Positions 1 to 56,221 of a stretch of 56,221 bases of DNA are shown in pieces. This DNA comes from Endomicrobium sp. (GTDB taxonomy: Bacteria; Elusimicrobiota; Endomicrobiia; Endomicrobiales; Endomicrobiaceae). A model generated the notes under the pieces. The model worked only from the letters and a program-made list of their open reading frames with translations. It did not search any database and was not told where the DNA came from. Location: NCBI GenBank assembly GCA_031266185.1, contig JAISBM010000013.1, forward strand, positions 1 to 56,221. Direction: 5' to 3'. The position numbers were made by a program, and so were the translations under genes. Position 1 is the stretch's first letter. Every line of letters starts with the position of its first letter.

Positions 1-195
1 GACAGGGTAGTGGTAGTAGAGATAAAGTACAGTAAAGATAATAAGGTTGAAGAAATGTTAAAAGAAGCAATGGGACAAATAAGAAATAATAAGTATTATG
101 AGAAGTATGAAAGTAAGGAGGACGTACCACTATTAGGTGTAGTATTTAGTGAAAACAAAGAAATTGGTTGTAAGTTTGAGAATATTTTAGTATAA
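1..195 (+). CDS. C-terminal end of a PD-(D/E)XK nuclease-domain protein (partial, cut by window start)
   Basis: The frame is open from the first base. The visible 64 residues begin DRVVVVEIKY, which fits the beta-strand E-x-K of a PD-(D/E)XK nuclease core. An alpha-helix (KVEEMLKEAMGQIRNNKYYEKY) and a GVVFSENKEIGCKFENI ending follow. This matches the C-terminus of the AAA-ATPase-like/PDDEXK_9 family, whose N-terminal half would lie to the left. In that family an N-terminal ATPase is joined to a C-terminal nuclease-like domain of unknown cellular role. No upstream region is available, so I cannot tell whether the gene is intact. Confidence 0.6.
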   Translation, partial: DRVVVVEIKYSKDNKVEEMLKEAMGQIRNNKYYEKYESKEDVPLLGVVFSENKEIGCKFENILV

Positions 196-281
196 TATAA
201 AAATAACTCTAGTGTACCCTACTGTTTTAAAAGTTTTAGCTTTAGCTTGAATTAATACTATGGAAAGGTTGATATCCTGAA

Positions 282-2477
282 ATGAAAAAAGTTTACCTTG
301 CATTTTTATGGCATCAACATCAACCAGTTTATAAAAATCCTAACACAGGAACTTACGAGCTTCCATGGGTTAGGTTGCATGCAACAAAAGATTATTATGA
401 TATGGTTGCAATATTAGATAATTATCCAAAAATTAAATCTAACATAAATTTAGTCCCATCATTACTTGTTCAACTTGAAGAATATGCTTCTGGAAAAGCA
501 AAAGATAAGTTTTTAGAAATAACTTTGAAAGATGCAAAAGGTTTAACACAAGAAGACAAAATTTTTATTCTAAGTAACTTTTTTATGACTAATTGGGATA
601 CGATGATTGCTCCTCATGATAGATATAGCGAACTTTTGCAAAAGAAAGGCAGAAAAACTTTTAGAGATGAAGAGATTAAAAACGTTTGTAAGACGTTTAA
701 TGTGGAAGATTTCAGAGATTTGCAGGTTTGGTTTAACTTATCTTGGATGGACCCATCTTGGCGTAAAAATGATGAATTTATAGCGTACTTGTATAGGAAA
801 GGCAGAGCTTTTACAGAAGAAGATAAAAATAAACTCATACAAAAACATATAGAAATTTGTGGCATGGTTGTAAAAAAACACAAAGAGCTGCAAGACAGAG
901 GACAAATTGACGTTTCTGTAACGCCATTTTATCATCCAATACTTCCTCTTTTGTGCGATGCAAGCTCTGCCCTTGAAGCAACGCCTAAAATTAACCTTCC
1001 TTCTAAAAGATTTTCTTATCCTGAAGATGCTTCATGGCATATAAACAATGCCGTATCTTACTATGAAAATCTTTTTGGCAGAAAGCCTTTAGGAATGTGG
1101 CCATCTGAAGGGGCTGTCTCTAATGTTGCAGTTGAACTAATTAGCGATGCAGGCTTAAAATGGATAGCTACAGACGAGGCAGTTTTGTTCAATAGTGTAA
1201 AACACCTTAATGGAGATAGAAGACATTTGTTTAAACCTTTTAAATTAAATATTAATGGTAAAAATTTAGATATTATATTTAGGGATCATGGTTTGTCTGA
1301 CTCTATAGGCTTTGTCTATTCAAAATGGAATCCACAAGATGCTGCTAATGATTTTGTAAATAAAGTAAAAAATATAGGGGAGTATGCTTGTAGTGCTTGC
1401 GAGGCTCCTTTAGTTTCTGTTATTTTAGATGGAGACAATTGTTGGGAACATTATTTAAATGATGGTTGGGATTTTTTACAAGCATTGTATGAAAGATTAA
1501 GCGCAGAGCCTGACATAGAAACTGTAAGAATAAGTGAATATCTTGAAAATTTTCCGCCAAATGATGTAATAACAAATTTAACTGCAGGGTCGTGGATCAA
1601 TGGAAATTTTGGTGTTTGGATAGGACACCCAGAAGATAATCTTTCTTGGGAATATTTAGCTACTACAAGGGATTTTATTAAAGATTATTTTAATAAGCAT
1701 CCAGATCTTAATGGGACAGATAAAGAAAAAGAGGTTTTAAATAATTTGCATATTCTACAAGGTTCAGATTGGAACTGGTGGTATGGTGATGACCATTCTT
1801 CTAGTAGTGATGGCGAGTTTGACTTTATATATAGACAGCATTTTATAAAAATATACAAAATTTTAGGGCAAGAAGTACCAGCTGTTTTTTATAAATCTAT
1901 AAAAACTATAAAAAATGCTCAAAACAAACAAGATAAACTTATAAAGCCACAAGGTTTTATATATCCAAAAATTGATGGCAATATTACAGATTTTTCTGAA
2001 TGGAAAAATTCAGGTTATTATGAAGTTGGTAGTTCCGGTGGTTCTATGCATCAGATATCTACAGTGCTAAAATCTTTTAATTTTGGATTTGATATTAAAA
2101 ATTTCTATTTGAAATTGGATTTAAATGAACAAAATTTAGTAAAATCATTGGATGAATACTCCTTTAATTTAGTGTTTATTAAGCCTGTAGAAATAAGGGT
2201 TGTTTTAAATTTTAGTAGAAGTAAGCAGATAAAATCAATTTCGATTGTTTATAATGGTCAGGAAAATATCACGCAATCAGCAAGATCTGTTTTTACTAAT
2301 ACTATAGAATTTTCTATACCATTTGAAAATTTGACATTTCCTCATAAATATGATAATATGGAGTTTGTAATTACTGTTGATGAAAAATCTTATGAAGTTG
2401 AAAGATGGCCGTATCAATCTTCTATAATAATACCTTACCCTAGTGAAAATTTCAACTTTTTAAATTGGTCATTATAA
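282..2477 (+). CDS. Glycoside hydrolase family 57 protein (alpha-amylase / glucanotransferase type)
   Basis: The 731-residue protein has the GH57 hallmarks. These are HQHQP at residues 11-15, GMWPSEGAVS with E276 as the likely nucleophile, and LDGDNCWE with D383/D385 at the position of the acid/base. The N-terminal ~550 residues form the (beta/alpha)7 catalytic region. The last ~180 residues look like an all-beta accessory domain. GH57 enzymes hydrolyse or rearrange alpha-1,4-glucans such as glycogen, and no signal peptide is present, so a cytoplasmic glycogen or maltodextrin role is likely. No strong Shine-Dalgarno precedes the ATG, but conservation begins at MKKVYLAFLWHQHQP. Exact specificity cannot be read from sequence alone. 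Confidence 0.9.
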   Translation: MKKVYLAFLWHQHQPVYKNPNTGTYELPWVRLHATKDYYDMVAILDNYPKIKSNINLVPSLLVQLEEYASGKAKDKFLEITLKDAKGLTQEDKIFILSNFFMTNWDTMIAPHDRYSELLQKKGRKTFRDEEIKNVCKTFNVEDFRDLQVWFNLSWMDPSWRKNDEFIAYLYRKGRAFTEEDKNKLIQKHIEICGMVVKKHKELQDRGQIDVSVTPFYHPILPLLCDASSALEATPKINLPSKRFSYPEDASWHINNAVSYYENLFGRKPLGMWPSEGAVSNVAVELISDAGLKWIATDEAVLFNSVKHLNGDRRHLFKPFKLNINGKNLDIIFRDHGLSDSIGFVYSKWNPQDAANDFVNKVKNIGEYACSACEAPLVSVILDGDNCWEHYLNDGWDFLQALYERLSAEPDIETVRISEYLENFPPNDVITNLTAGSWINGNFGVWIGHPEDNLSWEYLATTRDFIKDYFNKHPDLNGTDKEKEVLNNLHILQGSDWNWWYGDDHSSSSDGEFDFIYRQHFIKIYKILGQEVPAVFYKSIKTIKNAQNKQDKLIKPQGFIYPKIDGNITDFSEWKNSGYYEVGSSGGSMHQISTVLKSFNFGFDIKNFYLKLDLNEQNLVKSLDEYSFNLVFIKPVEIRVVLNFSRSKQIKSISIVYNGQENITQSARSVFTNTIEFSIPFENLTFPHKYDNMEFVITVDEKSYEVERWPYQSSIIIPYPSENFNFLNWSL

Positions 2478-2523
2478 AATATATAAAATGTTTTAATATT
2501 CTTTTTGCAAGTTTAGAGAAAAT

Positions 2524-2818
2524 ATGCAATTTAAAAAGCTTACTATAAACGGGAAAAAGTATATTGAGTGTGAAAGTGAAATGTGTTTTAATAAAACAAC
2601 CTAGTTTTTATTAAAGGTACTAATGGCTTTATAATGCGTGGATATTTAAACCTTGAAAACTGCAGAAAAAGGTTGAGACATTGCAGCTATCGTAATTTGG
2701 CATTAAAAATATTGACAATATGCTAACAAAGACAATAATAGCATCTACTTCTTTTGCTCAAAAAATTGGCATAAAATCTGGAACTGCAGTTTTAGATGTT
2801 CTTGAAAAAGTTGTTTGA
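2524..2818 (+). pseudogene. DUF1805 protein fossil with several frameshifts
   Basis: Pieces of a DUF1805 domain are readable in order across all three frames. MQFKKLTINGKKYIECE is in frame 1. FIKGTNGFIMRGYLNLENC is in another frame. GDIAAIV-like residues follow. DNMLTKTIIASTSFAQKIG and IKSGTAVLDVLEKV come last. The order and spacing agree with DUF1805 (YunC-like) proteins, which are about 90-100 residues, so this is one short gene broken by at least two or three indels. The function of DUF1805 is unknown. Its 3' end overlaps the start of the CDPS gene by about 23 bases, which suggests the two were once translationally coupled. Confidence 0.65.
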
Positions 2819-3542
2819 TTTTAAATCTTTTTTAAAGGGCTGGTTTATTATAAATAAAAATGTAACGTCAATAAAATTTGTTAACTCAGAATCAGAAAAG
2901 ATATTTAATTTAAAAGAGCACGCTTTATTTGGAATAAGTCCATTTAATAGCTATTATTCAGAGGATAATTTAAAAAAACTTTTTTCTTGGGCACTTAACA
3001 ATTTTAAGAAAATAAGTGTATGTATTCCAGACGGAGCATCAACATATACGCTTCAAGCAATTGGTTATCCTAAAGATAAAGCAGATAGGAAAACTAAAAG
3101 GCATGACAACAATTTAAGAAATAAGACTATAAACGCTCTTGTTGCAAATAATCTTTCTGAAGATGAAGCTAAAAGTAAAATGGTCTTTTTCACTGATCTT
3201 GCGCAAAACAATAAAAAATATTTAGAATTTTGCAAGCTATATGAGCAAATGTATGAAAATGATAAAAATTTTAGAGAAGGCTGTTTGTTGACTTCAAAAC
3301 ATGTTTTATCAGCTAAAGGTAATTCTGCTTGTGTAGATGAAAGAGCATTAAATTTTGCTGTTAAATACTTTCTTGCAGAACTTCCTTTATATTTAAATAC
3401 GCCTGACATTCTAAATGTTAGCTCATCGTTATTTGTATATAAAGATTTACCAACAGATTTTTTAAATAAGATATATAATAATGGACCATTTTCTTCATTA
3501 CTCTCTTTAAAACAGGGATGTTTAGCAATACAGTTTGATTAA
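2796..3542 (+). CDS. tRNA-dependent cyclodipeptide synthase (CDPS)
   Basis: The 248-residue protein carries the CDPS signature set. GISPFNSYYS (Ser48, Asn51) matches the nucleophile loop. IPDGASTYTLQAIGY and KADRKTKRHDNNLRN (Arg98, Lys99, Arg102) match the tRNA-binding helix. KYFLAELPLYLNTP (Tyr191, Glu195) and Tyr215 complete the set. S48, Y191, E195 and Y215 sit at the spacing of AlbC S37, Y178, E182 and Y202. These enzymes use two aminoacyl-tRNAs to form cyclic dipeptides in the cytoplasm. Asn51 resembles the NYH subfamily, but the residue after Tyr215 is Lys216 where that subfamily has His. The start lies inside the DUF1805 fossil, so the original start may have changed. Product identity cannot be predicted from what I see. 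Confidence 0.88.
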   Translation: MFLKKLFDFKSFLKGWFIINKNVTSIKFVNSESEKIFNLKEHALFGISPFNSYYSEDNLKKLFSWALNNFKKISVCIPDGASTYTLQAIGYPKDKADRKTKRHDNNLRNKTINALVANNLSEDEAKSKMVFFTDLAQNNKKYLEFCKLYEQMYENDKNFREGCLLTSKHVLSAKGNSACVDERALNFAVKYFLAELPLYLNTPDILNVSSSLFVYKDLPTDFLNKIYNNGPFSSLLSLKQGCLAIQFD

Positions 3543-3554
3543 AAAAGAGGAACT

Positions 3555-5051
3555 GTGAACAAAAAAACACAAACTACGATTATTGATAATATTTTACAAA
3601 CTATTCCAGGATGTGTTTATTGGAAAGATGTAAGTGGAGTCTACCTCGGGTGCAATCAAATGGAAGCCGAGGTATTAGGATTAAAATCTACGGATGAAAT
3701 AATAGGTAAAACAGATTATGACTTACCGTGGAAATCTATTGCTGGTACTCTACAAGAAACAGATCAAAGAATTACGAAAACTAAAATCCCAGAAGAATTA
3801 ATAGAAGCCCCTATTTTAAGTGATGGCAGAGCTTTAATTATGTTGACAAGGAAATCTCCACTTTACGATGACAAGAATAATATAGTTGGAATTATAGGAG
3901 TTTCAGTTGATATAACAAAGCTTAGAAAAAAAGAAGAATTAGAAAATCAATTAAAAACATATTCATATATTAACAATATTTTACAACGCGTACCAGGATG
4001 TATTTACTGGAAAGATGTAACTGGAGTCTACTTCGGGTGCAATCAAATGGAGGCCGAGATATTGGGATTAAACTCTCCAGATGAAATAATAGGTAAAACA
4101 GATTATGATTTATCATGGAAATATATTGCAGGTGTGTTAAAAAACACAGATCAAAGAATTATGAAAAGTAGGATTAGTGAGGAATTAATAGAATCTGGCA
4201 CGATTGCTGATGGTAGAACTTTAATTATGTTAACAAAAAAATCTCCACTTTATGATGACAAGAATAATGTAATTGGAGTTATAGGCGTTTCAGTTGATAT
4301 AACAGATCGTAAAAAAGCAGAGGAATTAGAGAATAAATTAAAATTACAAGAGAGCCTTTATTCTATTTCAAAACAAGTAGCACATGATATAGTTTCTCCA
4401 CTGTCATCTTTGAAAATGGTACAATTTATGAGTGCTAATAAACTATCTAAAGATGAAAAAAAAATTTTAGATTTATCTATTAAAAGCATAGAAACTATGT
4501 CTAAAACTTTAATAGATAAGTATATATACATAAAATCTAAAGGTAAAGGATTGCCTGTATTAGAAGATGATAAAGAAAAAGATATGTCCTTGGGTATAAT
4601 TTTAGACAGCACTATAGAAATTAAAAAGTATGAATATAAAACATATAAGGTCAAAATTAATTATTATCCAGATAAAACAATTGATTCTATATGCATAAAT
4701 GGCAATGATTCTATGTTTTCTAGAATGATGTCAAATATAATAAATAATGCTGTAGAATCGTTAGAAAACAAAGATGAAGGTACAGTAGATATTGGATATA
4801 TTGTAAAGCAAGACAAAGTAGAAGTTTATGTAAAAGATAATGGTAAAGGAATGCCAAAAGGAATGGTAGAAAAAATACTAAACCGTCAAGAAGTTGCAAC
4901 GACAAAAAAAACTGGACACGGTTTTGGGCTTGAGCAAATTATGCAAACTTTAAAAAATATGAATGCACAAATATTGATTAATACCCAAGAAAATGTAGGG
5001 ACTGAAATAAAGTTGATATTTAATATTGTAAACAAAAAAATGTGTAATTAA
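3555..5051 (+). CDS. Double-PAS sensor histidine kinase
   Basis: It starts with GTG 12 bases after the CDPS stop, behind AGAGGA. The 498 residues hold two PAS domains (about 5-130 and 135-255) that are near copies of each other, each with a YWKD..GVY.GCNQMEAE core and an IGVSVDIT end. A dimerisation/phosphoacceptor helix follows (VAHDIVSPLSSLKM, His277). Then comes a HATPase domain with an N box (NIINNAVESLEN, about 394-405), a G1 box DNGKGMP and a G2 box GHGFGLEQIM. No membrane segment is seen, so it should be a soluble kinase sensing an internal or diffusible ligand. No response regulator is adjacent. YWKD-type PAS kinases are common in host-associated bacteria. Confidence 0.88.
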   Translation: MNKKTQTTIIDNILQTIPGCVYWKDVSGVYLGCNQMEAEVLGLKSTDEIIGKTDYDLPWKSIAGTLQETDQRITKTKIPEELIEAPILSDGRALIMLTRKSPLYDDKNNIVGIIGVSVDITKLRKKEELENQLKTYSYINNILQRVPGCIYWKDVTGVYFGCNQMEAEILGLNSPDEIIGKTDYDLSWKYIAGVLKNTDQRIMKSRISEELIESGTIADGRTLIMLTKKSPLYDDKNNVIGVIGVSVDITDRKKAEELENKLKLQESLYSISKQVAHDIVSPLSSLKMVQFMSANKLSKDEKKILDLSIKSIETMSKTLIDKYIYIKSKGKGLPVLEDDKEKDMSLGIILDSTIEIKKYEYKTYKVKINYYPDKTIDSICINGNDSMFSRMMSNIINNAVESLENKDEGTVDIGYIVKQDKVEVYVKDNGKGMPKGMVEKILNRQEVATTKKTGHGFGLEQIMQTLKNMNAQILINTQENVGTEIKLIFNIVNKKMCN

Positions 5052-5084
5052 TATTTAAATTTTATAGTGTCTGAGAGAAAGTAA

Positions 5085-5372
5085 ATGCATGACTATATTA
5101 TATGGTTTATAGAGGGACTTTTTGGAATGGCAATGTTTATAAATGCTGTATTATTTTTGCCTCAAGCTATTAAAATACACAAAACAAAAAATACTAAAGG
5201 TTTATCACTTATAACGTTTATTGGTTTTAATATAATTCAGTTGTCTAGTATTTTACATGGATATATCCACAAAGACTACATTTTTATGCTCGGAATGCTT
5301 TTAAGTCTGCTTTTTTGTGGGTGCATTTGTTTTTTAATTATTTATTATAAGATAAAATATAAAACTACATAG
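5085..5372 (+). CDS. SemiSWEET-like PQ-loop membrane transporter
   Basis: The 95-residue hydrophobic protein has three predicted membrane helices (about 8-28, 42-62, 65-88). A PQ-loop motif LPQAIKIHKTKNTKGLSL lies after the first helix, which is the bacterial SemiSWEET layout. SemiSWEETs dimerise to move small solutes, usually sugars, down their gradient. It lies 33 bases after the kinase gene on the same strand and closes the CDPS-kinase-transporter group. Whether it carries a sugar or the cyclodipeptide is unknown; the second is only an inference from context. Upstream AGAGAAAGTAA gives a plausible ribosome binding site before ATG. Confidence 0.75.
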   Translation: MHDYIIWFIEGLFGMAMFINAVLFLPQAIKIHKTKNTKGLSLITFIGFNIIQLSSILHGYIHKDYIFMLGMLLSLLFCGCICFLIIYYKIKYKTT

Positions 5373-5622
5373 AGTTTGACTGACCTCTACCATCACACTC
5401 TCAAAGAGATTAGTTGCACATTGTATTAAGTATATATACCAGACTGACTATTTGTATTTTGGACTCTCCAGACTTTAGCTTTCTATAAGTAAATCCTTGC
5501 GGTTTTTGAAAACAGGTAGCAGTTAAACGAATGGAAACACTCTTAATTAGAGGCTGATCTAGCTTGCTATTTTGTTATCTTAGTAGATAAAGCTTATAAA
5601 CCAGATTTGACTTATAAGACAC
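5373..5622. other. Intergenic spacer without recognisable gene
   Basis: Both strands are closed by stops in every frame and no motif or RNA gene is recognisable. It separates the plus-strand CDPS cluster from the minus-strand tat operon. Confidence 0.5.
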
Positions 5623-5673
5623 AAACTGACTTAACTGGCTTTAGAGTAAAGCAGGAATCAGTTTTTATTTCTT
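5623..5673 (+). terminator. Possible convergent terminator overlapping the tatC stop
   Basis: An outer stem AAACTGA (5623-5629) / TCAGTTT (5658-5664) encloses an inner stem CTGGCTTTA / TAAAGCAG with a GAG loop. On the plus strand it runs into TTTTATTT. The right arm contains the tatC stop codon on the minus strand. Its ACTGACTTAACTGGCTTTAG core also resembles the dispersed CCTGACTTGA repeat, so it may be a repurposed repeat end. Confidence 0.4.
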
Positions 5674-6371
5674 TCAAATCTTTTCGATAAAAATAACCCT
5701 AACTCAAACAATAGATAGGTGGGTAAAGCAAGCAAAATTTGACTTAACACGTCCGGAGGAGTTAAGATTGCAGATAATATTAATATAATCACAATAATAT
5801 AAGCTCTTTTAGAAGATAAAAAAGAGTGTTGTACTATGTTAAATCTAACACAAACCATAACTATAATTGGAAATTGAAACATAACCCCAAAAGCAACTAT
5901 AAGCCAACTAGCAAGCCCTAAAAAACTGCTAAGCCCTATTAACGGTCTAAGCGTAGGAGTTGAAAAACTATTTGAAAAACTCATTAATACTGGAAGTATA
6001 AATAATATGCAAAAAGTTGCTCCTAAAACAAAAAGAAAAGATGCAAATATTACCCACAATTTTAATGCTTTGCGTTCATTTTTATGTAGTGCTGGAAGCA
6101 AAAATTTCCATATTTGTAGAATACAGCAGGGGAAGCTGATAGCTAAAGCTACAGTAAATGCCATTTTAAGTTGTATTACAAAAACTTCCATAGGAGAAAA
6201 ATAGTTCAAAAAACTCATTTCTTCTGGACAACTCCATTTAACAAGAAAATCTATTATGTGTGGAGTTATAAAAAATGATGGTATGTATAGTAAAAAAATC
6301 GCCGCAAGACATTTAATAATGGTCTTACGAAGTTCTTGAAAATGAAACAAAAAAGACTGCGATTTGCTCAT
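5658..6371 (-). CDS. tatC: Sec-independent protein translocase TatC
   Basis: The 237-residue protein has six hydrophobic segments and the TatC family start ([15 protein letters not shown], usually HL.ELR). The conserved periplasmic region [16 protein letters not shown] and the [13 protein letters not shown] tail are also present. TatC is the membrane receptor for twin-arginine signal peptides and exports folded proteins with TatA. Its ATG overlaps the tatA stop by four bases, so the two are coupled. It is the last gene of the DUF362-ferredoxin-tatA-tatC operon. Confidence 0.95.
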
Positions 6372-6601
6372 TCGTTTTTATTAACTTTTTTAGTTATTTT
6401 ATCACTTTTAATTTTTGCGTTATGTTCTGCTTCTTCTAACAATTCTTTTGATTCTTTTTTTATGTCTTCTTTAGCTTTTTTAAATTCATGAGCGGCCCTG
6501 CCAAAGGCTTTTGCAATCTCTGGAATGCGTTTTGCACCAAAAAGCAACAAAATTACTATCAAGATAACTAAAATTTCAGTAAATCCTATAGACATTTTCA
6601 C
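6368..6601 (-). CDS. tatA: Twin-arginine translocase subunit TatA/TatE
   Basis: The 77-residue protein has one N-terminal membrane helix ([23 protein letters not shown]), the FG hinge, an amphipathic helix ([20 protein letters not shown]) and a charged tail, which is the TatA layout. A perfect AAGGAGGTG lies just upstream of the ATG. No separate tatB is visible, so this may be a minimal TatAC system in which TatA serves both functions. Confidence 0.93.
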
Positions 6602-6607
6602 CTCCTT

Positions 6608-8113
6608 TTAAAAAGACCACTTATTTGAAGTTTCTAAACTTTGATTACTTTCTATATCATTTTGCTTATTTTTATCTAAATTTACTGGATTTTCTGCTTT
6701 TAATTGTAAAGTGATAGGATTTACAAAAATAGCAGTTTTGGGCTTTACAGGGCATGCATTATGACATGCTCCACACCCTATGCAAAGCTCATGGTTTATA
6801 AAGTATGGAACTCGAACACCTGTTGTTGCTGCAAGTTTCATTTGCAATGCGCCTGTAGGGCATTGTTCTGCACACGCTCCACATTCTGTGTTATCTGTAA
6901 CTGTTACACAACGAGAAATTGTAAGATCTGCAATTCCTATACGGCAAAGCTTTTTTTGTTCTAGCGTCATTTTTTCAATTGCGCCTGTAGGACACACTTT
7001 TGAACAATTATTACAATTGTACTCACAAAATCCTTTAGAAAAGTCTAAGTGAACACCGCTAGAAGTATCTCCAAAAGATAAAACATTGCCTTGACAGTTT
7101 GTTACACACAAAAGGCATTGCGTACATTTAGATTCAAAGCGCTGATAAGAACCTGCGCCTGGAGGCAGTATAACATTTTGTTTTTTTGAATTTGGTTTTG
7201 ATTTGGTTTTTAATGTTAAACCTGCACCAAAACTTATCAACGCACAAGCAACCAGTGTGATAAAATCTCTTTTAGATAAATCTGTTTTTATTGGTGCACA
7301 CTCTTTTTTGTTGTAGGAATAATTTATTGCATTTACTGGACATATTGCTTTACAGTTCATACAACGTATGCAAGTTTCGTTGTTTAATGATTTGTTGTTT
7401 TTTATGTCTATAGCTCCGCAAGGACAACTTTTTTGGCAGTTGCCACAAGCAATACAAGTGGTTTTGTCTATTGTTAATTTAAAAAATCCGTTTTTCGAAC
7501 ATAAGCCAAGTAATGTTCCTGCTGGGCAAATCGCATTACAAAGCAATCTTTTTTTTGATACTACTAAAATAATTAAAATTATTAAAGGCAAAGTGCCTAA
7601 AAGAGTAGACTTAACATCAACAACATGATAATTTATGTAGTTTGACGGAACAATTAAGTTGTGCGTAAAAACAATTAGATGGTTAAATATAGTTGCGTTA
7701 ATACGACCAAAAATTGAGTATGGATCTATCAAAAGAAACGCGTAAGCAAATCCTGATATAAGTAATGAAAAAGAAATTGTTGCAATAATGTAACGTGTCA
7801 TTTTAAAATTGTATATTTGTAAACTTTTTTTAGCAGGACTAAAAAAGTTTATAACGTCTTGCAAAATGCCAAGAGGGCAAACTATAGAACAGTAAAACCG
7901 ACCAAATATGAAAGTAAATAATAGTACCATGAAAACAGCAGACAAGGTAGCCAAAGAAAATGATGCAAAAAGTTTTACTATTGCAGGTATTAATTGCAAA
8001 AAAATTATAAAATGTAGCACACTACTTTCTACAACAAAACAAATAGATGTTATAATTAAAGATAGGCTTGCTAATATTATGCGTAATCGTTTAAGCAAAA
8101 GAGTATTTTTCAT
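6608..8113 (-). CDS. NapH-like membrane polyferredoxin with C-terminal NapG/NapF-like [4Fe-4S] domains
   Basis: This 501-residue membrane iron-sulfur protein starts with four to five helices and a FGRFYCSIVCPLGILQD motif, as in NapH/NosR/CcoG-like proteins. Two ferredoxin clusters follow (CIACGNCQKSCPCGA and CIRCMNCKAICPVNA). Next is a second membrane or Tat-like segment (SKRDFITLVACALISFG, KR instead of RR). At least four more clusters follow (CTQCLLCVTNCQ, CNNCSKVCP, CGACAEQCP, CIGCGACHNACP). It likely passes electrons between the membrane and an outside or periplasmic partner. It lies two bases after the DUF362 gene and six before tatA. The electron donor and acceptor are not identifiable here. 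Confidence 0.85.
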   Translation of the reverse strand: MKNTLLLKRLRIILASLSLIITSICFVVESSVLHFIIFLQLIPAIVKLFASFSLATLSAVFMVLLFTFIFGRFYCSIVCPLGILQDVINFFSPAKKSLQIYNFKMTRYIIATISFSLLISGFAYAFLLIDPYSIFGRINATIFNHLIVFTHNLIVPSNYINYHVVDVKSTLLGTLPLIILIILVVSKKRLLCNAICPAGTLLGLCSKNGFFKLTIDKTTCIACGNCQKSCPCGAIDIKNNKSLNNETCIRCMNCKAICPVNAINYSYNKKECAPIKTDLSKRDFITLVACALISFGAGLTLKTKSKPNSKKQNVILPPGAGSYQRFESKCTQCLLCVTNCQGNVLSFGDTSSGVHLDFSKGFCEYNCNNCSKVCPTGAIEKMTLEQKKLCRIGIADLTISRCVTVTDNTECGACAEQCPTGALQMKLAATTGVRVPYFINHELCIGCGACHNACPVKPKTAIFVNPITLQLKAENPVNLDKNKQNDIESNQSLETSNKWSF

Positions 8114-8115
8114 AA

Positions 8116-9030
8116 TTATGCCAAAATACGAGCTATGTTTAGTTTAGATAAATCAGAAGTTCCAAATCCTAAGTTCTGCGCAATATTTATGTAGGGTACA
8201 TCGCTTAAGTTGTAACCTATAACGCCAAGCGCTGCAGTATCTGCTGCTACAATGTCTGGAGAAATTATTAAATATTTCTTTAAAGTAGTATCGTCAACAC
8301 TCACTCCTCGTGGTCCGTTTGCAAGCATTACACGGTATGCATCTATAACATTTAATGTTGGTTTTTTGTAAAGCAAAACTTCTGCTATTGATTGGTTTAA
8401 ATCATTTCTATGAAATATATGCCTATCCCACACTATGCCCATAAGATTTTTAATTGCGCATGACATTTTGGCACCACCATGATTTTTTAATATGGGAACA
8501 TTTATAAACACGTCAGCAGTAAGTAAAGGTTTAAACAAAGCACATTTTTTGAGCTTTTTTGCTTGAGGTCGTTGAAGTGTTTCGTAAAGACTTTTGTCGT
8601 TTGCACGAAGTATTTTACCACCAGCTTCTTGAACAGCTTGTTGTATGCCGCTATTTTTATAAGAAGACTTCCATTCGTTGAGAGTATGATCAAAAACTAA
8701 CACTTCTGATGCCCCAGCTGCCCTTGCTTGACGGACAATCTCGCCAACAAGTTTAGGATTTGTATTTGCTCCATGTTCCGGGCCAGAGTCAAAAGAAATG
8801 TTAGGCTTTATAACAACTTTCTGTCCTGGTTTAACGAAAGTTTGTATTCCGCCAAAAGCATTTATCCCTTTTCTAAACATTTCAACAGGTGTACCGTTTC
8901 TAACACCAACAAGATCAGGAGAAGAAATACTTTTTGAATTTTGAGCAAAAATAGTTTTGGGAAGTTTTGTTGCAATTGCTGTTACCGCTGCAGCTTTTAC
9001 TATAGACTTTAAGAAGTTCCTTCTGTTCAT
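8116..9030 (-). CDS. DUF362 domain protein with Tat signal
   Basis: I place the start at 9030, not at an upstream in-frame codon, because AAGGAGGAAGAG lies directly before that ATG. The protein then begins MNRRNFLKSIVKAAAVTAIA, a twin-arginine signal with the RRNFLK motif. The ~304-residue product has DUF362 features: VVIKPNISFDSGPEHGANTNP, VFDHTLNEWKSSY, NVPILKNHGGAKMSCAIKNLMG and NVIDAYRVM. DUF362 proteins are often linked to iron-sulfur or corrinoid redox proteins. As the first gene of the operon ending in tatAC, it is the obvious substrate of the adjacent Tat system and probably a partner of the polyferredoxin. Its reaction is unknown. Confidence 0.87.
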   Translation of the reverse strand: MNRRNFLKSIVKAAAVTAIATKLPKTIFAQNSKSISSPDLVGVRNGTPVEMFRKGINAFGGIQTFVKPGQKVVIKPNISFDSGPEHGANTNPKLVGEIVRQARAAGASEVLVFDHTLNEWKSSYKNSGIQQAVQEAGGKILRANDKSLYETLQRPQAKKLKKCALFKPLLTADVFINVPILKNHGGAKMSCAIKNLMGIVWDRHIFHRNDLNQSIAEVLLYKKPTLNVIDAYRVMLANGPRGVSVDDTTLKKYLIISPDIVAADTAALGVIGYNLSDVPYINIAQNLGFGTSDLSKLNIARILA

Positions 9031-9101
9031 ACTCTTCCTCCTTAAGTAAAAAACAGACATCTAGAACTATTTACTCTATTATTATAAAAAATTAAAAAGT
9101 A

Positions 9102-9598
9102 TTACAAAAGAGGCAATTTTTCTCCACCTGCACATACGCCAACACCATAAGCCACCTCACTACTAATATTTATTGTATTTCCTGACACAGATATGTTAGG
9201 AATATTATTGGTCCCATAGTCATTATACAAACCCACATAAGCCCCGTACAACCCGTACATTCCAGCGCTACTATTAATATTAACAGTATTTTTGTCCATA
9301 TTAATAGAACATGCCACACTTATAGCATTACTTGCATCATCATTTGGACCAAGATATAAATACGCTCCATAAACACCATAAATACCACGCGCATTAACAT
9401 TAACAGTATTACCTGTCATAGATATAGGCGCTCTTCCCTAAAGGCACAATATAGCCCATTGCATCACTTAACACAGACCACCTGCCATAGATATTTACCA
9501 TCATTGACAGTAGGAGAAATGATAACAATATTACTCTTAGCATTGATATTGAGATAAATTACCTTACTGTAAAATTTTTTAAAATCAGTTATCATTTT
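9102..9598 (-). pseudogene. Decayed repeat-rich adhesin/autotransporter-like gene
   Basis: The minus strand encodes a repetitive pattern with units such as TGNTVNVNARGIYGVYGAY, KNTVNINSSAGMYGLYGAY and SGNTINISSEVAYGVG. This is typical of beta-helical surface proteins. An upstream stretch (from MITDFKKFYSKVIYL near 9590, behind AAGGAG) is in a different frame and ends in stops. The region is therefore the frameshifted and truncated head of a longer surface protein. No transporter or membrane-anchor domain remains. Confidence 0.5.
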
Positions 9599-9616
9599 AA
9601 CAATCTCCTTGTAGGA

Positions 9617-10933
9617 TTAAATCAAGCCTAATATTTTTTTTGTCCAGTCAGCAAAAAATATCGGTATGTTTAGCAAATTTCTGTCTTTTTTAAAATTATT
9701 TAATGAATATCTTATACAGATTTGCGGACTGTATTCTTTATCATACTCCGCAAGACTTTTTGACGCTGTGTTTGCGGCTGATTTTACTTCTATGGGAATA
9801 ATGTCTACTCCGTTTTGCAAGACAAAATCAACTTCCGCCTTGCCATGTGAAACCCAATATCTCGGTTTAACATCAAAATGATTAATCAAAGATTGCAAAA
9901 CAAAATTTTCTGCCAGCGCACCTTTAAATTCAACAAACAAATTATTGTTAAGCAAAACGGCTTCTGAAGGGAGCTTGGCTAGTTTTCTAAGCAACCCGAT
10001 ATCGGAAAGATATATTTTAAAAGCAGTTAAATCATCATATGCGCTTAAGGGCAAAACTGGTTTTGAAATGCAAAAAATTCTGTAAATCAACCCACCATGC
10101 TCGAGCCAAAGCAAAGCGTTTTCATATTCTTTTGCTCTTGCGCCTGGTTTTATCAACTTATAAATAAATTTTCTGTTTTCTTTGGATAATTGCGACGGAA
10201 CTGAATTCCATATAGCCGAAATCCGCGCGATGTCAGATGTTTGAATATGCTTGGCAAAATCCAGAGAATATGAATTCAAAATATCCTGTAATTTTTCCTC
10301 AACCGCACTTATGCCGGAATTTTCTAACAGTTTAGATATTGCCGCAGGCATTCCACCGGAAATCTGATATTTTTGATATGCGTCTTTAAATTTTGAAAAT
10401 ATGATTGGTGGCATATTTTCTACAGCAGAAATGTTTTCTGCATATGAATACAAGTCCTTAGAATATTTCGCCAAAAACTCCTTAAAGATTACCGGATATA
10501 AATGCATAAAATTAACTTTGCCGACCGGAAATGAATCTCCTTTAGACAAAGAAACGCCAAGCAGCGAGCCAGCGCAAACAATATAAAAGTTCGGTGCATT
10601 TTCCGCAAAATATTTTAGGCTATTTAATGCTTTGTTGCATTCTTGTATCTCATCAAAAATTATAAGAGTATTTTGGGGATCAATCGGAACATTTGTATAA
10701 AAAGAAAGCCTTTCTATCAGCCTTTGCGGGTCTTTTGTTTCTTCAAATTCTTTTTTTAATTCTTCGGTTTCATCAAAATTGAAATAAGCAGTCCTTTTAA
10801 AGTTTCTTTTTCCAAATTCCTTCATAGCAAACGTTTTGCCGGTTTGACGTGCTCCTTGGAGTATTAAAGGCAACCGATTGGTAGAATTCTTCCATTTCTC
10901 TAATTTTGCAAAAATTTCTCTTTCAACAAACAT
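9617..10933 (-). CDS. DUF4143-family AAA ATPase (intact copy)
   Basis: The 438-residue protein has a Walker A GARQTGKT near residue 27, a Walker B LIIFDEIQ and an arginine-sensor-like AGSLLGVSLS. A helical middle follows, then a C-terminal nuclease-like motif (HGKAEVDFVLQNG..IPIEVKS). This is the DUF4143 'ATP-binding protein' layout. The biological role of the family is unproven. It is flanked on both sides by gene fossils, yet this copy has no frameshift. Two broken relatives occur at 39.2 and 44.1 kb, of a different subtype (RRCGKST Walker A). Confidence 0.85.
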   Translation of the reverse strand: MFVEREIFAKLEKWKNSTNRLPLILQGARQTGKTFAMKEFGKRNFKRTAYFNFDETEELKKEFEETKDPQRLIERLSFYTNVPIDPQNTLIIFDEIQECNKALNSLKYFAENAPNFYIVCAGSLLGVSLSKGDSFPVGKVNFMHLYPVIFKEFLAKYSKDLYSYAENISAVENMPPIIFSKFKDAYQKYQISGGMPAAISKLLENSGISAVEEKLQDILNSYSLDFAKHIQTSDIARISAIWNSVPSQLSKENRKFIYKLIKPGARAKEYENALLWLEHGGLIYRIFCISKPVLPLSAYDDLTAFKIYLSDIGLLRKLAKLPSEAVLLNNNLFVEFKGALAENFVLQSLINHFDVKPRYWVSHGKAEVDFVLQNGVDIIPIEVKSAANTASKSLAEYDKEYSPQICIRYSLNNFKKDRNLLNIPIFFADWTKKILGLI

Positions 10934-11160
10934 TTTTCCCTGCTTTGTTCTGTTTTGTGCTGTTTTTTACACTTTTGTTAACCAAAAGCAGTGTAATATA
11001 AAAAAACTAATAAGTCAAACCGCAGCTTTATCTCTTTATAATGTGCAGAAGGATAGTAACTTATTTACACGTAATATATAAAAGAAGTCCTTTTAAGCCA
11101 CTACGAACACAGGCCGTTACAACAAGAAACAGAAAAACAAAACTGAAGAAACAAAGATAT
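10934..11160. other. Intergenic spacer with no clear feature
   Basis: No gene, RNA or repeat is recognisable between the DUF4143 ATPase start and the recombinase fossil. Short open frames here do not resemble known proteins. Confidence 0.4.
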
Positions 11161-11484
11161 AAAAATTACTGTTATCGATATCGGCAGTAAAATAATCATA
11201 GTTGTCAATGAAGAAAATAAGGAACAAAACTAACAGCTTACAAAAGCCGTATTAAGAGCATGTAAGTGGAACAAAAAATTAAAAGAAAGCTTTACATTCA
11301 GCCTAAAAACAATATGCAAAGAAGAGAATATAATAAAAGATATGTGGATAAAGTTTTAAAACTTACATGTTTATCTCCCAAAATAATAGAGAGTATATTG
11401 AATGGGACACAACCCAAGGATATAACAACCAATATAAAAACTACAGACTGGAAAGAGCAGGAAAAACACCTCTTAAGCATTTAG
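11160..11484 (+). pseudogene. C-terminal fossil of a serine recombinase/resolvase
   Basis: From about 11236 the frame reads KAVLRACKWNKKLKESFTF and then shifts. The next part reads YVDKVLKLTCLSPKIIESI followed by LNGTQPKDITT and TDWKEQEKHLLSI. This is the C-terminal 'ALARAF.W...L..G..AS...RLL.L..LAPDIVEAILDGRQP...W.EQ...L' signature of large phage-type serine recombinases. The catalytic N-terminal domain is absent. It lies directly upstream of the MarR gene cassette and suggests that a mobile element once sat here. Confidence 0.6.
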
Positions 11485-11599
11485 TTCTTTTTAAGATATC
11501 TTATTGAAAATACTAAAGTGATGGTAGGAACATATTCTTGTGTATTAGTTCAACTATGAAATGATATTATTTTCAATCTTCAGCATATCATCAATAAAC

Positions 11600-11628
11600 T
11601 TGACATTTCTACAGATACCCGTTATAAT
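11600..11628 (+). promoter_or_regulatory. Consensus sigma-70 promoter of the MarR gene
   Basis: TTGACA at 11600-11605 and TATAAT at 11623-11628 are both perfect and are separated by 17 bases. They sit about 55 bases before the MarR start codon. Confidence 0.8.
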
Positions 11629-11660
11629 TATTACAGGTACCTGTTATATAAGATACCTGT
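11611..11660. promoter_or_regulatory. Palindromic operator array for the MarR regulator
   Basis: A perfect 12-bp palindrome ACAGGTACCTGT lies at 11633-11644, just after the -10 box. Related half-sites flank it: ACAGATACC at 11611-11619 inside the promoter spacer, and GATACCTGT around 11652-11660. Binding here would block transcription, so autorepression is likely. Confidence 0.6.
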
Positions 11661-11683
11661 AAAAGAATTTACTGGAGGCGTTT

Positions 11684-12223
11684 ATGGATTGGAACAATGA
11701 TGTTTTGTCGGAAAAGTTTATGAAATTACAGTATCTGCTTCACAAGATGCATTTACAGAAATTTGTGGACGAGGGGCCTATGGGTAATCCCGTGCGCGGG
11801 CAGGGAAGGATTTTAACTTTGCTTAAAAAGCAAGACGGCATAAGCACAAAAGATATATCTTTTTTGTTGGATATCCGCATATCTTCGCTTAATGACCTTC
11901 TTTCAAAACTTGAAAAAAGCGGATACATTACCCGAAACCCCTCTCACGAAGATAAAAGAGTTATGCTTGTAAAACTTACCCAAAAAGGCAAAAGTGAAAA
12001 GAGCAAAAAAAGTACTGCGCCAGATATTTTTGGCTGTCTTTCCGAAAAAGAGCGGGAAAACTTAGGCAAATATCTTGATAAAGTAATAGAAGTTTTTAGC
12101 AAAGAAGTAGGCGACAAAGATGACGATGAAAAAATGGCTGCCTTGAAAGAAATACACGAAAAAATGGGTGCCGAAAAACTAAGACGTTTAGCAGGCATTA
12201 TAAAGCACAAAGGTGTTTGGTAA
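11684..12223 (+). CDS. MarR-family transcriptional regulator
   Basis: The 179-residue protein has the winged-helix core of MarR proteins. The segments are GQGRILTLLKKQDGISTKDISFLLDIRISSLNDLLSKLEKSGYITRNPSHEDKRVMLVKLTQKG, including the D-x-R wing motif (EDKRV). A long charged helical tail follows. GGAGG lies six bases before the ATG. It heads a three-gene group with a CGGC-domain gene and an SDR gene, both now broken, and probably controlled them in response to a small ligand. By eye the cassette is richer in G+C than the surrounding genes, which fits horizontal acquisition. Confidence 0.88.
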   Translation: MDWNNDVLSEKFMKLQYLLHKMHLQKFVDEGPMGNPVRGQGRILTLLKKQDGISTKDISFLLDIRISSLNDLLSKLEKSGYITRNPSHEDKRVMLVKLTQKGKSEKSKKSTAPDIFGCLSEKERENLGKYLDKVIEVFSKEVGDKDDDEKMAALKEIHEKMGAEKLRRLAGIIKHKGVW

Positions 12224-12242
12224 GGGGTGGGAGGTTTTTTAT

Positions 12243-12690
12243 ATGAATATAGCAATAACAAGCTGCAGCAACGTAAAAGATGATTGTAGCTGCGCGGGTG
12301 CAGGTTGTATGGGTTCTTTCAATAAGCGTTTGGCGGCATTTGACGCTTATACGGGTGAGGAAATTGTGTTAGTTGGTATAATTCGTGCGCAGGCTGCCCG
12401 ACGTTGTGATTCTAAAGCGCGTTAAGCCTTTGATTGAGTTTGCTAAAGCTGATAAAATTCATTTTTCAAGTTGTATGGCAGCCTTATGCCCGTTCGCTAA
12501 AAAATATAAACAGGTTATTGAAGAAGCATATCCGAATGTGGAAGTTGTTATGGGGACTGACTCCAAACCCGGACATCCGCATGAGATGATGAAAAACATT
12601 TTCCACAGGCTTTTGACTGAGAATAAGCATGGAATAACGGAAGAATTTAGCGCCGTATTAGAAAAAGCCAGACAAATGAGAAACAAATAG
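12243..12690 (+). pseudogene. CGGC-domain protein, frameshifted
   Basis: The start at 12243 follows GGGAGG. The first frame reads MNIAITSCSNVKDDC and then SFNKRLAAFDAYTGEEIVLVG, and the second reads VILKRVKPLIEFAKADKIHFSSCMAALCP. Together they match the CGGC domain, a small cysteine-rich putative metal-binding family. Between them the expected RCAGCP motif is readable only in a third frame (12385-12400). Two single-base deletions flanking this motif would explain the break. It was probably co-transcribed with the MarR gene. Confidence 0.75.
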
Positions 12691-12704
12691 GGGAGACTAA
12701 AAAA

Positions 12705-13450
12705 ATGAACAGAGTATCGAATAAAATTGTTTTGATTAGTGGCAGCGCCAGAGGTATGGGGGCCGAGGAAGCCAGATTATTCATTTCCGAAGGGGCGAAA
12801 GTTGTTATCGGCGATTTGCGTGTTGAAGAAGGACAGCAGTTAGCGCAGCAGCTTGGAAATAACGCTGAGTTTGTGAAACTTGACGTAACGAAACAGGGGG
12901 ATTGGAAGGCCACCATAGCATTATGTGAGAAGAAGTTCGGGCATATAAATGTTTTGGTCAATAATGCCGGAATAAATAATTATGCAATGTTTGAAGAATA
13001 TACACAGGACCAGCTTAAGCAAGTTTTAGACGTTAATCTGTTTGGAAATTTCAACAGCATGAAAGCGGTTACTCAGTCAATGAAAGCAAGCGGGGGCGGT
13101 TCCATTGTCAACATTTCTTCCGTTGCGGGCATAACCGGCTACCCCTTATTCCCGGCTATTGCGCTTCTAAATGGGCGGTAAGAGGCATGTCCAAAAGTGT
13201 CGCTTTAGAGCTTGGTCGTTATAATATCCGCGTCAACTCTGTTCATCCGGGGCAAATCAAAACATCTATGACAGATGACGGCGAAGATATGAAAACCGAG
13301 CATATCGCCATGAAATGTGTCGGCGAACCGATTGATGTGGCTTACGGCGTATTATTTCTTGCCAGTGACGAATCAAAATTCATTACGGAAACAGAACTAA
13401 TTATAGACGGCGGGGAAACGGCAGGCCAGGCAAATTGGGGCAATACATAA
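12705..13450 (+). pseudogene. Short-chain dehydrogenase/reductase (SDR), single frameshift
   Basis: The N-terminal frame has the Rossmann motif (SGSARGMGAEEA), the NNAG motif and the SSVAG serine. The catalytic YCASK plus WAVRGMSKSVALELGRYNIRVN and VHPGQIKTSM are in a second frame. One indel near 13150 separates them. Apart from this the length (~250 residues) is that of a classical FabG-like SDR. A GGGGAG site precedes the ATG. Because only one frameshift is seen, a sequencing error is possible. SDR enzymes oxidise or reduce alcohols and ketones with NAD(P)H; the substrate is unknown. Confidence 0.8.
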
Positions 13451-13850
13451 CAGTATTTTATATGCCCTTCCCAAAAGTAGAGGTGACTGCGAAAAAAGCA
13501 ACCAGAGAAAATCAGCTGTTTGCCTTGTATTTTTGCCATAAAAGCAGATAGAGAATGCTCTCACAGAAAAGTTATAAAAAAACTCCGACTAGGCATAAAA
13601 AAATATCACAGCTTAGAGGGGACGTTCTCTAAACAGCGATACTAAATGGCGAAGAGATAAGGGTTCCTTTTCGGTAAAATCCCTGACGATATTTTCCTTC
13701 AAGCCTGCTCTCGCTGTTTTTGCCTTTCGCTCCGCTCAAACAAAAACTTCGCTCCGAGCTTCGAATCCCTCGCAAAGCCAAATCATTGGCTTTGCCTATG
13801 ACCTTAAAACTTAAATTACTATTTCGATTAACATTGACCCTAAAAATATA
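13451..13850. other. Intergenic spacer with a 10-bp-stem hairpin
   Basis: No gene is visible. A perfect inverted repeat GCAAAGCCAA (13772-13781) / TTGGCTTTGC (13786-13795) with a four-base loop lies 55 bases beyond the 3' end of tRNA-Ser. It has no T tract on either side, so it is a structured element and not a clear terminator. A GC-richer stretch (13690-13770, 'CTCTCGCTG...CGCTCCGCTC') is unlike the AT-rich surroundings. Confidence 0.45.
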
Positions 13851-13937
13851 CGGAGAGATAGGGATTCGAACCCTAGCTACCCTTTCGAGTAAACAGTCTT
13901 TCCAGGACTGCGCCTTAAACCACTCGGCCATCTCTCC
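13851..13937 (-). tRNA. tRNA-Ser (GGA)
   Basis: The minus strand folds as a class II tRNA. The acceptor GGAGAGA pairs with TCTCTCC, with discriminator G at 13851. The D arm is GCCGAGTGGTTTAAGGC and the anticodon loop is CTGGAAA with anticodon GGA. The variable arm is long, as expected for tRNA-Ser, and the T arm contains GGTTCGAATCC. CCA is not encoded. Confidence 0.93.
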
Positions 13938-14014
13938 TCTTCAGTTTTTCAAATAACTATTTCTTTCATAACCTTCTACATTCTACTATCAAAGTACTTC
14001 TTGCCAGGAGGCGG

Positions 14015-14082
14015 TTCCCGGGCGCTCACCTCTCGCGCCCGCCACAGACTCGTGCTCCTTATTCGTCGCATTGCGGCCCTCT
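14015..14082. repeat. GC-rich tRNA-upstream repeat, copy A
   Basis: A ~68-bp G+C-rich segment with the stem GGGCGC (14020-14025) / GCGCCC (14035-14040) around the loop TCACCTCTC. CAGACTCGTGCTCCTTATTC and GGCCCTCT follow. A close copy lies at 17243-17308. Both lie 55-80 bases upstream (minus strand) of a tRNA gene. Confidence 0.75.
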
Positions 14083-14383
14083 CAGCATCTCTACACAAAT
14101 GGTTATACCTTTTTTAGACCCTTCTACATAATATTGCTAAACTACTTCTTGGGGCGTTACACTTGAACGAACAACTTTATTATCTTCTATCTATGCTCCT
14201 AGCTCGTTCTTTAATTACTTAATCATTAATTATACTTAAATTGGACAAAAAATCAAAACTAGCCCATCTTTAAATCCAAGTCAATTCAATCAACAATCTT
14301 GCAGAAACCGCCTTATTTAAAGCTCAAAATAAAGTTAAGTCAAAATCCCATACAAAAAAAGATTCACAAAATTTGTTAAAATT
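14083..14383. other. AT-rich spacer before the AlbA_2 regulator
   Basis: No gene or motif is recognisable. It contains only short broken frames between the GC-rich repeat and the next gene. Confidence 0.4.
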
Positions 14384-15685
14384 ATGTTTATGGAAAACAA
14401 CCACACAGAATACAAAGAAAGTTTAACCGATGATTTGGAAAAAGAAGTTGTCGCTTTTCTTAATTCTACGGGTGGCCAGATTCAAATTGGCATTAAAGAT
14501 AACGGTGCTATACTAGGGATTTCTAACCCTGATAAAGTACAGCTAAAAATTAAAGATAGGTTAATAAATAATATTCGTCCAAGTATTATGGGATTGTTTG
14601 ATATTTTGACAATAGAGCAAGACGGCAAAACAACAATAATCGTCAATGTTGCAGGAGGGCCAGAAACTCCGTATTATATAAAGCAAAAAGGACGGTCAGA
14701 AGCAGGTTGTTTTGTTCGTATAGGGAGTTCTTCTCAACCTATGACAGAAGATATGATAAATAAACTTATGTCAAAAAGACATCATTTATCTTTAGCAAAT
14801 ATAGTTTCCCGTCATCAAGATCTTGAATTTGAGCAACTTAAACTTTATTACGGATTTAAAAAGAAAACCTTAAATGATAACTTTGCAAGAACGCTTGACT
14901 TTTTAACTAATGACAAAAAATATAATCAAGTTGCAAATCTGTTTTCAGATAATAACAACATCTCTGTTCGCATTGGCAAATATGCAGGAAAAGACAAATT
15001 GAACTTAATTGGTCGGGAAGATTTTCAGCATTGTTGCCTAATAGCAGCAATGCAAAAAGTTTTAGATAGATTTGATATAGAAAATATTACACAATCGCTT
15101 AAACGCCCTATGAAATCCCGTTTAGATAAAACTTTGGTTGATAAAGCTGTTTTACACGAAACAATAATCAACGCTTTTGCCCATAATGATTATACTTATG
15201 GAGATACTCCTATTTTTGAAATATTTTCAGATAAATTTGTGATCACGTCTTTTGGCGGCTTAGTGGAAGGATTAGACTTAGAAAGTTTTTATAGTGGAAC
15301 TTCTATGCCAAGAAACCGCCAGATAATACGAGTATTTAAAGATCTTGAATATGTAGAGCAAATAGGGTCAGGCATTCCAAAAATCATCGCCAAATATGGT
15401 AGAGAAAGTATTACAATAAGTAGCGCAATTTTACAAACAACTTTGAAATTTGAGCTACTAGAAAATCAAACAAATGTCAAAACCGCAGCAGGAAGTAGGG
15501 AGAAAAGTAGGGAGAAAATAATTGACGCTATAAAGACAAATCCAAATATAACTACAAAAGAACTAGTTGAAATTGTAGGCATTAGTATAAAAGGCATAGA
15601 AAAAAATATAAAAGCACTAAAACTTCAAGGCAGAATTCGTCGCATAGGTGCTGACAAAGGCGGGCACTGGGAAGTTGTTGATTGA
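14384..15685 (+). CDS. AlbA_2 (Schlafen-type) ATP-binding/DNA-binding regulator with C-terminal HTH
   Basis: The 433-residue protein opens with an AlbA_2 domain (HTEYKESL..LEKEVVAFLNSTGGQIQIGIKDNGAILG, residues 5-50). It continues with a GHKL-like C-terminal part of the COG2865 'RecG-related HTH' family (ALVDKAVLHETIINAFAHNDYTYG, FGGLVEGLDLESF, EQIGSGIPKIIAKYG). It ends in a winged helix (NITTKELVEIVGISIKGIEKNIKALK). A second in-frame ATG three codons in is an alternative start. These proteins are often found near restriction or nuclease genes. Here a DUF1016 nuclease fossil follows after 84 bases. The gene appears intact. Confidence 0.83.
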   Translation: MFMENNHTEYKESLTDDLEKEVVAFLNSTGGQIQIGIKDNGAILGISNPDKVQLKIKDRLINNIRPSIMGLFDILTIEQDGKTTIIVNVAGGPETPYYIKQKGRSEAGCFVRIGSSSQPMTEDMINKLMSKRHHLSLANIVSRHQDLEFEQLKLYYGFKKKTLNDNFARTLDFLTNDKKYNQVANLFSDNNNISVRIGKYAGKDKLNLIGREDFQHCCLIAAMQKVLDRFDIENITQSLKRPMKSRLDKTLVDKAVLHETIINAFAHNDYTYGDTPIFEIFSDKFVITSFGGLVEGLDLESFYSGTSMPRNRQIIRVFKDLEYVEQIGSGIPKIIAKYGRESITISSAILQTTLKFELLENQTNVKTAAGSREKSREKIIDAIKTNPNITTKELVEIVGISIKGIEKNIKALKLQGRIRRIGADKGGHWEVVD

Positions 15686-15769
15686 AGGCAGATGAAATGT
15701 AAAAAAAATAAACAAACACTATCATCACTGTTGCAAGAAGGAAAAATATCTCGCTTGTAAGGATTTATA

Positions 15770-16863
15770 ATGAAGAAAGAAATAAAAATAGTTCGTCATA
15801 AAAAAGATGATTTGCTTGACGATGCCGTCTTAAAAATTAAAGAATTGATGGTACAGGCAAGAAAAATAATATTTAGAGATATTACCAACCAATCGTTAAA
15901 GACTTATTGGCAAGTAGGGCAAATAATTGTAGAAAAAGAACAAGACGGAAAAGTCAAGGCCCGTTATGGTGATAAATTGTTGATAGCGCTTTCAAAGAAA
16001 TTGACAAATCAAATGGGGCGTGGTTTTTCTCGTTCAAACCTACAGAATATGCGTAAATTTTATGTTCTATATCCAAAACGCCAGACAGTGTCTGGCAAAT
16101 TAACCTGGTCGCATTATGTTGAACTGTTAAATATAGAAGATACTGATGCCCGTTCTTTTTATGAGAAAGAAAGCATAAACTCAAATTGGTCTGTTAGAGA
16201 TTTGCAAAGGCAAATAGAAATTTCTCTCTTTGAAAGGCTTTTGTTGTCAAACGGAAAAACAAATAAACAAAAAGTTTTGGAGCTTTCTAACAAAGGAGTT
16301 GAATTAAACAAACCCGAAGATATTCTAAAAACTCCTATGGTATTTGAATTTTTGGGAGCAAAAGAAAACAAGCCGCTGCTTGAAAAAGAACTTGAATATA
16401 AACTTAATACGCCACATTGAAGATTTTTTACTGGAATTAGGACGCGGTTTTATGTTTGTAGGTTCTCGACAACGAATGAATATCGGCAAAAATAATTATT
16501 ATGTTGATATGGTCTTCTATAATAAAATCTTAAAAGCGTATGTTTTAATAGACTTAAAAATTGGAGACATGAAAGCCGAATACGCTGGACAAATGAACCA
16601 GTATCTAAATTATTATAATACGGAAGTTAATGAAGTCGGTGATAATGCTCCTATAGGAATAATTTTATGTAAAGGCATTAACAATGTTGAAGCAGAATAT
16701 GCTCTTGGCGGAATAAGTAACAAGGTTTTTGCTTCAAAGTATTTTACTACATACCTGATAAACAAGTTCTCATTGACGAAGTTAACTCTGTTTTGAAAGA
16801 CAAGAAAAATTAAGTGAATTGTTTGAAGATATTGACGATAAGGAAACAGAAAATTTGGAATGA
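15770..16863 (+). pseudogene. DUF1016 (YhcG-type) PD-(D/E)XK nuclease gene, multiply frameshifted
   Basis: The N-terminal DUF1016_N domain is intact (TYWQVGQIIVEKEQDGK, ARYGDKLLIALSKKLTNQMG, NLQNMRKFY, LTWSHYVELLNIED, NWSVRDLQRQI). The C-terminal nuclease domain continues in a second frame (HIEDFLLELGRGFMFVGSR, YYVDMVFYNKILKAYVLIDL), and the tail PDKQVLIDEVNSVLKDK is in a third. SELFEDIDDKETENLE needs one more shift. The breaks are near 16400, 16760 and 16810. DUF1016 proteins are putative nucleases carried by mobile or defence islands. The core catalytic residues remain readable, so the gene died recently. Confidence 0.82.
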
Positions 16864-16949
16864 ACGGAGTAAGCATTAAATTAAGCGTGAGAAACGCTCA
16901 CCATTCTATCATTGCTAGATCTTAAAACCTAATTTGACCAGTTTTAACG

Positions 16950-17114
16950 TATGGCCAAGTCATGAGGAAAGAAATTTCAAATTCAGCAGGCACTGCCTGC
17001 TGAATCCTTAAAAAGCAAGAACATATTATCCTTACTCAGTTGGTCTCATTATGAAAGGTTGATGAGAGTTTCAAACGGGCTCGGGATTGGTATATTAAAG
17101 AGGCTGTTTCTCAA
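16950..17114 (+). pseudogene. Second DUF1016 gene, N-terminal domain fragment
   Basis: Around 16990-17070 the plus strand reads QALPAESLKSKNILSLLSW and then SHYERLMRVSN. After a shift it reads RARDWYIKEAVSQ (17076-17114). This is the 'LSWSHY..LMRVEN..ARDWY..EAI.QNWS' core of DUF1016_N. The frame stops two bases before the 3' end of tRNA-Ala. The matching C-terminal piece is at about 17460-17641, beyond the tRNA. Confidence 0.6.
16981..17005. repeat. 25-bp perfect palindrome
   Basis: ATTCAGCAGGCA (16981-16992) and TGCCTGCTGAAT (16994-17005) are perfect inverted arms around a single C. It lies inside the DUF1016 N-terminal fossil. No T tract follows. Confidence 0.6.
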
Positions 17115-17115
17115 A

Positions 17116-17188
<73 letters not shown>

Positions 17189-17242
17189 ATCTTACACATT
17201 TATTTACTTTTCAAAAACCTTCCGGTCAGGAGCAAGCCCCTG

Positions 17243-17321
17243 TTCCGGGGCGCTCACCTCTCGCGCCCGCGCAGACTTGTGCTCCTTATTCGTCCCACTG
17301 CGGCCCTCTTGCGGCCCTCTT
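17243..17321. repeat. GC-rich tRNA-upstream repeat, copy B
   Basis: It matches copy A at 14015-14082: stem GGGCGC (17248-17253) / GCGCCC (17263-17268), the same TCACCTCTC loop, and a CAGACTTGTGCTCCTTATTC tail. The terminal GCGGCCCTCTT is duplicated here. It lies 55 bases upstream of tRNA-Ala on the minus strand. Confidence 0.75.
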
Positions 17322-17459
17322 GCATGCCTAACCATTTCATATGTCTGTCAATGAAGCAAAGCAATTATACATAAATTTGATGTGAAATTTAAACCTAAAG
17401 ATTAAAGATTTAGGATAATTAAATTTCTACCTGATTTGACTAACTTTATCGGGATCATA

Positions 17460-17641
17460 GAGATAGATGTCAAAATCGAATAAAAATCCACATATGGCAC
17501 AGAGAACAAAGACAATGCAGTTATAGAGCATGCTTTAAACAGAGCAATAAAACCTGCTATGGTTGCAGAATATAAAATACTTTATCTGACAAAAAATTAT
17601 TGCAAGAAAAATTAAGCGAGCTTTTGAAAATTCAAATTTGA
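17460..17641 (+). pseudogene. Second DUF1016 gene, C-terminal fragment
   Basis: From 17496 the frame reads GTENKDNAVIEHALNRAIK and then PAMVAEYKILYL. After a shift it reads DKKLLQEKLSELLKIQI and a stop at 17641. This is the usual C-terminus of DUF1016 nucleases ('GTEKDNAVVEYALNR...P..VAEY.LYLPDK..LQ.KL'). About 150 residues between this and the fragment ending at 17114 are missing and are replaced by the tRNA-Ala segment. Confidence 0.6.
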
Positions 17642-17762
17642 AGATAAAACAACACAAATAATAAAGTATATGCCTAGACAAATATCTATTATTTTAACAA
17701 GAAACTTTACAATATTGGCTAAATATTGCACTTTTGTTGAACACTTATTGTGATATATAATA

Positions 17763-19052
17763 TCACAAACCTTCCATGCTGGCAAGTTCCATCTGTTTTA
17801 AGAAGTCTTTGTTAGATTTTGAGTTACTTAAACGTTTACTAAGTTCTTCCATAACTTCTATAGAATTCATTGAGTTCATCCATTTTCTTATTATCCACAT
17901 TTTATTTTTCTCATCTTCGTTTAATAACAGTTCTTCTTTTCTAGTGCCTGAACGCAGTAAGTCTATAGCAGGAAAAACTCTTCTATTTGCAAGTTTTCTA
18001 TCCAAATAAATCTCACAATTACCTGTACCTTTAAATTCTTCAAATATAACATCGTCCATTCTACTGCCAGTTTCAACAAGCGCTGTGCCTATAATTGTAA
18101 GACTGCCACCTTCTTCTATGTTTCTAGCTGCGCCAAAAAACCTTTTGGGTCTTTGAAGCGCATTAGAATCTAACCCACCAGAAAGAACTCTTCCACTTGA
18201 AGGGATGGCCGTGTTATATGCTCTAGCAAGCCTTGTAATAGAGTCTAACAACACAACTACATCTCTACCATTTTCCACCATTCTTTTAGCTTTTTCTATC
18301 ACCATCTCTGCAACTTGAATATGCCTGTCTGAAGGCTCGTCAAAAGTTGAAGAAATAACTTCACCTTTAACAGAACGTTGCATATCTGTAACTTCTTCTG
18401 GCCTTTCATCTATAAGCAACACCATAAGTGTAACGTCAGGATTATTTTCCGTTATAGCGTTTGCTATTTTCTGCAGAAGGACCGTTTTTCCAGTTCTAGG
18501 AGCAGCATTAATTAAAACTCTTTGCCCTTTACCAATAGGGACTAGCATATCTATAACTCTTGTAGACAACTCTTCTTTTTTTGTTTCCAAAACTATTTTC
18601 TCATTAGGGTAAAGAGGAGTTAAATTGTCAAAGAGGACCCTATCTCTTATATGTTCTAAATCTTCTTGTCCGTTAATTGATTTCACTTGAAGTAATGCGA
18701 AGTATCGTTCTTGTTGAGATTGAGGTGGACGAACATAACCTGCAACAGTGTCACCTTTTCTTAGAGCAAATTTCTTAATTTGGGAAGGAGAGATATATAT
18801 ATCGTCTGGACCTGGAAGATAATTGTAGTCTGGAGAACGTAAAAAACCAAACCCGTCAGGCAAAATTTCTAAGACACCTTCATCATAAACTAGTTTATTG
18901 GTTTTTGATTGAGCTTCAAAAATTTTTGCTATAACTTCTTGTTTTCTTAAACCTGCAATGTTGTCAAGTTTTAAATTTTTTGCAATTTCTAACAATTCTG
19001 CCATAGTGCGCTTAGATAAAACTGACATATTCATAGACCTATCTTTTTCCAT
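17763..19052 (-). CDS. rho: Transcription termination factor Rho
   Basis: The 429-residue protein has the Rho N-terminal helical region ([19 protein letters not shown]). The OB-fold RNA-binding domain follows ([37 protein letters not shown]). The hexameric ATPase has Walker A PRTGKT, a [18 protein letters not shown] segment and the Walker [16 protein letters not shown]. The C-terminal [30 protein letters not shown] is the Q/R-loop region. Rho unwinds RNA and stops untranslated transcripts. GGAGGGAGAG sits before the ATG. The length is normal for the family. Confidence 0.97.
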
Positions 19053-19221
19053 TAACTCTCCCTCCAGAGTTTAAAACTGCCAAAATTCTTTGATTGTTCT
19101 TTGCAAATAGATTATTATATTGATTTTTCCTATATGTTAATATGTTAAATCGAATTGATTTTCAACGATTGTAGACTTGAAAAATACTCTTATAAGTTAA
19201 ATTAAGATAATTAATAGTATA

Positions 19222-19818
19222 TTATTTTAAGTTATATGTCAACAACTTGTATAAACTTATAATATTATTTTTTAACTTTTGTTTTGTTCCAGAGTTGTCT
19301 ATAACAAAATCTGCTAGTTCCATCTTTTTTTCTATAGGCATTTGGGACTGTATTCTTCTTTTAACTTCTCTCATATTTAAAGTGTCTCTAATAGCAAGCC
19401 TATTTGCTTCTATTTTATAAGGAGCCCACACCACAACAATTTTATCGCAAATTCTATCTAATCCTACTTCAAAAAGAAGTGGAGCGTTTATAATTATTAA
19501 ACTGTGTTTGTCCTTTTCTGCTAAAACGATTTTGTTAATACGAGAGATTATGTAAGCGTGCAATATCTTTTCTACTTTGAGCTTTGCTTGTTTGTTTGAA
19601 AAAATAATGTCACCTAACTTTTTTCTGTCTAAAGAACCATCTAAAAGTAAAATATTTTCGCCAAACTTTTTTACTAAATCATTGAAAGCCGGCAGACCTT
19701 TTTTTGTTAACTCTGTAGATATTAAATCTGCGTCTATGCAATAAGCTCCTAGCTCTTGCAAATATTTTGCACTTTCGCTCTTGCCAGTAGCAATACCACC
19801 AGTTAAACCCACTATCAT
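19222..19818 (-). CDS. coaE: Dephospho-CoA kinase
   Basis: It catalyses the last step of coenzyme A synthesis (ATP + dephospho-CoA). I start it at the ATG at 19818 (MIVGLTGGIATGKS), since GGATTGGGGG lies just upstream; a TTG four codons earlier is possible. Walker A is GGIATGKS. The conserved DAD segment (YCIDADLIS), the LLFEVGLD motif and the helical lid RLAIRDTLNMREVKRRIQSQ are present. It follows polA with a short gap and is likely in the same transcript. Confidence 0.94.
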   Translation of the reverse strand: MIVGLTGGIATGKSESAKYLQELGAYCIDADLISTELTKKGLPAFNDLVKKFGENILLLDGSLDRKKLGDIIFSNKQAKLKVEKILHAYIISRINKIVLAEKDKHSLIIINAPLLFEVGLDRICDKIVVVWAPYKIEANRLAIRDTLNMREVKRRIQSQMPIEKKMELADFVIDNSGTKQKLKNNIISLYKLLTYNLK

Positions 19819-19855
19819 TAAAACCCCCAATCCTCAAATTCAAAAAAATTAACTG

Positions 19856-22576
19856 TTAAAAATGCTCATATTTTTGCATTTGGCCCCAATTAGCACCAAC
19901 TTTTATATCTACAAATAACGGCACTTTTAAACTAACAGCATTTTCCATTTTTTCTTTTATAAGAGAGATTAAGTTCTCTTTTTCTTTTTTTGGGACCTCA
20001 AAAAGAAGATCATCATGAACTTGAAGTAGCATTAAAGATTTGCTATTATTTTTTTTAAGTTCTTTGTAAATGTTTATCATTGCAATTTTTATTATGTCTG
20101 CAGAGCTTCCTTGCACAGGCATATTTAAAGCAATCCTTTCGCCCGCATTTTTTATTCTTGTTACCGGTGATGTAAGTTCTGGCATGTACCTCATCCTGCC
20201 TGTTATAGTACACACATACCCCTTTTTTAAAGCTTGGCTAACAATTTGACTCATCCAAAGTTTTACACCTTCATATTTTGCAAGATAGTTGTCTATGTAC
20301 TCTTTTGCTTGCAGTATGCTAACGCTCAACTGTCTTGAAAGACCAAAGGGCGATATCCCATAGACTATTCCAAAGTTAATCGCTTTTGCTGCACTTCTTA
20401 AACCTTCTGGTAATGGTTCCGGTTCTGGTATATTAAAAATTTCCCTTGCTGTAGCGTTGTGAATATCTGCTCTGTTATTAAAGTCCTCTATAAGTTTTTT
20501 ATCTCCTGAAAGGTGGGCTAAGACTCTTAAATCTATTTGAGAGTAGTCTGCAGAAACAAAAATTGTTTCTTCTTTTGCTATAAAGACTTTTCTAAACTCT
20601 TTACCGTATGTAGACTTTATAGGAATATTTTGCAAGTTCGGATCTGTAGAAGAAAGCCGACCTGTAGTTGTAATAGCTTGATTAAAAACAGTATGAATTC
20701 TATCCCCATAATAAGCACAATGGTTTGTTATTGGGTCTATGTAGGTGCTTTTTATTTTCTGCAATTCTCTATACTTTAAAATCTCAGATGCAATTTTATA
20801 CGACGACAGTTCTAACAACACTTCTTCATCTGTAGAATATCCTGTTTTTGTTTTTTTGATGACAGGGAGCTGGAGCTTTTCAAACATTATATTTGCAAGC
20901 TGTCTTGTAGAGTTAACATTAAATTCTTTATCAGCAATTTTATATATTTCATGTTCACTTTTTTTAAGCTCTAAAACTATCTGCTCATTAAATTTATGCA
21001 AAAAAGAATGGTCCACTTTTATACCAGCTATTTCCATCTCTGAAAGAACTTCAATTAAAGGCATTTCTATATCAAAAAAAAGATTTGTTAGTTTATTTTT
21101 TTCAATTTGGCCATAAAAAACTTTGTAAATTGTAAACGCCAAATAAGAAACTGTGCTTGCATACCTTGCACAAAATTCTACAGGAGCGTCACCAAAAACA
21201 ACTTTTCTTACGTTTTTAGCAAGATACGTGTCATCAACATGAAAGTTTAAATGTTTTTTTGCAATATCAAAAATATCGTGCGACTCTTGAGAGTTTAAAC
21301 AATAAGACGCTAACATAGTGTCAAAAAACATGTTGTTTGACTTTATATTGTTAGTACTGTATATGTTTCTTTCTTGTTTTAAATCGTGACCTATTATTTT
21401 TATTTCGTTTGAAATAAAAATAGGCTTAAAAATTGATTCGAATTCTTTTAAAGTAATTTGCCGAGCAATTAAGTCGCTATCCCCTATAGGAAAATAAAAA
21501 GACTTTATATCTTTTTCCTGCTCTATAGACAAACTCACACCAACTATTTGCACTTTTAAAGAATCTTGTAAAGAAGTTACCGTTTTTAACGCAAACATTT
21601 TTGTTTCCTGTATAAGAGATGCAATTTCGGTGGCTTTTTGTATTGAAGAAACAACTTTAAAACTGATTTCAAAAGAATTGTTTAACTGTGTATCTTTTTC
21701 TTGATTTGGTTTCATGTTATTGTTTACTTTTGGACTCACTTTCTCTATTAAACTTTTAAACTCGTACTTTTCAAAAAAAGAAATTGCTTTATCTGAATTT
21801 AAGTTTCTAGTTCGAAAGTCGTCCAAATTATATTCTAAAGGGACATTTTTTTTTAGTTCTACCAACTCTTTGCTAAGCAAAGCGTTATCTCGATATTGTT
21901 GCAACAATTTACCAACATTGCCCTTTATAGAGCTAGCATTCTTTAAAATGTTTTCTAACGTGTTATACTCTTGTACAAGTTTTATTGCCGTTTTTTCGCC
22001 AATACCTTTTATGCCTGGCACATTATCAACACTGTCTCCCATCAAAGACAGCATATCTACAATTTGGACAGGAGAAATGCCATACTTTTGCGCAATTTTA
22101 TTATCGTCATACATTATGTCTTTAGAATCGTTCCAAACTAAAACATTTTGACTATCAACAAGCTGTAAAATATCTTTGTCGCCAGTTACTATAACAGTTT
22201 TAACATTGTTTTTCTTGTTTTTTTCTACAAGAGTTGCGATTAAATCGTCAGACTCGTATCCTTTTATTTCTATCTTTTTAATATCTAAAGCATCAACTGC
22301 TTCCCTTGCTATGGGCATTTGGCTTATAAGACCAACATCTAGAGGCTTTCTGTTTGCTTTGTACTCTACAAATATTTGATGTCTAAAATTTTTTGAAGGA
22401 AAATCAAAACAAACAATCATAAAGTCTGGTTTAAAGTTATCTTTTATTTTAAATAGCAACTTTATAAAACCGTAAACTGCATTAACCTGCTGATTGTTAG
22501 TAGTAGTAAGAGGCGGCAAAGCGTGATATGCTCTATGTATATAAGCGTTGCCGTCTATTATAAAAAATCTTTTCAT
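19856..22576 (-). CDS. polA: DNA polymerase I
   Basis: The 906-residue protein has the 5'-nuclease domain (1-290; IDGNAYIHRAYHALPP, SDDLIATLVEK, MGDSVDNVPGIKGIGEKTA). A central 3'-5' exonuclease-like region follows, then a full polymerase domain. Polymerase motif A is VSADYSQIDLRVLAHLSGD, motif B RSAAKAINFGIVYGIS and motif C LQVHDDLLFEV. The central region reads KMFALKTVTS where proofreading enzymes have FDTE, so the metal-binding D-x-E is absent and proofreading is probably lost. It repairs gaps and removes Okazaki primers. The start overlaps the trxB stop by four bases. Confidence 0.96.
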   Translation of the reverse strand: MKRFFIIDGNAYIHRAYHALPPLTTTNNQQVNAVYGFIKLLFKIKDNFKPDFMIVCFDFPSKNFRHQIFVEYKANRKPLDVGLISQMPIAREAVDALDIKKIEIKGYESDDLIATLVEKNKKNNVKTVIVTGDKDILQLVDSQNVLVWNDSKDIMYDDNKIAQKYGISPVQIVDMLSLMGDSVDNVPGIKGIGEKTAIKLVQEYNTLENILKNASSIKGNVGKLLQQYRDNALLSKELVELKKNVPLEYNLDDFRTRNLNSDKAISFFEKYEFKSLIEKVSPKVNNNMKPNQEKDTQLNNSFEISFKVVSSIQKATEIASLIQETKMFALKTVTSLQDSLKVQIVGVSLSIEQEKDIKSFYFPIGDSDLIARQITLKEFESIFKPIFISNEIKIIGHDLKQERNIYSTNNIKSNNMFFDTMLASYCLNSQESHDIFDIAKKHLNFHVDDTYLAKNVRKVVFGDAPVEFCARYASTVSYLAFTIYKVFYGQIEKNKLTNLFFDIEMPLIEVLSEMEIAGIKVDHSFLHKFNEQIVLELKKSEHEIYKIADKEFNVNSTRQLANIMFEKLQLPVIKKTKTGYSTDEEVLLELSSYKIASEILKYRELQKIKSTYIDPITNHCAYYGDRIHTVFNQAITTTGRLSSTDPNLQNIPIKSTYGKEFRKVFIAKEETIFVSADYSQIDLRVLAHLSGDKKLIEDFNNRADIHNATAREIFNIPEPEPLPEGLRSAAKAINFGIVYGISPFGLSRQLSVSILQAKEYIDNYLAKYEGVKLWMSQIVSQALKKGYVCTITGRMRYMPELTSPVTRIKNAGERIALNMPVQGSSADIIKIAMINIYKELKKNNSKSLMLLQVHDDLLFEVPKKEKENLISLIKEKMENAVSLKVPLFVDIKVGANWGQMQKYEHF

Positions 22577-23481
22577 AAAGTTTCTAAGTAGCGCACCGCA
22601 CTAACTGCTGCTTGAGCTCCATCTGAAGTTGCAGTTACTACTTGTCTTAACTGCTTTTTTCTCACATCTCCACAAGCAAAAATTCCAACAATAGAAGTGC
22701 GCATATTTTCGTCTGTAATAACATATCCTTCATCATCTAACGAAATGTTTGTAATAAAATCTGTATTTGGCAATAAACCTATAAAAACAAAAACACCATT
22801 TGCGTTTAGTTCTTGCACTTGGCTTGTTTTAATATTAGCTATTCTTATTTTTTCTATAGAACTTGTACCAATAATTTCGTCAGGTACACTATTATACATT
22901 ATAGAAATATTACTGTAAGATAACAGTCTTTCTTGTAAAATTTTTGTTGCTTTTAAAGAATCTTTTCTGTGTACAATTGTTACATTTTTGGCAAACTTGG
23001 ATAAATATATAGCTTCTTGAATAGCAGAATCCCCGCCACCTATAACAACCACATCTTTATCCTTACAAAATGGCGCGTCGCAGGTAGCGCAAAAAGATAC
23101 ACCTTTACCTATAAAAGCAGATTCACCGGGAATGTTCATTTTTTTTACATGCGTGCCTGAAGCTACAATAATCGTTTTTGTTTGATAAGAATTATTTACT
23201 GTTACAACCTTTTTTATGTTTCCATCTTGCAAACTTACAACTTCATCATAAATTATCTCTGCACCAAATTCTTTAGCTTGTTCTTCCAATTTTAAAGCAA
23301 GATCGAACCCGTTTATTCCACCATTAAAGCCAGGATAATTTTCAAGCAAGTCGGTAACAGTCATTTGTCCACCGCAACCATTTTTTTCCATTAATAAAGT
23401 GTTAAGCCTTGCTCTAGAAGAATAAATAGCTGCTGCAAGACCAGCAGGGCCAGCGCCTATGATTATAACATCATATACCAT
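22573..23481 (-). CDS. trxB: Thioredoxin reductase
   Basis: The 302-residue protein has the FAD-binding GAGPAGLAAAIYSSRA motif. The redox CATC (SFCATCDAPFC), the NADPH-binding GGGDSAIQEAIYLSK and the C-terminal GIFACGDVRKKQLRQVVTATSDGAQAA are also present. It reduces thioredoxin with NADPH. AAAGGATG precedes the ATG. It lies just after trxA and overlaps polA, forming a trxA-trxB-polA-coaE series. Confidence 0.96.
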   Translation of the reverse strand: MVYDVIIIGAGPAGLAAAIYSSRARLNTLLMEKNGCGGQMTVTDLLENYPGFNGGINGFDLALKLEEQAKEFGAEIIYDEVVSLQDGNIKKVVTVNNSYQTKTIIVASGTHVKKMNIPGESAFIGKGVSFCATCDAPFCKDKDVVVIGGGDSAIQEAIYLSKFAKNVTIVHRKDSLKATKILQERLLSYSNISIMYNSVPDEIIGTSSIEKIRIANIKTSQVQELNANGVFVFIGLLPNTDFITNISLDDEGYVITDENMRTSIVGIFACGDVRKKQLRQVVTATSDGAQAAVSAVRYLETL

Positions 23482-23519
23482 ATCTACATCCTTTCTTAGA
23501 AATCAAAATTAAAAGGATT

Positions 23520-23837
23520 CTAAAGCACACTGTCTATTAATTTTTTTAGATCGTTTTTAGACCTAAAACCGACCATTCTTTCGATTACATTACCATCCTT
23601 AAACAATATTAAACATGGAATAGATGTGATTTTGTATTGGCTAGACAAAGATATGTTTGCATCTGTATTTACTTTAACAACTTTTGCTTTACCTTCGTAC
23701 TCTACAGCAATCTCATCTATAACTGGAGAAAGCATTTTGCAAGGGCCACACCAAGGTGCCCAAAAGTCTACTAAAACTGGTTTTTCTAAAGACAGTACTT
23801 CTTGCAAAAAAGTACTTTCATTAACTTCAATTGCCAT
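23520..23837 (-). CDS. trxA: Thioredoxin
   Basis: The 105-residue thioredoxin has the active site FWAPWCGPCKML, the cis-proline SIPCLILFKDG (T/S-I-P) and the terminal helix. It is a cytoplasmic protein disulfide reductant. GGGAGG precedes the ATG. It is paired with trxB 38 bases downstream, so the complete thioredoxin system is co-located. Confidence 0.96.
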   Translation of the reverse strand: MAIEVNESTFLQEVLSLEKPVLVDFWAPWCGPCKMLSPVIDEIAVEYEGKAKVVKVNTDANISLSSQYKITSIPCLILFKDGNVIERMVGFRSKNDLKKLIDSVL

Positions 23838-23935
23838 AACAGCCTCCCTAACTTAATAAAAACTAACACTTTACACTTAATTTGTTTGACTTTAAACACT
23901 CAAAAGATGCGCTTTTTGGAATTCTCAAATCTTTA

Positions 23936-24877
23936 CTATTTAAAAGTTTCACCTACTTTTAAGTTTCTGCCCAAAACAAAAGACCATGCAGACATTATAG
24001 GTTTATTTTCAGGTTGGAGCCTTGTAACTAATATTTTTCCTACCGCACATGTAATGGTAAACCCTACATTTTTTTCTATAGAAACAACTATCCCGTAATT
24101 ACTATTTTTAGATTCTTCATCTACAATTTCAAAATCTAAAAATTTAATTCTTTTACTTTTTACACAATTTTCAATAAACGTTGAGTAAACTCCAGGCCAA
24201 AGGTATAAGCCCCTAAACTGGTTGTATATCTGTTTGGCACTTTTTGACCAATCTATTAAACCATCTTCCTTTTTAAATGTTGGTGCAAAAGTTGGCTCTC
24301 CTTTTTGAGGTATTATTACAATTTTTTCACTTTTTAACAATGATAAAGTTTGGTCCATAACTTCTACGCCTATAGGGACCAACTTATTAAACAGAGTTTG
24401 TGCATTGTCTTTTTTTTCTATGTCCACATACCTTTGCGTTAAAATATTGCCTGTGTCTAAACCATCTTCAATGTAAAAAGACGTCACACCTGTTTTGAGT
24501 TCCCCGTTAAGCAAAGCATACTGTACAGGTGCTGCTCCCCTATATTTTGGCAACAGAGAAAAATGTATATTAAAAGTCCTATATTTTGGTAAATCAAAGA
24601 TATTCCTTGGTATAAGTTTCCCATAAGACACTACAATGCCAACATCTGCGTTAAAATTCTTTATAGTTTCATGCACGTCTTGAGCAAACTTTAAAGTCTG
24701 AATAAATTTTATACTTTTTTCTATAGCAAAAATCTTGACTGCAGAACTTACAATACGTTGCCCTCTTAACGCAGGTTTGTCTGGCATTGTTACAACAAAA
24801 AGTTCGTGCCCACTACTATATAGATGTTCAAGGTAAAATTTAGATATAGAAGCTGTACCAAAAAATAAAACTTTCAC
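23936..24877 (-). CDS. fmt: Methionyl-tRNA formyltransferase
   Basis: The 313-residue protein has the formyltransferase N-terminal domain. It includes VVSYGKLIPRNIFDLPKY and the catalytic NIHFSLLPKYRGAAPVQYALLNG (Asn, His), and ends in the C-terminal OB-like domain (RGLYLWPGVYS). It formylates initiator Met-tRNA. The ATG overlaps the def stop by four bases, giving the usual def-fmt coupling. Confidence 0.96.
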   Translation of the reverse strand: MKVLFFGTASISKFYLEHLYSSGHELFVVTMPDKPALRGQRIVSSAVKIFAIEKSIKFIQTLKFAQDVHETIKNFNADVGIVVSYGKLIPRNIFDLPKYRTFNIHFSLLPKYRGAAPVQYALLNGELKTGVTSFYIEDGLDTGNILTQRYVDIEKKDNAQTLFNKLVPIGVEVMDQTLSLLKSEKIVIIPQKGEPTFAPTFKKEDGLIDWSKSAKQIYNQFRGLYLWPGVYSTFIENCVKSKRIKFLDFEIVDEESKNSNYGIVVSIEKNVGFTITCAVGKILVTRLQPENKPIMSAWSFVLGRNLKVGETFK

Positions 24878-25380
24878 CAGTTGCCTGCTTTCTTTTTTCT
24901 TTTTATTTCTTTTTCTACCAGCTTTCTTTTAAAATCTGGCAAATAGTCTATAAAAAGTTTTGCATCTAAATGGTCTACTTCGTGCTGAATAGCCACAGCA
25001 AGCAAACCTTGAGCTTTAATTTCTTTTTTGCTGCCATCCAAATCCGTATAATTAGCAACTACTTTATCAAAACGCTTTACCTTTTCATGAAATTCAGGAA
25101 TAGACAAACATCCTTCCTCTAGAATCTTTTTATCTTCTCCAAAAACAATTTCTGGATTAATCAGAACTATTGGCAATTTCTGATCTTGACTTACATCTAT
25201 AACACAAAACCTTAAAAGTTGGCCTACTTGAGGTGCAGCAAGACCGACACCTTTAGCAAAGTACATTGTTTCTAACATATCTTTAGCAAGCAACTTTATC
25301 TCTTTGGTTATCTTGTCGACATATTTAGATTTTTGCCTTAAAATTTTGCTGCCGTACTTTTCTATATTTAATATTGCCAT
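24874..25380 (-). CDS. def: Peptide deformylase
   Basis: The 168-residue metalloenzyme has all three motifs: GVGLAAPQVG, EGCLSIPEF and QHEVDHLDAKLF. The second and third supply the Cys and two His metal ligands and the catalytic Glu. It removes the formyl group from nascent proteins and acts with the adjacent fmt. It is the first gene of the pair. Confidence 0.96.
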   Translation of the reverse strand: MAILNIEKYGSKILRQKSKYVDKITKEIKLLAKDMLETMYFAKGVGLAAPQVGQLLRFCVIDVSQDQKLPIVLINPEIVFGEDKKILEEGCLSIPEFHEKVKRFDKVVANYTDLDGSKKEIKAQGLLAVAIQHEVDHLDAKLFIDYLPDFKRKLVEKEIKRKKKAGNW

Positions 25381-25437
25381 AACTGCACTAGTTTATCATT
25401 TTGTATTAAAAAGTTTCAATTATTTCTGTAATAATTG

Positions 25438-25857
25438 TCATTTAATGGACCACCCTTTATGATTAGCAATTTTTTCTAAAGACGATTTTAAATATTCTTT
25501 CCTGTCACCAGGCTCATAAGTATTTACTTCATCATAAGCAAGTTGCAATACTTCTTGAGAATATCCACTACGATGATGTCCTAAATGTTTTCTGCACTCT
25601 TTTTGGTCTGATCCAGGATTTGTCCTTGGTCTTAAATGTTTTTTTTGTGCACCATCAAAAGCATTTGCAGATCTTGCTGCATCCAGCCTTGCAATTAACT
25701 TTCGTACAGCTATCTCAGGTGTTACAGCAGACACTTCCGAAGCAGTAGATGACGGAGCAATTACACTTTCTCTTTCCACTACACTATCACCAGCCTTACT
25801 ACAACTACACAACACACAACTACATAGACAAAAAAAACCCACTAACAATTTATCCAT
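25438..25857 (-). CDS. Small predicted lipoprotein
   Basis: I start at 25857 because AAAGGAG precedes it and the frame then begins MDKLLVGFFCLCSCVLCSC, a lipoprotein signal with an LCSC lipobox. A longer frame upstream has no signal and runs into a repeat. The mature ~120 residues are polar, with a Ser/Thr/Ala-rich linker followed by a helical region (SGYSQEVLQLAYDEVNTYEPGDRKEYLKSSLEKIANHKGW). I recognise no family. It is probably anchored to a membrane facing outward. Confidence 0.55.
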   Translation of the reverse strand: MDKLLVGFFCLCSCVLCSCSKAGDSVVERESVIAPSSTASEVSAVTPEIAVRKLIARLDAARSANAFDGAQKKHLRPRTNPGSDQKECRKHLGHHRSGYSQEVLQLAYDEVNTYEPGDRKEYLKSSLEKIANHKGWSIK

Positions 25858-25917
25858 TTTTATACATTCTCCTTTACTTACTTTATATTGAACAAATTCG
25901 AGTACCTGATTATAATG

Positions 25918-26005
25918 CCTGACTTGACCGAGTTTAATGGAAATTAGGAATTTACACATAAAAATATTGGGTTGAGAGAGCCGGGCCAACTGCTCAAGTC
26001 AGGTA
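25918..26005 (+). repeat. Dispersed CCTGACTTGA repeat, complete copy 1
   Basis: An 88-bp element begins CCTGACTTGACCGAGTTT and ends TGCTCAAGTCAGG, so its ends are 10-bp inverted repeats. The inside carries GGAAATTAGGAATTTACAC and ATAAAAAT, shared with the copies at 37110, 38926 and 42999. It lies upstream of the lipoprotein gene start. Confidence 0.7.
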
Positions 26006-26185
26006 CTATAACTTTAATTTAATTAATATAAAGTAGCAATATGAGAATGTGAAAGAATTGTAAAATTATAAGAATATTAATCCTGAACTTAGTTTTACTT
26101 GTGTATTTGTCTTTTTTTGAAAAGATTGAAGGATTTGCTCATAAAAAGTTGAGATAGGAATATTACCCTTGTAATTATTTCTGTG

Positions 26186-27277
26186 TTAACTGTTAATAAC
26201 AACCAAATTGTCACGGTGGATAACTTCTTCCACAATGTCTATTACCCCTTTCATCTCTTGTGTCTTCCTGCCTTTTACTTTTTCAATATCTTTACTATCA
26301 TAATTAGTAAGACCTCTAGCAAAGTGTTTGCCTGTTTGCGCATTTGCAATATTTATAGTATCACCTCTTTTAAAAGTACCACTGACTTTTGTTATCCCTA
26401 CAGCTAAAAAGCTTTTCCCTTTACTAGTTAAAAAGTTTTCGGCATTCTGGTCAACATAAATTGTTCCTTTGGGCTTTTTACTAAAAGCTATCCAAGATTT
26501 TTTCGCTTCTAATTGCTTTTTTGAAGCTATTATGCTTGTGCCTACTTGTTCGCCTAAAATTATATCCTTTAACAAACTTATCTTTACACCGTTTGTAATT
26601 ATTGTGTCTACACCTGAACTAGTAGCAATCTTTGCAGCTGTTATCTTTGCCCTCATCCCTCCAACGCCTTTACCGCTAGATGATACACTGTTTGCAAATT
26701 TTTCAACTTCTTTTGTAATATGCTCTATTCTAGAAACTAATAACGACGTTTTTGGATCACCATTGTAAAAGCCGTCAACATCAGTAAAAATTACGAGTTT
26801 GTTAGCATTCACTGCTAAAGCTACTAAAGCTGACAACGTGTCATTATCACCAAAATTAATTTCGTCAATTGAAACTGAGTCATTTTCATTAATTATAGGT
26901 ATCACTTTGTTTTCAATTAAAGCGTTTAAAGTGTTGCGAACATTTAAATAGTTTGTGCGCCTGTCAAAAACTTCTCTTGTAAGTAGAATCTGTGCAACAA
27001 TATTATTATAACTTGCAAACGCTTTAGAGTAAACGTTCATAAGTAAAGGTTGTCCAATTGCCGCAAACGCTTGCTTTTCTCTTAAGGTTTTTTGATCGTT
27101 TTTTATACGTAAATGGGCTTTGCCTGCGCTTACAGCGCCAGAGCTTACAATTAAAATTTCATGCCCAGCAGTACGTAAAGCAGCTATTTCTTTTGCTAAA
27201 TCGTAAATATATCCCTCATTTAACAAACCTTCTTTTGCTGTTAGAATGCTTGTACCAACTTTTATAACTATTCTCAT
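26186..27277 (-). CDS. proB: Glutamate 5-kinase
   Basis: The 363-residue protein has an amino-acid kinase domain (MRIVIKVGTSIL, VSSGAVSAG, NENDSVS, GDNDTLSALVA, FTDVDGFYNGDP, GTGGM-like SGKGVGGMRAKI). A C-terminal PUA domain follows (GTIYVDQNAENFL..GKSFLAVGITKVSG). It starts proline synthesis by phosphorylating glutamate. No proA is in the window. No strong ribosome binding site is seen before the ATG. Confidence 0.95.
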   Translation of the reverse strand: MRIVIKVGTSILTAKEGLLNEGYIYDLAKEIAALRTAGHEILIVSSGAVSAGKAHLRIKNDQKTLREKQAFAAIGQPLLMNVYSKAFASYNNIVAQILLTREVFDRRTNYLNVRNTLNALIENKVIPIINENDSVSIDEINFGDNDTLSALVALAVNANKLVIFTDVDGFYNGDPKTSLLVSRIEHITKEVEKFANSVSSSGKGVGGMRAKITAAKIATSSGVDTIITNGVKISLLKDIILGEQVGTSIIASKKQLEAKKSWIAFSKKPKGTIYVDQNAENFLTSKGKSFLAVGITKVSGTFKRGDTINIANAQTGKHFARGLTNYDSKDIEKVKGRKTQEMKGVIDIVEEVIHRDNLVVINS

Positions 27278-27363
27278 ACAAAAGGTTAATTCCCTATAAA
27301 CTTAGATCACAACTAAAAAATATACACAACTTAAGTATAGTAGTTGCTTTTTAGTTGTGTCAC

Positions 27364-27419
27364 AAAAAAAGAGAGTCTTTGCTAACCAAAAATTATTCCG
27401 TTTAAACCCTCATTAGCAA
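27364..27419 (-). terminator. Predicted terminator downstream of gatB
   Basis: On the minus strand TTGCTAA and TTAGCAA (plus 27413-27419 and 27379-27385) form a stem. AGACTCTC and seven T residues (27364-27370) follow. A second inverted repeat, CACAACTAAAAA (27308-27319) / TTTTTAGTTGTG (27348-27359), lies a little further downstream. Both fall between gatB and proB. Confidence 0.45.
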
Positions 27420-27427
27420 GTTAAAAA

Positions 27428-28879
27428 TTATGCCTTCAATTGTTCCAGCAAAACCTTGTTTACTAACTGCGGGTTTGCTTTACCTTTAGATTTTTTCATT
27501 ACAAGACCAACAATTGCTCCAACAGCCCTTTCTTTGCCAGCTTTAAATTCCGCTACAGCTTTAGGGCTTTCCGCTATTGCTTCTTGGCAAAGTTTTATAA
27601 TTTCTGACTCGTCTGAGATTTGAGTTAACCCTTTTTCTTTTACCACTACTTCAGGAGCAGCCGATTTTTCGTACATGTCTTCAAAAATTGTTTTTGCTAT
27701 TTTGCCTGAAATTGTACCATTTAAAATTAAATCTATAAGTTTTGCCAAGTTTTTGCTAGAAATGGGAGACTGTGATATGTCTATTTTTGATGCATTAAGC
27801 TTTGCACTGAGTTCTGTAGCAATCCAGTTTGCTAACGGTTTAGCAGACATTTTTTTATCTTTAGAATTATTCAAAGCTTCTTCATAAAAATCTGCAGTTT
27901 GCCTACTAGAAGTTAAATAACTCACGTCATAGTCTGACAAAGAATAATCGTTTGTAAATCTTTGTTTTTTAACTTTCGGAAGTTCCAGCAGTTGAGTGCG
28001 TAGCTCTTTGACAAAAGAGTCAGGCAAATTAAAAGGGACTAAGTCCGGTTCTGGAAAATATCTGTAATCTAGTGCACCTTCTTTTGAACGCATTGATTTT
28101 GTTACTCCTTCTTGTGCTTCCCAAAGCCTTGTTTCTTGCACTAGTTTGCCGCCCGACTCAAGCACTTCTTTTTGCCTTTTGGCTTCGTAGGCTATTGCTT
28201 CTTTTACACCAGTCATCGAGTTAATATTTTTAATTTCTACTCTAGTACCAAACTCTTTTTGCCCTACAGGGCGTATGCTTACATTTACATCACACCGCAT
28301 TTTACCTTCTTCCATACTACATTCAGAAGTACCTAAATATGTAACTATATTTTTTAACTCTGTTAAAAATTCAAACACTTCTTCTGGAGAGTTAAGCTCT
28401 GGCTCTGTAACAAGCTCCATAAGACCAACACTGGCTCTGTTTAAATCTAGCAAAGAATAGTCTAACTTTCTGTTACCTATTTCATGCACTAGTTTGCCAG
28501 CATCTTCTTCAAGATGTATTCTTGCTATATTTACAACTTTTTCTTTCCCTTCAACATTTATTGCAAGTTTCCCTTTAGAACATAACGGAGGGGCTGATTG
28601 TGTTATTTGATAATTTTTTGGCACGTCTGGATAAAAGTACTGCTTTCTTGCAAAAGTGCATTGTTTGTTTATTGTAAAATCTAAAGCAAGCCCTGTTTTA
28701 ATTATAGCTTCTACAGCTTTTTTGTTTAATATTGGGATTGCTCCAGGTTGAGAAGTGCAAACAACACAGGTGTTTGCGTTAGGTTCAGCGCCAAACTGTG
28801 TAGAGCACTCACAAAACACTTTTGACTTTGTGTTAATTTGCATATGCACTTCAAGTCCGACTACTGTTTCATAATCCAT
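27428..28879 (-). CDS. gatB: Aspartyl/glutamyl-tRNA amidotransferase subunit B
   Basis: The 483-residue GatB begins [22 protein letters not shown] and has [48 protein letters not shown] and the C-terminal GatB/YqeY helical tail. It recognises Asp-tRNA(Asn) or Glu-tRNA(Gln) and channels ammonia from GatA for transamidation. It is last in the gatC-corA-gatA-gatB operon, 11 bases after gatA. Confidence 0.96.
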
Positions 28880-28890
28880 TTATTTATCCC

Positions 28891-30354
28891 TTAAACATTT
28901 ATAATAGCTTCAACTTTGTTAAACGCTGGATATCTATCAACATCAAAATCAGCAACTTTTTCAAACGCGTTAGCTACTTTAAAAAGTTTTGCGTCAGAAA
29001 ATCGCTTCCCCATAAAGTGTACTCCCATAGGCATATCATTTGAAGTAAAACTGCAAGGCACTGTAATCCCTGCAAGCCCAGCAAGGTTTGCTGCTATAAG
29101 GAAAATGTCGCACTCTTCAGAAAGCCTTTCTCCAAACTTTACAGGCATTTGTAAAGTAGAAGGGGTAAATATAAAGTCGCATTGTTTATAAGCTTGCTCT
29201 ATTTGGTTTATGAGTAATGTTCTTACTTTCTGAGCTTGGTGATAACACCTATGATAATTTTTTGCGCCTAAAACGTACGTGCCAAACAATATTCTCTTTT
29301 TTACTTCATAACCTAAAGAGTCTCCACGGGATTTTGCGTATTGATCGTTTAGGCTAACACTGTTTGGAGATCTGTATCCATAACGTATCCCATCAAATGT
29401 AGCAATATTTGCAGAAACTTCCGCACACATAATAACTTTATATAAAGAAGGAACGTACTTATAAGCTGGAATGTCAACTTCTACGACCTGGGCATTTTCT
29501 GCTTTTAGTTTATTTACAGCTTCATTGAAATATTTTGTTATTTCTGGGTCTGTTTTATAGTCAAAAAGTTGTTTGGGAATACCTATTTTTAAAGCTTTTA
29601 AAACATCTGGGTCGTTTAAACCGTTGGTGTAGTCTATCCACTCATTAGGCTGGCAAACTGGATCCCTGTAATCCTCCCCTGCTATAACACTTGTAAGTAA
29701 AGCCGCATCCATTACATTTTTTGTAAAAGTGCCTATTTGGTCAAAAGAAGACGCTAAAGCGCAAGCTCCATATCTACTTATAAGCCCATAAGAAGGTTTG
29801 TATCCTACTATCCCGCAAAAACCTGCTGGCTGCCTTATAGAACCACCAGTATCTGAACCTAAAGCACAAGGAATCATCCCCGCACTTACTGCTGCAGCGC
29901 TACCACCAGAAGAGCCACCTGGAATGCATTCTATGTTCCAAGGATTAGCAGTTTTTTGGTAAGCAGAAGTTTCTGTAGAACCACCCATAGCAAACTCATC
30001 CATGTTCGTCCTACCAACAAAAATTACGCCCGCTTCTTTTAATTTTTCTATAACTGTAGCATCGTAAGGAGAAACATAGCGCTCTAAATATTTTGATGCA
30101 GACGTCATACTTTCGCCTTTTACCATAATATTGTCTTTTATGGCTATAGGTATACCTTCAAGAATGCCACACTTTTTGTTCTCTTTTTTATCAACTTGTT
30201 GGGCTTGACGCAAAGCTATTTCTTCGTTTAACTTTAAAAAAGCTTTAACTTTAGAGTCTACTTCTTTTATACGACTAAAACACTCTTTTACCACATCTAC
30301 ACTTTTTACCTCTTGGGAACAAATTTTTGTCCTCAATTCTTTAGCTCTAATCAT
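28891..30354 (-). CDS. gatA: Aspartyl/glutamyl-tRNA amidotransferase subunit A
   Basis: The 487-residue amidase has the Ser-cisSer-Lys triad context: catalytic Lys in GIPIAIKDNI, then GGSSGGSAAAVSAGMIPCALGSDTGGSIRQPA. The C-terminal region has FTPSTLQMPVKFG and LAGLAGITVP. It releases ammonia from glutamine for GatB. It starts three bases after corA and is clearly in the same operon. Confidence 0.96.
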   Translation of the reverse strand: MIRAKELRTKICSQEVKSVDVVKECFSRIKEVDSKVKAFLKLNEEIALRQAQQVDKKENKKCGILEGIPIAIKDNIMVKGESMTSASKYLERYVSPYDATVIEKLKEAGVIFVGRTNMDEFAMGGSTETSAYQKTANPWNIECIPGGSSGGSAAAVSAGMIPCALGSDTGGSIRQPAGFCGIVGYKPSYGLISRYGACALASSFDQIGTFTKNVMDAALLTSVIAGEDYRDPVCQPNEWIDYTNGLNDPDVLKALKIGIPKQLFDYKTDPEITKYFNEAVNKLKAENAQVVEVDIPAYKYVPSLYKVIMCAEVSANIATFDGIRYGYRSPNSVSLNDQYAKSRGDSLGYEVKKRILFGTYVLGAKNYHRCYHQAQKVRTLLINQIEQAYKQCDFIFTPSTLQMPVKFGERLSEECDIFLIAANLAGLAGITVPCSFTSNDMPMGVHFMGKRFSDAKLFKVANAFEKVADFDVDRYPAFNKVEAIINV

Positions 30355-30357
30355 AAT

Positions 30358-31347
30358 TTAAAACCACTTTTTCTTTTTAAAATATATTAACATAACAAGT
30401 ATCGTAACAAGCATTATTCCTATCGCAAAAAACCAACTTCCTTTTTGGCCAAAAAAAGAATATTCAGGAAAAATAACGTTCATCCCGTAATAACCTGAAA
30501 CAATAAGAACTGGCATTACAATTGTAGCTATAACTGTAAGAAATTTCATAACTTCAGTAAGTTTTACCGTAACACTTGACATATAAACTTCTATCAAGCT
30601 TACAATCATTTGGCTTCGCATAATTATTGCTTGGTTCATTCTTGCACACTGAGTGTAAATGTCGCGAAAATATACAAGATATTCTCTTGCTATTAAGTTG
30701 TTGTTTGCTCTAGTAAAATAAACATAAGAAGATTGTTGAGATTCTGCTATTTTGCGCATAGCAAAAACCACTTTTTTTGTGTCTAAAATATCTTCCATAC
30801 TTTCTGTTTCTGGATCTTCAAGAACTTTGTCTTCTAAATTTTCCATCTTGTCGTCAATTTTTTCTAAAGTAAACTCGTAACTAGAAACAACTTTATTAAA
30901 AACATTGTAAAGTAAATTCTCTAAACTTTTCATTTCAACTTGAGGACGCGCTTTTGCTCGTTCAAAGAGAGTTTCAAGAAAAAATAGTTCTTCTGTGTGC
31001 ACAGTAACTAAAAACCCTTTACCCACAAAAAAGTTAAGCTCATAAATACTATCTTCAAATTCTTGATAATAATTTGGTTTGAGTTGTATGCCGTGGATAG
31101 CGCCAAAAACGTAGTTTTCAAACTCTTCTGTTTTGGGATAATACTGAGGGAAAAGACAGTCTTCTATAGACATTTCATGAAAATGAAAGGTTTCTGAAAG
31201 AAGATTTGTTTCTTGATGAGTTAGCTCGTGATTTTCCAAGGTGATGTCTATCCATGCAAGATCTAACTTATTATAATCTTGCGCTATTTTTAAGGCATCA
31301 CATTCTGTAACAACTGTGCCGTTTTTGAAGTAAATTGCCCTTATCAT
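30358..31347 (-). CDS. corA: CorA-family divalent metal transporter
   Basis: The 329-residue protein has a long soluble N-terminal domain with the characteristic EIDDKMENLEDKVLEDP helix. Two C-terminal membrane helices follow, with the pore signature YGMNV (GMN) between them. CorA pentamers import magnesium and sometimes cobalt or nickel. It is placed between gatC (four-base overlap) and gatA (three-base gap), which is unusual for this operon. Confidence 0.92.
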   Translation of the reverse strand: MIRAIYFKNGTVVTECDALKIAQDYNKLDLAWIDITLENHELTHQETNLLSETFHFHEMSIEDCLFPQYYPKTEEFENYVFGAIHGIQLKPNYYQEFEDSIYELNFFVGKGFLVTVHTEELFFLETLFERAKARPQVEMKSLENLLYNVFNKVVSSYEFTLEKIDDKMENLEDKVLEDPETESMEDILDTKKVVFAMRKIAESQQSSYVYFTRANNNLIAREYLVYFRDIYTQCARMNQAIIMRSQMIVSLIEVYMSSVTVKLTEVMKFLTVIATIVMPVLIVSGYYGMNVIFPEYSFFGQKGSWFFAIGIMLVTILVMLIYFKKKKWF

Positions 31348-31637
31348 TGCGCCTCTATAACTTTTTTAATTTTATAAAAAGTGCCTTCTCTTTCAGGAGC
31401 ACCATTAAGCATTTGATCTATTGTTTCTCTAGGACAAGGTTTTACGATATCTTCTCTCCACACATTTCTGAGCTCAGTAACGTGTGTAGTAGGTTTTAGT
31501 GTAGCGACATTAGGTTCTTGCAAAATCTCTATATACTCAAACATAGAATTTATGTCTTTGAGATACTTTTCTTTCTCCTCGTCTTTAATGTCTATCCTTG
31601 CTAAAAAAGCAATAGTTTCAAGTTCTTCTTTTAACAT
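31344..31637 (-). CDS. gatC: Aspartyl/glutamyl-tRNA amidotransferase subunit C
   Basis: The 97-residue protein has the GatC pattern IAFLARIDI..EEKEKYLKDINSMFEYIEILQE and the end EGTFYKIKKVIEAQ. It wraps around GatA and GatB and holds the complex together. A clear GAGGAG lies before the ATG. It is the first gene of the operon. Confidence 0.93.
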   Translation of the reverse strand: MLKEELETIAFLARIDIKDEEKEKYLKDINSMFEYIEILQEPNVATLKPTTHVTELRNVWREDIVKPCPRETIDQMLNGAPEREGTFYKIKKVIEAQ

Positions 31638-31868
31638 AACCGCTCCTCAATCAGTACATTGACAAAATTGTACAAAAATACTTGTTTTTTAACAATATTT
31701 TTAGCGTTTCACATATTCTCTTATTTAAGTTTCTTTACTTTACTGCAAACCATTTAACAAATTAGAGTGTTTTAGTTATATTATTTAAAACATACAAAAA
31801 AGCTATTTGTAAAATTATTACAAAAAATAGTAGGATCAACGTTATACAAGAACTATAAGGAACTAATT

Positions 31869-33071
31869 ATGATATACGAGTGCCCTGTTACACAAAATAA
31901 AGATGTTTTTAAACAAAACCTTAGCAAGATTTCCAAAATTACTAAGTCAGACAACAAAATTATCAAAATTGTTAATTTAGAAAAACCCGCACTTAAAAAG
32001 TTGGAACATTTAATAAAAGCTGTTTTTAGATGTTTCTTTAATTGTTTGTGTTTGATATTTCAAAAAAACAATAAAAGCAACTTTTATGTTGCTTTTATTA
32101 TAAATGGCGGTATTGGAGACACTATTAGACAAATAAGCATTATCAGCGAAATTGTAAAAATGTTTCCAAACATTGTAATTGATATTTATACTAACAGACA
32201 GTTATACTTTTTGTTTAAAGGAATAAAAAAAGTAAGATTTCTCTTTGAAATCGATTTAATTGTTTTAACTAAAAAAAAATATGACATAATTTACAAACTT
32301 ATGGATGTATATAAAACCTCTTCTATAGAACAAGAGATTATATTCAACACAAAAGATAAAGCTGAAAGCAATAAAATTCAAAGCAATATTAGAGCTTATA
32401 AAGACAAATATTTATCTCCTTTAAACAACCACTCACATCATATTTCCATATCAAAAGCTGCATCTGGAGTTGACAACATAGAAGATATATCACTAACCGT
32501 CAATTTCAACCCTGTACCATTAGAAAAGTTTGGCATAACAAAAAGTTTAAAGTATATAACTTTTAATTACGGTGCTGGGGCAGAAGGTTGTAACGCCGAC
32601 CCTAAATGTTGGCCTAGACACCATTGGGAAACTTTATTGAAAATATTACAAAAAAATTTAAAAGGTGTAACAATTGTTCAGTTGGGAGTTTCAACTTACA
32701 ATTTTAGTGGAATTAACATAATAAATACAGCTTGTAAAACTTCTTTTAATGAGCTTTGCACAATACTTAAGAATTCGTTGCTTCATATAGATATAGACGG
32801 TGCTTGTATACATATTGCAAAGGCTATAGGCACTAAAGCTATTGTGCTGTTTGGACCAACATCTGCCAAGATTACAGGATATCCAGAAAATATAAACATA
32901 ACTTCTTCTTTATGTAGAGACTGTTACCATATATTTGACCACCAATTTTGGGGAAGATGTGCTCTTGGTTATGAAAAGTCTTTGTGCATGAATTCTATTT
33001 CTCCAGAGTTTATAGCAAACAAAGCAATAGAATATATAAATGGTGTAAGCAAAGTTTCTCCCCTGATTTGA
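31869..33071 (+). CDS. Glycosyltransferase family 9 (heptosyltransferase-like)
   Basis: The 400-residue protein has an N-terminal extension of about 60 residues and then a GT9 domain. This includes FIINGGIGDTIRQISIISEIVKMFP, the mid-domain HHISISKAASGVDN, and a C-terminal donor site HIDIDGACIHIAKAIGTKAIVLFGPTSAKITGYPEN. A cysteine-containing tail (CRDCYHIFDHQFWGRC.LGYEKSLCM) is typical of this group. GT9 enzymes add heptose or other sugars to surface glycans. AAGGAAC lies before the ATG. Nearby nucleotidyltransferase and DUF2284 fossils suggest a former glycan locus. Confidence 0.85.
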   Translation: MIYECPVTQNKDVFKQNLSKISKITKSDNKIIKIVNLEKPALKKLEHLIKAVFRCFFNCLCLIFQKNNKSNFYVAFIINGGIGDTIRQISIISEIVKMFPNIVIDIYTNRQLYFLFKGIKKVRFLFEIDLIVLTKKKYDIIYKLMDVYKTSSIEQEIIFNTKDKAESNKIQSNIRAYKDKYLSPLNNHSHHISISKAASGVDNIEDISLTVNFNPVPLEKFGITKSLKYITFNYGAGAEGCNADPKCWPRHHWETLLKILQKNLKGVTIVQLGVSTYNFSGINIINTACKTSFNELCTILKNSLLHIDIDGACIHIAKAIGTKAIVLFGPTSAKITGYPENINITSSLCRDCYHIFDHQFWGRCALGYEKSLCMNSISPEFIANKAIEYINGVSKVSPLI

Positions 33072-33092
33072 CCATAACACACATGTTTACTT

Positions 33093-33437
33093 TTATAAAT
33101 TAGTAATGGCTGCTTTTAAAACTAAACCATCAATTTCTGTCCACTCAAAGTCTTTTACGTCCATATAGTCTAGCTTGATTTTAAAATTAAGAATAAGCTG
33201 GACGAGGGCATTCTTGTACCTTCGTCATAAAGGCCGTTATTTACCATACCAGCACTTTCATTTTTTTTAAATCCTACCACAACATATTTCGACTGCTTTA
33301 TCCGATTCTTTAATTATATTTATCGTTCTTTGGAGTAGAGTCTGATTATTACTTAATCTAAATAATGGTTTAGGACAATTTGCTGTATATGGATACAATC
33401 TTGTTCCTATCCCTGCTGCAAGTATAATGTATTTCAT
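33093..33437 (-). pseudogene. Sugar/choline-phosphate nucleotidyltransferase fossil
   Basis: On the minus strand MKYIILAAGIGTRLYPYTAN, CPKPLFRLSNNQTLLQRTI is the N-terminal signature of an NTP transferase. GGGGGAG stands before the ATG at 33437. After a frameshift the sequence reads KYVVVGFKKNESAGMVNNGL and later YMDVKDFEWTEIDGLVLKAA, the C-terminal end of the same fold. Most of the middle (more than 100 residues) is missing. Such enzymes activate sugars or phosphocholine for surface glycans. Confidence 0.7.
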
Positions 33438-33531
33438 GATTTGCTCCCCCACAACAATAAGCCGCCATAACATGATAATGTGCTTTTTATAGGAAACGTG
33501 ATATTTAAGTTTTGTCTCTTCATCGTTTCTA

Positions 33532-33905
33532 CTAATTGACTCCTATTGCTCCCAAAGGTATTCTTGCTTGTTTAGGGTTTGCACAACTGTGCGGATTACA
33601 ATCATTTTCACATAACTTACAGGAACCTCCAACAAATGAAACTGCCAAAGAGTCGTTATTATCATACAAAAGTTTTTCCAGTTTCCCCAAACACAAATGT
33701 ATTATATTGGTTGTCTTAAAACGCACTACTTCAAAGTTTTCTATCGTTATAGACATTGTACATTTTAATACAATTGCATTCGGATATTCACTTTTAACAA
33801 TTGTTTTGTAATCCAACGACGGAAGTTTAGGAGGATTGGATCAATTTTCATAATTTCTATATCGTTAAATTCTTTCTTAATAAGTTCTTTAAATTTTTTA
33901 AACAT
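33532..33905 (-). pseudogene. DUF2284 metal-binding protein fossil
   Basis: The minus strand has a start at 33905 (MFKKFKELIKKEFNDIEIMK) after AGGTGA. A shift leads to PPKLPSLDYKTIVKSEYPNA. The frame ends in CKLCENDCNPHSCANPKQAR, a cysteine-rich tail with IPLGAIGVN that matches DUF2284 ('C..C...C..P..ARPSMEA.GI'). The middle of the domain with further cysteines is deleted. The function of this family is not known. Confidence 0.6.
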
Positions 33906-34479
33906 TTTTCACCTATTTAACCTTAGGATAAATGGGCCTGTAAAAAAGATTCTATAAGGTAAGACAAATGTCCGGTAATAATATTATGTTTTGTTCAGGG
34001 ATACCTGTTAGTGTATCCTAAAATACAATTCATGTTTTAAAGTGCATAAAGATAATAATTTAAGTGTGCTAGTCCAAAAAATAGGTTATCCCTACTCAAT
34101 ATATAAACTTTTGTTCAAAAAAACTAAACACTACTTTTATTTAACAAAATATTTATTAATGTAAAAATATTACTGTTTAATTACATTAAACATTTTATCA
34201 ATAAACATACAACCTCAATGATTATATAAAAAAACAATAATATAAGTACAAGCATATTGACCTACTCAATCTTATAACACAGCCTAAGATTTTATTTGGA
34301 CAGTCTCTATCAGAGGGCCATCCTCCATTTCCACCATGCCTTTTCTTGGCGCACAGCTACTCCTATTGCAAACATAAAGCTGCTTTAAGCAAATTGTTTA
34401 AAGCGCTAAAATCAGAAAAACCAATATAGTTAAATCTTTACTTTACTATCCTGTCTATCAAGCTAAGCAAATGTTGCTT
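33906..34479. other. Long non-coding spacer, no clear gene
   Basis: A 570-base AT-rich stretch with stops in all frames. A short G+C-richer piece at about 34300-34370 has the feel of a decayed coding fragment, but I could not match it to any family. Confidence 0.4.
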
Positions 34480-34524
34480 AATCGTATCATAAATGGTACG
34501 ATTAGTGCATAAAATGATACGATT
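34480..34524. promoter_or_regulatory. Three operator half-sites before the fic gene
   Basis: AATCGTATCAT (34480-34490) and ATGGTACGATT (34493-34503) form a palindrome with one mismatch and a two-base spacer. A third half-site ATGATACGATT lies at 34514-34524, exactly 21 bases (two helical turns) after the second. GGAG at 34525 overlaps the end and serves as ribosome binding site for the ATG at 34537. Confidence 0.65.
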
Positions 34525-34536
34525 GGAGACTACAAA

Positions 34537-35580
34537 ATGAACAATAAACGTCAAGAATTAATTTTAAAGTACATAAGGAAACAAAAATTAGTTTCTAGAA
34601 GCAAACTACAAACATACATATCTAAAATCATGTCAAACAAAAATTCAAAAATTACCCTGCTGCGAGATTTGAATACACTTATTGCCGAGGGGAAAATTAA
34701 AAAAAATGGAATTGCAAAAAACACAGTTTATACATGTGTTGTGCCTTCAACACTCGAAACAATAAATGTTACAGCTTATTTTAAAAAAGATATAGATAAA
34801 CGTATTTTAAAATCTGACTATTTTAATTTTGATATTTGGGACAATTTACATAATCTGTTTACACACAAAGAAAAACAAGACCTGGCTAAATTTAACAAAC
34901 AATACATAAAAAATAAAAAAGAGTTATCTCCAATTTTACTTAAAAAAGAACTAGAACGATTAAGTATCGAATTTTCATGGAAATCATCTCATATAGAAGG
35001 TAATACCTATTCTTTATTAGACACTGAATGCTTACTTAAAGAAAATGTGCAAGCTAAAGGGAAAAAAACAGAAGAAGCTATTATGATTTTAAATCATAAA
35101 AAAGCTCTTGATTTTGTTTATACAGATCCTGTATATTTCAAAAAGTTATCCATTTCCAAAATAGAAGAACTACACAGGTTGCTTGTTAGCGGACTTAATG
35201 TTAATTTTGGATTGAGAAAAAATAGAGTTGGAATTACAGGAACAAATTATCGCCCTATTGATAATATACATCAAATAAGACAATCTGTAGAACAACTTGT
35301 GAAAGTAATAAACAGAACTGAAAATCCTCTAGAAAAAGCTTTAATTGCTATTTTAATGATTTCTTATATACAACCTTTTGAAGATGGTAACAAACGCTCC
35401 GCAAGGATACTAGGCAATGCTTTACTTCTTGCAAACAGTTATTGTCCTTTATCGTATCGCAGTGTTAATGAAACCAACTATAAAAAGGCCACTATTCTAT
35501 TTTATGAACAAAACAATGCGACTTATTTTAAAAATTTATTTGTAGAACAATTTAAACAAGCTATTAAAAAATATTTCTAA
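34537..35580 (+). CDS. HTH-Fic family protein with Gln in place of the Fic-motif His
   Basis: The 347-residue protein has an N-terminal winged-helix region (QELILKYIRKQKLVSRSKLQTYISKI..ITLLRDLNTLIAEGKI). The inhibitory-helix motif SSHIEGN (S150, E154) fits [S/T]xxxE[G/N]. The Fic core reads QPFEDGNKRSARILGNALLL, so residue 279 is Gln where HPFxxGN has the catalytic His. Fic proteins transfer AMP or other groups to target hydroxyls. Loss of the His suggests altered or absent catalysis, although I cannot exclude that this Gln is normal for the subfamily. The operator upstream suggests self-regulation. Confidence 0.82.
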   Translation: MNNKRQELILKYIRKQKLVSRSKLQTYISKIMSNKNSKITLLRDLNTLIAEGKIKKNGIAKNTVYTCVVPSTLETINVTAYFKKDIDKRILKSDYFNFDIWDNLHNLFTHKEKQDLAKFNKQYIKNKKELSPILLKKELERLSIEFSWKSSHIEGNTYSLLDTECLLKENVQAKGKKTEEAIMILNHKKALDFVYTDPVYFKKLSISKIEELHRLLVSGLNVNFGLRKNRVGITGTNYRPIDNIHQIRQSVEQLVKVINRTENPLEKALIAILMISYIQPFEDGNKRSARILGNALLLANSYCPLSYRSVNETNYKKATILFYEQNNATYFKNLFVEQFKQAIKKYF

Positions 35581-35766
35581 CAATATTGTTTTTTCCCACC
35601 TACACCAACGGAAAGGACTCCAACGCATATTGACTAGACCAAGTAACCAACTTACTTAAATATAGGCAATAAAGATATACAACTGCTATCAGTAGCCATT
35701 ATATTTATTTTATGTGAAAATTTTGCGATTTTTGGCCAATTTAAAATAAGTAAAGTGATATGTATT

Positions 35767-37047
35767 TTAATAAAAATATGTTTTTGGCACCAAAATATCT
35801 TTTTTAGTTAATGGCCTAAGCAATGATATACCTTCTAAAGATTTGCATCTACTTAATGCCACATACAATTGACCAGGCGCAAAAGCGCCATATTCCATGT
35901 CTATAACTACATTATCAAAAGTTTTGCCTTGACTTTTGTGTATCGTAACTGCCCATGAAAGCTTTAGTGGGTACTGAGTAAAAAAACCTGCGCTTTCTGT
36001 TTCTATTTGTTCTTGCTTCTCGTTCCACTTATATTTAAACAATTCCCATTTATAAGGTTCTACGGCTTCTGTTCTCCCATTTGGGAACTTTACATATATA
36101 AGCATTTTATCTGAAGAAGTACTATTGCATATATCTTCAACTATACCTATGCTACCATTTACCCATCTATACTTAGTATCATTATTTAACATCATGACCT
36201 GCGCACCTTTCTTTATTATAAGGTCACGTTCTGCAGGCAAAATTTTAGAGTTTTCGTCAATATTTTCTGTTTGGGCAGAAAATATTAAATGTTCTGCTTT
36301 TATCTGTGAAAGATATCTGTTGTTTATTAAAGTCGCGTTTTTGTTGGTTGTTGTAAGACAAACTGACATTTTATTATCTAAAATCTTTTTGCATACTCTT
36401 GAGTTCAGCTTTAGAAGATCTTCATCACCAGCTGTGCCATTACGCACACTATTTAACAATGTAACAAAGTTATCATCCTGTTGTCTGTAAACTTTTTTTA
36501 ATTCCACTTTATGAAGTACACAATCTTGCAATGAATATGCACTTAAAAAGTAGGGAGACTTATACATAGAGTTAAATATACTATATTCTTCCTTTTTTAC
36601 TACGGGAGGGAGTTGCTTTAAGTCTCCAATAAACACCATTTGGACACCCCCAAAAGACTGCTGATGTTTTTGCCTATTTAATCTTAAAAATTTATCTATA
36701 CAATCTAAAAGATCGCATCTTAACATCGAAGTTTCGTCTATGATAATAGTTTCAACTTTTTTATATATAGATTTTTCAAAAAGATTTTTCTTTTTGATTT
36801 TTGATAAAGTAACGTCTGGCTTAAAATGGAAAAATGAATGGACCGTTTCCCCACCACAATTAAGAGCTGCAACACCTGTAGGAGCAAGAACCACCGTTTT
36901 TTTATGAGTGTGAGTAATATAATAATGCAAAAAGGTAGTTTTTCCTGTACCTGCATTTCCTGTAACAAAAACACAGTCCCCGCTTTTTTCTATTAAATCA
37001 AAAGCTTGCTTGAATTCCTTATTAAATTCAATTTTATCACTTATCAT
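35767..37047 (-). CDS. PIF1-like DNA helicase / AAA ATPase
   Basis: The 426-residue SF1B helicase has Walker A GNAGTGKTTFLHYY, motif Ia VVLAPTGVAALNCGGETVHSFF, motif II IIDETSMLRCDLLDCID, motif III FIGDLKQLPPV and motif V/VI LSWAVTIHKSQGKTFDNVVIDM..YVALSRC. Pif1 enzymes move 5'-3' and unwind G-quadruplex or stalled-fork DNA. AGAGAAAAA lies before the ATG. It stands alone between accessory genes and appears intact. Confidence 0.88.
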   Translation of the reverse strand: MISDKIEFNKEFKQAFDLIEKSGDCVFVTGNAGTGKTTFLHYYITHTHKKTVVLAPTGVAALNCGGETVHSFFHFKPDVTLSKIKKKNLFEKSIYKKVETIIIDETSMLRCDLLDCIDKFLRLNRQKHQQSFGGVQMVFIGDLKQLPPVVKKEEYSIFNSMYKSPYFLSAYSLQDCVLHKVELKKVYRQQDDNFVTLLNSVRNGTAGDEDLLKLNSRVCKKILDNKMSVCLTTTNKNATLINNRYLSQIKAEHLIFSAQTENIDENSKILPAERDLIIKKGAQVMMLNNDTKYRWVNGSIGIVEDICNSTSSDKMLIYVKFPNGRTEAVEPYKWELFKYKWNEKQEQIETESAGFFTQYPLKLSWAVTIHKSQGKTFDNVVIDMEYGAFAPGQLYVALSRCKSLEGISLLRPLTKKDILVPKTYFY

Positions 37048-37109
37048 TTTTTCTCTTTTAGTTTTATGCTAAAAATAACCAAACAACTTTTAGCCTAAAA
37101 TTTTACGCT

Positions 37110-37190
37110 CCTGACTTAACTTTGTTGAGGATTTCAAACTGATTTTTATAGTAATTCCTATCTTTTTCTCTTAAGCCAATCAAGTCAGGT
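37110..37190 (-). repeat. Dispersed CCTGACTTGA repeat, complete copy 2
   Basis: Read on the minus strand it begins CCTGACTTGATTGGCTTAAG and ends AAGTTAAGTCAGG. The inside contains TAGGAATTACTATAAAAAT, matching copy 1 at 25918. It lies between the PIF1 gene start and the 3' end of the subtilase locus. Confidence 0.7.
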
Positions 37191-37191
37191 T

Positions 37192-38839
37192 TTATTTTTT
37201 TACAGCGAATTTTTTAATTTGGATTTTAGTAGAATCTGTTTTTATAGTTATAAAATAAACACCAGGAGCTACTTTATCTCCACTATCATTTCTTAAATCC
37301 CATCTAAGCATCTTTTTATTTATATCATCTGCTAGATCTAAAACACTAAAACTCTTTATAAACTCTCCATTTATATTATATATCCTAGCACCTAGCTTGG
37401 TTACCTCTAAAGGTATGTTCGCTATATTTAAATAATTACTAGCACTCAAACAAACTGGATTTGGATATACTAAAATATCTTGCTCTGAAGTGGCGGGGGG
37501 GGGCAGGCGGTAATATAGACGCATTTAAATAAAGTTTACCATATCCATAATTATTATCTGGCGCAGTATGCACTTTTATTGTGTGCTTGTTAATTATATA
37601 GTCCTTAAACTGCTGAGCATTTTGTAAAAGCTCAGGTTTTATTTGCGCAATTAATACAGCAGCACCTGCAACATGGGGAGCTGCACTAGAAGTAGCATTG
37701 CCAGGGGCGACAATCTCTGGTTTTATACATTCTGGCGCTTGTACACGACCCCTAGCATCTGTAGCTGCACGACAAGGGCCACGTCCACTGAAACTTCCTA
37801 TTAAATCATTTACATTGTAATTCCCTTCAGGAATAGCTCCAACTGTCAGTGAATTCCTGGAATGCCCAGGTCCTGTTAAACTTGATATGTTGTTAGCTTC
37901 AGAAGAGTCCGATAATGTTATACCCGTTTGCAAACATACAACAAATCCCATTTTCTCTCCTGCATTATACCCACCACGATTTTTTACTTTAATTCTTATT
38001 AAGTCTCCTGGATTTGTGGAGAAGCTAGGGACACCAGGGACACCAGTATCCTCCATTAACCAAAGATCATCTGCACAATTATATACATTCCGAACTCGGT
38101 TGTCACTTACATTTATCATTTCTAAATCAAAATTATAAATCTGGTCTGGCATAGTAACTTTATTGCCTCTGCAAACACGAAACAGCCAATGAGCAGGAGC
38201 AGCGCCAACAATTTTAAGATCAAGTTGTTGCGTCCCATTAGGAAATGTAAAATAAGTATCACCTACCCCAGTAGCATAGAGGTCCCCAAACCACCGACTA
38301 TTAGCATCATTGCCACTTATAGTTATAGCAAGTATATTGCTTAAGCTATATTTATCGATTTCTTTACAATAGTCAGCCATACCATCTGGAAAAGCTATAT
38401 CGTTCCTCAAAGATATACTTACTATGTGAATGCCTTCTTGAATACAATAGTTACGTACTCTTTCATATCTATTTGCATCCTCAGCCTTACCTACATTTAT
38501 GAGAAACATGTCGCAATCTGAAGTAATGCTATATACTATGGCAGCACAGCCTGTTCCATGTCCTGCATCACCATAACTAGGCGCAATTGGAACAGCAGGA
38601 TCTTTGTAAAAATCCATAGCTATTAAGTTTTTGGGCAAAGAACCATTTGCCTGGTAAGTTGAATAACCATTAAAATCATAATCTATTATAGCAACTTTAA
38701 CACCTTTACCTGTTATCCCTCTTTTTATAAATTCCGTAGCATTTATTGAATCTTTAGATCCAAAGGCATTTGCAGTTATTAACATAATTAATATAATATT
38801 TAATATACTTTTTCTTAAAACGTCGCTTTTTGTATTCAT
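37192..38839 (-). pseudogene. Subtilase (S8 peptidase) with C-terminal sorting-like domain, split at a 9-C tract (possibly phase-variable)
   Basis: The main frame (38839-37439) has a signal peptide (SILNIILIMLITANAFGS) and an S8 domain. Asp53 is in VAIIDYD, His94 in GDAGHGTGC, an oxyanion Asn in ITISGND and Ser384 in NATSSAAPHVAG. At codons LPPAPPR a run of nine C residues (plus-strand G at 37495-37503) shifts reading into a short tail. One C fewer, or two more, would join it to the frame 37524-37192. That frame encodes VYPNPVCLSASNYLNIANIP..WDLRNDSGDKVAPGVYFI, a FlgD-like or type A sorting-like C-terminal domain. The product is likely secreted or surface-bound. Phase variation is inferred, not shown; assembly error or permanent decay are alternatives. 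Confidence 0.72.
37495..37503. repeat. Nine-base G/C homopolymer inside the subtilase gene
   Basis: Nine G residues on the plus strand (C on the coding strand) at the junction of the protease and C-terminal domain frames. I noticed no comparable G/C run elsewhere in this AT-rich window. Confidence 0.9.
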
Positions 38840-38925
38840 ATACGATTATATTGTCATTTTTAAAATAGCAAGTCAATTTTATATTTTTTCAAAAGAAATT
38901 TTATCGTTTATCTTTCCCGACTTGA

Positions 38926-38995
38926 CCGTTTGGTTTACCCAAACCTGACTTTTTTATGAATAAATTCCATTTTCCCTTAAAACTGACAAACCTCA
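38926..38995 (-). repeat. Dispersed CCTGACTTGA repeat, partial copy 3
   Basis: Minus strand: TTTTAAGGGAAAATGGAAT, then TTCATAAAAAA and an end reading CGGTCAAGTCGGG. It shares the GGAAAATGGAA...CATAAA core with the copy at 42999. The left terminal repeat is degenerate. It lies upstream of the subtilase start. Confidence 0.55.
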
Positions 38996-39230
38996 TCAGT
39001 AACTTTTCATCAAGAGTTAGACTTATTTGCAACCTAATATCATTTTCCTATAATAATTTTAGATCATATTGATATTGCTTTTAGGAACATTGTCAATAAC
39101 TTGCTGTATCTTAAACATACTTTGCCAACAAAAAAAGCAATTACATTTTAAATTATATATAAATTTATATATAATTTAAAATGTGTTTAAAATATTTGTT
39201 TTTTATATTGATTTAAACATGGAGGCCAAT

Positions 39231-40424
39231 ATGATACAAAGAGAAGAATATTTAAATAAACTTATAGCTTTTAAAGACAAGAATTTAATAAAAGTTATAA
39301 TGGGTATACGAAGATGTGGTAAATCTACATTGCTTAAGATATATATTGACTATTTAAAATCTTTGGATATTCTTCCAGAACAGATAATTTTCATTAATTT
39401 TGAAGATATGGATAATTCTGATTTTACAGATCCTAAATTATTGCATAAACATATAACAAAAAAACTCTTAAATGATAAAATGAATTATGTTTTTCTTGAT
39501 GAAATCCAGTTAGTAAAAGATTTTGAGAAAGTAGTTAATAGCTTAAATCTTAGGCAAAATGTAGATATATATAACGGGATCTAATGCTTGTTTTTTATCA
39601 GGAGAAATGTCTACTTTACTTTCTGGCAGATATATAGCTATTGAGATGATGCCTTTATCTTTTAAAGAGTATTATTGTGCTGTTTCCGGTGGGAGCACAG
39701 ATTACTTTAAATATTATCAAGATTATTTAAGATATAGTTCTTTCCCTTTTGCTATCGAACTTAACAAAGATATTGAAAAAATCAATTCTTATTTATCTGC
39801 AATCGTTGACAGCATAATTTTAAAAGATGTTATTAAAAGAAAAAAATAACAGAAGTTTCTGCATTAGAAAGGCTTCTTAAATTTATTTTTGCCAATATAG
39901 GTTCTCTAACATCAACTAAAAAAATTGCAGATTCCATGAAATCTGCTGGGTACAAAATAGCAATTCAAACAATAGAATCTTATTTATCTGCATTAAGTGA
40001 TAGTTACATATTATATAAGACAAACCGTCTTGATGTTAATGGAAAAGAATATCTAAAAGCAAATGATAAATATTATATTGCCGATATTGGACTGCGTTAT
40101 TATTTGCTTGGAGATAAGAGAAAAGATTACGGTGCAATTCTCGAAAATATAGTATATTTAGAACTTGTCCGTAGAGGTTATGAGGTTTATGTAGGGCGTG
40201 TTGATAACTTGGAAATTGATTTTATAGCTTTAAAAAATGCTGTGCCTATTTATTATCAGGTTGCCTTAACAATTAAAGAAGAAAATACTTTTAAAAGAGA
40301 ATTTTCTCCTCTTGCAAAAGTGAAAAATAATTATGAAAAATATATTATAACTTTAGATGAAGGAGCGCAAAGTAATGATAATGGAATAAAAACAATAAAT
40401 CTTTTTGGCTTTTTGCTTTTTTAA
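39231..40424 (+). pseudogene. DUF4143-family AAA ATPase, two frameshifts (copy 2)
   Basis: The start at 39231 follows GGAGG. Frame one has Walker A GIRRCGKSTL and Walker B YVFLDEIQ. It breaks at an AT-repeat near 39575, where TGSNACFLSGEM is expected. Frame two has LLSGRYIAIEMMPLSFKEYY and breaks at a run of A residues near 39845. Frame three has the winged-helix (SLTSTKKIADSMKSAGYKI) and the nuclease-like C-terminus (VYVGRVDNLEIDFIALKN). Both breaks lie in simple repeats, so the gene could be recently dead. The family has no established role. Confidence 0.8.
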
Positions 40425-40650
40425 ATATTAGTTTTATTATTAATGTAGTAGCTGACTTGGCCAGTCTAAGAGCAGGCATTATTTATATAAAGCTTAGGGT
40501 TCTGCAACAGGATTAGACTATTCATCAGTCACGCCAACATCTTAAGTGTAGAATGATATTGGCAACTTTATGGAAGATTTATAGATTTTTGTTTCTAGTA
40601 GAATTTATTGTTTACTAACTAATAGTCGTTATAAAATTTAACAACTTATG

Positions 40651-41188
40651 CTAATCACCATTGTCGGCTTCCTTTGAGGCTGCAATATAATGCTTGCGAG
40701 CTTCTGAAATCTTGGCTAAATTAGTGGTCCCCCAACTTAGCCGACCCAAACCTCTGCATAAACAAATCTGTCATTAAACGTGAAGTCCTACCATTACCGT
40801 TTGGGAATGGATGAATTTGAACCAATCTGTGATGCAATCTAACAGCAACTTCTTTTTTAGAAAATGTATTATTTAAAATCCAGTAATTAACATCGTCTAG
40901 TAATATTTTTAAGACCTCCTGAATTTTATAAGCTTTGATTCCTATGTTTCTTTCTGTAGTTCTAAACTTTCCTGCCCAAACCCAAACATTTTTTTATGCA
41001 GCATTTTTATAAATAACTCACTTAAAATGTTTTTTTGTTATTAGACATTAACCAAACTTCAGCATTTATAATGCCTTGTGTTTCAAGTTCATTCAATTCT
41101 GTTCTGTGGTTACCCAGTTTACTTTTAACCCTTTTTTTTCTTCAGTAAGAGGTGTAGAATCATCACAATCTGTAAAGATGTCAACCAT
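40651..41188 (-). pseudogene. Mobile mystery protein B (Fic-type), frameshifted
   Basis: The minus strand starts MVDIFTDCDDSTPLTEEKKG at 41188 behind GAGGAG. After shifts it reads ELNELETQGIINAEVWLMSN, KMLHKKMFG, VWAGKFRTTERNIGIKAYKI and LLDDVNYWILNNTFSKKEVA. Next come VRLHHRLVQIHPFPNGNGRTSR and LSWGTTNLAKISEARKHYI. The Fic motif HPFPNGNGR is still perfect. At least three frameshifts break it. In known pairs, protein B is a Fic-domain partner of the HTH protein A, which is intact here. Confidence 0.75.
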
Positions 41189-41191
41189 AAA

Positions 41192-41641
41192 TTACTCCTC
41201 ATCCCATATTCTTGAGATATTTTTATCAAGCAAATCCTTTTTCAAATCTTCTAGTATTTCTTTACTATCTGACAATTGGTTTTCCAAAGACATATTTTTA
41301 TTTACGTTTCCAACAATCTTTGAAGCTTTTATCTGCACTTGTCTTGCGACTATATTCTTAATACTATCATTTGGAATAATATAATAAACGAATGCGCAGT
41401 TTAAAGTTTTGGCAATTTTGCTTAAAGTTGATATTTTCAAATTGTTTTCATTTTTTTCTATATGGACAACTCTAGCCTGAGATACTCCTAATCTTTTGGC
41501 AAGTTGACTTGTAGTCATTCCTAAAGCTTTTCTGATTGTTCTAATCCAACCTTGCTCCGGAATATCAAAAGCTACAATATCTTTAAGAGCATTTATTTTT
41601 TTATCCAGAGAACGACACATTATTTTTCTATTTACTCTCAC
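41192..41641 (-). CDS. Mobile mystery protein A (XRE-type HTH antitoxin-like)
   Basis: The ~149-residue protein has an N-terminal helix (SLDKKINALKD), the signature PEQGWIRTIRKALGMTTSQLAKRLGVSQARVVHIEKNE (XRE helix-turn-helix) and the end VYYIIPNDSIKNIVARQVQIKAS. This fits mobile mystery protein A, found with a Fic partner B on mobile elements. The start is GTG at 41641 behind AAAGG, with an ATG seven codons later as alternative. Protein B begins three bases after its stop but is broken. Confidence 0.78.
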   Translation of the reverse strand: MRVNRKIMCRSLDKKINALKDIVAFDIPEQGWIRTIRKALGMTTSQLAKRLGVSQARVVHIEKNENNLKISTLSKIAKTLNCAFVYYIIPNDSIKNIVARQVQIKASKIVGNVNKNMSLENQLSDSKEILEDLKKDLLDKNISRIWDEE

Positions 41642-41860
41642 AATAAAACCTTTCTATTATAATTTGTTGTTATTATTATAATTTATAAGTTATAAGTGGT
41701 TTTGTAAAAAAATAAAATCACTCAACAAAAGTAGAAGTTTTAGGGAGCCTAAACGCACAAAGTTATGGGATAAAAAAGAAAGACTCTGTTAGGCAAAATA
41801 AACTTAAACCAACAACTCAACTTCATCTGTTTTGAATATTATTATTCAAACTTATTAACA
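41642..41860. other. Spacer between the mobile mystery pair and the DnaA-box region
   Basis: No gene or RNA is recognisable. Confidence 0.4.
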
Positions 41861-41862
41861 AG

Positions 41863-42029
41863 TTATCCACAAAGTTAAAAAGAAATATTCATACATTATA
41901 TTATTCTGAGTTTATTATATTATTTACATTGATTTTTCAATAAGTTTTATTGTTAAATTAAAAATTTTATTATAAATATTAACATCTTACAAACTAACTA
42001 TTATAATAGTTATACACAAGTAATCCACA
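41863..42029. other. Candidate replication-origin element: DnaA-box-like sites around an AT-rich stretch
   Basis: A perfect DnaA box TTATCCACA is at 41863-41871. Two near-consensus sites, TTATACACA (42010-42018) and TAATCCACA (42021-42029), lie about 140 bases on. The sequence between them is almost pure A/T. parB, parA and a perfect parS lie within 2.1 kb. Chromosomal origins commonly lie beside parAB. dnaA itself is not in the window and the number of boxes is small, so this is a candidate only. Confidence 0.45.
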
Positions 42030-42058
42030 ATTATAGTACTGTATAATAAAGAACGTTT

Positions 42059-42919
42059 TTATAAATTTAGTTCTTTTACTATTCTTTCAAGATCATCTAA
42101 AGAATAATAAAAAAGTTCTAGTTTCCCCTTTTTGCTGTCACCTACAATATTTGCTTTAGTTCCAAACTTTCTTTGAATTTCTTCTTTCAAGTTTGTAAGT
42201 TCTTGTTCTTGTTCTTTTACCTTTTTTTTATCAACTTTAAAACCTGAAACTATTCTTTCTACAGCTCTTACTGAAAGTTTTTCATTTAATATCTTTTCTA
42301 CAATCAGTTTTATTTTTGTACCATCTTCTATACTTGCAAGCATCCTTCCATGCCCAGAAGATATTTTTCCTTCAGAAATAAGTGCTTGAACACTTTCTGG
42401 CAAAGATAAAAGTCTTAATGTATTTGATATAACAGACCTCTCTTTCCCTATAACTTCTGCGATTTGTTCGTGTGTATGAGAAAATTCTTTTATAAGTCTC
42501 TGAAAAGCTTTGGCTTCCTCTATAGGATCTAAATTTTCCCTTTGCAAATTTTCTATTAACGCTAAACCAAAACGCTGCTTGTCATTTGTAGACCGTTTAA
42601 CTATAGCTTTTATATCCTTATTGCCTGCAAGTTTAGAAGCTCTGTAACGCCTTTCTCCTGCGATAATTTCATACTCACCAGGAACAACAGACTCTGAAAC
42701 TAAAATAGGTTGAGTTAAACCATGTTTCTTAATTGACTTTGCAAGTTCTTCTAATTTTTTATCATCAAATTTAGTTCTGGGCTGAAATCTATTAGGTTTA
42801 ATTTTATTTAATGGAATTTTTATTACTGTATCATCTACACTTTTATTTTGCCCTAACAACGGAATTAAGGATTCTAACCCTCTACCTAAAACTTTTTTCT
42901 GCATGTTTTTTTTCTCCAT
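42059..42919 (-). CDS. parB: Chromosome-partitioning protein ParB
   Basis: The 286-residue protein has the N-terminal GRGLESLIPLL, the ParB/Srx CTPase domain (IKPNRFQPRTKFDDKKLEELAKSIKKHGLTQPILV, AGERRYRASKLAG, ENLQRENLDPIEEA) and the helix-turn-helix (HEQIAEVIGKERSVISNTLRLL, SSGHGRMLAS). A C-terminal dimerisation end (IVGDSKKGKLELFYYSLDDLERIVKEL) is also present. It binds parS and slides as a CTP clamp. It is downstream of parA with 168 bases between, holding a repeat copy. Confidence 0.95.
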   Translation of the reverse strand: MEKKNMQKKVLGRGLESLIPLLGQNKSVDDTVIKIPLNKIKPNRFQPRTKFDDKKLEELAKSIKKHGLTQPILVSESVVPGEYEIIAGERRYRASKLAGNKDIKAIVKRSTNDKQRFGLALIENLQRENLDPIEEAKAFQRLIKEFSHTHEQIAEVIGKERSVISNTLRLLSLPESVQALISEGKISSGHGRMLASIEDGTKIKLIVEKILNEKLSVRAVERIVSGFKVDKKKVKEQEQELTNLKEEIQRKFGTKANIVGDSKKGKLELFYYSLDDLERIVKELNL

Positions 42920-42998
42920 TCTAATACATTTGGTCTGGCTTAATGTTCTATTTTATATTCTAAATTGCTTCTAAAATAACTATTTACTTACGTTACTG

Positions 42999-43066
42999 CC
43001 TGACTTGAGCGGTTTTAAGGAAAATGGAAAATTTACTCATAAATTTATTAGTTTGGGAAGTTAACC
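42999..43066 (+). repeat. Dispersed CCTGACTTGA repeat, partial copy 4
   Basis: CCTGACTTGAGCGGTTTTAA, then GGAAAATGGAAAATTTACTC and ATAAA. It shares the terminal repeat and core with the other copies. It sits between parA and parB. The right end is not recognisable. Confidence 0.6.
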
Positions 43067-43087
43067 TTGGAAAAAACTTCCTCCTGA

Positions 43088-43846
43088 TTACGATTGTTTT
43101 GAGAGAAATTCTTTAGCAAAATCCAAATATGCACTTGTCCCTTTGCCTTTAGGGTCATAAAGAATGGCTGGCTTTCCAAAACTTGGAGATTCTGCAAGTT
43201 TTACAGTTCTGGGTATTTTAGTTTCGTAAACTTTATCTTTAAAAAATTTTTTAACTTCATCTACAACCTGTCCTGACAGATTAGTTCTAGAGTCAAACAT
43301 AGTAAACAAAACACCTTCTAAGTCTAAGCTGAAATCTTGCATTAAAGCAAATATAGTCTTAGATAATTGTCCTAGCCCTTCTAAAGCAAAAAATTCACAT
43401 TGCATAGGAATCAAAACTGTATTTGCTGCAACAAGAGAGTTAGTTGTAAGAAGCCCTAAAGATGGAGGGCAATCTATAATTATATATTTATAGACTTTTT
43501 CAAATTTTTCTAATGCAAATTTTAATTTTTTTTCTCTATTTTCTAAATTTACAAGGTCAATCTCTGCAGAAATTAAAGATGTAGTGGCAGGGGCAATATC
43601 AAGCCAATCCATAACTGTATTTTGTATAATATCTTCCAAATCAATCTCGTCTATTAGAACATCGTATATTGTTTTTTTTAAAGAGTCTTTGTCTATACTT
43701 AGTCCACTTGTAGTATTGCTCTGAGGATCCATATCAATTAATAAACACTCTTGTCCAAGATGGCATAAGCTAGCAGCTAAATTTATTGATGTTGTTGTTT
43801 TCCCAACACCACCTTTTTGATTTGCTATTGATATCACTTTGCTCAT
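43088..43846 (-). CDS. parA: Chromosome-partitioning ATPase ParA/Soj
   Basis: The 252-residue protein has a deviant Walker A KGGVGKTTTSINLA, Walker A' LIDMDPQSNTTSGL and Walker B YIIIDCPPSLGLLTTNSL. It is the short Soj-type ParA without an N-terminal HTH, typical of chromosomal partition loci. GGGGGTAGG precedes the ATG. It moves ParB-parS complexes apart during segregation. Confidence 0.95.
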   Translation of the reverse strand: MSKVISIANQKGGVGKTTTSINLAASLCHLGQECLLIDMDPQSNTTSGLSIDKDSLKKTIYDVLIDEIDLEDIIQNTVMDWLDIAPATTSLISAEIDLVNLENREKKLKFALEKFEKVYKYIIIDCPPSLGLLTTNSLVAANTVLIPMQCEFFALEGLGQLSKTIFALMQDFSLDLEGVLFTMFDSRTNLSGQVVDEVKKFFKDKVYETKIPRTVKLAESPSFGKPAILYDPKGKGTSAYLDFAKEFLSKQS

Positions 43847-43911
43847 TATCTACCTACCCCCACTTAAAAATACATAACCCTTTAGTTATTGCCGCCTTGG
43901 CCTCTATAAGA

Positions 43912-43934
43912 CCTGACTTGGCCGGTTTAAGCTC
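43912..43934 (+). repeat. Dispersed CCTGACTTGA repeat, short end fragment
   Basis: CCTGACTTGGCCGGTTTAAG matches one end of the repeat family. The rest is not recognisable. It lies between parA and parS. Confidence 0.45.
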
Positions 43935-44045
43935 ACACTGTCTTCTTATCTATTAACTTTATACTTCAGTTTTTTCTACCTTGTATTTACGTTAATTTTA
44001 CAATATTTAACAACAACTATTCAAATATTCAAACCGTTTTTTTAA

Positions 44046-44061
44046 TGTTTCACGTGAAACA
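44046..44061. promoter_or_regulatory. parS site (ParB/Spo0J binding)
   Basis: TGTTTCACGTGAAACA is the exact 16-bp consensus parS palindrome. It lies 200 bases upstream of parA. ParB loads here to form the partition complex, which usually marks the origin-proximal region. Confidence 0.95.
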
Positions 44062-44119
44062 CAATGTCCACTAGTGTTTTTAATTTGACAATTTTTAGAG
44101 GAATTTACTCAAATTTTAA

Positions 44120-45468
44120 CTACAAGTGCCAAAAACTTGCAGCACCCATCTCGAAAATGACTTTCATTTGCGGATCAAAAGTAACGAATACAGGCTGATC
44201 AGGTGGCAGAGGTAGGGGATTGACAGGGAGAATATAATTTTTATATTCTTCAGGAGTAATTTTTCTTGGAAAGTACGATGATATGAGGATATCTTCTTTT
44301 ATTATCTTAAAAGCCATTCTAAAACGTTTATCTGCTTTATCCCATTTATGCGATAAATCTTGGGTTAACAAAAACTTAGGATTATGATCTCGTATAGAAT
44401 CAAGAGGACAAAGCTCTCTTTTAAGTGTAGCCTGGTCTATCACAGTGTCAGCTACTTGGTAATATTCTACACCATTTGGCCCTTCTGCTATAAAGTCTAG
44501 CCCTTTATCGCCAACCTTGCCTATATACACATTATACTTTCTACGCAAAAGTTCCAAATATACTACATTTTTAGCATACGCCCTTTATCAGTTTTGTTAT
44601 CTCCAAACAAATAATACCACAACCCTATATCAACAAGATAATATTTGTCCATTGTTTTTAAAAAATTTTTTCCTTTTACGTCATACCTACAGTATATAAC
44701 TATCACAAAAAGCAGTTAAGTAACTTTCTAAAGTCAACGGTAAAATTTTAACACCGTCAGATATCATAGTATCACTAACTTTTTTATAGATAACAAATTG
44801 CCTATATTGTCAGCCATAAATCTAAGCACACTTTCAAGGCGAGTTACATCTCTTATTTTTCTGTTTTCCACCACATCTTTTAGCACCACAGTGCTATATA
44901 TGCCTCCAAGATAGTCTCTAGTTTGCTTTTTATCACCGTTAAAATTTAAAGAGTACGGAAAAGAACTTTCTTGTAGATAGTGATTAAAATTTTCAAGTTT
45001 ATTAACACTAGATAATGCAGAAGAATACTCTTTAAAAGATAAAGGGGAAACATGAATCTGGACATATCGCCCTGAAAGCAAAGTAGCCCATTGGCCAGAC
45101 TGTATATTTGAATTTGACCCTGTAAGATACAAATCTACATTTTTTTTTATAAAAAGACCGTCAGCTGCTTTTTGAAAATCAGAAACATTTTGAATTTCGT
45201 CAATAAATATATAGTTCATTTTACCGTTAATAAGCCGTGCATCAATATAGTCATAAAGTTTCTCCCAATTTATAAGCTCTCTATACAACGGATCTTCTAA
45301 GTTAATGTTTTGTATTTGCTGTTTAAGAACTCCTTTTTTAAGAAGTTCTCCCTGGTACATTTCAAACAAAGTAGACTTGCCACAGCGTCGTATATCGGTT
45401 AATATTTTTCTAAGCTGTTTGTCTTTAAAACCTAACAATTTATCAATATATCTTGGTCGCTTTATCAT
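44120..45468 (-). pseudogene. DUF4143-family AAA ATPase, broken (copy 3)
   Basis: The start at 45468 follows GAGG. The N-terminal frame has DIRRCGKSTLFEMY, in which the first Walker glycine is replaced by Asp. It also has IFIDEIQNVSDFQ, LTGSNSNIQSG and LLSGRYVQIHVSPLSFKEY, and it breaks near 44764. About 200 bases with no good frame follow. A C-terminal frame (44557-44120) then reads LLRRKYNVYIGKVGDKGLDFIAEG, the nuclease-like end. Its last ~60 residues are unlike the family and suggest fusion with other sequence. It is a relative of the copy at 39.2 kb. Confidence 0.75.
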
Positions 45469-45589
45469 AAATACCTCTTTTGTAGTTGTACAAAAACACA
45501 AATCCATAAAGTTTTTACATTATAGCACAAAAACTTAACATTGTTATGAAATTTATAACACACATTTAAATTTTATCAATAATTTGTAA

Positions 45590-45800
45590 GTTAGCTATAT
45601 TGCTTGTAATAATAACTACTGTACCAAGCGCCATAGAGATTAACATCAGGCAAACTCAGGTCACTTTTAGATAAGACTATAGTGTTATTACCGTAGAAAT
45701 ATTACTACTTCCAGCATTAGCTCCATTCCAACCCTCACTCCCGCCGCATAGACAGTCAAACTTCCCATCTATAGTAGTTTGCTTAGATCCTTATCTACAT
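45590..45800 (-). pseudogene. Fossil fragment, possibly of a repeat-rich surface protein
   Basis: The minus strand holds short runs such as SLTVYAAGVRVG and NGANAGSSNISTVITL in different frames, with Gly/Asn/Ser/Thr-rich composition. It resembles the decayed adhesin-like remnant at 9.1-9.6 kb. The evidence is weak. Confidence 0.3.
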
Positions 45801-45837
45801 TACTAGAGCAATCGCTCTTAGCAATGTAGGGAAGGTT

Positions 45838-45916
45838 CTAAAACTAGGCCTGTTTTTGACTCGACAGGCTTTAGACATATAATATTAGTTTTGATGGCCA
45901 AACCGATCAAGTCAGG
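45838..45916 (-). repeat. Dispersed CCTGACTTGA repeat, partial copy 5
   Basis: On the minus strand one end reads CCTGACTTGATCGGTTTGGC. It ends at 45916 on the plus strand in TCAAGTCAGG. The other end is not clear. Confidence 0.45.
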
Positions 45917-46068
45917 TTCTAGCAATGACTTTAACATACAATGAGGTTTAATAAAATATTAGGGGAAGTCAAAATTTATAGAACTACTTTTTGAGTTAAA
46001 TAGTTTTTTTTGAAACGAATAACGTCTACCAATATAAAGGAATTAAAAATATATTTGGGAAGACAAAA

Positions 46069-47430
46069 TTAAATGTTCAAAGAATTTTTGTAGAGAGCTA
46101 TTTCTATTTCTTCTAAAGATTTACCTCTTGTTTCAAAAACTTTGTGCTTTACAAAAAATATTGAAAGTATCGCTACGCCTGCAAAAGCTAAAAATAAATA
46201 AGTGTTCAACTTTTCAAACAGTACGGGAAACGCTAAAGCTACCAACAAATTTGAACACCAGTTTGCCAAGCTGGTAATGCCTGCACCTAACCCTCTAATT
46301 TTTAAAGGAAAAACTTCCCCTATAATAATCCAAGATATTGGCCCCCAAGTAAGAGCGAAAAAGAAAATGTATAGACATAAAGAAATTAAAGTAATGTACC
46401 CTAACATACTTGCTGAAGTATGAATATTAGTAAAAATTGAAAGAATTATAAGAGACACAAACATCCCAGAACTGCCAAAAATAAGAAGCTCTTTTCTGTC
46501 TATTTTGTCCATAACATATAACGCAAGCACAGAAACCAGCACGTTTAAAGTCCCTATACCAACTGTACTTAAAATTGCAGAGAAAGTACCTAAATTAAGG
46601 TTAACAAAAATTGTAGGAGCATAATAAATAACCGTGTTTATGCCTACAAATTGTTGAAAAACAGCAATTCCTATAGCTGCAACTAAAGCTGGACGCACCC
46701 ATTTCTTGGTTAAATCTTTAAAACCGCCCTTTTCTTGAGAAGCTGCTTCTTTCATCTCTTGTATTTCTTTAGATATCAAATCTAAGTCTGGTTGGTTATA
46801 TTTGTTAATTCTTAACCTCTTTAAAACATTAATAGATTGATCTTCTTTCCCTTTTTCAAAAAGCCATCTTGGACTTTCAGGCAAAAATAGTGCTCCTAAA
46901 AAAACTATGCCTGCAGGTATAGCAGCAAAGCCTATCATTAACCGCCAACCGTTAGCGACGTTTGCGTAAAACAAAGCAACCAAATAAGCTAACAGAATGC
47001 CGATTGTTATCATCAGTTGGTTTAATGTTGCAAGTGACCCTCTACGACGAGCTGGTGCCATTTCTGAAATATATAAAGGAACTAAAGCAGACGCCCCTCC
47101 AACAGCAACACCTAAAAACACTCTCGAACTTGTTAGTAGTAACATATTTACAGAACCTGCAGAAAATATAGCCCCCGCAACAAAAATAAACGCACAAATT
47201 AACAACATCTTTTTACGACCATATTTGTCCGAGAGTGGAGTGATAAGACAAGCACCTATCATAGCACCAAAAAGGATAGAACTTACCACAACGCCTTCCT
47301 GTAAAGCAGTAAGTGCCATTTCTTGTTTTATAAACAAAATTGCACTAGAAATTATGCCTGTATCATAACCAAAAAGGAGACCTCCTAAAGCACAAAAAAT
47401 GTAAATTATTATAGTGTTAACTCTTTTCAT
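46069..47430 (-). CDS. Sugar porter family MFS transporter (sugar:H+ symporter type)
   Basis: I start it at 47430 because GGAG lies eight bases before that ATG; an upstream in-frame start is possible. The ~453-residue protein has 12 membrane helices and the sugar-porter signatures: GGLLFGYDTGIISSAI, SDKYGRKKM, PLYISEMAPARRRG, LPESPRWLFEKG, QQFVGINTVIYYAPTIF and GPISWIIIGEVFPLKIRG. It resembles bacterial xylose/galactose/glucose:H+ symporters. It is four bases after a beta-phosphoglucomutase-like HAD gene, so disaccharide or hexose use is probable. Confidence 0.9.
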   Translation of the reverse strand: MKRVNTIIIYIFCALGGLLFGYDTGIISSAILFIKQEMALTALQEGVVVSSILFGAMIGACLITPLSDKYGRKKMLLICAFIFVAGAIFSAGSVNMLLLTSSRVFLGVAVGGASALVPLYISEMAPARRRGSLATLNQLMITIGILLAYLVALFYANVANGWRLMIGFAAIPAGIVFLGALFLPESPRWLFEKGKEDQSINVLKRLRINKYNQPDLDLISKEIQEMKEAASQEKGGFKDLTKKWVRPALVAAIGIAVFQQFVGINTVIYYAPTIFVNLNLGTFSAILSTVGIGTLNVLVSVLALYVMDKIDRKELLIFGSSGMFVSLIILSIFTNIHTSASMLGYITLISLCLYIFFFALTWGPISWIIIGEVFPLKIRGLGAGITSLANWCSNLLVALAFPVLFEKLNTYLFLAFAGVAILSIFFVKHKVFETRGKSLEEIEIALYKNSLNI

Positions 47431-47470
47431 ACTCGATACTCCTTTTTTAGCATTATTTTTTAACATTAAC

Positions 47471-48124
47471 TTATACTTTATTTAAATTTAAAAATTTGTA
47501 TAAGTCTTTATGTTTATCAAATACTTTATCTGCCATTTTTAAAGACTCCCCTGGCAAACTTGTAGCTATAGCATAACAAACCATATTTGCGTCTTTTGCA
47601 GACCTTATACCATAAGGAGCATTTTCTATCACTAAACATTTTTCTGGACCTATCTTTAAATTGCTTGAGGCTGTTAAGTACGGTTCAGGGTGAGGTTTTG
47701 CGTTTGTTACAGTGTCACCTCCAACAATGGTATCAAAAAAATTGTACAGTTCTTTAGGAAGCATATTTTGCGCTTCTCTTTTCAGAGAACCTGTTACAAG
47801 CCCAACTAAAATGTTTTGAGCTTTTAAGTGTTTTATAAATTCTGGAATTCCTAAAAATATGTCCCTTTTAAAGTACTTTTTAAAAAGTTCTTCCCTTTGC
47901 CCACATATACGAGAAAGTATTTCAAGCGTTAATTCCACTTGATAATCTTTAAAAGCAACTTCTATTATATGGCCCCATTTAGCGCCTTCCATTTCAAAAA
48001 TAAGTGACGGTCTTACACGAACATTATATTTTTTTAATGTTTCAAACCACGAAATAAAATGGTACGGTATAGAGTCTACTATAATGCCGTCCATATCAAA
48101 CAACACTGCTTTAAAATTAAACAT
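47471..48124 (-). CDS. HAD-family hydrolase, beta-phosphoglucomutase-like
   Basis: The 217-residue protein has HAD motif I FDMDGIIVDSIPYH, motif II GLVTGS and motif III/IV with KPHPEPYL and CLVIENAPYGIRSAKDA. The cap domain after motif I is of the phosphoglucomutase/phosphatase type. It acts on sugar phosphates in the cytoplasm; the exact substrate is uncertain. GGAG is upstream. It precedes and probably shares a transcript with the sugar porter. Confidence 0.85.
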   Translation of the reverse strand: MFNFKAVLFDMDGIIVDSIPYHFISWFETLKKYNVRVRPSLIFEMEGAKWGHIIEVAFKDYQVELTLEILSRICGQREELFKKYFKRDIFLGIPEFIKHLKAQNILVGLVTGSLKREAQNMLPKELYNFFDTIVGGDTVTNAKPHPEPYLTASSNLKIGPEKCLVIENAPYGIRSAKDANMVCYAIATSLPGESLKMADKVFDKHKDLYKFLNLNKV

Positions 48125-48145
48125 TTATATCTCCACATTTTGTCT

Positions 48146-48527
48146 TCAAGTGCAATATATTTGAACTGTCCCATCGGGATTATATTGTTCAAAATCAAAA
48201 GTATATGTTCTGTTAATCTGCATAGACCAAATTTGTTTCCAAGCTTTAATAATAGGGTTTTCTATGTTCATGTTCACATCAAAAATTTGATATTTGCCAG
48301 CAAACTCTAGTTTTTTATTAGAAGTCTCTATATCCGTTGCAACACTTAAGGTATAATCTCCCTTAAAATCGCTTTTATAGTCGTGTACCGTACTTTTTAA
48401 CTCCATTTGGAATTTTTACGCTTACTTTTTGCCACAGATTCCCGATTTTTTGTACAACCAGATTATCGCTAAAATTATTTGTTCTTATACAATCAACAAC
48501 ATAAAATTTTTTACTAACTTCTACCAT
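48146..48527 (-). pseudogene. GyrI-like / effector-binding domain protein, frameshifted
   Basis: From 48527 the minus strand reads MVEVSKKFYVVDCIRTNNFS and WQKVSVKIPNGVKKYGT. After a frameshift it reads VHDYKSDFKGDYTLSVATDI and then AGKYQIFDVNMNIENPIIKA with IWSMQINRTYTFDFEQYNPD. This fits the AraC-type effector-binding (GyrI-like) fold, with its characteristic 'AW..IW......R.Y..DFE.Y' end. AGGGTGAG lies before the ATG. One deletion near 48400 breaks it. Confidence 0.65.
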
Positions 48528-48554
48528 AAAATCTCACCCTTTTCCTAAAACTAA

Positions 48555-48923
48555 CTACCACACACCGTGCGCAACCATAAAGCAACCATGGTGAGTAACT
48601 CTAACCCCTGCTAATTTCGCTTTTTCTACAGCGGTTTGCGACACTGAGCCCGGCTGCATCCATATTTCTTTAACTCCTAAAGATATAGCGTCGTCGACAG
48701 TTTTGTCTGTCCCTTCAGGAGGGACTACTGTTACAACTATATCTGGCTTGTTAGGTAAATCTTTTAAAGATTTATAAACACATTTTCCTACAACAGTACC
48801 TCCTCTAACCCCAACAGCTAGAGTTTTAAAACCTGCATTTAATAAATCTGTAAATATTTTATACCCGAACTTGGCTGGATTTTCAGAAACGCCTACAACA
48901 GCAATAAGCTTGTTCTCGTCCAT
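48555..48923 (-). CDS. CoA-binding domain protein
   Basis: The 122-residue protein has a Rossmann CoA-binding fold: IAVVGVSENPAKFGYKIFTDLLNAGF, VVGKCVYKSLKDLPNKPDIVVTVVPPEGT and KEIWMQPGSVS. It ends in THHGCFMVAHGVW. This matches the small YccU-like CoA_binding_2 family. It probably binds CoA or a related nucleotide; the physiological role is unclear. Its neighbours do not clarify it. Confidence 0.85.
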   Translation of the reverse strand: MDENKLIAVVGVSENPAKFGYKIFTDLLNAGFKTLAVGVRGGTVVGKCVYKSLKDLPNKPDIVVTVVPPEGTDKTVDDAISLGVKEIWMQPGSVSQTAVEKAKLAGVRVTHHGCFMVAHGVW

Positions 48924-48943
48924 ACAAATTGTTCTCCTAAAAA

Positions 48944-49708
48944 CTATAAATTAACTTTAACACTGCGCATTTTAAACGTTTTTCGTGGGACATCTTTATA
49001 GCTTTTTGCAAGCTGCATATGCACATACATAAGGACAAGTGCATCTAAAGGGAACACAAAAAATGTACCTACAATAGTTAGTATTCCTAACAAGCTTATA
49101 AAAACCAACAAAATTATCAGCACAATAAACTTAAATAAGTTCCCTTTTAACATTTGAGCACTGTTTTTTAGAGATTTTAGTACAGGCTGTCCTTCTAAAA
49201 TGTCAACATAAAATAATAGGTATCTAAATAAGTATATTATAACACCAAAAGACATAACTGTGTACAATGTTTGAAAAACGTTAAAAATAACGCTACCATC
49301 GTCGTATTTAGCAAATATGCCAAAAGAAAGTACAGCAAGAAGCGACGGCACAAGCACTATTAAAAACATCCCACATATAAAGTTTATCACCTTTTCGGCT
49401 TCGAGAAAATAGTTTTTAAATTTTACTTGTGAACCTGAAGTTGTAGGCAAAAGAGTGCTAGTTAAACAAAAAAAGAAAATTGTTGGAACTATCAACGAAA
49501 TATTTTTAAAAAACACAAATTTTAGCATGGTTTTTGAGTCGTTTATAATAGACAAAACGTCAAATTGCATGAGCAAAGATTTTGCTATAAAATATTGTAC
49601 TATGATTATTAAAACAATAGTAAAAAAGGATGTTCCTAAAATTTTTGCCCAGTTTTCTTTAAAACTTTGAAATGAAAACTTAAAAGCTTCACTTATAGAA
49701 AATTTCAT
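48944..49708 (-). CDS. Multi-pass membrane protein of unknown function
   Basis: The 254-residue protein begins with a soluble helix (MKFSISEAFKFSFQSFKENW) followed by about six membrane segments. The pattern resembles DUF4013 or other small integral membrane proteins that begin 'ISEAFKFSF..FK.NW'. A clear AAGGAG precedes the ATG. No catalytic motif is seen and I make no functional assignment. Confidence 0.6.
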   Translation of the reverse strand: MKFSISEAFKFSFQSFKENWAKILGTSFFTIVLIIIVQYFIAKSLLMQFDVLSIINDSKTMLKFVFFKNISLIVPTIFFFCLTSTLLPTTSGSQVKFKNYFLEAEKVINFICGMFLIVLVPSLLAVLSFGIFAKYDDGSVIFNVFQTLYTVMSFGVIIYLFRYLLFYVDILEGQPVLKSLKNSAQMLKGNLFKFIVLIILLVFISLLGILTIVGTFFVFPLDALVLMYVHMQLAKSYKDVPRKTFKMRSVKVNL

Positions 49709-49833
49709 ATTTTCTCCTTTTTAAGCAACAACCTGCTTTTTGTACAGTGTGTTTAAACAATAGTTAAGTCCCTTTTTTGTTTGTTAAACTAACTTCTTTA
49801 AGATAGCATATTTGTACGACAAATTTAAGAAAA

Positions 49834-51240
49834 CTATAAATTTATTTTCATTTCATTATGCTTCTTTGTCTCGACAAGCTGTCCTGGATTAATATTTTCT
49901 ACATTTATATTATTGTTAGATAAATATTGTCGTGTTTCTTTAGAAATAAGGCTTCCTAACAAAAATAAAACTATTGCTGAAGGTATTATTTTAAACCCTT
50001 CAAATAATTCAAAAATATCCCACGCCTTAATAGGCAAAACAGCTCCTAGTATTACCGTAAAAACGTAAAGACATCTAATCATAAAAAAGTTAGCCTTAGG
50101 AAACAAATATTTGAAGCTAACTTCAAAAACATAAGCCCCTTCAAGCATAGTGCTGAATATAAACAAAGTACAAAACATAACAAGGTTACCATAGGGCAGT
50201 TTTGCAAACGCTAAATCCAAAATTCCAACCATATTTAATTCGTTGATAGGCAAACTAGGGATAGTATAAGACGTTGTTACAAATACGAGGCCTGTCAAAA
50301 CGCATATAACACAAGAATCCCAAAACGTCCCCGTGCTGGAAATTAAAGCTTGCTGAAACGGATCTTTAGCTTTTGCACAAGCGTCTGCTACAGAGTTGGT
50401 GCCTGAGCCAGACTCTGAAGAAAACGTTGCTTTAGATATCCCATACCTCATTGCACTTATAATGCTAACCCCTACAGAACCTCCAACACCTGCTTTTAAA
50501 GAAAATGCTTGCGTAAAAATTGAACTTATTGCAGGTAACAAATATTTTATATTTATCATAAGAATCGTTAAACAAGATAACACGTACAAGATTATCATAA
50601 ATGCTACTACAATAACACAAGCTTTAGATATAGATTGAATTCCTTTATATATACAGCAAGTTAACATAATAGACACTATTATCACCAACACTATTAATTC
50701 CAAAGACCACCTTTTTACTTTAAAACAAAATAAAACAAGCTCGCTTGACTGAAATGCGCCATACATCATAAAACAAGTAATGCAAAGAAGAATTGCATAA
50801 ATAGTAGCAAGCCATTTCTTTTTTAGTGCATGCTCCATAACATACATCATACCGCCAACAATAGTCCCATCTTGATTTTTAACTTTATATTTAACTATTA
50901 GCAAACTTTCAGCATATTTTGTAGCAACTCCAAGAATGCCTGTTAGCCATATCCAAAATATAGAACCAACGCCACCTAACACAATGCCATAGGCCACTCC
51001 CAAAACATTGCCCATAGCTACCGTTCCAGACAGGTCTGTGCAAAGCGCTGCAAATGGAGAAATGTGGCCTTCTGTGTAACTTTTATTTTGTAAAGATAAC
51101 TTTATGCCTTTAAAAAGTTTCCTCTGAACAAAACGTGTTCTAAACGTAATATAAATGTGCAAACAAAATATGAAAATTATTAGCGGGTACCCCCAAACCA
51201 AACTATCTAAAAACGAAAGAAAAACATAAAATTTTTCCAC
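49834..51240 (-). CDS. Alanine/glycine:cation symporter (AGCS family)
   Basis: The 468-residue membrane protein has the AGCS features: AALCTDLSGTVAMGNVLGVAYGIVLGGVGSIFWIWLTGILGVATKYAESLL, KNQDGTIVGGMMYVMEHALKKKWLA and SESGSGTNSVADACAKAKDPFQQALISSTGTFWDSCV. It takes up alanine or glycine with sodium or protons. It starts at GTG behind AGGAGATAATTG. A broken paralogue is immediately upstream. Confidence 0.88.
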   Translation of the reverse strand: MEKFYVFLSFLDSLVWGYPLIIFIFCLHIYITFRTRFVQRKLFKGIKLSLQNKSYTEGHISPFAALCTDLSGTVAMGNVLGVAYGIVLGGVGSIFWIWLTGILGVATKYAESLLIVKYKVKNQDGTIVGGMMYVMEHALKKKWLATIYAILLCITCFMMYGAFQSSELVLFCFKVKRWSLELIVLVIIVSIMLTCCIYKGIQSISKACVIVVAFMIILYVLSCLTILMINIKYLLPAISSIFTQAFSLKAGVGGSVGVSIISAMRYGISKATFSSESGSGTNSVADACAKAKDPFQQALISSTGTFWDSCVICVLTGLVFVTTSYTIPSLPINELNMVGILDLAFAKLPYGNLVMFCTLFIFSTMLEGAYVFEVSFKYLFPKANFFMIRCLYVFTVILGAVLPIKAWDIFELFEGFKIIPSAIVLFLLGSLISKETRQYLSNNNINVENINPGQLVETKKHNEMKINL

Positions 51241-51272
51241 ACCAATTATCTCCTATTAGTTAAACGGATATC

Positions 51273-51514
51273 TTAATTTTTTTTGCTCTGTTTATTTTGT
51301 TCTGCTTCTTGATATTCAACTACAGTATCTTTTATAAGGATACAGTTCGCCTTGACCATACTCTTGCATTGTCAATGCAAGTTTTTAAACCTTTAAAAAG
51401 TTTCTTTTGAATAAAGTTTGTTTTGAGTGTAAAAAGAGGTATGCAGGAATAAATAATAAAAACAGGAAATGCCCACACAAAAGAGTTTAACTGACAAATA
51501 ACAGCGCTATCCAT
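51273..51514 (-). pseudogene. Gutted AGCS symporter paralogue (N- and C-terminal ends only)
   Basis: The minus strand starts MDSAVICQLNSFVWAFPVFI behind GAGGTGC. It continues PLFTLKTNFIQKKLFKGLKT, which parallels the intact AGCS gene (VWGYPLIIFIFCLHIYI..FVQRKLFKGIK). Then the sequence jumps to KDTVVEYQEAEQNKQSKKN and a stop, which looks like the C-terminal tail. The ~400 residues between are deleted. This is an old tandem duplicate. Confidence 0.7.
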
Positions 51515-51827
51515 TGCACCTCTTTTTATAAAAGAAAATGACAATTGTTAGTATCTATTGTAGAATTATACACAATTTCATTTACGCAATACAAATGTTC
51601 TAACATGGGTGACGCTTTATCTTAAAAAACATAGAAAAAAAGAAACTTACTTATTCTATACTTATTATATTCACCTTTGTACCGCATGTAGATCACTAAA
51701 ATTTCCTACTTATCACCCTTTTATTTCTATTAGAGTTTCTTAGGACTAACCCATATACTTTTTCTTTGCTATATGCTATATATCTTAGAGTTATGTTAAA
51801 ATTGGATATTATATAGTGGAGTTCTTA

Positions 51828-53285
51828 ATGCAACAGCCCCAAGAAAGTACATTAAAACGCAAACTAACAAATCGCCATATACAACTTATTGCTTTGGGCG
51901 GTTCTATAGGTACAGGATTGTTTTTAGGTACAGGCAGCGCTATTTTTGCTGCTGGGCCTGCAGTTTTGTTAGGGTACTTAATATCTGGAATTGCTATTTT
52001 TATAATTATGCGACAACTCGGCGAGATGGACACTGAGGAACCTATGGCTGGCTCTTTTAGTTATTTCGCTTACAAGTATTGGGGCAAATTTCCTGGCTTC
52101 TTAGCTGGGTGGAACTATTGGATTCTTTATGTGTTCATAGGAATAACAGAACTTACTGCTGTTGCTGCTTATGCTCAATATTGGTTCTCGAACTTGGCTA
52201 CGTGGAAAACTGCCCTATTCTTTTTTGTGCTTATCAATGCCGTAAATTTGATAACAGTAAAAGCTTATGGAGAAATAGAGTTTTGGTTTTCTATAATAAA
52301 AATTATAGCTATTTGTGCTATGATTTTGACTGGTGGATACATACTATTCTTTAACCCAAGTTTTGTAGCCGGTGCAAGTATAGCAAATTTATGGTCATAC
52401 TCAACTAATAGTGGAAATTCTTTATTTAACGGGATGTTCCCCAACGGTATGTGGGGGCTAATAATTGCTATTCCTGTGATTACTTTTTCGTTTGGCGGAC
52501 TAGAACTTATTGGAATTACCGCTTCAGAAACAGAAAATCCAAAAGCTAACATTCCTAAAGCTGTAAACCAGTCCGTATTTCGTATATTAATTTTCTATAT
52601 AGGTTCTATTGCTATACTTTTGTCCCTTTACCATTGGAGTAAGTTAACCCCTGACAGCAGCCCTTTTGTTTTGATTTTTGACAAAGTCGGGTTTAAGCAT
52701 ATTGCCAGTGTGCTTAATTTTATAATTTTAACTGCTGCTCTTTCTGTTTATAATAGCTGCTTGTACAGCAATAGTCGTATGCTTTACGGACTTGCTTTAC
52801 AAAACAATGCTCCTGCTATTTTATCTAAAACTAACAAACGAGGGGTACCTGTACCAGCGCTTATTGTGTCTACAATACTGACATTTTTAGTTGTACCTCT
52901 AAACTATTTTGTCCCTAACTGGTTTGACTCCTTTAAAATGATCATGAGTTTTGTAGTAGTCTGCGCTCTTCTAAGTTGGGGAATGATAACAATATCCCAC
53001 ATAAAATTTAAAAGACAAAAAACTATAGAACACCATAAAACGGTGTTCCCGTCACCGTTTTATCCTTACTCAAATTATTTTACTCTTATTTTTTATAGTT
53101 TTATTTTGATAGTTATGGCTTTACCCAAACTTGGCATGTTTAAACAAGTTGTAGCGCTTCCAGCTTGGGTATTAGTGGTTTACATGGGGTACAGTTTATG
53201 TAAACTTAAAAAATTTAAATCAAGAAAAGAGAATTATTATAATGAACGAAACTCAAAATTTACAGAATACCAAACTAAAACGTAA
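51828..53285 (+). CDS. Amino-acid permease, AAT/APC family (copy 1)
   Basis: The ~485-residue protein has 12 membrane helices and the AAT motif set: [99 protein letters not shown] and [23 protein letters not shown]. These proteins import amino acids with protons; specificity (aromatic, proline, lysine and others) cannot be assigned. I use the ATG at 51828 because TGGAG lies just before it; a GTG four codons earlier is possible. It heads a tandem array. Confidence 0.9.
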   Translation: MQQPQESTLKRKLTNRHIQLIALGGSIGTGLFLGTGSAIFAAGPAVLLGYLISGIAIFIIMRQLGEMDTEEPMAGSFSYFAYKYWGKFPGFLAGWNYWILYVFIGITELTAVAAYAQYWFSNLATWKTALFFFVLINAVNLITVKAYGEIEFWFSIIKIIAICAMILTGGYILFFNPSFVAGASIANLWSYSTNSGNSLFNGMFPNGMWGLIIAIPVITFSFGGLELIGITASETENPKANIPKAVNQSVFRILIFYIGSIAILLSLYHWSKLTPDSSPFVLIFDKVGFKHIASVLNFIILTAALSVYNSCLYSNSRMLYGLALQNNAPAILSKTNKRGVPVPALIVSTILTFLVVPLNYFVPNWFDSFKMIMSFVVVCALLSWGMITISHIKFKRQKTIEHHKTVFPSPFYPYSNYFTLIFYSFILIVMALPKLGMFKQVVALPAWVLVVYMGYSLCKLKKFKSRKENYYNERNSKFTEYQTKT

Positions 53286-54642
53286 ACTTAAAAATAGACA
53301 TATACAGTTTATTGCTCTTGGCAGCGCAGTTGGAACAGGACTGTTTTTAGGTGCAAGTAGCACAATCTTTTCTACAGGCCCGTCAGTCATTTTAGGGTAC
53401 TTACTTGGAGGTTTATTAGTGTTTTTCATTATGCGACAACTTGGCGAAATGGCTACTAACGAACCTATGGCTGGCTCTTCCAGTTACTTTGCAACTACTT
53501 ATGTTGGCAATTTCTTAGGTTTTTTAGCAGGATGGAACTACTGGGTAGAGTATGTTTTAGTAGGCATAGCAGAGCTTATCGCTGTTGCTGCTTATGCTCA
53601 ATATTGGTTCCCAAACATTGCCACTTGGAAAACATCGTTAGTCTTTTTTATACTCATCAACGCTATAAACTTAGCAACAGTAAAAGCTTATGGAGAAATA
53701 GAGTTTTGGTTCTCTTCTATTAAAGTGTTTACCATCTGTGCTATGATTTTAGCTGGCAGTTACCTACTATTTTTTAATCCTTCGCTAGTACCGGGTGCCA
53801 GCATTAAAAATTTATGGTTGCCAGCAACTGTGGGCCCGCATGCTTTTGATACGTTTTTCAGCGGGTTTTTTGCTAAAGGGTTTATTGGGTTTATGATGGC
53901 TTTCCCTATGATCATTTTTGCTTTTGACGGTGTAGAACTTATAGGCTTAACAGCTGCAGAAACAGAAAACCCTCAAAAGACTATACCTAAAGCTGTAAAC
54001 CAAGTTGTGTTTCGCATTTTAATCTTTTATGTCGGGTCTCTAACAGTACTACTTTCTTTATATCACTGGAGCAACTTGAGTGTTTCTGATAGCCCCTTTG
54101 TTTTGATTTTTGACAAAATCGGGTTTAAGTATATAGCTTGGACTCTAAATTTTATTGTTCTTACTGCTGCCCTTTCTGTTTACAATAGCTGTATTTATTG
54201 TAACAGCCGTATGCTTTATGGACTTGCTTTACAAAACAATGCTCCTGCTATTTTATCTAAAACTAACAAACGAGGTATTCCCTCTAACGCAATTTTGATG
54301 TCAGGAGTGTTAACGTTTTTGGTTGTACCTTTAAACTATTTTATTCCTAACTGGATTAACGCATTTGAAATAGTTATAAGTTTTACTGTTATATGTATAA
54401 TAATTAATTGGAGTATTATCGCTATATCTCATTTAATGTACAGAAAAAAAAAGAATGCAAAAAATGTTCAAACACTATTTCCATCACCATTTTATCCTTA
54501 CTCAAACTATGTGGTATTACTTTTCCTTGCTCTTGTGCTAGTAACAATGGCAACACCACAGTTCGGTATGATAAAGCAAGTGATGGTACTACCCATTTGG
54601 GTGCTTGTTGTATATATCGGGTACAAAATTCTAAAAACATAA
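53242..54642 (+). CDS. Amino-acid permease, AAT/APC family (copy 2)
   Basis: The 466-residue paralogue of copy 1 has [79 protein letters not shown] and LYGLALQNNAPAILSKTNKRGIP. It begins 44 bases before copy 1 ends, so the two are translationally linked. The very similar C-terminal half suggests duplication within the array. Specificity is not known. Confidence 0.9.
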   Translation: MNETQNLQNTKLKRKLKNRHIQFIALGSAVGTGLFLGASSTIFSTGPSVILGYLLGGLLVFFIMRQLGEMATNEPMAGSSSYFATTYVGNFLGFLAGWNYWVEYVLVGIAELIAVAAYAQYWFPNIATWKTSLVFFILINAINLATVKAYGEIEFWFSSIKVFTICAMILAGSYLLFFNPSLVPGASIKNLWLPATVGPHAFDTFFSGFFAKGFIGFMMAFPMIIFAFDGVELIGLTAAETENPQKTIPKAVNQVVFRILIFYVGSLTVLLSLYHWSNLSVSDSPFVLIFDKIGFKYIAWTLNFIVLTAALSVYNSCIYCNSRMLYGLALQNNAPAILSKTNKRGIPSNAILMSGVLTFLVVPLNYFIPNWINAFEIVISFTVICIIINWSIIAISHLMYRKKKNAKNVQTLFPSPFYPYSNYVVLLFLALVLVTMATPQFGMIKQVMVLPIWVLVVYIGYKILKT

Positions 54643-54655
54643 AAGAGGTTATTTA

Positions 54656-56053
54656 CTGGAAAACTCACAAAAAGTGCATTTAAAACGTAAACTTTCAAGT
54701 AGGCATATACAATATATTTCTCTTGGAACAACAGTAGGCACAGGGTTATTTTTAGGTGCAGAAAGAACAATTTCTGTAGCAGGCCCGTCACTTATTTTGG
54801 CATATTTATTTACTGGTATTGTAGTGTTTTTTCTTATGCGCCAACTTGGGGAAATGGTCACCAACGAGCCTGTCGCTGGCTCGTTGGGCTATTTTTCTAA
54901 TAAATATTGGGGCAAGTTTCCTGGGTTTCTTGCAGGGTGGAACTATTGGATAGAATATGTACTTTCTGGTATTGTAGAGCTTACAGCTGTTGCTGCATAT
55001 ACTCAATATTGGTTTCCAAATTTAGCTACGTGGAAAACAGCGTTATTATTTTTTGTTTTAGTTAACGCAGTAAATCTTACAACAGTAAAAGTCTATGGGG
55101 AAGTTGAGTTTTGGCTTTCTTCCATTAAAATTATTGCAGTTTGTACAATCATCTTAACTGGAGGATACTTACTTATTTTTGACCCTCATTTAGTAGCTGG
55201 CTCTACCATAAAAAATTTATGGCAAGCACCTACAATCGGGCCAAACGCTGGCAATCTTTTGTATAGTGGATTTTTCCCTCACGGGATCATGGGGTTCATA
55301 ATGGCTTTCCCTATCATTATTTTTGCTTTTGATGGAATAGACCTTCTCGGTCTTTCTGCAGCAGAAGCCCAAGACCCTAGAAGAGACATTCCTAAAGCCG
55401 TACACCAAGTTGTGTTTCGTATTATGATTTTTTATGTTGGTTCTTTTTTAGTTTTATTATCTTTATGCCATTGGAGCAGTTTATCTGTATCAGAAAGTCC
55501 TTTTGTTTTAATTTTTGACATGATAGGATTTAAGTATGTTGCTTGGGCTTTAAATTTTGTTGTCCTTACTGCTGCTCTTTCTGTTTATAATGGTTGTATA
55601 TATAGCAATAGCCGTATGCTTTACGGCCTTGCCATGCAAAAACAAGCTCCTAAAATTTTTACAAAAACCAATAAACGTGGTGTTCCATCAGCTGCAATTT
55701 TATTTTCTGGAGCTTTAACGTTTTTAGTTATACCTCTAAATTACTTTTTGCCTAACTGGGCAGAAGCTTTTGAAATTGTCGTAGCTTTTTCTGTTGTAGG
55801 AATCATCTTAAATTGGGGGATTATGACTATAGCTCACTTAAAATTTAGACAGTATAAAAGCATTCACCATAAAAGCATACTATTTAAAGCTCCTCTATAC
55901 CCTTATTCTAACTATATTTCTTTAGCATTTCTTTCTGCAATATTAATTACAATGGCTTTACCGCAATTTGGTATGTTTAAGCAAGTGATTACTCTTCCAC
56001 TTTATGTACTTGCAATATATATATATTATAAAGTCTTCCAATCTAGGAGCTAA
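54656..56053 (+). CDS. Amino-acid permease, AAT/APC family (copy 3), likely CTG start
   Basis: The paralogue has [69 protein letters not shown] and [23 protein letters not shown]. By comparison with copy 4 ([13 protein letters not shown]) its N-terminus aligns as [15 protein letters not shown]. This puts the start at CTG 54656 behind AGAGGTT; otherwise GTG at 54674 would shorten it by six residues. A loss of ATG to CTG could lower expression. It lies 13 bases after copy 2. Confidence 0.87.
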
Positions 56054-56063
56054 TAAAACACAA

Positions 56064-56221
56064 ATGGAACAAGTTCAAAAAAGTCATTTGAAACGCAAAC
56101 TTAAAAACAGGCATATACAGTTTATATCTCTTGGAGGAGCAGTAGGCACAGGATTATTTTTAGGGGCAGGAGGCGCTATTTTTGCTGCTGGACCTTCTGT
56201 TCTTTTAGGCTACTTGATCTC
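56064..56221 (+). CDS. Amino-acid permease, AAT/APC family (copy 4, cut by window end)
   Basis: The 52 visible residues start [20 protein letters not shown] and continue [20 protein letters not shown] into [11 protein letters not shown]. This is the same N-terminal motif as the three preceding genes, so it is a fourth tandem paralogue. It begins 10 bases after copy 3 and probably belongs to the same transcript. Confidence 0.85.

Follow-up and report, generated by a model that had tools for sequence, protein, structure and literature searches.

A cyclodipeptide synthase gene adjoining a PAS histidine kinase in Endomicrobium sp., and a possible family of synthase-kinase proteins in protist endosymbionts

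The locus and its gene products

The window analysed here, i.e. the whole stretch of 56,221 nucleotides, comes from an Endomicrobium sp. draft genome of 828 kb with 52% completeness, in which it is contig 15. Close to its beginning, three open reading frames on the + strand encode a cyclodipeptide synthase (CDPS), a double-PAS histidine kinase and a PQ-loop protein. Open reading frame analysis and Pfam searches placed them where a first-pass annotation of the same DNA had reported them. The features of the region are as follows.

282-2477, + strand: GH57 gene (Pfam PF03065, E 5.1e-64), outside the unit
2712-2739, + strand: promoter-like site upstream of the CDPS gene (TTGACA-16-AATAAT, 11/12; consensus match only)
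2796-3542, + strand: NYH-like CDPS in which Lys occupies AlbC position 203 (Pfam, TIGR04539, AlphaFold2, homologues in relatives)
2850-2852, + strand: ATA codon where relatives start (DNA comparison; true start uncertain)
2937-2939, + strand: S48 codon (catalytic Ser37 of AlbC), invariant in alignment A7
2946-2948, + strand: N51 codon (alignments)
3366-3380, + strand: Y191 to E195 codons (Tyr178 and Glu182 of AlbC; alignments)
3438-3443, + strand: Y215 and K216 codons (AlbC Tyr202 and position 203; alignment A7)
3555-5051, + strand: double-PAS ('YWKD') histidine kinase of 498 aa without receiver domain (Pfam PAS_4 twice, HATPase_c)
4383-4385, + strand: candidate phospho-acceptor His277, in an H-box assigned by reading; conserved in relatives
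5085-5372, + strand: PQ-loop (SemiSWEET-like) small membrane protein (Pfam PF04193, E 3.3e-8; family alignment A10)

The CDPS and kinase genes are separated by 12 bases, in agreement with the earlier count, and the kinase and PQ-loop genes by 33 bases; a consensus-type search of the region found no terminator-like site between the three. The promoter-like match is not specific, since 24 such sites were found against 18.6 expected. On the 5' side of the CDPS gene, a short + strand frame (MLTKTIIASTSFAQKIGIKSGTAVLDVLEKVV, about 2722-2818 of the window) is similar to the beginning of an HU-type DNA-binding protein and is perhaps the remnant of such a gene.

The first protein matched Pfam PF16715 over residues 30-230 (E 5.8e-50) and TIGR04539 (E 1.4e-54). 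An AlphaFold2 model of the window CDPS with eight relatives reached pLDDT 84.1 and pTM 0.80, and its best PDB folds according to Foldseek were NYH-type CDPSs, YvmC being the first (E 8.6e-18, TM about 0.8); both the profile and the Rossmann-type fold of a cyclodipeptide synthase are thus present. All four residues described as catalytic in these enzymes (Ser37, Tyr178, Glu182 and Tyr202 of AlbC; PMC7566563) were retained in our alignments, as S48, Y191, E195 and Y215, and N51 corresponded to Asn40. Fold and equivalents of these five residues are therefore common to the window CDPS and the NYH enzymes AlbC, YvmC and Rv2275, whereas the clade of the window protein has Lys at position 203. In alignment A7, this Lys extended across the whole Endomicrobiellum/Holosporaceae-order clade, and the homologues from Legionella lytica and Streptomyces had His. 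The window protein and its relatives consequently carry Asn-Tyr-Lys, which is neither the NYH (Asn40-Tyr202-His203) nor the XYP (X40-Tyr202-Pro203) combination. In a phylogenetic tree, eight Endomicrobiellum and four Holosporaceae-order CDPSs clustered together (support 97/97), apart from those of Legionella and Streptomyces, and a branch separated the sequences of the two groups from each other. Substrate assignment from the P1/P2 pocket was attempted and rejected: the P1 residues, by alignment roughly L-G-C-P-F-L-Y-F, agree with none of the motifs that the text of PMC5816076 tabulates, and no product is therefore predicted.

The CDPS gene had been described as intact. Its frame is indeed open and its catalytic residues are present, but the codon at which relatives start (ATG in G020, G026 and G009, probably GTG in G030) is ATA in the window. 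An in-frame ATG is found 18 codons further upstream, at 2796; counted from it, residues 1-19 were modelled with pLDDT below 50. The ATA may represent i) an assembly error, ii) a sign that the upstream start is in use, or iii) the onset of decay. Between the window and G030, dN/dS was 0.36 for the CDPS and 0.25 for the kinase, other pairs within the genus giving 0.12-0.27; over the genus as a whole the values (0.12-0.36 for the CDPS, 0.19-0.27 for the kinase) indicate constraint at the protein level. The ratio for the PQ-loop gene was noisy (95 codons) and was left out of the evidence. One congeneric CDPS frame (L021 801-1799, G033:C17) carries an unrelated N-terminal extension of about 85 residues, and at the usual position no start is evident.

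As for the kinase, the PAS input and HATPase_c domains of a sensor histidine kinase were both recognised by Pfam. Pfam HisKA was not called, and the H-box (VAHDIVSPLSSL), whose His277 is kept in relatives, was assigned by reading. A single response-regulator match was detected in the 52%-complete draft genome of the window.

The third protein had been called SemiSWEET-like. Its PQ-loop domain (PF04193) supports this and its nearest solved structure is the SemiSWEET sugar transporter 4x5m (E 1.5e-7), of similar length, but it scored only 32.9 bits against the 80-bit cut-off of NCBIfam SemiSWEET_2. Moreover, the Trp and Asn of 4x5m, which we take to be the sugar-binding-site residues of SemiSWEET, are aligned with Ser and Met in the window protein.

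Linkage of synthase, kinase and PQ-loop genes

When relatives were searched for CDPSs, 12/100 genomes matched, decayed copies included, and all of them belonged to one genus, for which the comparison set comprised 42 genomes (that of the window, G000, and 41 congeners). Congeners in which CDPS loci were found go by the name of Candidatus Endomicrobiellum or Endomicrobium; Endomicrobiellum are endosymbionts of termite-gut flagellates (PMC11257099). The same kinase gene came next, on the same strand, in 7/7 long CDPS frames whose contig continues. These seven loci were those of G000, G030, G020, G009, G026, G033 and G005, and decayed pairs were present in G017, G019 and G021. Five genomes (G000, G030, G020, G017 and G040) share a single syntenic GH57-CDPS-kinase-PQ locus, the GH57 gene being the syntenic flank in the four other than the window; at this locus both CDPS and kinase are decayed in G017. 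A second locus is common to G009, G026 and G011, and a third to G014, G021 and G005:C6; CDPS-kinase pairs are found in the genus at several chromosomal sites unrelated to one another. The decay of CDPS and kinase in several relatives, together with the drift of the window start codon to ATA, indicates that these bacteria can do without the unit.

The PQ-loop gene accompanies the CDPS-kinase unit in the window, in two relatives, in one decayed relative and in two Holosporaceae-order loci, and no PQ-loop gene adjoins the pair in G009 and G026. In three further genomes (G014, G005 and G023; loci L080, L081 and L084), it lies between nadE-like and polyamine/carboxynorspermidine-type genes (names by reading), without kinase or synthase. 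Its frame also stays open in G017, where CDPS and kinase are decayed, and in G040, where the CDPS is gone. As it occurs apart from the pair and outlives it, the PQ-loop gene can be regarded as a recurrent partner but not an obligatory one.

Linkage was also found outside the genus. In the alphaproteobacterium Holosporaceae bacterium Kf353_bin128, PQ-loop, CDPS and kinase genes follow one another on one strand within about 2.5 kb, in an order that differs from that of the window. PF16715 detected CDPSs in 3/50 Holosporaceae-order genomes, and two of the frames combined CDPS, PAS_4 and HATPase_c in a single open reading frame (G122, 747 aa; G112, 718 aa). The G122 fusion, at L104 6655-8877, retains every catalytic CDPS residue (alignment A7). 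In the G112 fusion (L106, G112:C2), Cys replaces Tyr202, unlike in other Asn-Tyr-Lys CDPSs, and the resulting Asn-Cys-Lys likewise falls outside the NYH and XYP combinations. A PQ-loop gene upstream overlaps the start of this fusion frame, and the G112 genome contains a second copy of CDPS and kinase as neighbouring genes. On a Legionella lytica plasmid, the CDPS gene overlaps a gene of PAS-HisKA-HATPase-receiver-Hpt architecture. CDPSs are otherwise rare: an even draw of 398 Pseudomonadota genomes contained one with a CDPS, which was the Kf353 genome around which the sample had been drawn.

All kinase-linked CDPSs found in this analysis come from host-associated bacteria. In contrast, CDPSs of Streptomyces and Priestia plasmids adjoin P450, methyltransferase or metal-transport genes; where the window CDPS has a kinase, the Streptomyces tsukubensis and Priestia examples have a P450 or a methyltransferase. 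In two Streptomyces plasmids (L189, L192), the CDPS gene is preceded by metal-responsive regulators and immediately followed by a heavy-metal P-type ATPase gene, and a metal-binding cyclodipeptide is a possible product there.

Conserved linkage in relatives, whose absence had been named beforehand as counting against a common unit, was thus found at 7/7 loci of the genus and beyond it. From the gene neighbourhoods and fusions, the view that CDPS and kinase form one unit is well supported. The wider claim that the trio is one unit fared unevenly: linkage in two phyla and the fusions bear it out for CDPS and kinase, and the link to the PQ-loop gene is real but looser.

Longer kinases with putative CDPS-related domains

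The genus has many longer YWKD kinases, whose N-terminal domains are not matched by Pfam and are of two kinds, alpha and beta. When a beta profile (alignment A5) was searched against all PDB chains, it retrieved the XYP-type CDPSs 5MLP (E 2.6e-7), 9I5M, 5MLQ, 5OCD and 9IAM, and the only other chain up to E 10 was 8a22 (0.065). The link between beta domains and CDPSs comes from this search; when the Asn-Tyr-Lys CDPS profile was compared with those of alpha and beta by hhalign, no match was convincing. Beta domains match the XYP enzymes of Rickettsiella grylli (5MLP) and Fluoribacter dumoffii (5OCD) over much of their length, and in most members three features of these enzymes are retained, namely the Ser, the second 'LEE' Glu and the Tyr-Pro; the beta domains differ in being fused to a histidine kinase, in having Phe for Tyr178 and in escaping recognition by Pfam. 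With Phe for Tyr178 in beta domains and Cys for Tyr202 in G112, some fusions may lack synthase activity. The beta domain was present in 18/42 Endomicrobiellum and in 25/50 Holosporaceae-order genomes, in the latter mostly in frames of about 600-900 aa, kinase included.

Alpha domains were found in 16/42 genomes of the genus. No Pfam or NCBIfam model reached its cut-off on them, and their scores (E 1.2e-3 against beta, 0.014 for TIGR04539 and 0.56 for 5OCD) are only suggestive: the alpha domain is probably related to CDPSs. A tblastn search of plasmids with alpha and beta domains returned nothing relevant.

Members of the PQ-loop family recur beside these kinases as well. They are located 5' of alpha or beta kinases at G026:C4, G009:C59 and G035:C33, and in decayed form at G009:C19, and upstream of the beta-kinase in 5/15 Holosporaceae-order loci fetched (L207, L208, L209, L212 and L213).

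In the genome of the window, a beta (XYP-CDPS-like) domain runs off a contig end (G000:C16:5551-6324; L186 5533-6366), and remnants of alpha and kinase sequences lie on contigs C21 and C22. In G009, G026, G033 and G020, contig ends cut through many alpha/beta kinase genes. Such truncation is expected of multi-copy repeats, at which assemblies break, and copy numbers are therefore probably underestimated.

A proposed make-and-sense module and its alternatives

We propose that the trio is a make-and-sense module, in which the synthase is coupled to its own sensor kinase, and assign this a probability of about one half. According to this model, the CDPS would use aminoacyl-tRNAs as donors of two amino acids and link these into a cyclic dipeptide, and the soluble PAS kinase would respond either to the product or to the working state of the synthase; we infer that the kinase may read the cyclodipeptide itself. 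A response regulator encoded at another site would then receive phosphate from the kinase. The PQ-loop protein would be a frequent, dispensable accessory, most likely carrying the small molecule across the membrane. A likely use would be the signalling of amino-acid status or of symbiont density inside the flagellate host. The model is supported by the linkage within and beyond the genus, the fusions, the beta kinases and the PQ-loop genes near them, the constraint on both proteins and the rarity of CDPSs in other genomes. Weighing against it are the ATA codon and the decay of both genes in several relatives, the PQ-loop genes that stand apart from the pair, Lys at position 203 and the altered catalytic residues of some fusions.

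For the family as a whole, we lean towards the view that histidine kinases of one family, present in protist endosymbionts from two phyla, use the CDPS fold as their input module, either as a cyclodipeptide synthase and receptor in one polypeptide or as a sensor of tRNA charging. Three types of synthase would belong to the family, namely Asn-Tyr-Lys synthases, which stand alone or are fused, and the fused beta and alpha types; the PQ-loop protein would be a recurring partner.

The main rival to the make-and-sense module is that the CDPS domain is itself the sensor: it would bind aminoacyl-tRNA, the kinase would report tRNA charging or amino-acid starvation in the host, and synthesis would be secondary or lost. 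A CDPS and a kinase in one polypeptide need no diffusible product, the altered residues of some fusions (Phe for Tyr178 in beta, Cys for Tyr202 in G112) and the strong divergence of alpha favour this explanation, and these endosymbionts have lost many amino-acid pathways (PMC11257099). However, the window CDPS, its intact relatives and the G122 fusion keep all catalytic residues, and a recurring membrane PQ-loop gene fits the movement of a solute; we consider such a charging sensor rather unlikely. Less probable still is that the main target of the cyclodipeptide is the flagellate host or other symbionts nearby, with the kinase adjusting production and the PQ-loop protein exporting the compound. 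While the occurrence in host-associated bacteria of all kinase-linked CDPSs found here agrees with this, as does the earlier proposal of host action for CDPSs of intracellular bacteria (PMC2922099), the linkage is strongest to the kinase and not to the membrane protein, and fusions point to internal sensing. Finally, that the neighbourhood is inherited baggage of one ancestral insertion without shared function is very improbable: the single syntenic GH57-CDPS-kinase-PQ locus, with PQ-loop genes surviving where CDPS and kinase decay, would allow for it, but pairs also occur elsewhere in the genus and in another phylum, substitutions are constrained, and the fusions contradict hitch-hiking as the whole explanation.

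Autoinducer synthase genes beside a histidine kinase gene are known from CqsA-CqsS and LqsA-LqsS. The arrangement described here differs from these systems in its aminoacyl-tRNA-dependent chemistry, its soluble PAS kinase and its synthase-kinase fusions. One survey (Skinnider 2018, PMC5767969) has, in its relevant section, counted PAS domains with the non-biosynthetic domains that are most common near CDPSs, and has suggested quorum sensing. That section names no organism or architecture, whereas a defined family with a PAS kinase, a PQ-loop partner, fusions and members in two phyla is described here. Methyltransferase, P450 and ABC transporter domains have been described as fusion partners of CDPSs (PMC5816076), an earlier paper that covers CDPSs of intracellular bacteria and a role towards the host states that those it found had no fusions (PMC2922099), and neither 'cyclodipeptide' nor 'histidine kinase' occurs in the text of the Endomicrobia genome paper (PMC11257099). 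In the open-access full-text literature, to which our search extended, we found no report of a CDPS-kinase fusion; the proximity of PAS domains to CDPSs, on the other hand, was already known.

What cyclodipeptides do for the bacteria that make them is little understood, particularly in intracellular species with few secondary metabolites. A synthase fused with a sensor kinase forms a direct link between the enzyme and signal transduction, and brings the question within reach of tests on single proteins. Since half of the 50 Holosporaceae-order genomes contain beta fusions, which Pfam and NCBIfam do not recognise, a sensory system common in protist symbionts may have gone unnoticed. Our results suggest that symbionts of termite-gut protists make and read a small-molecule signal of their own.
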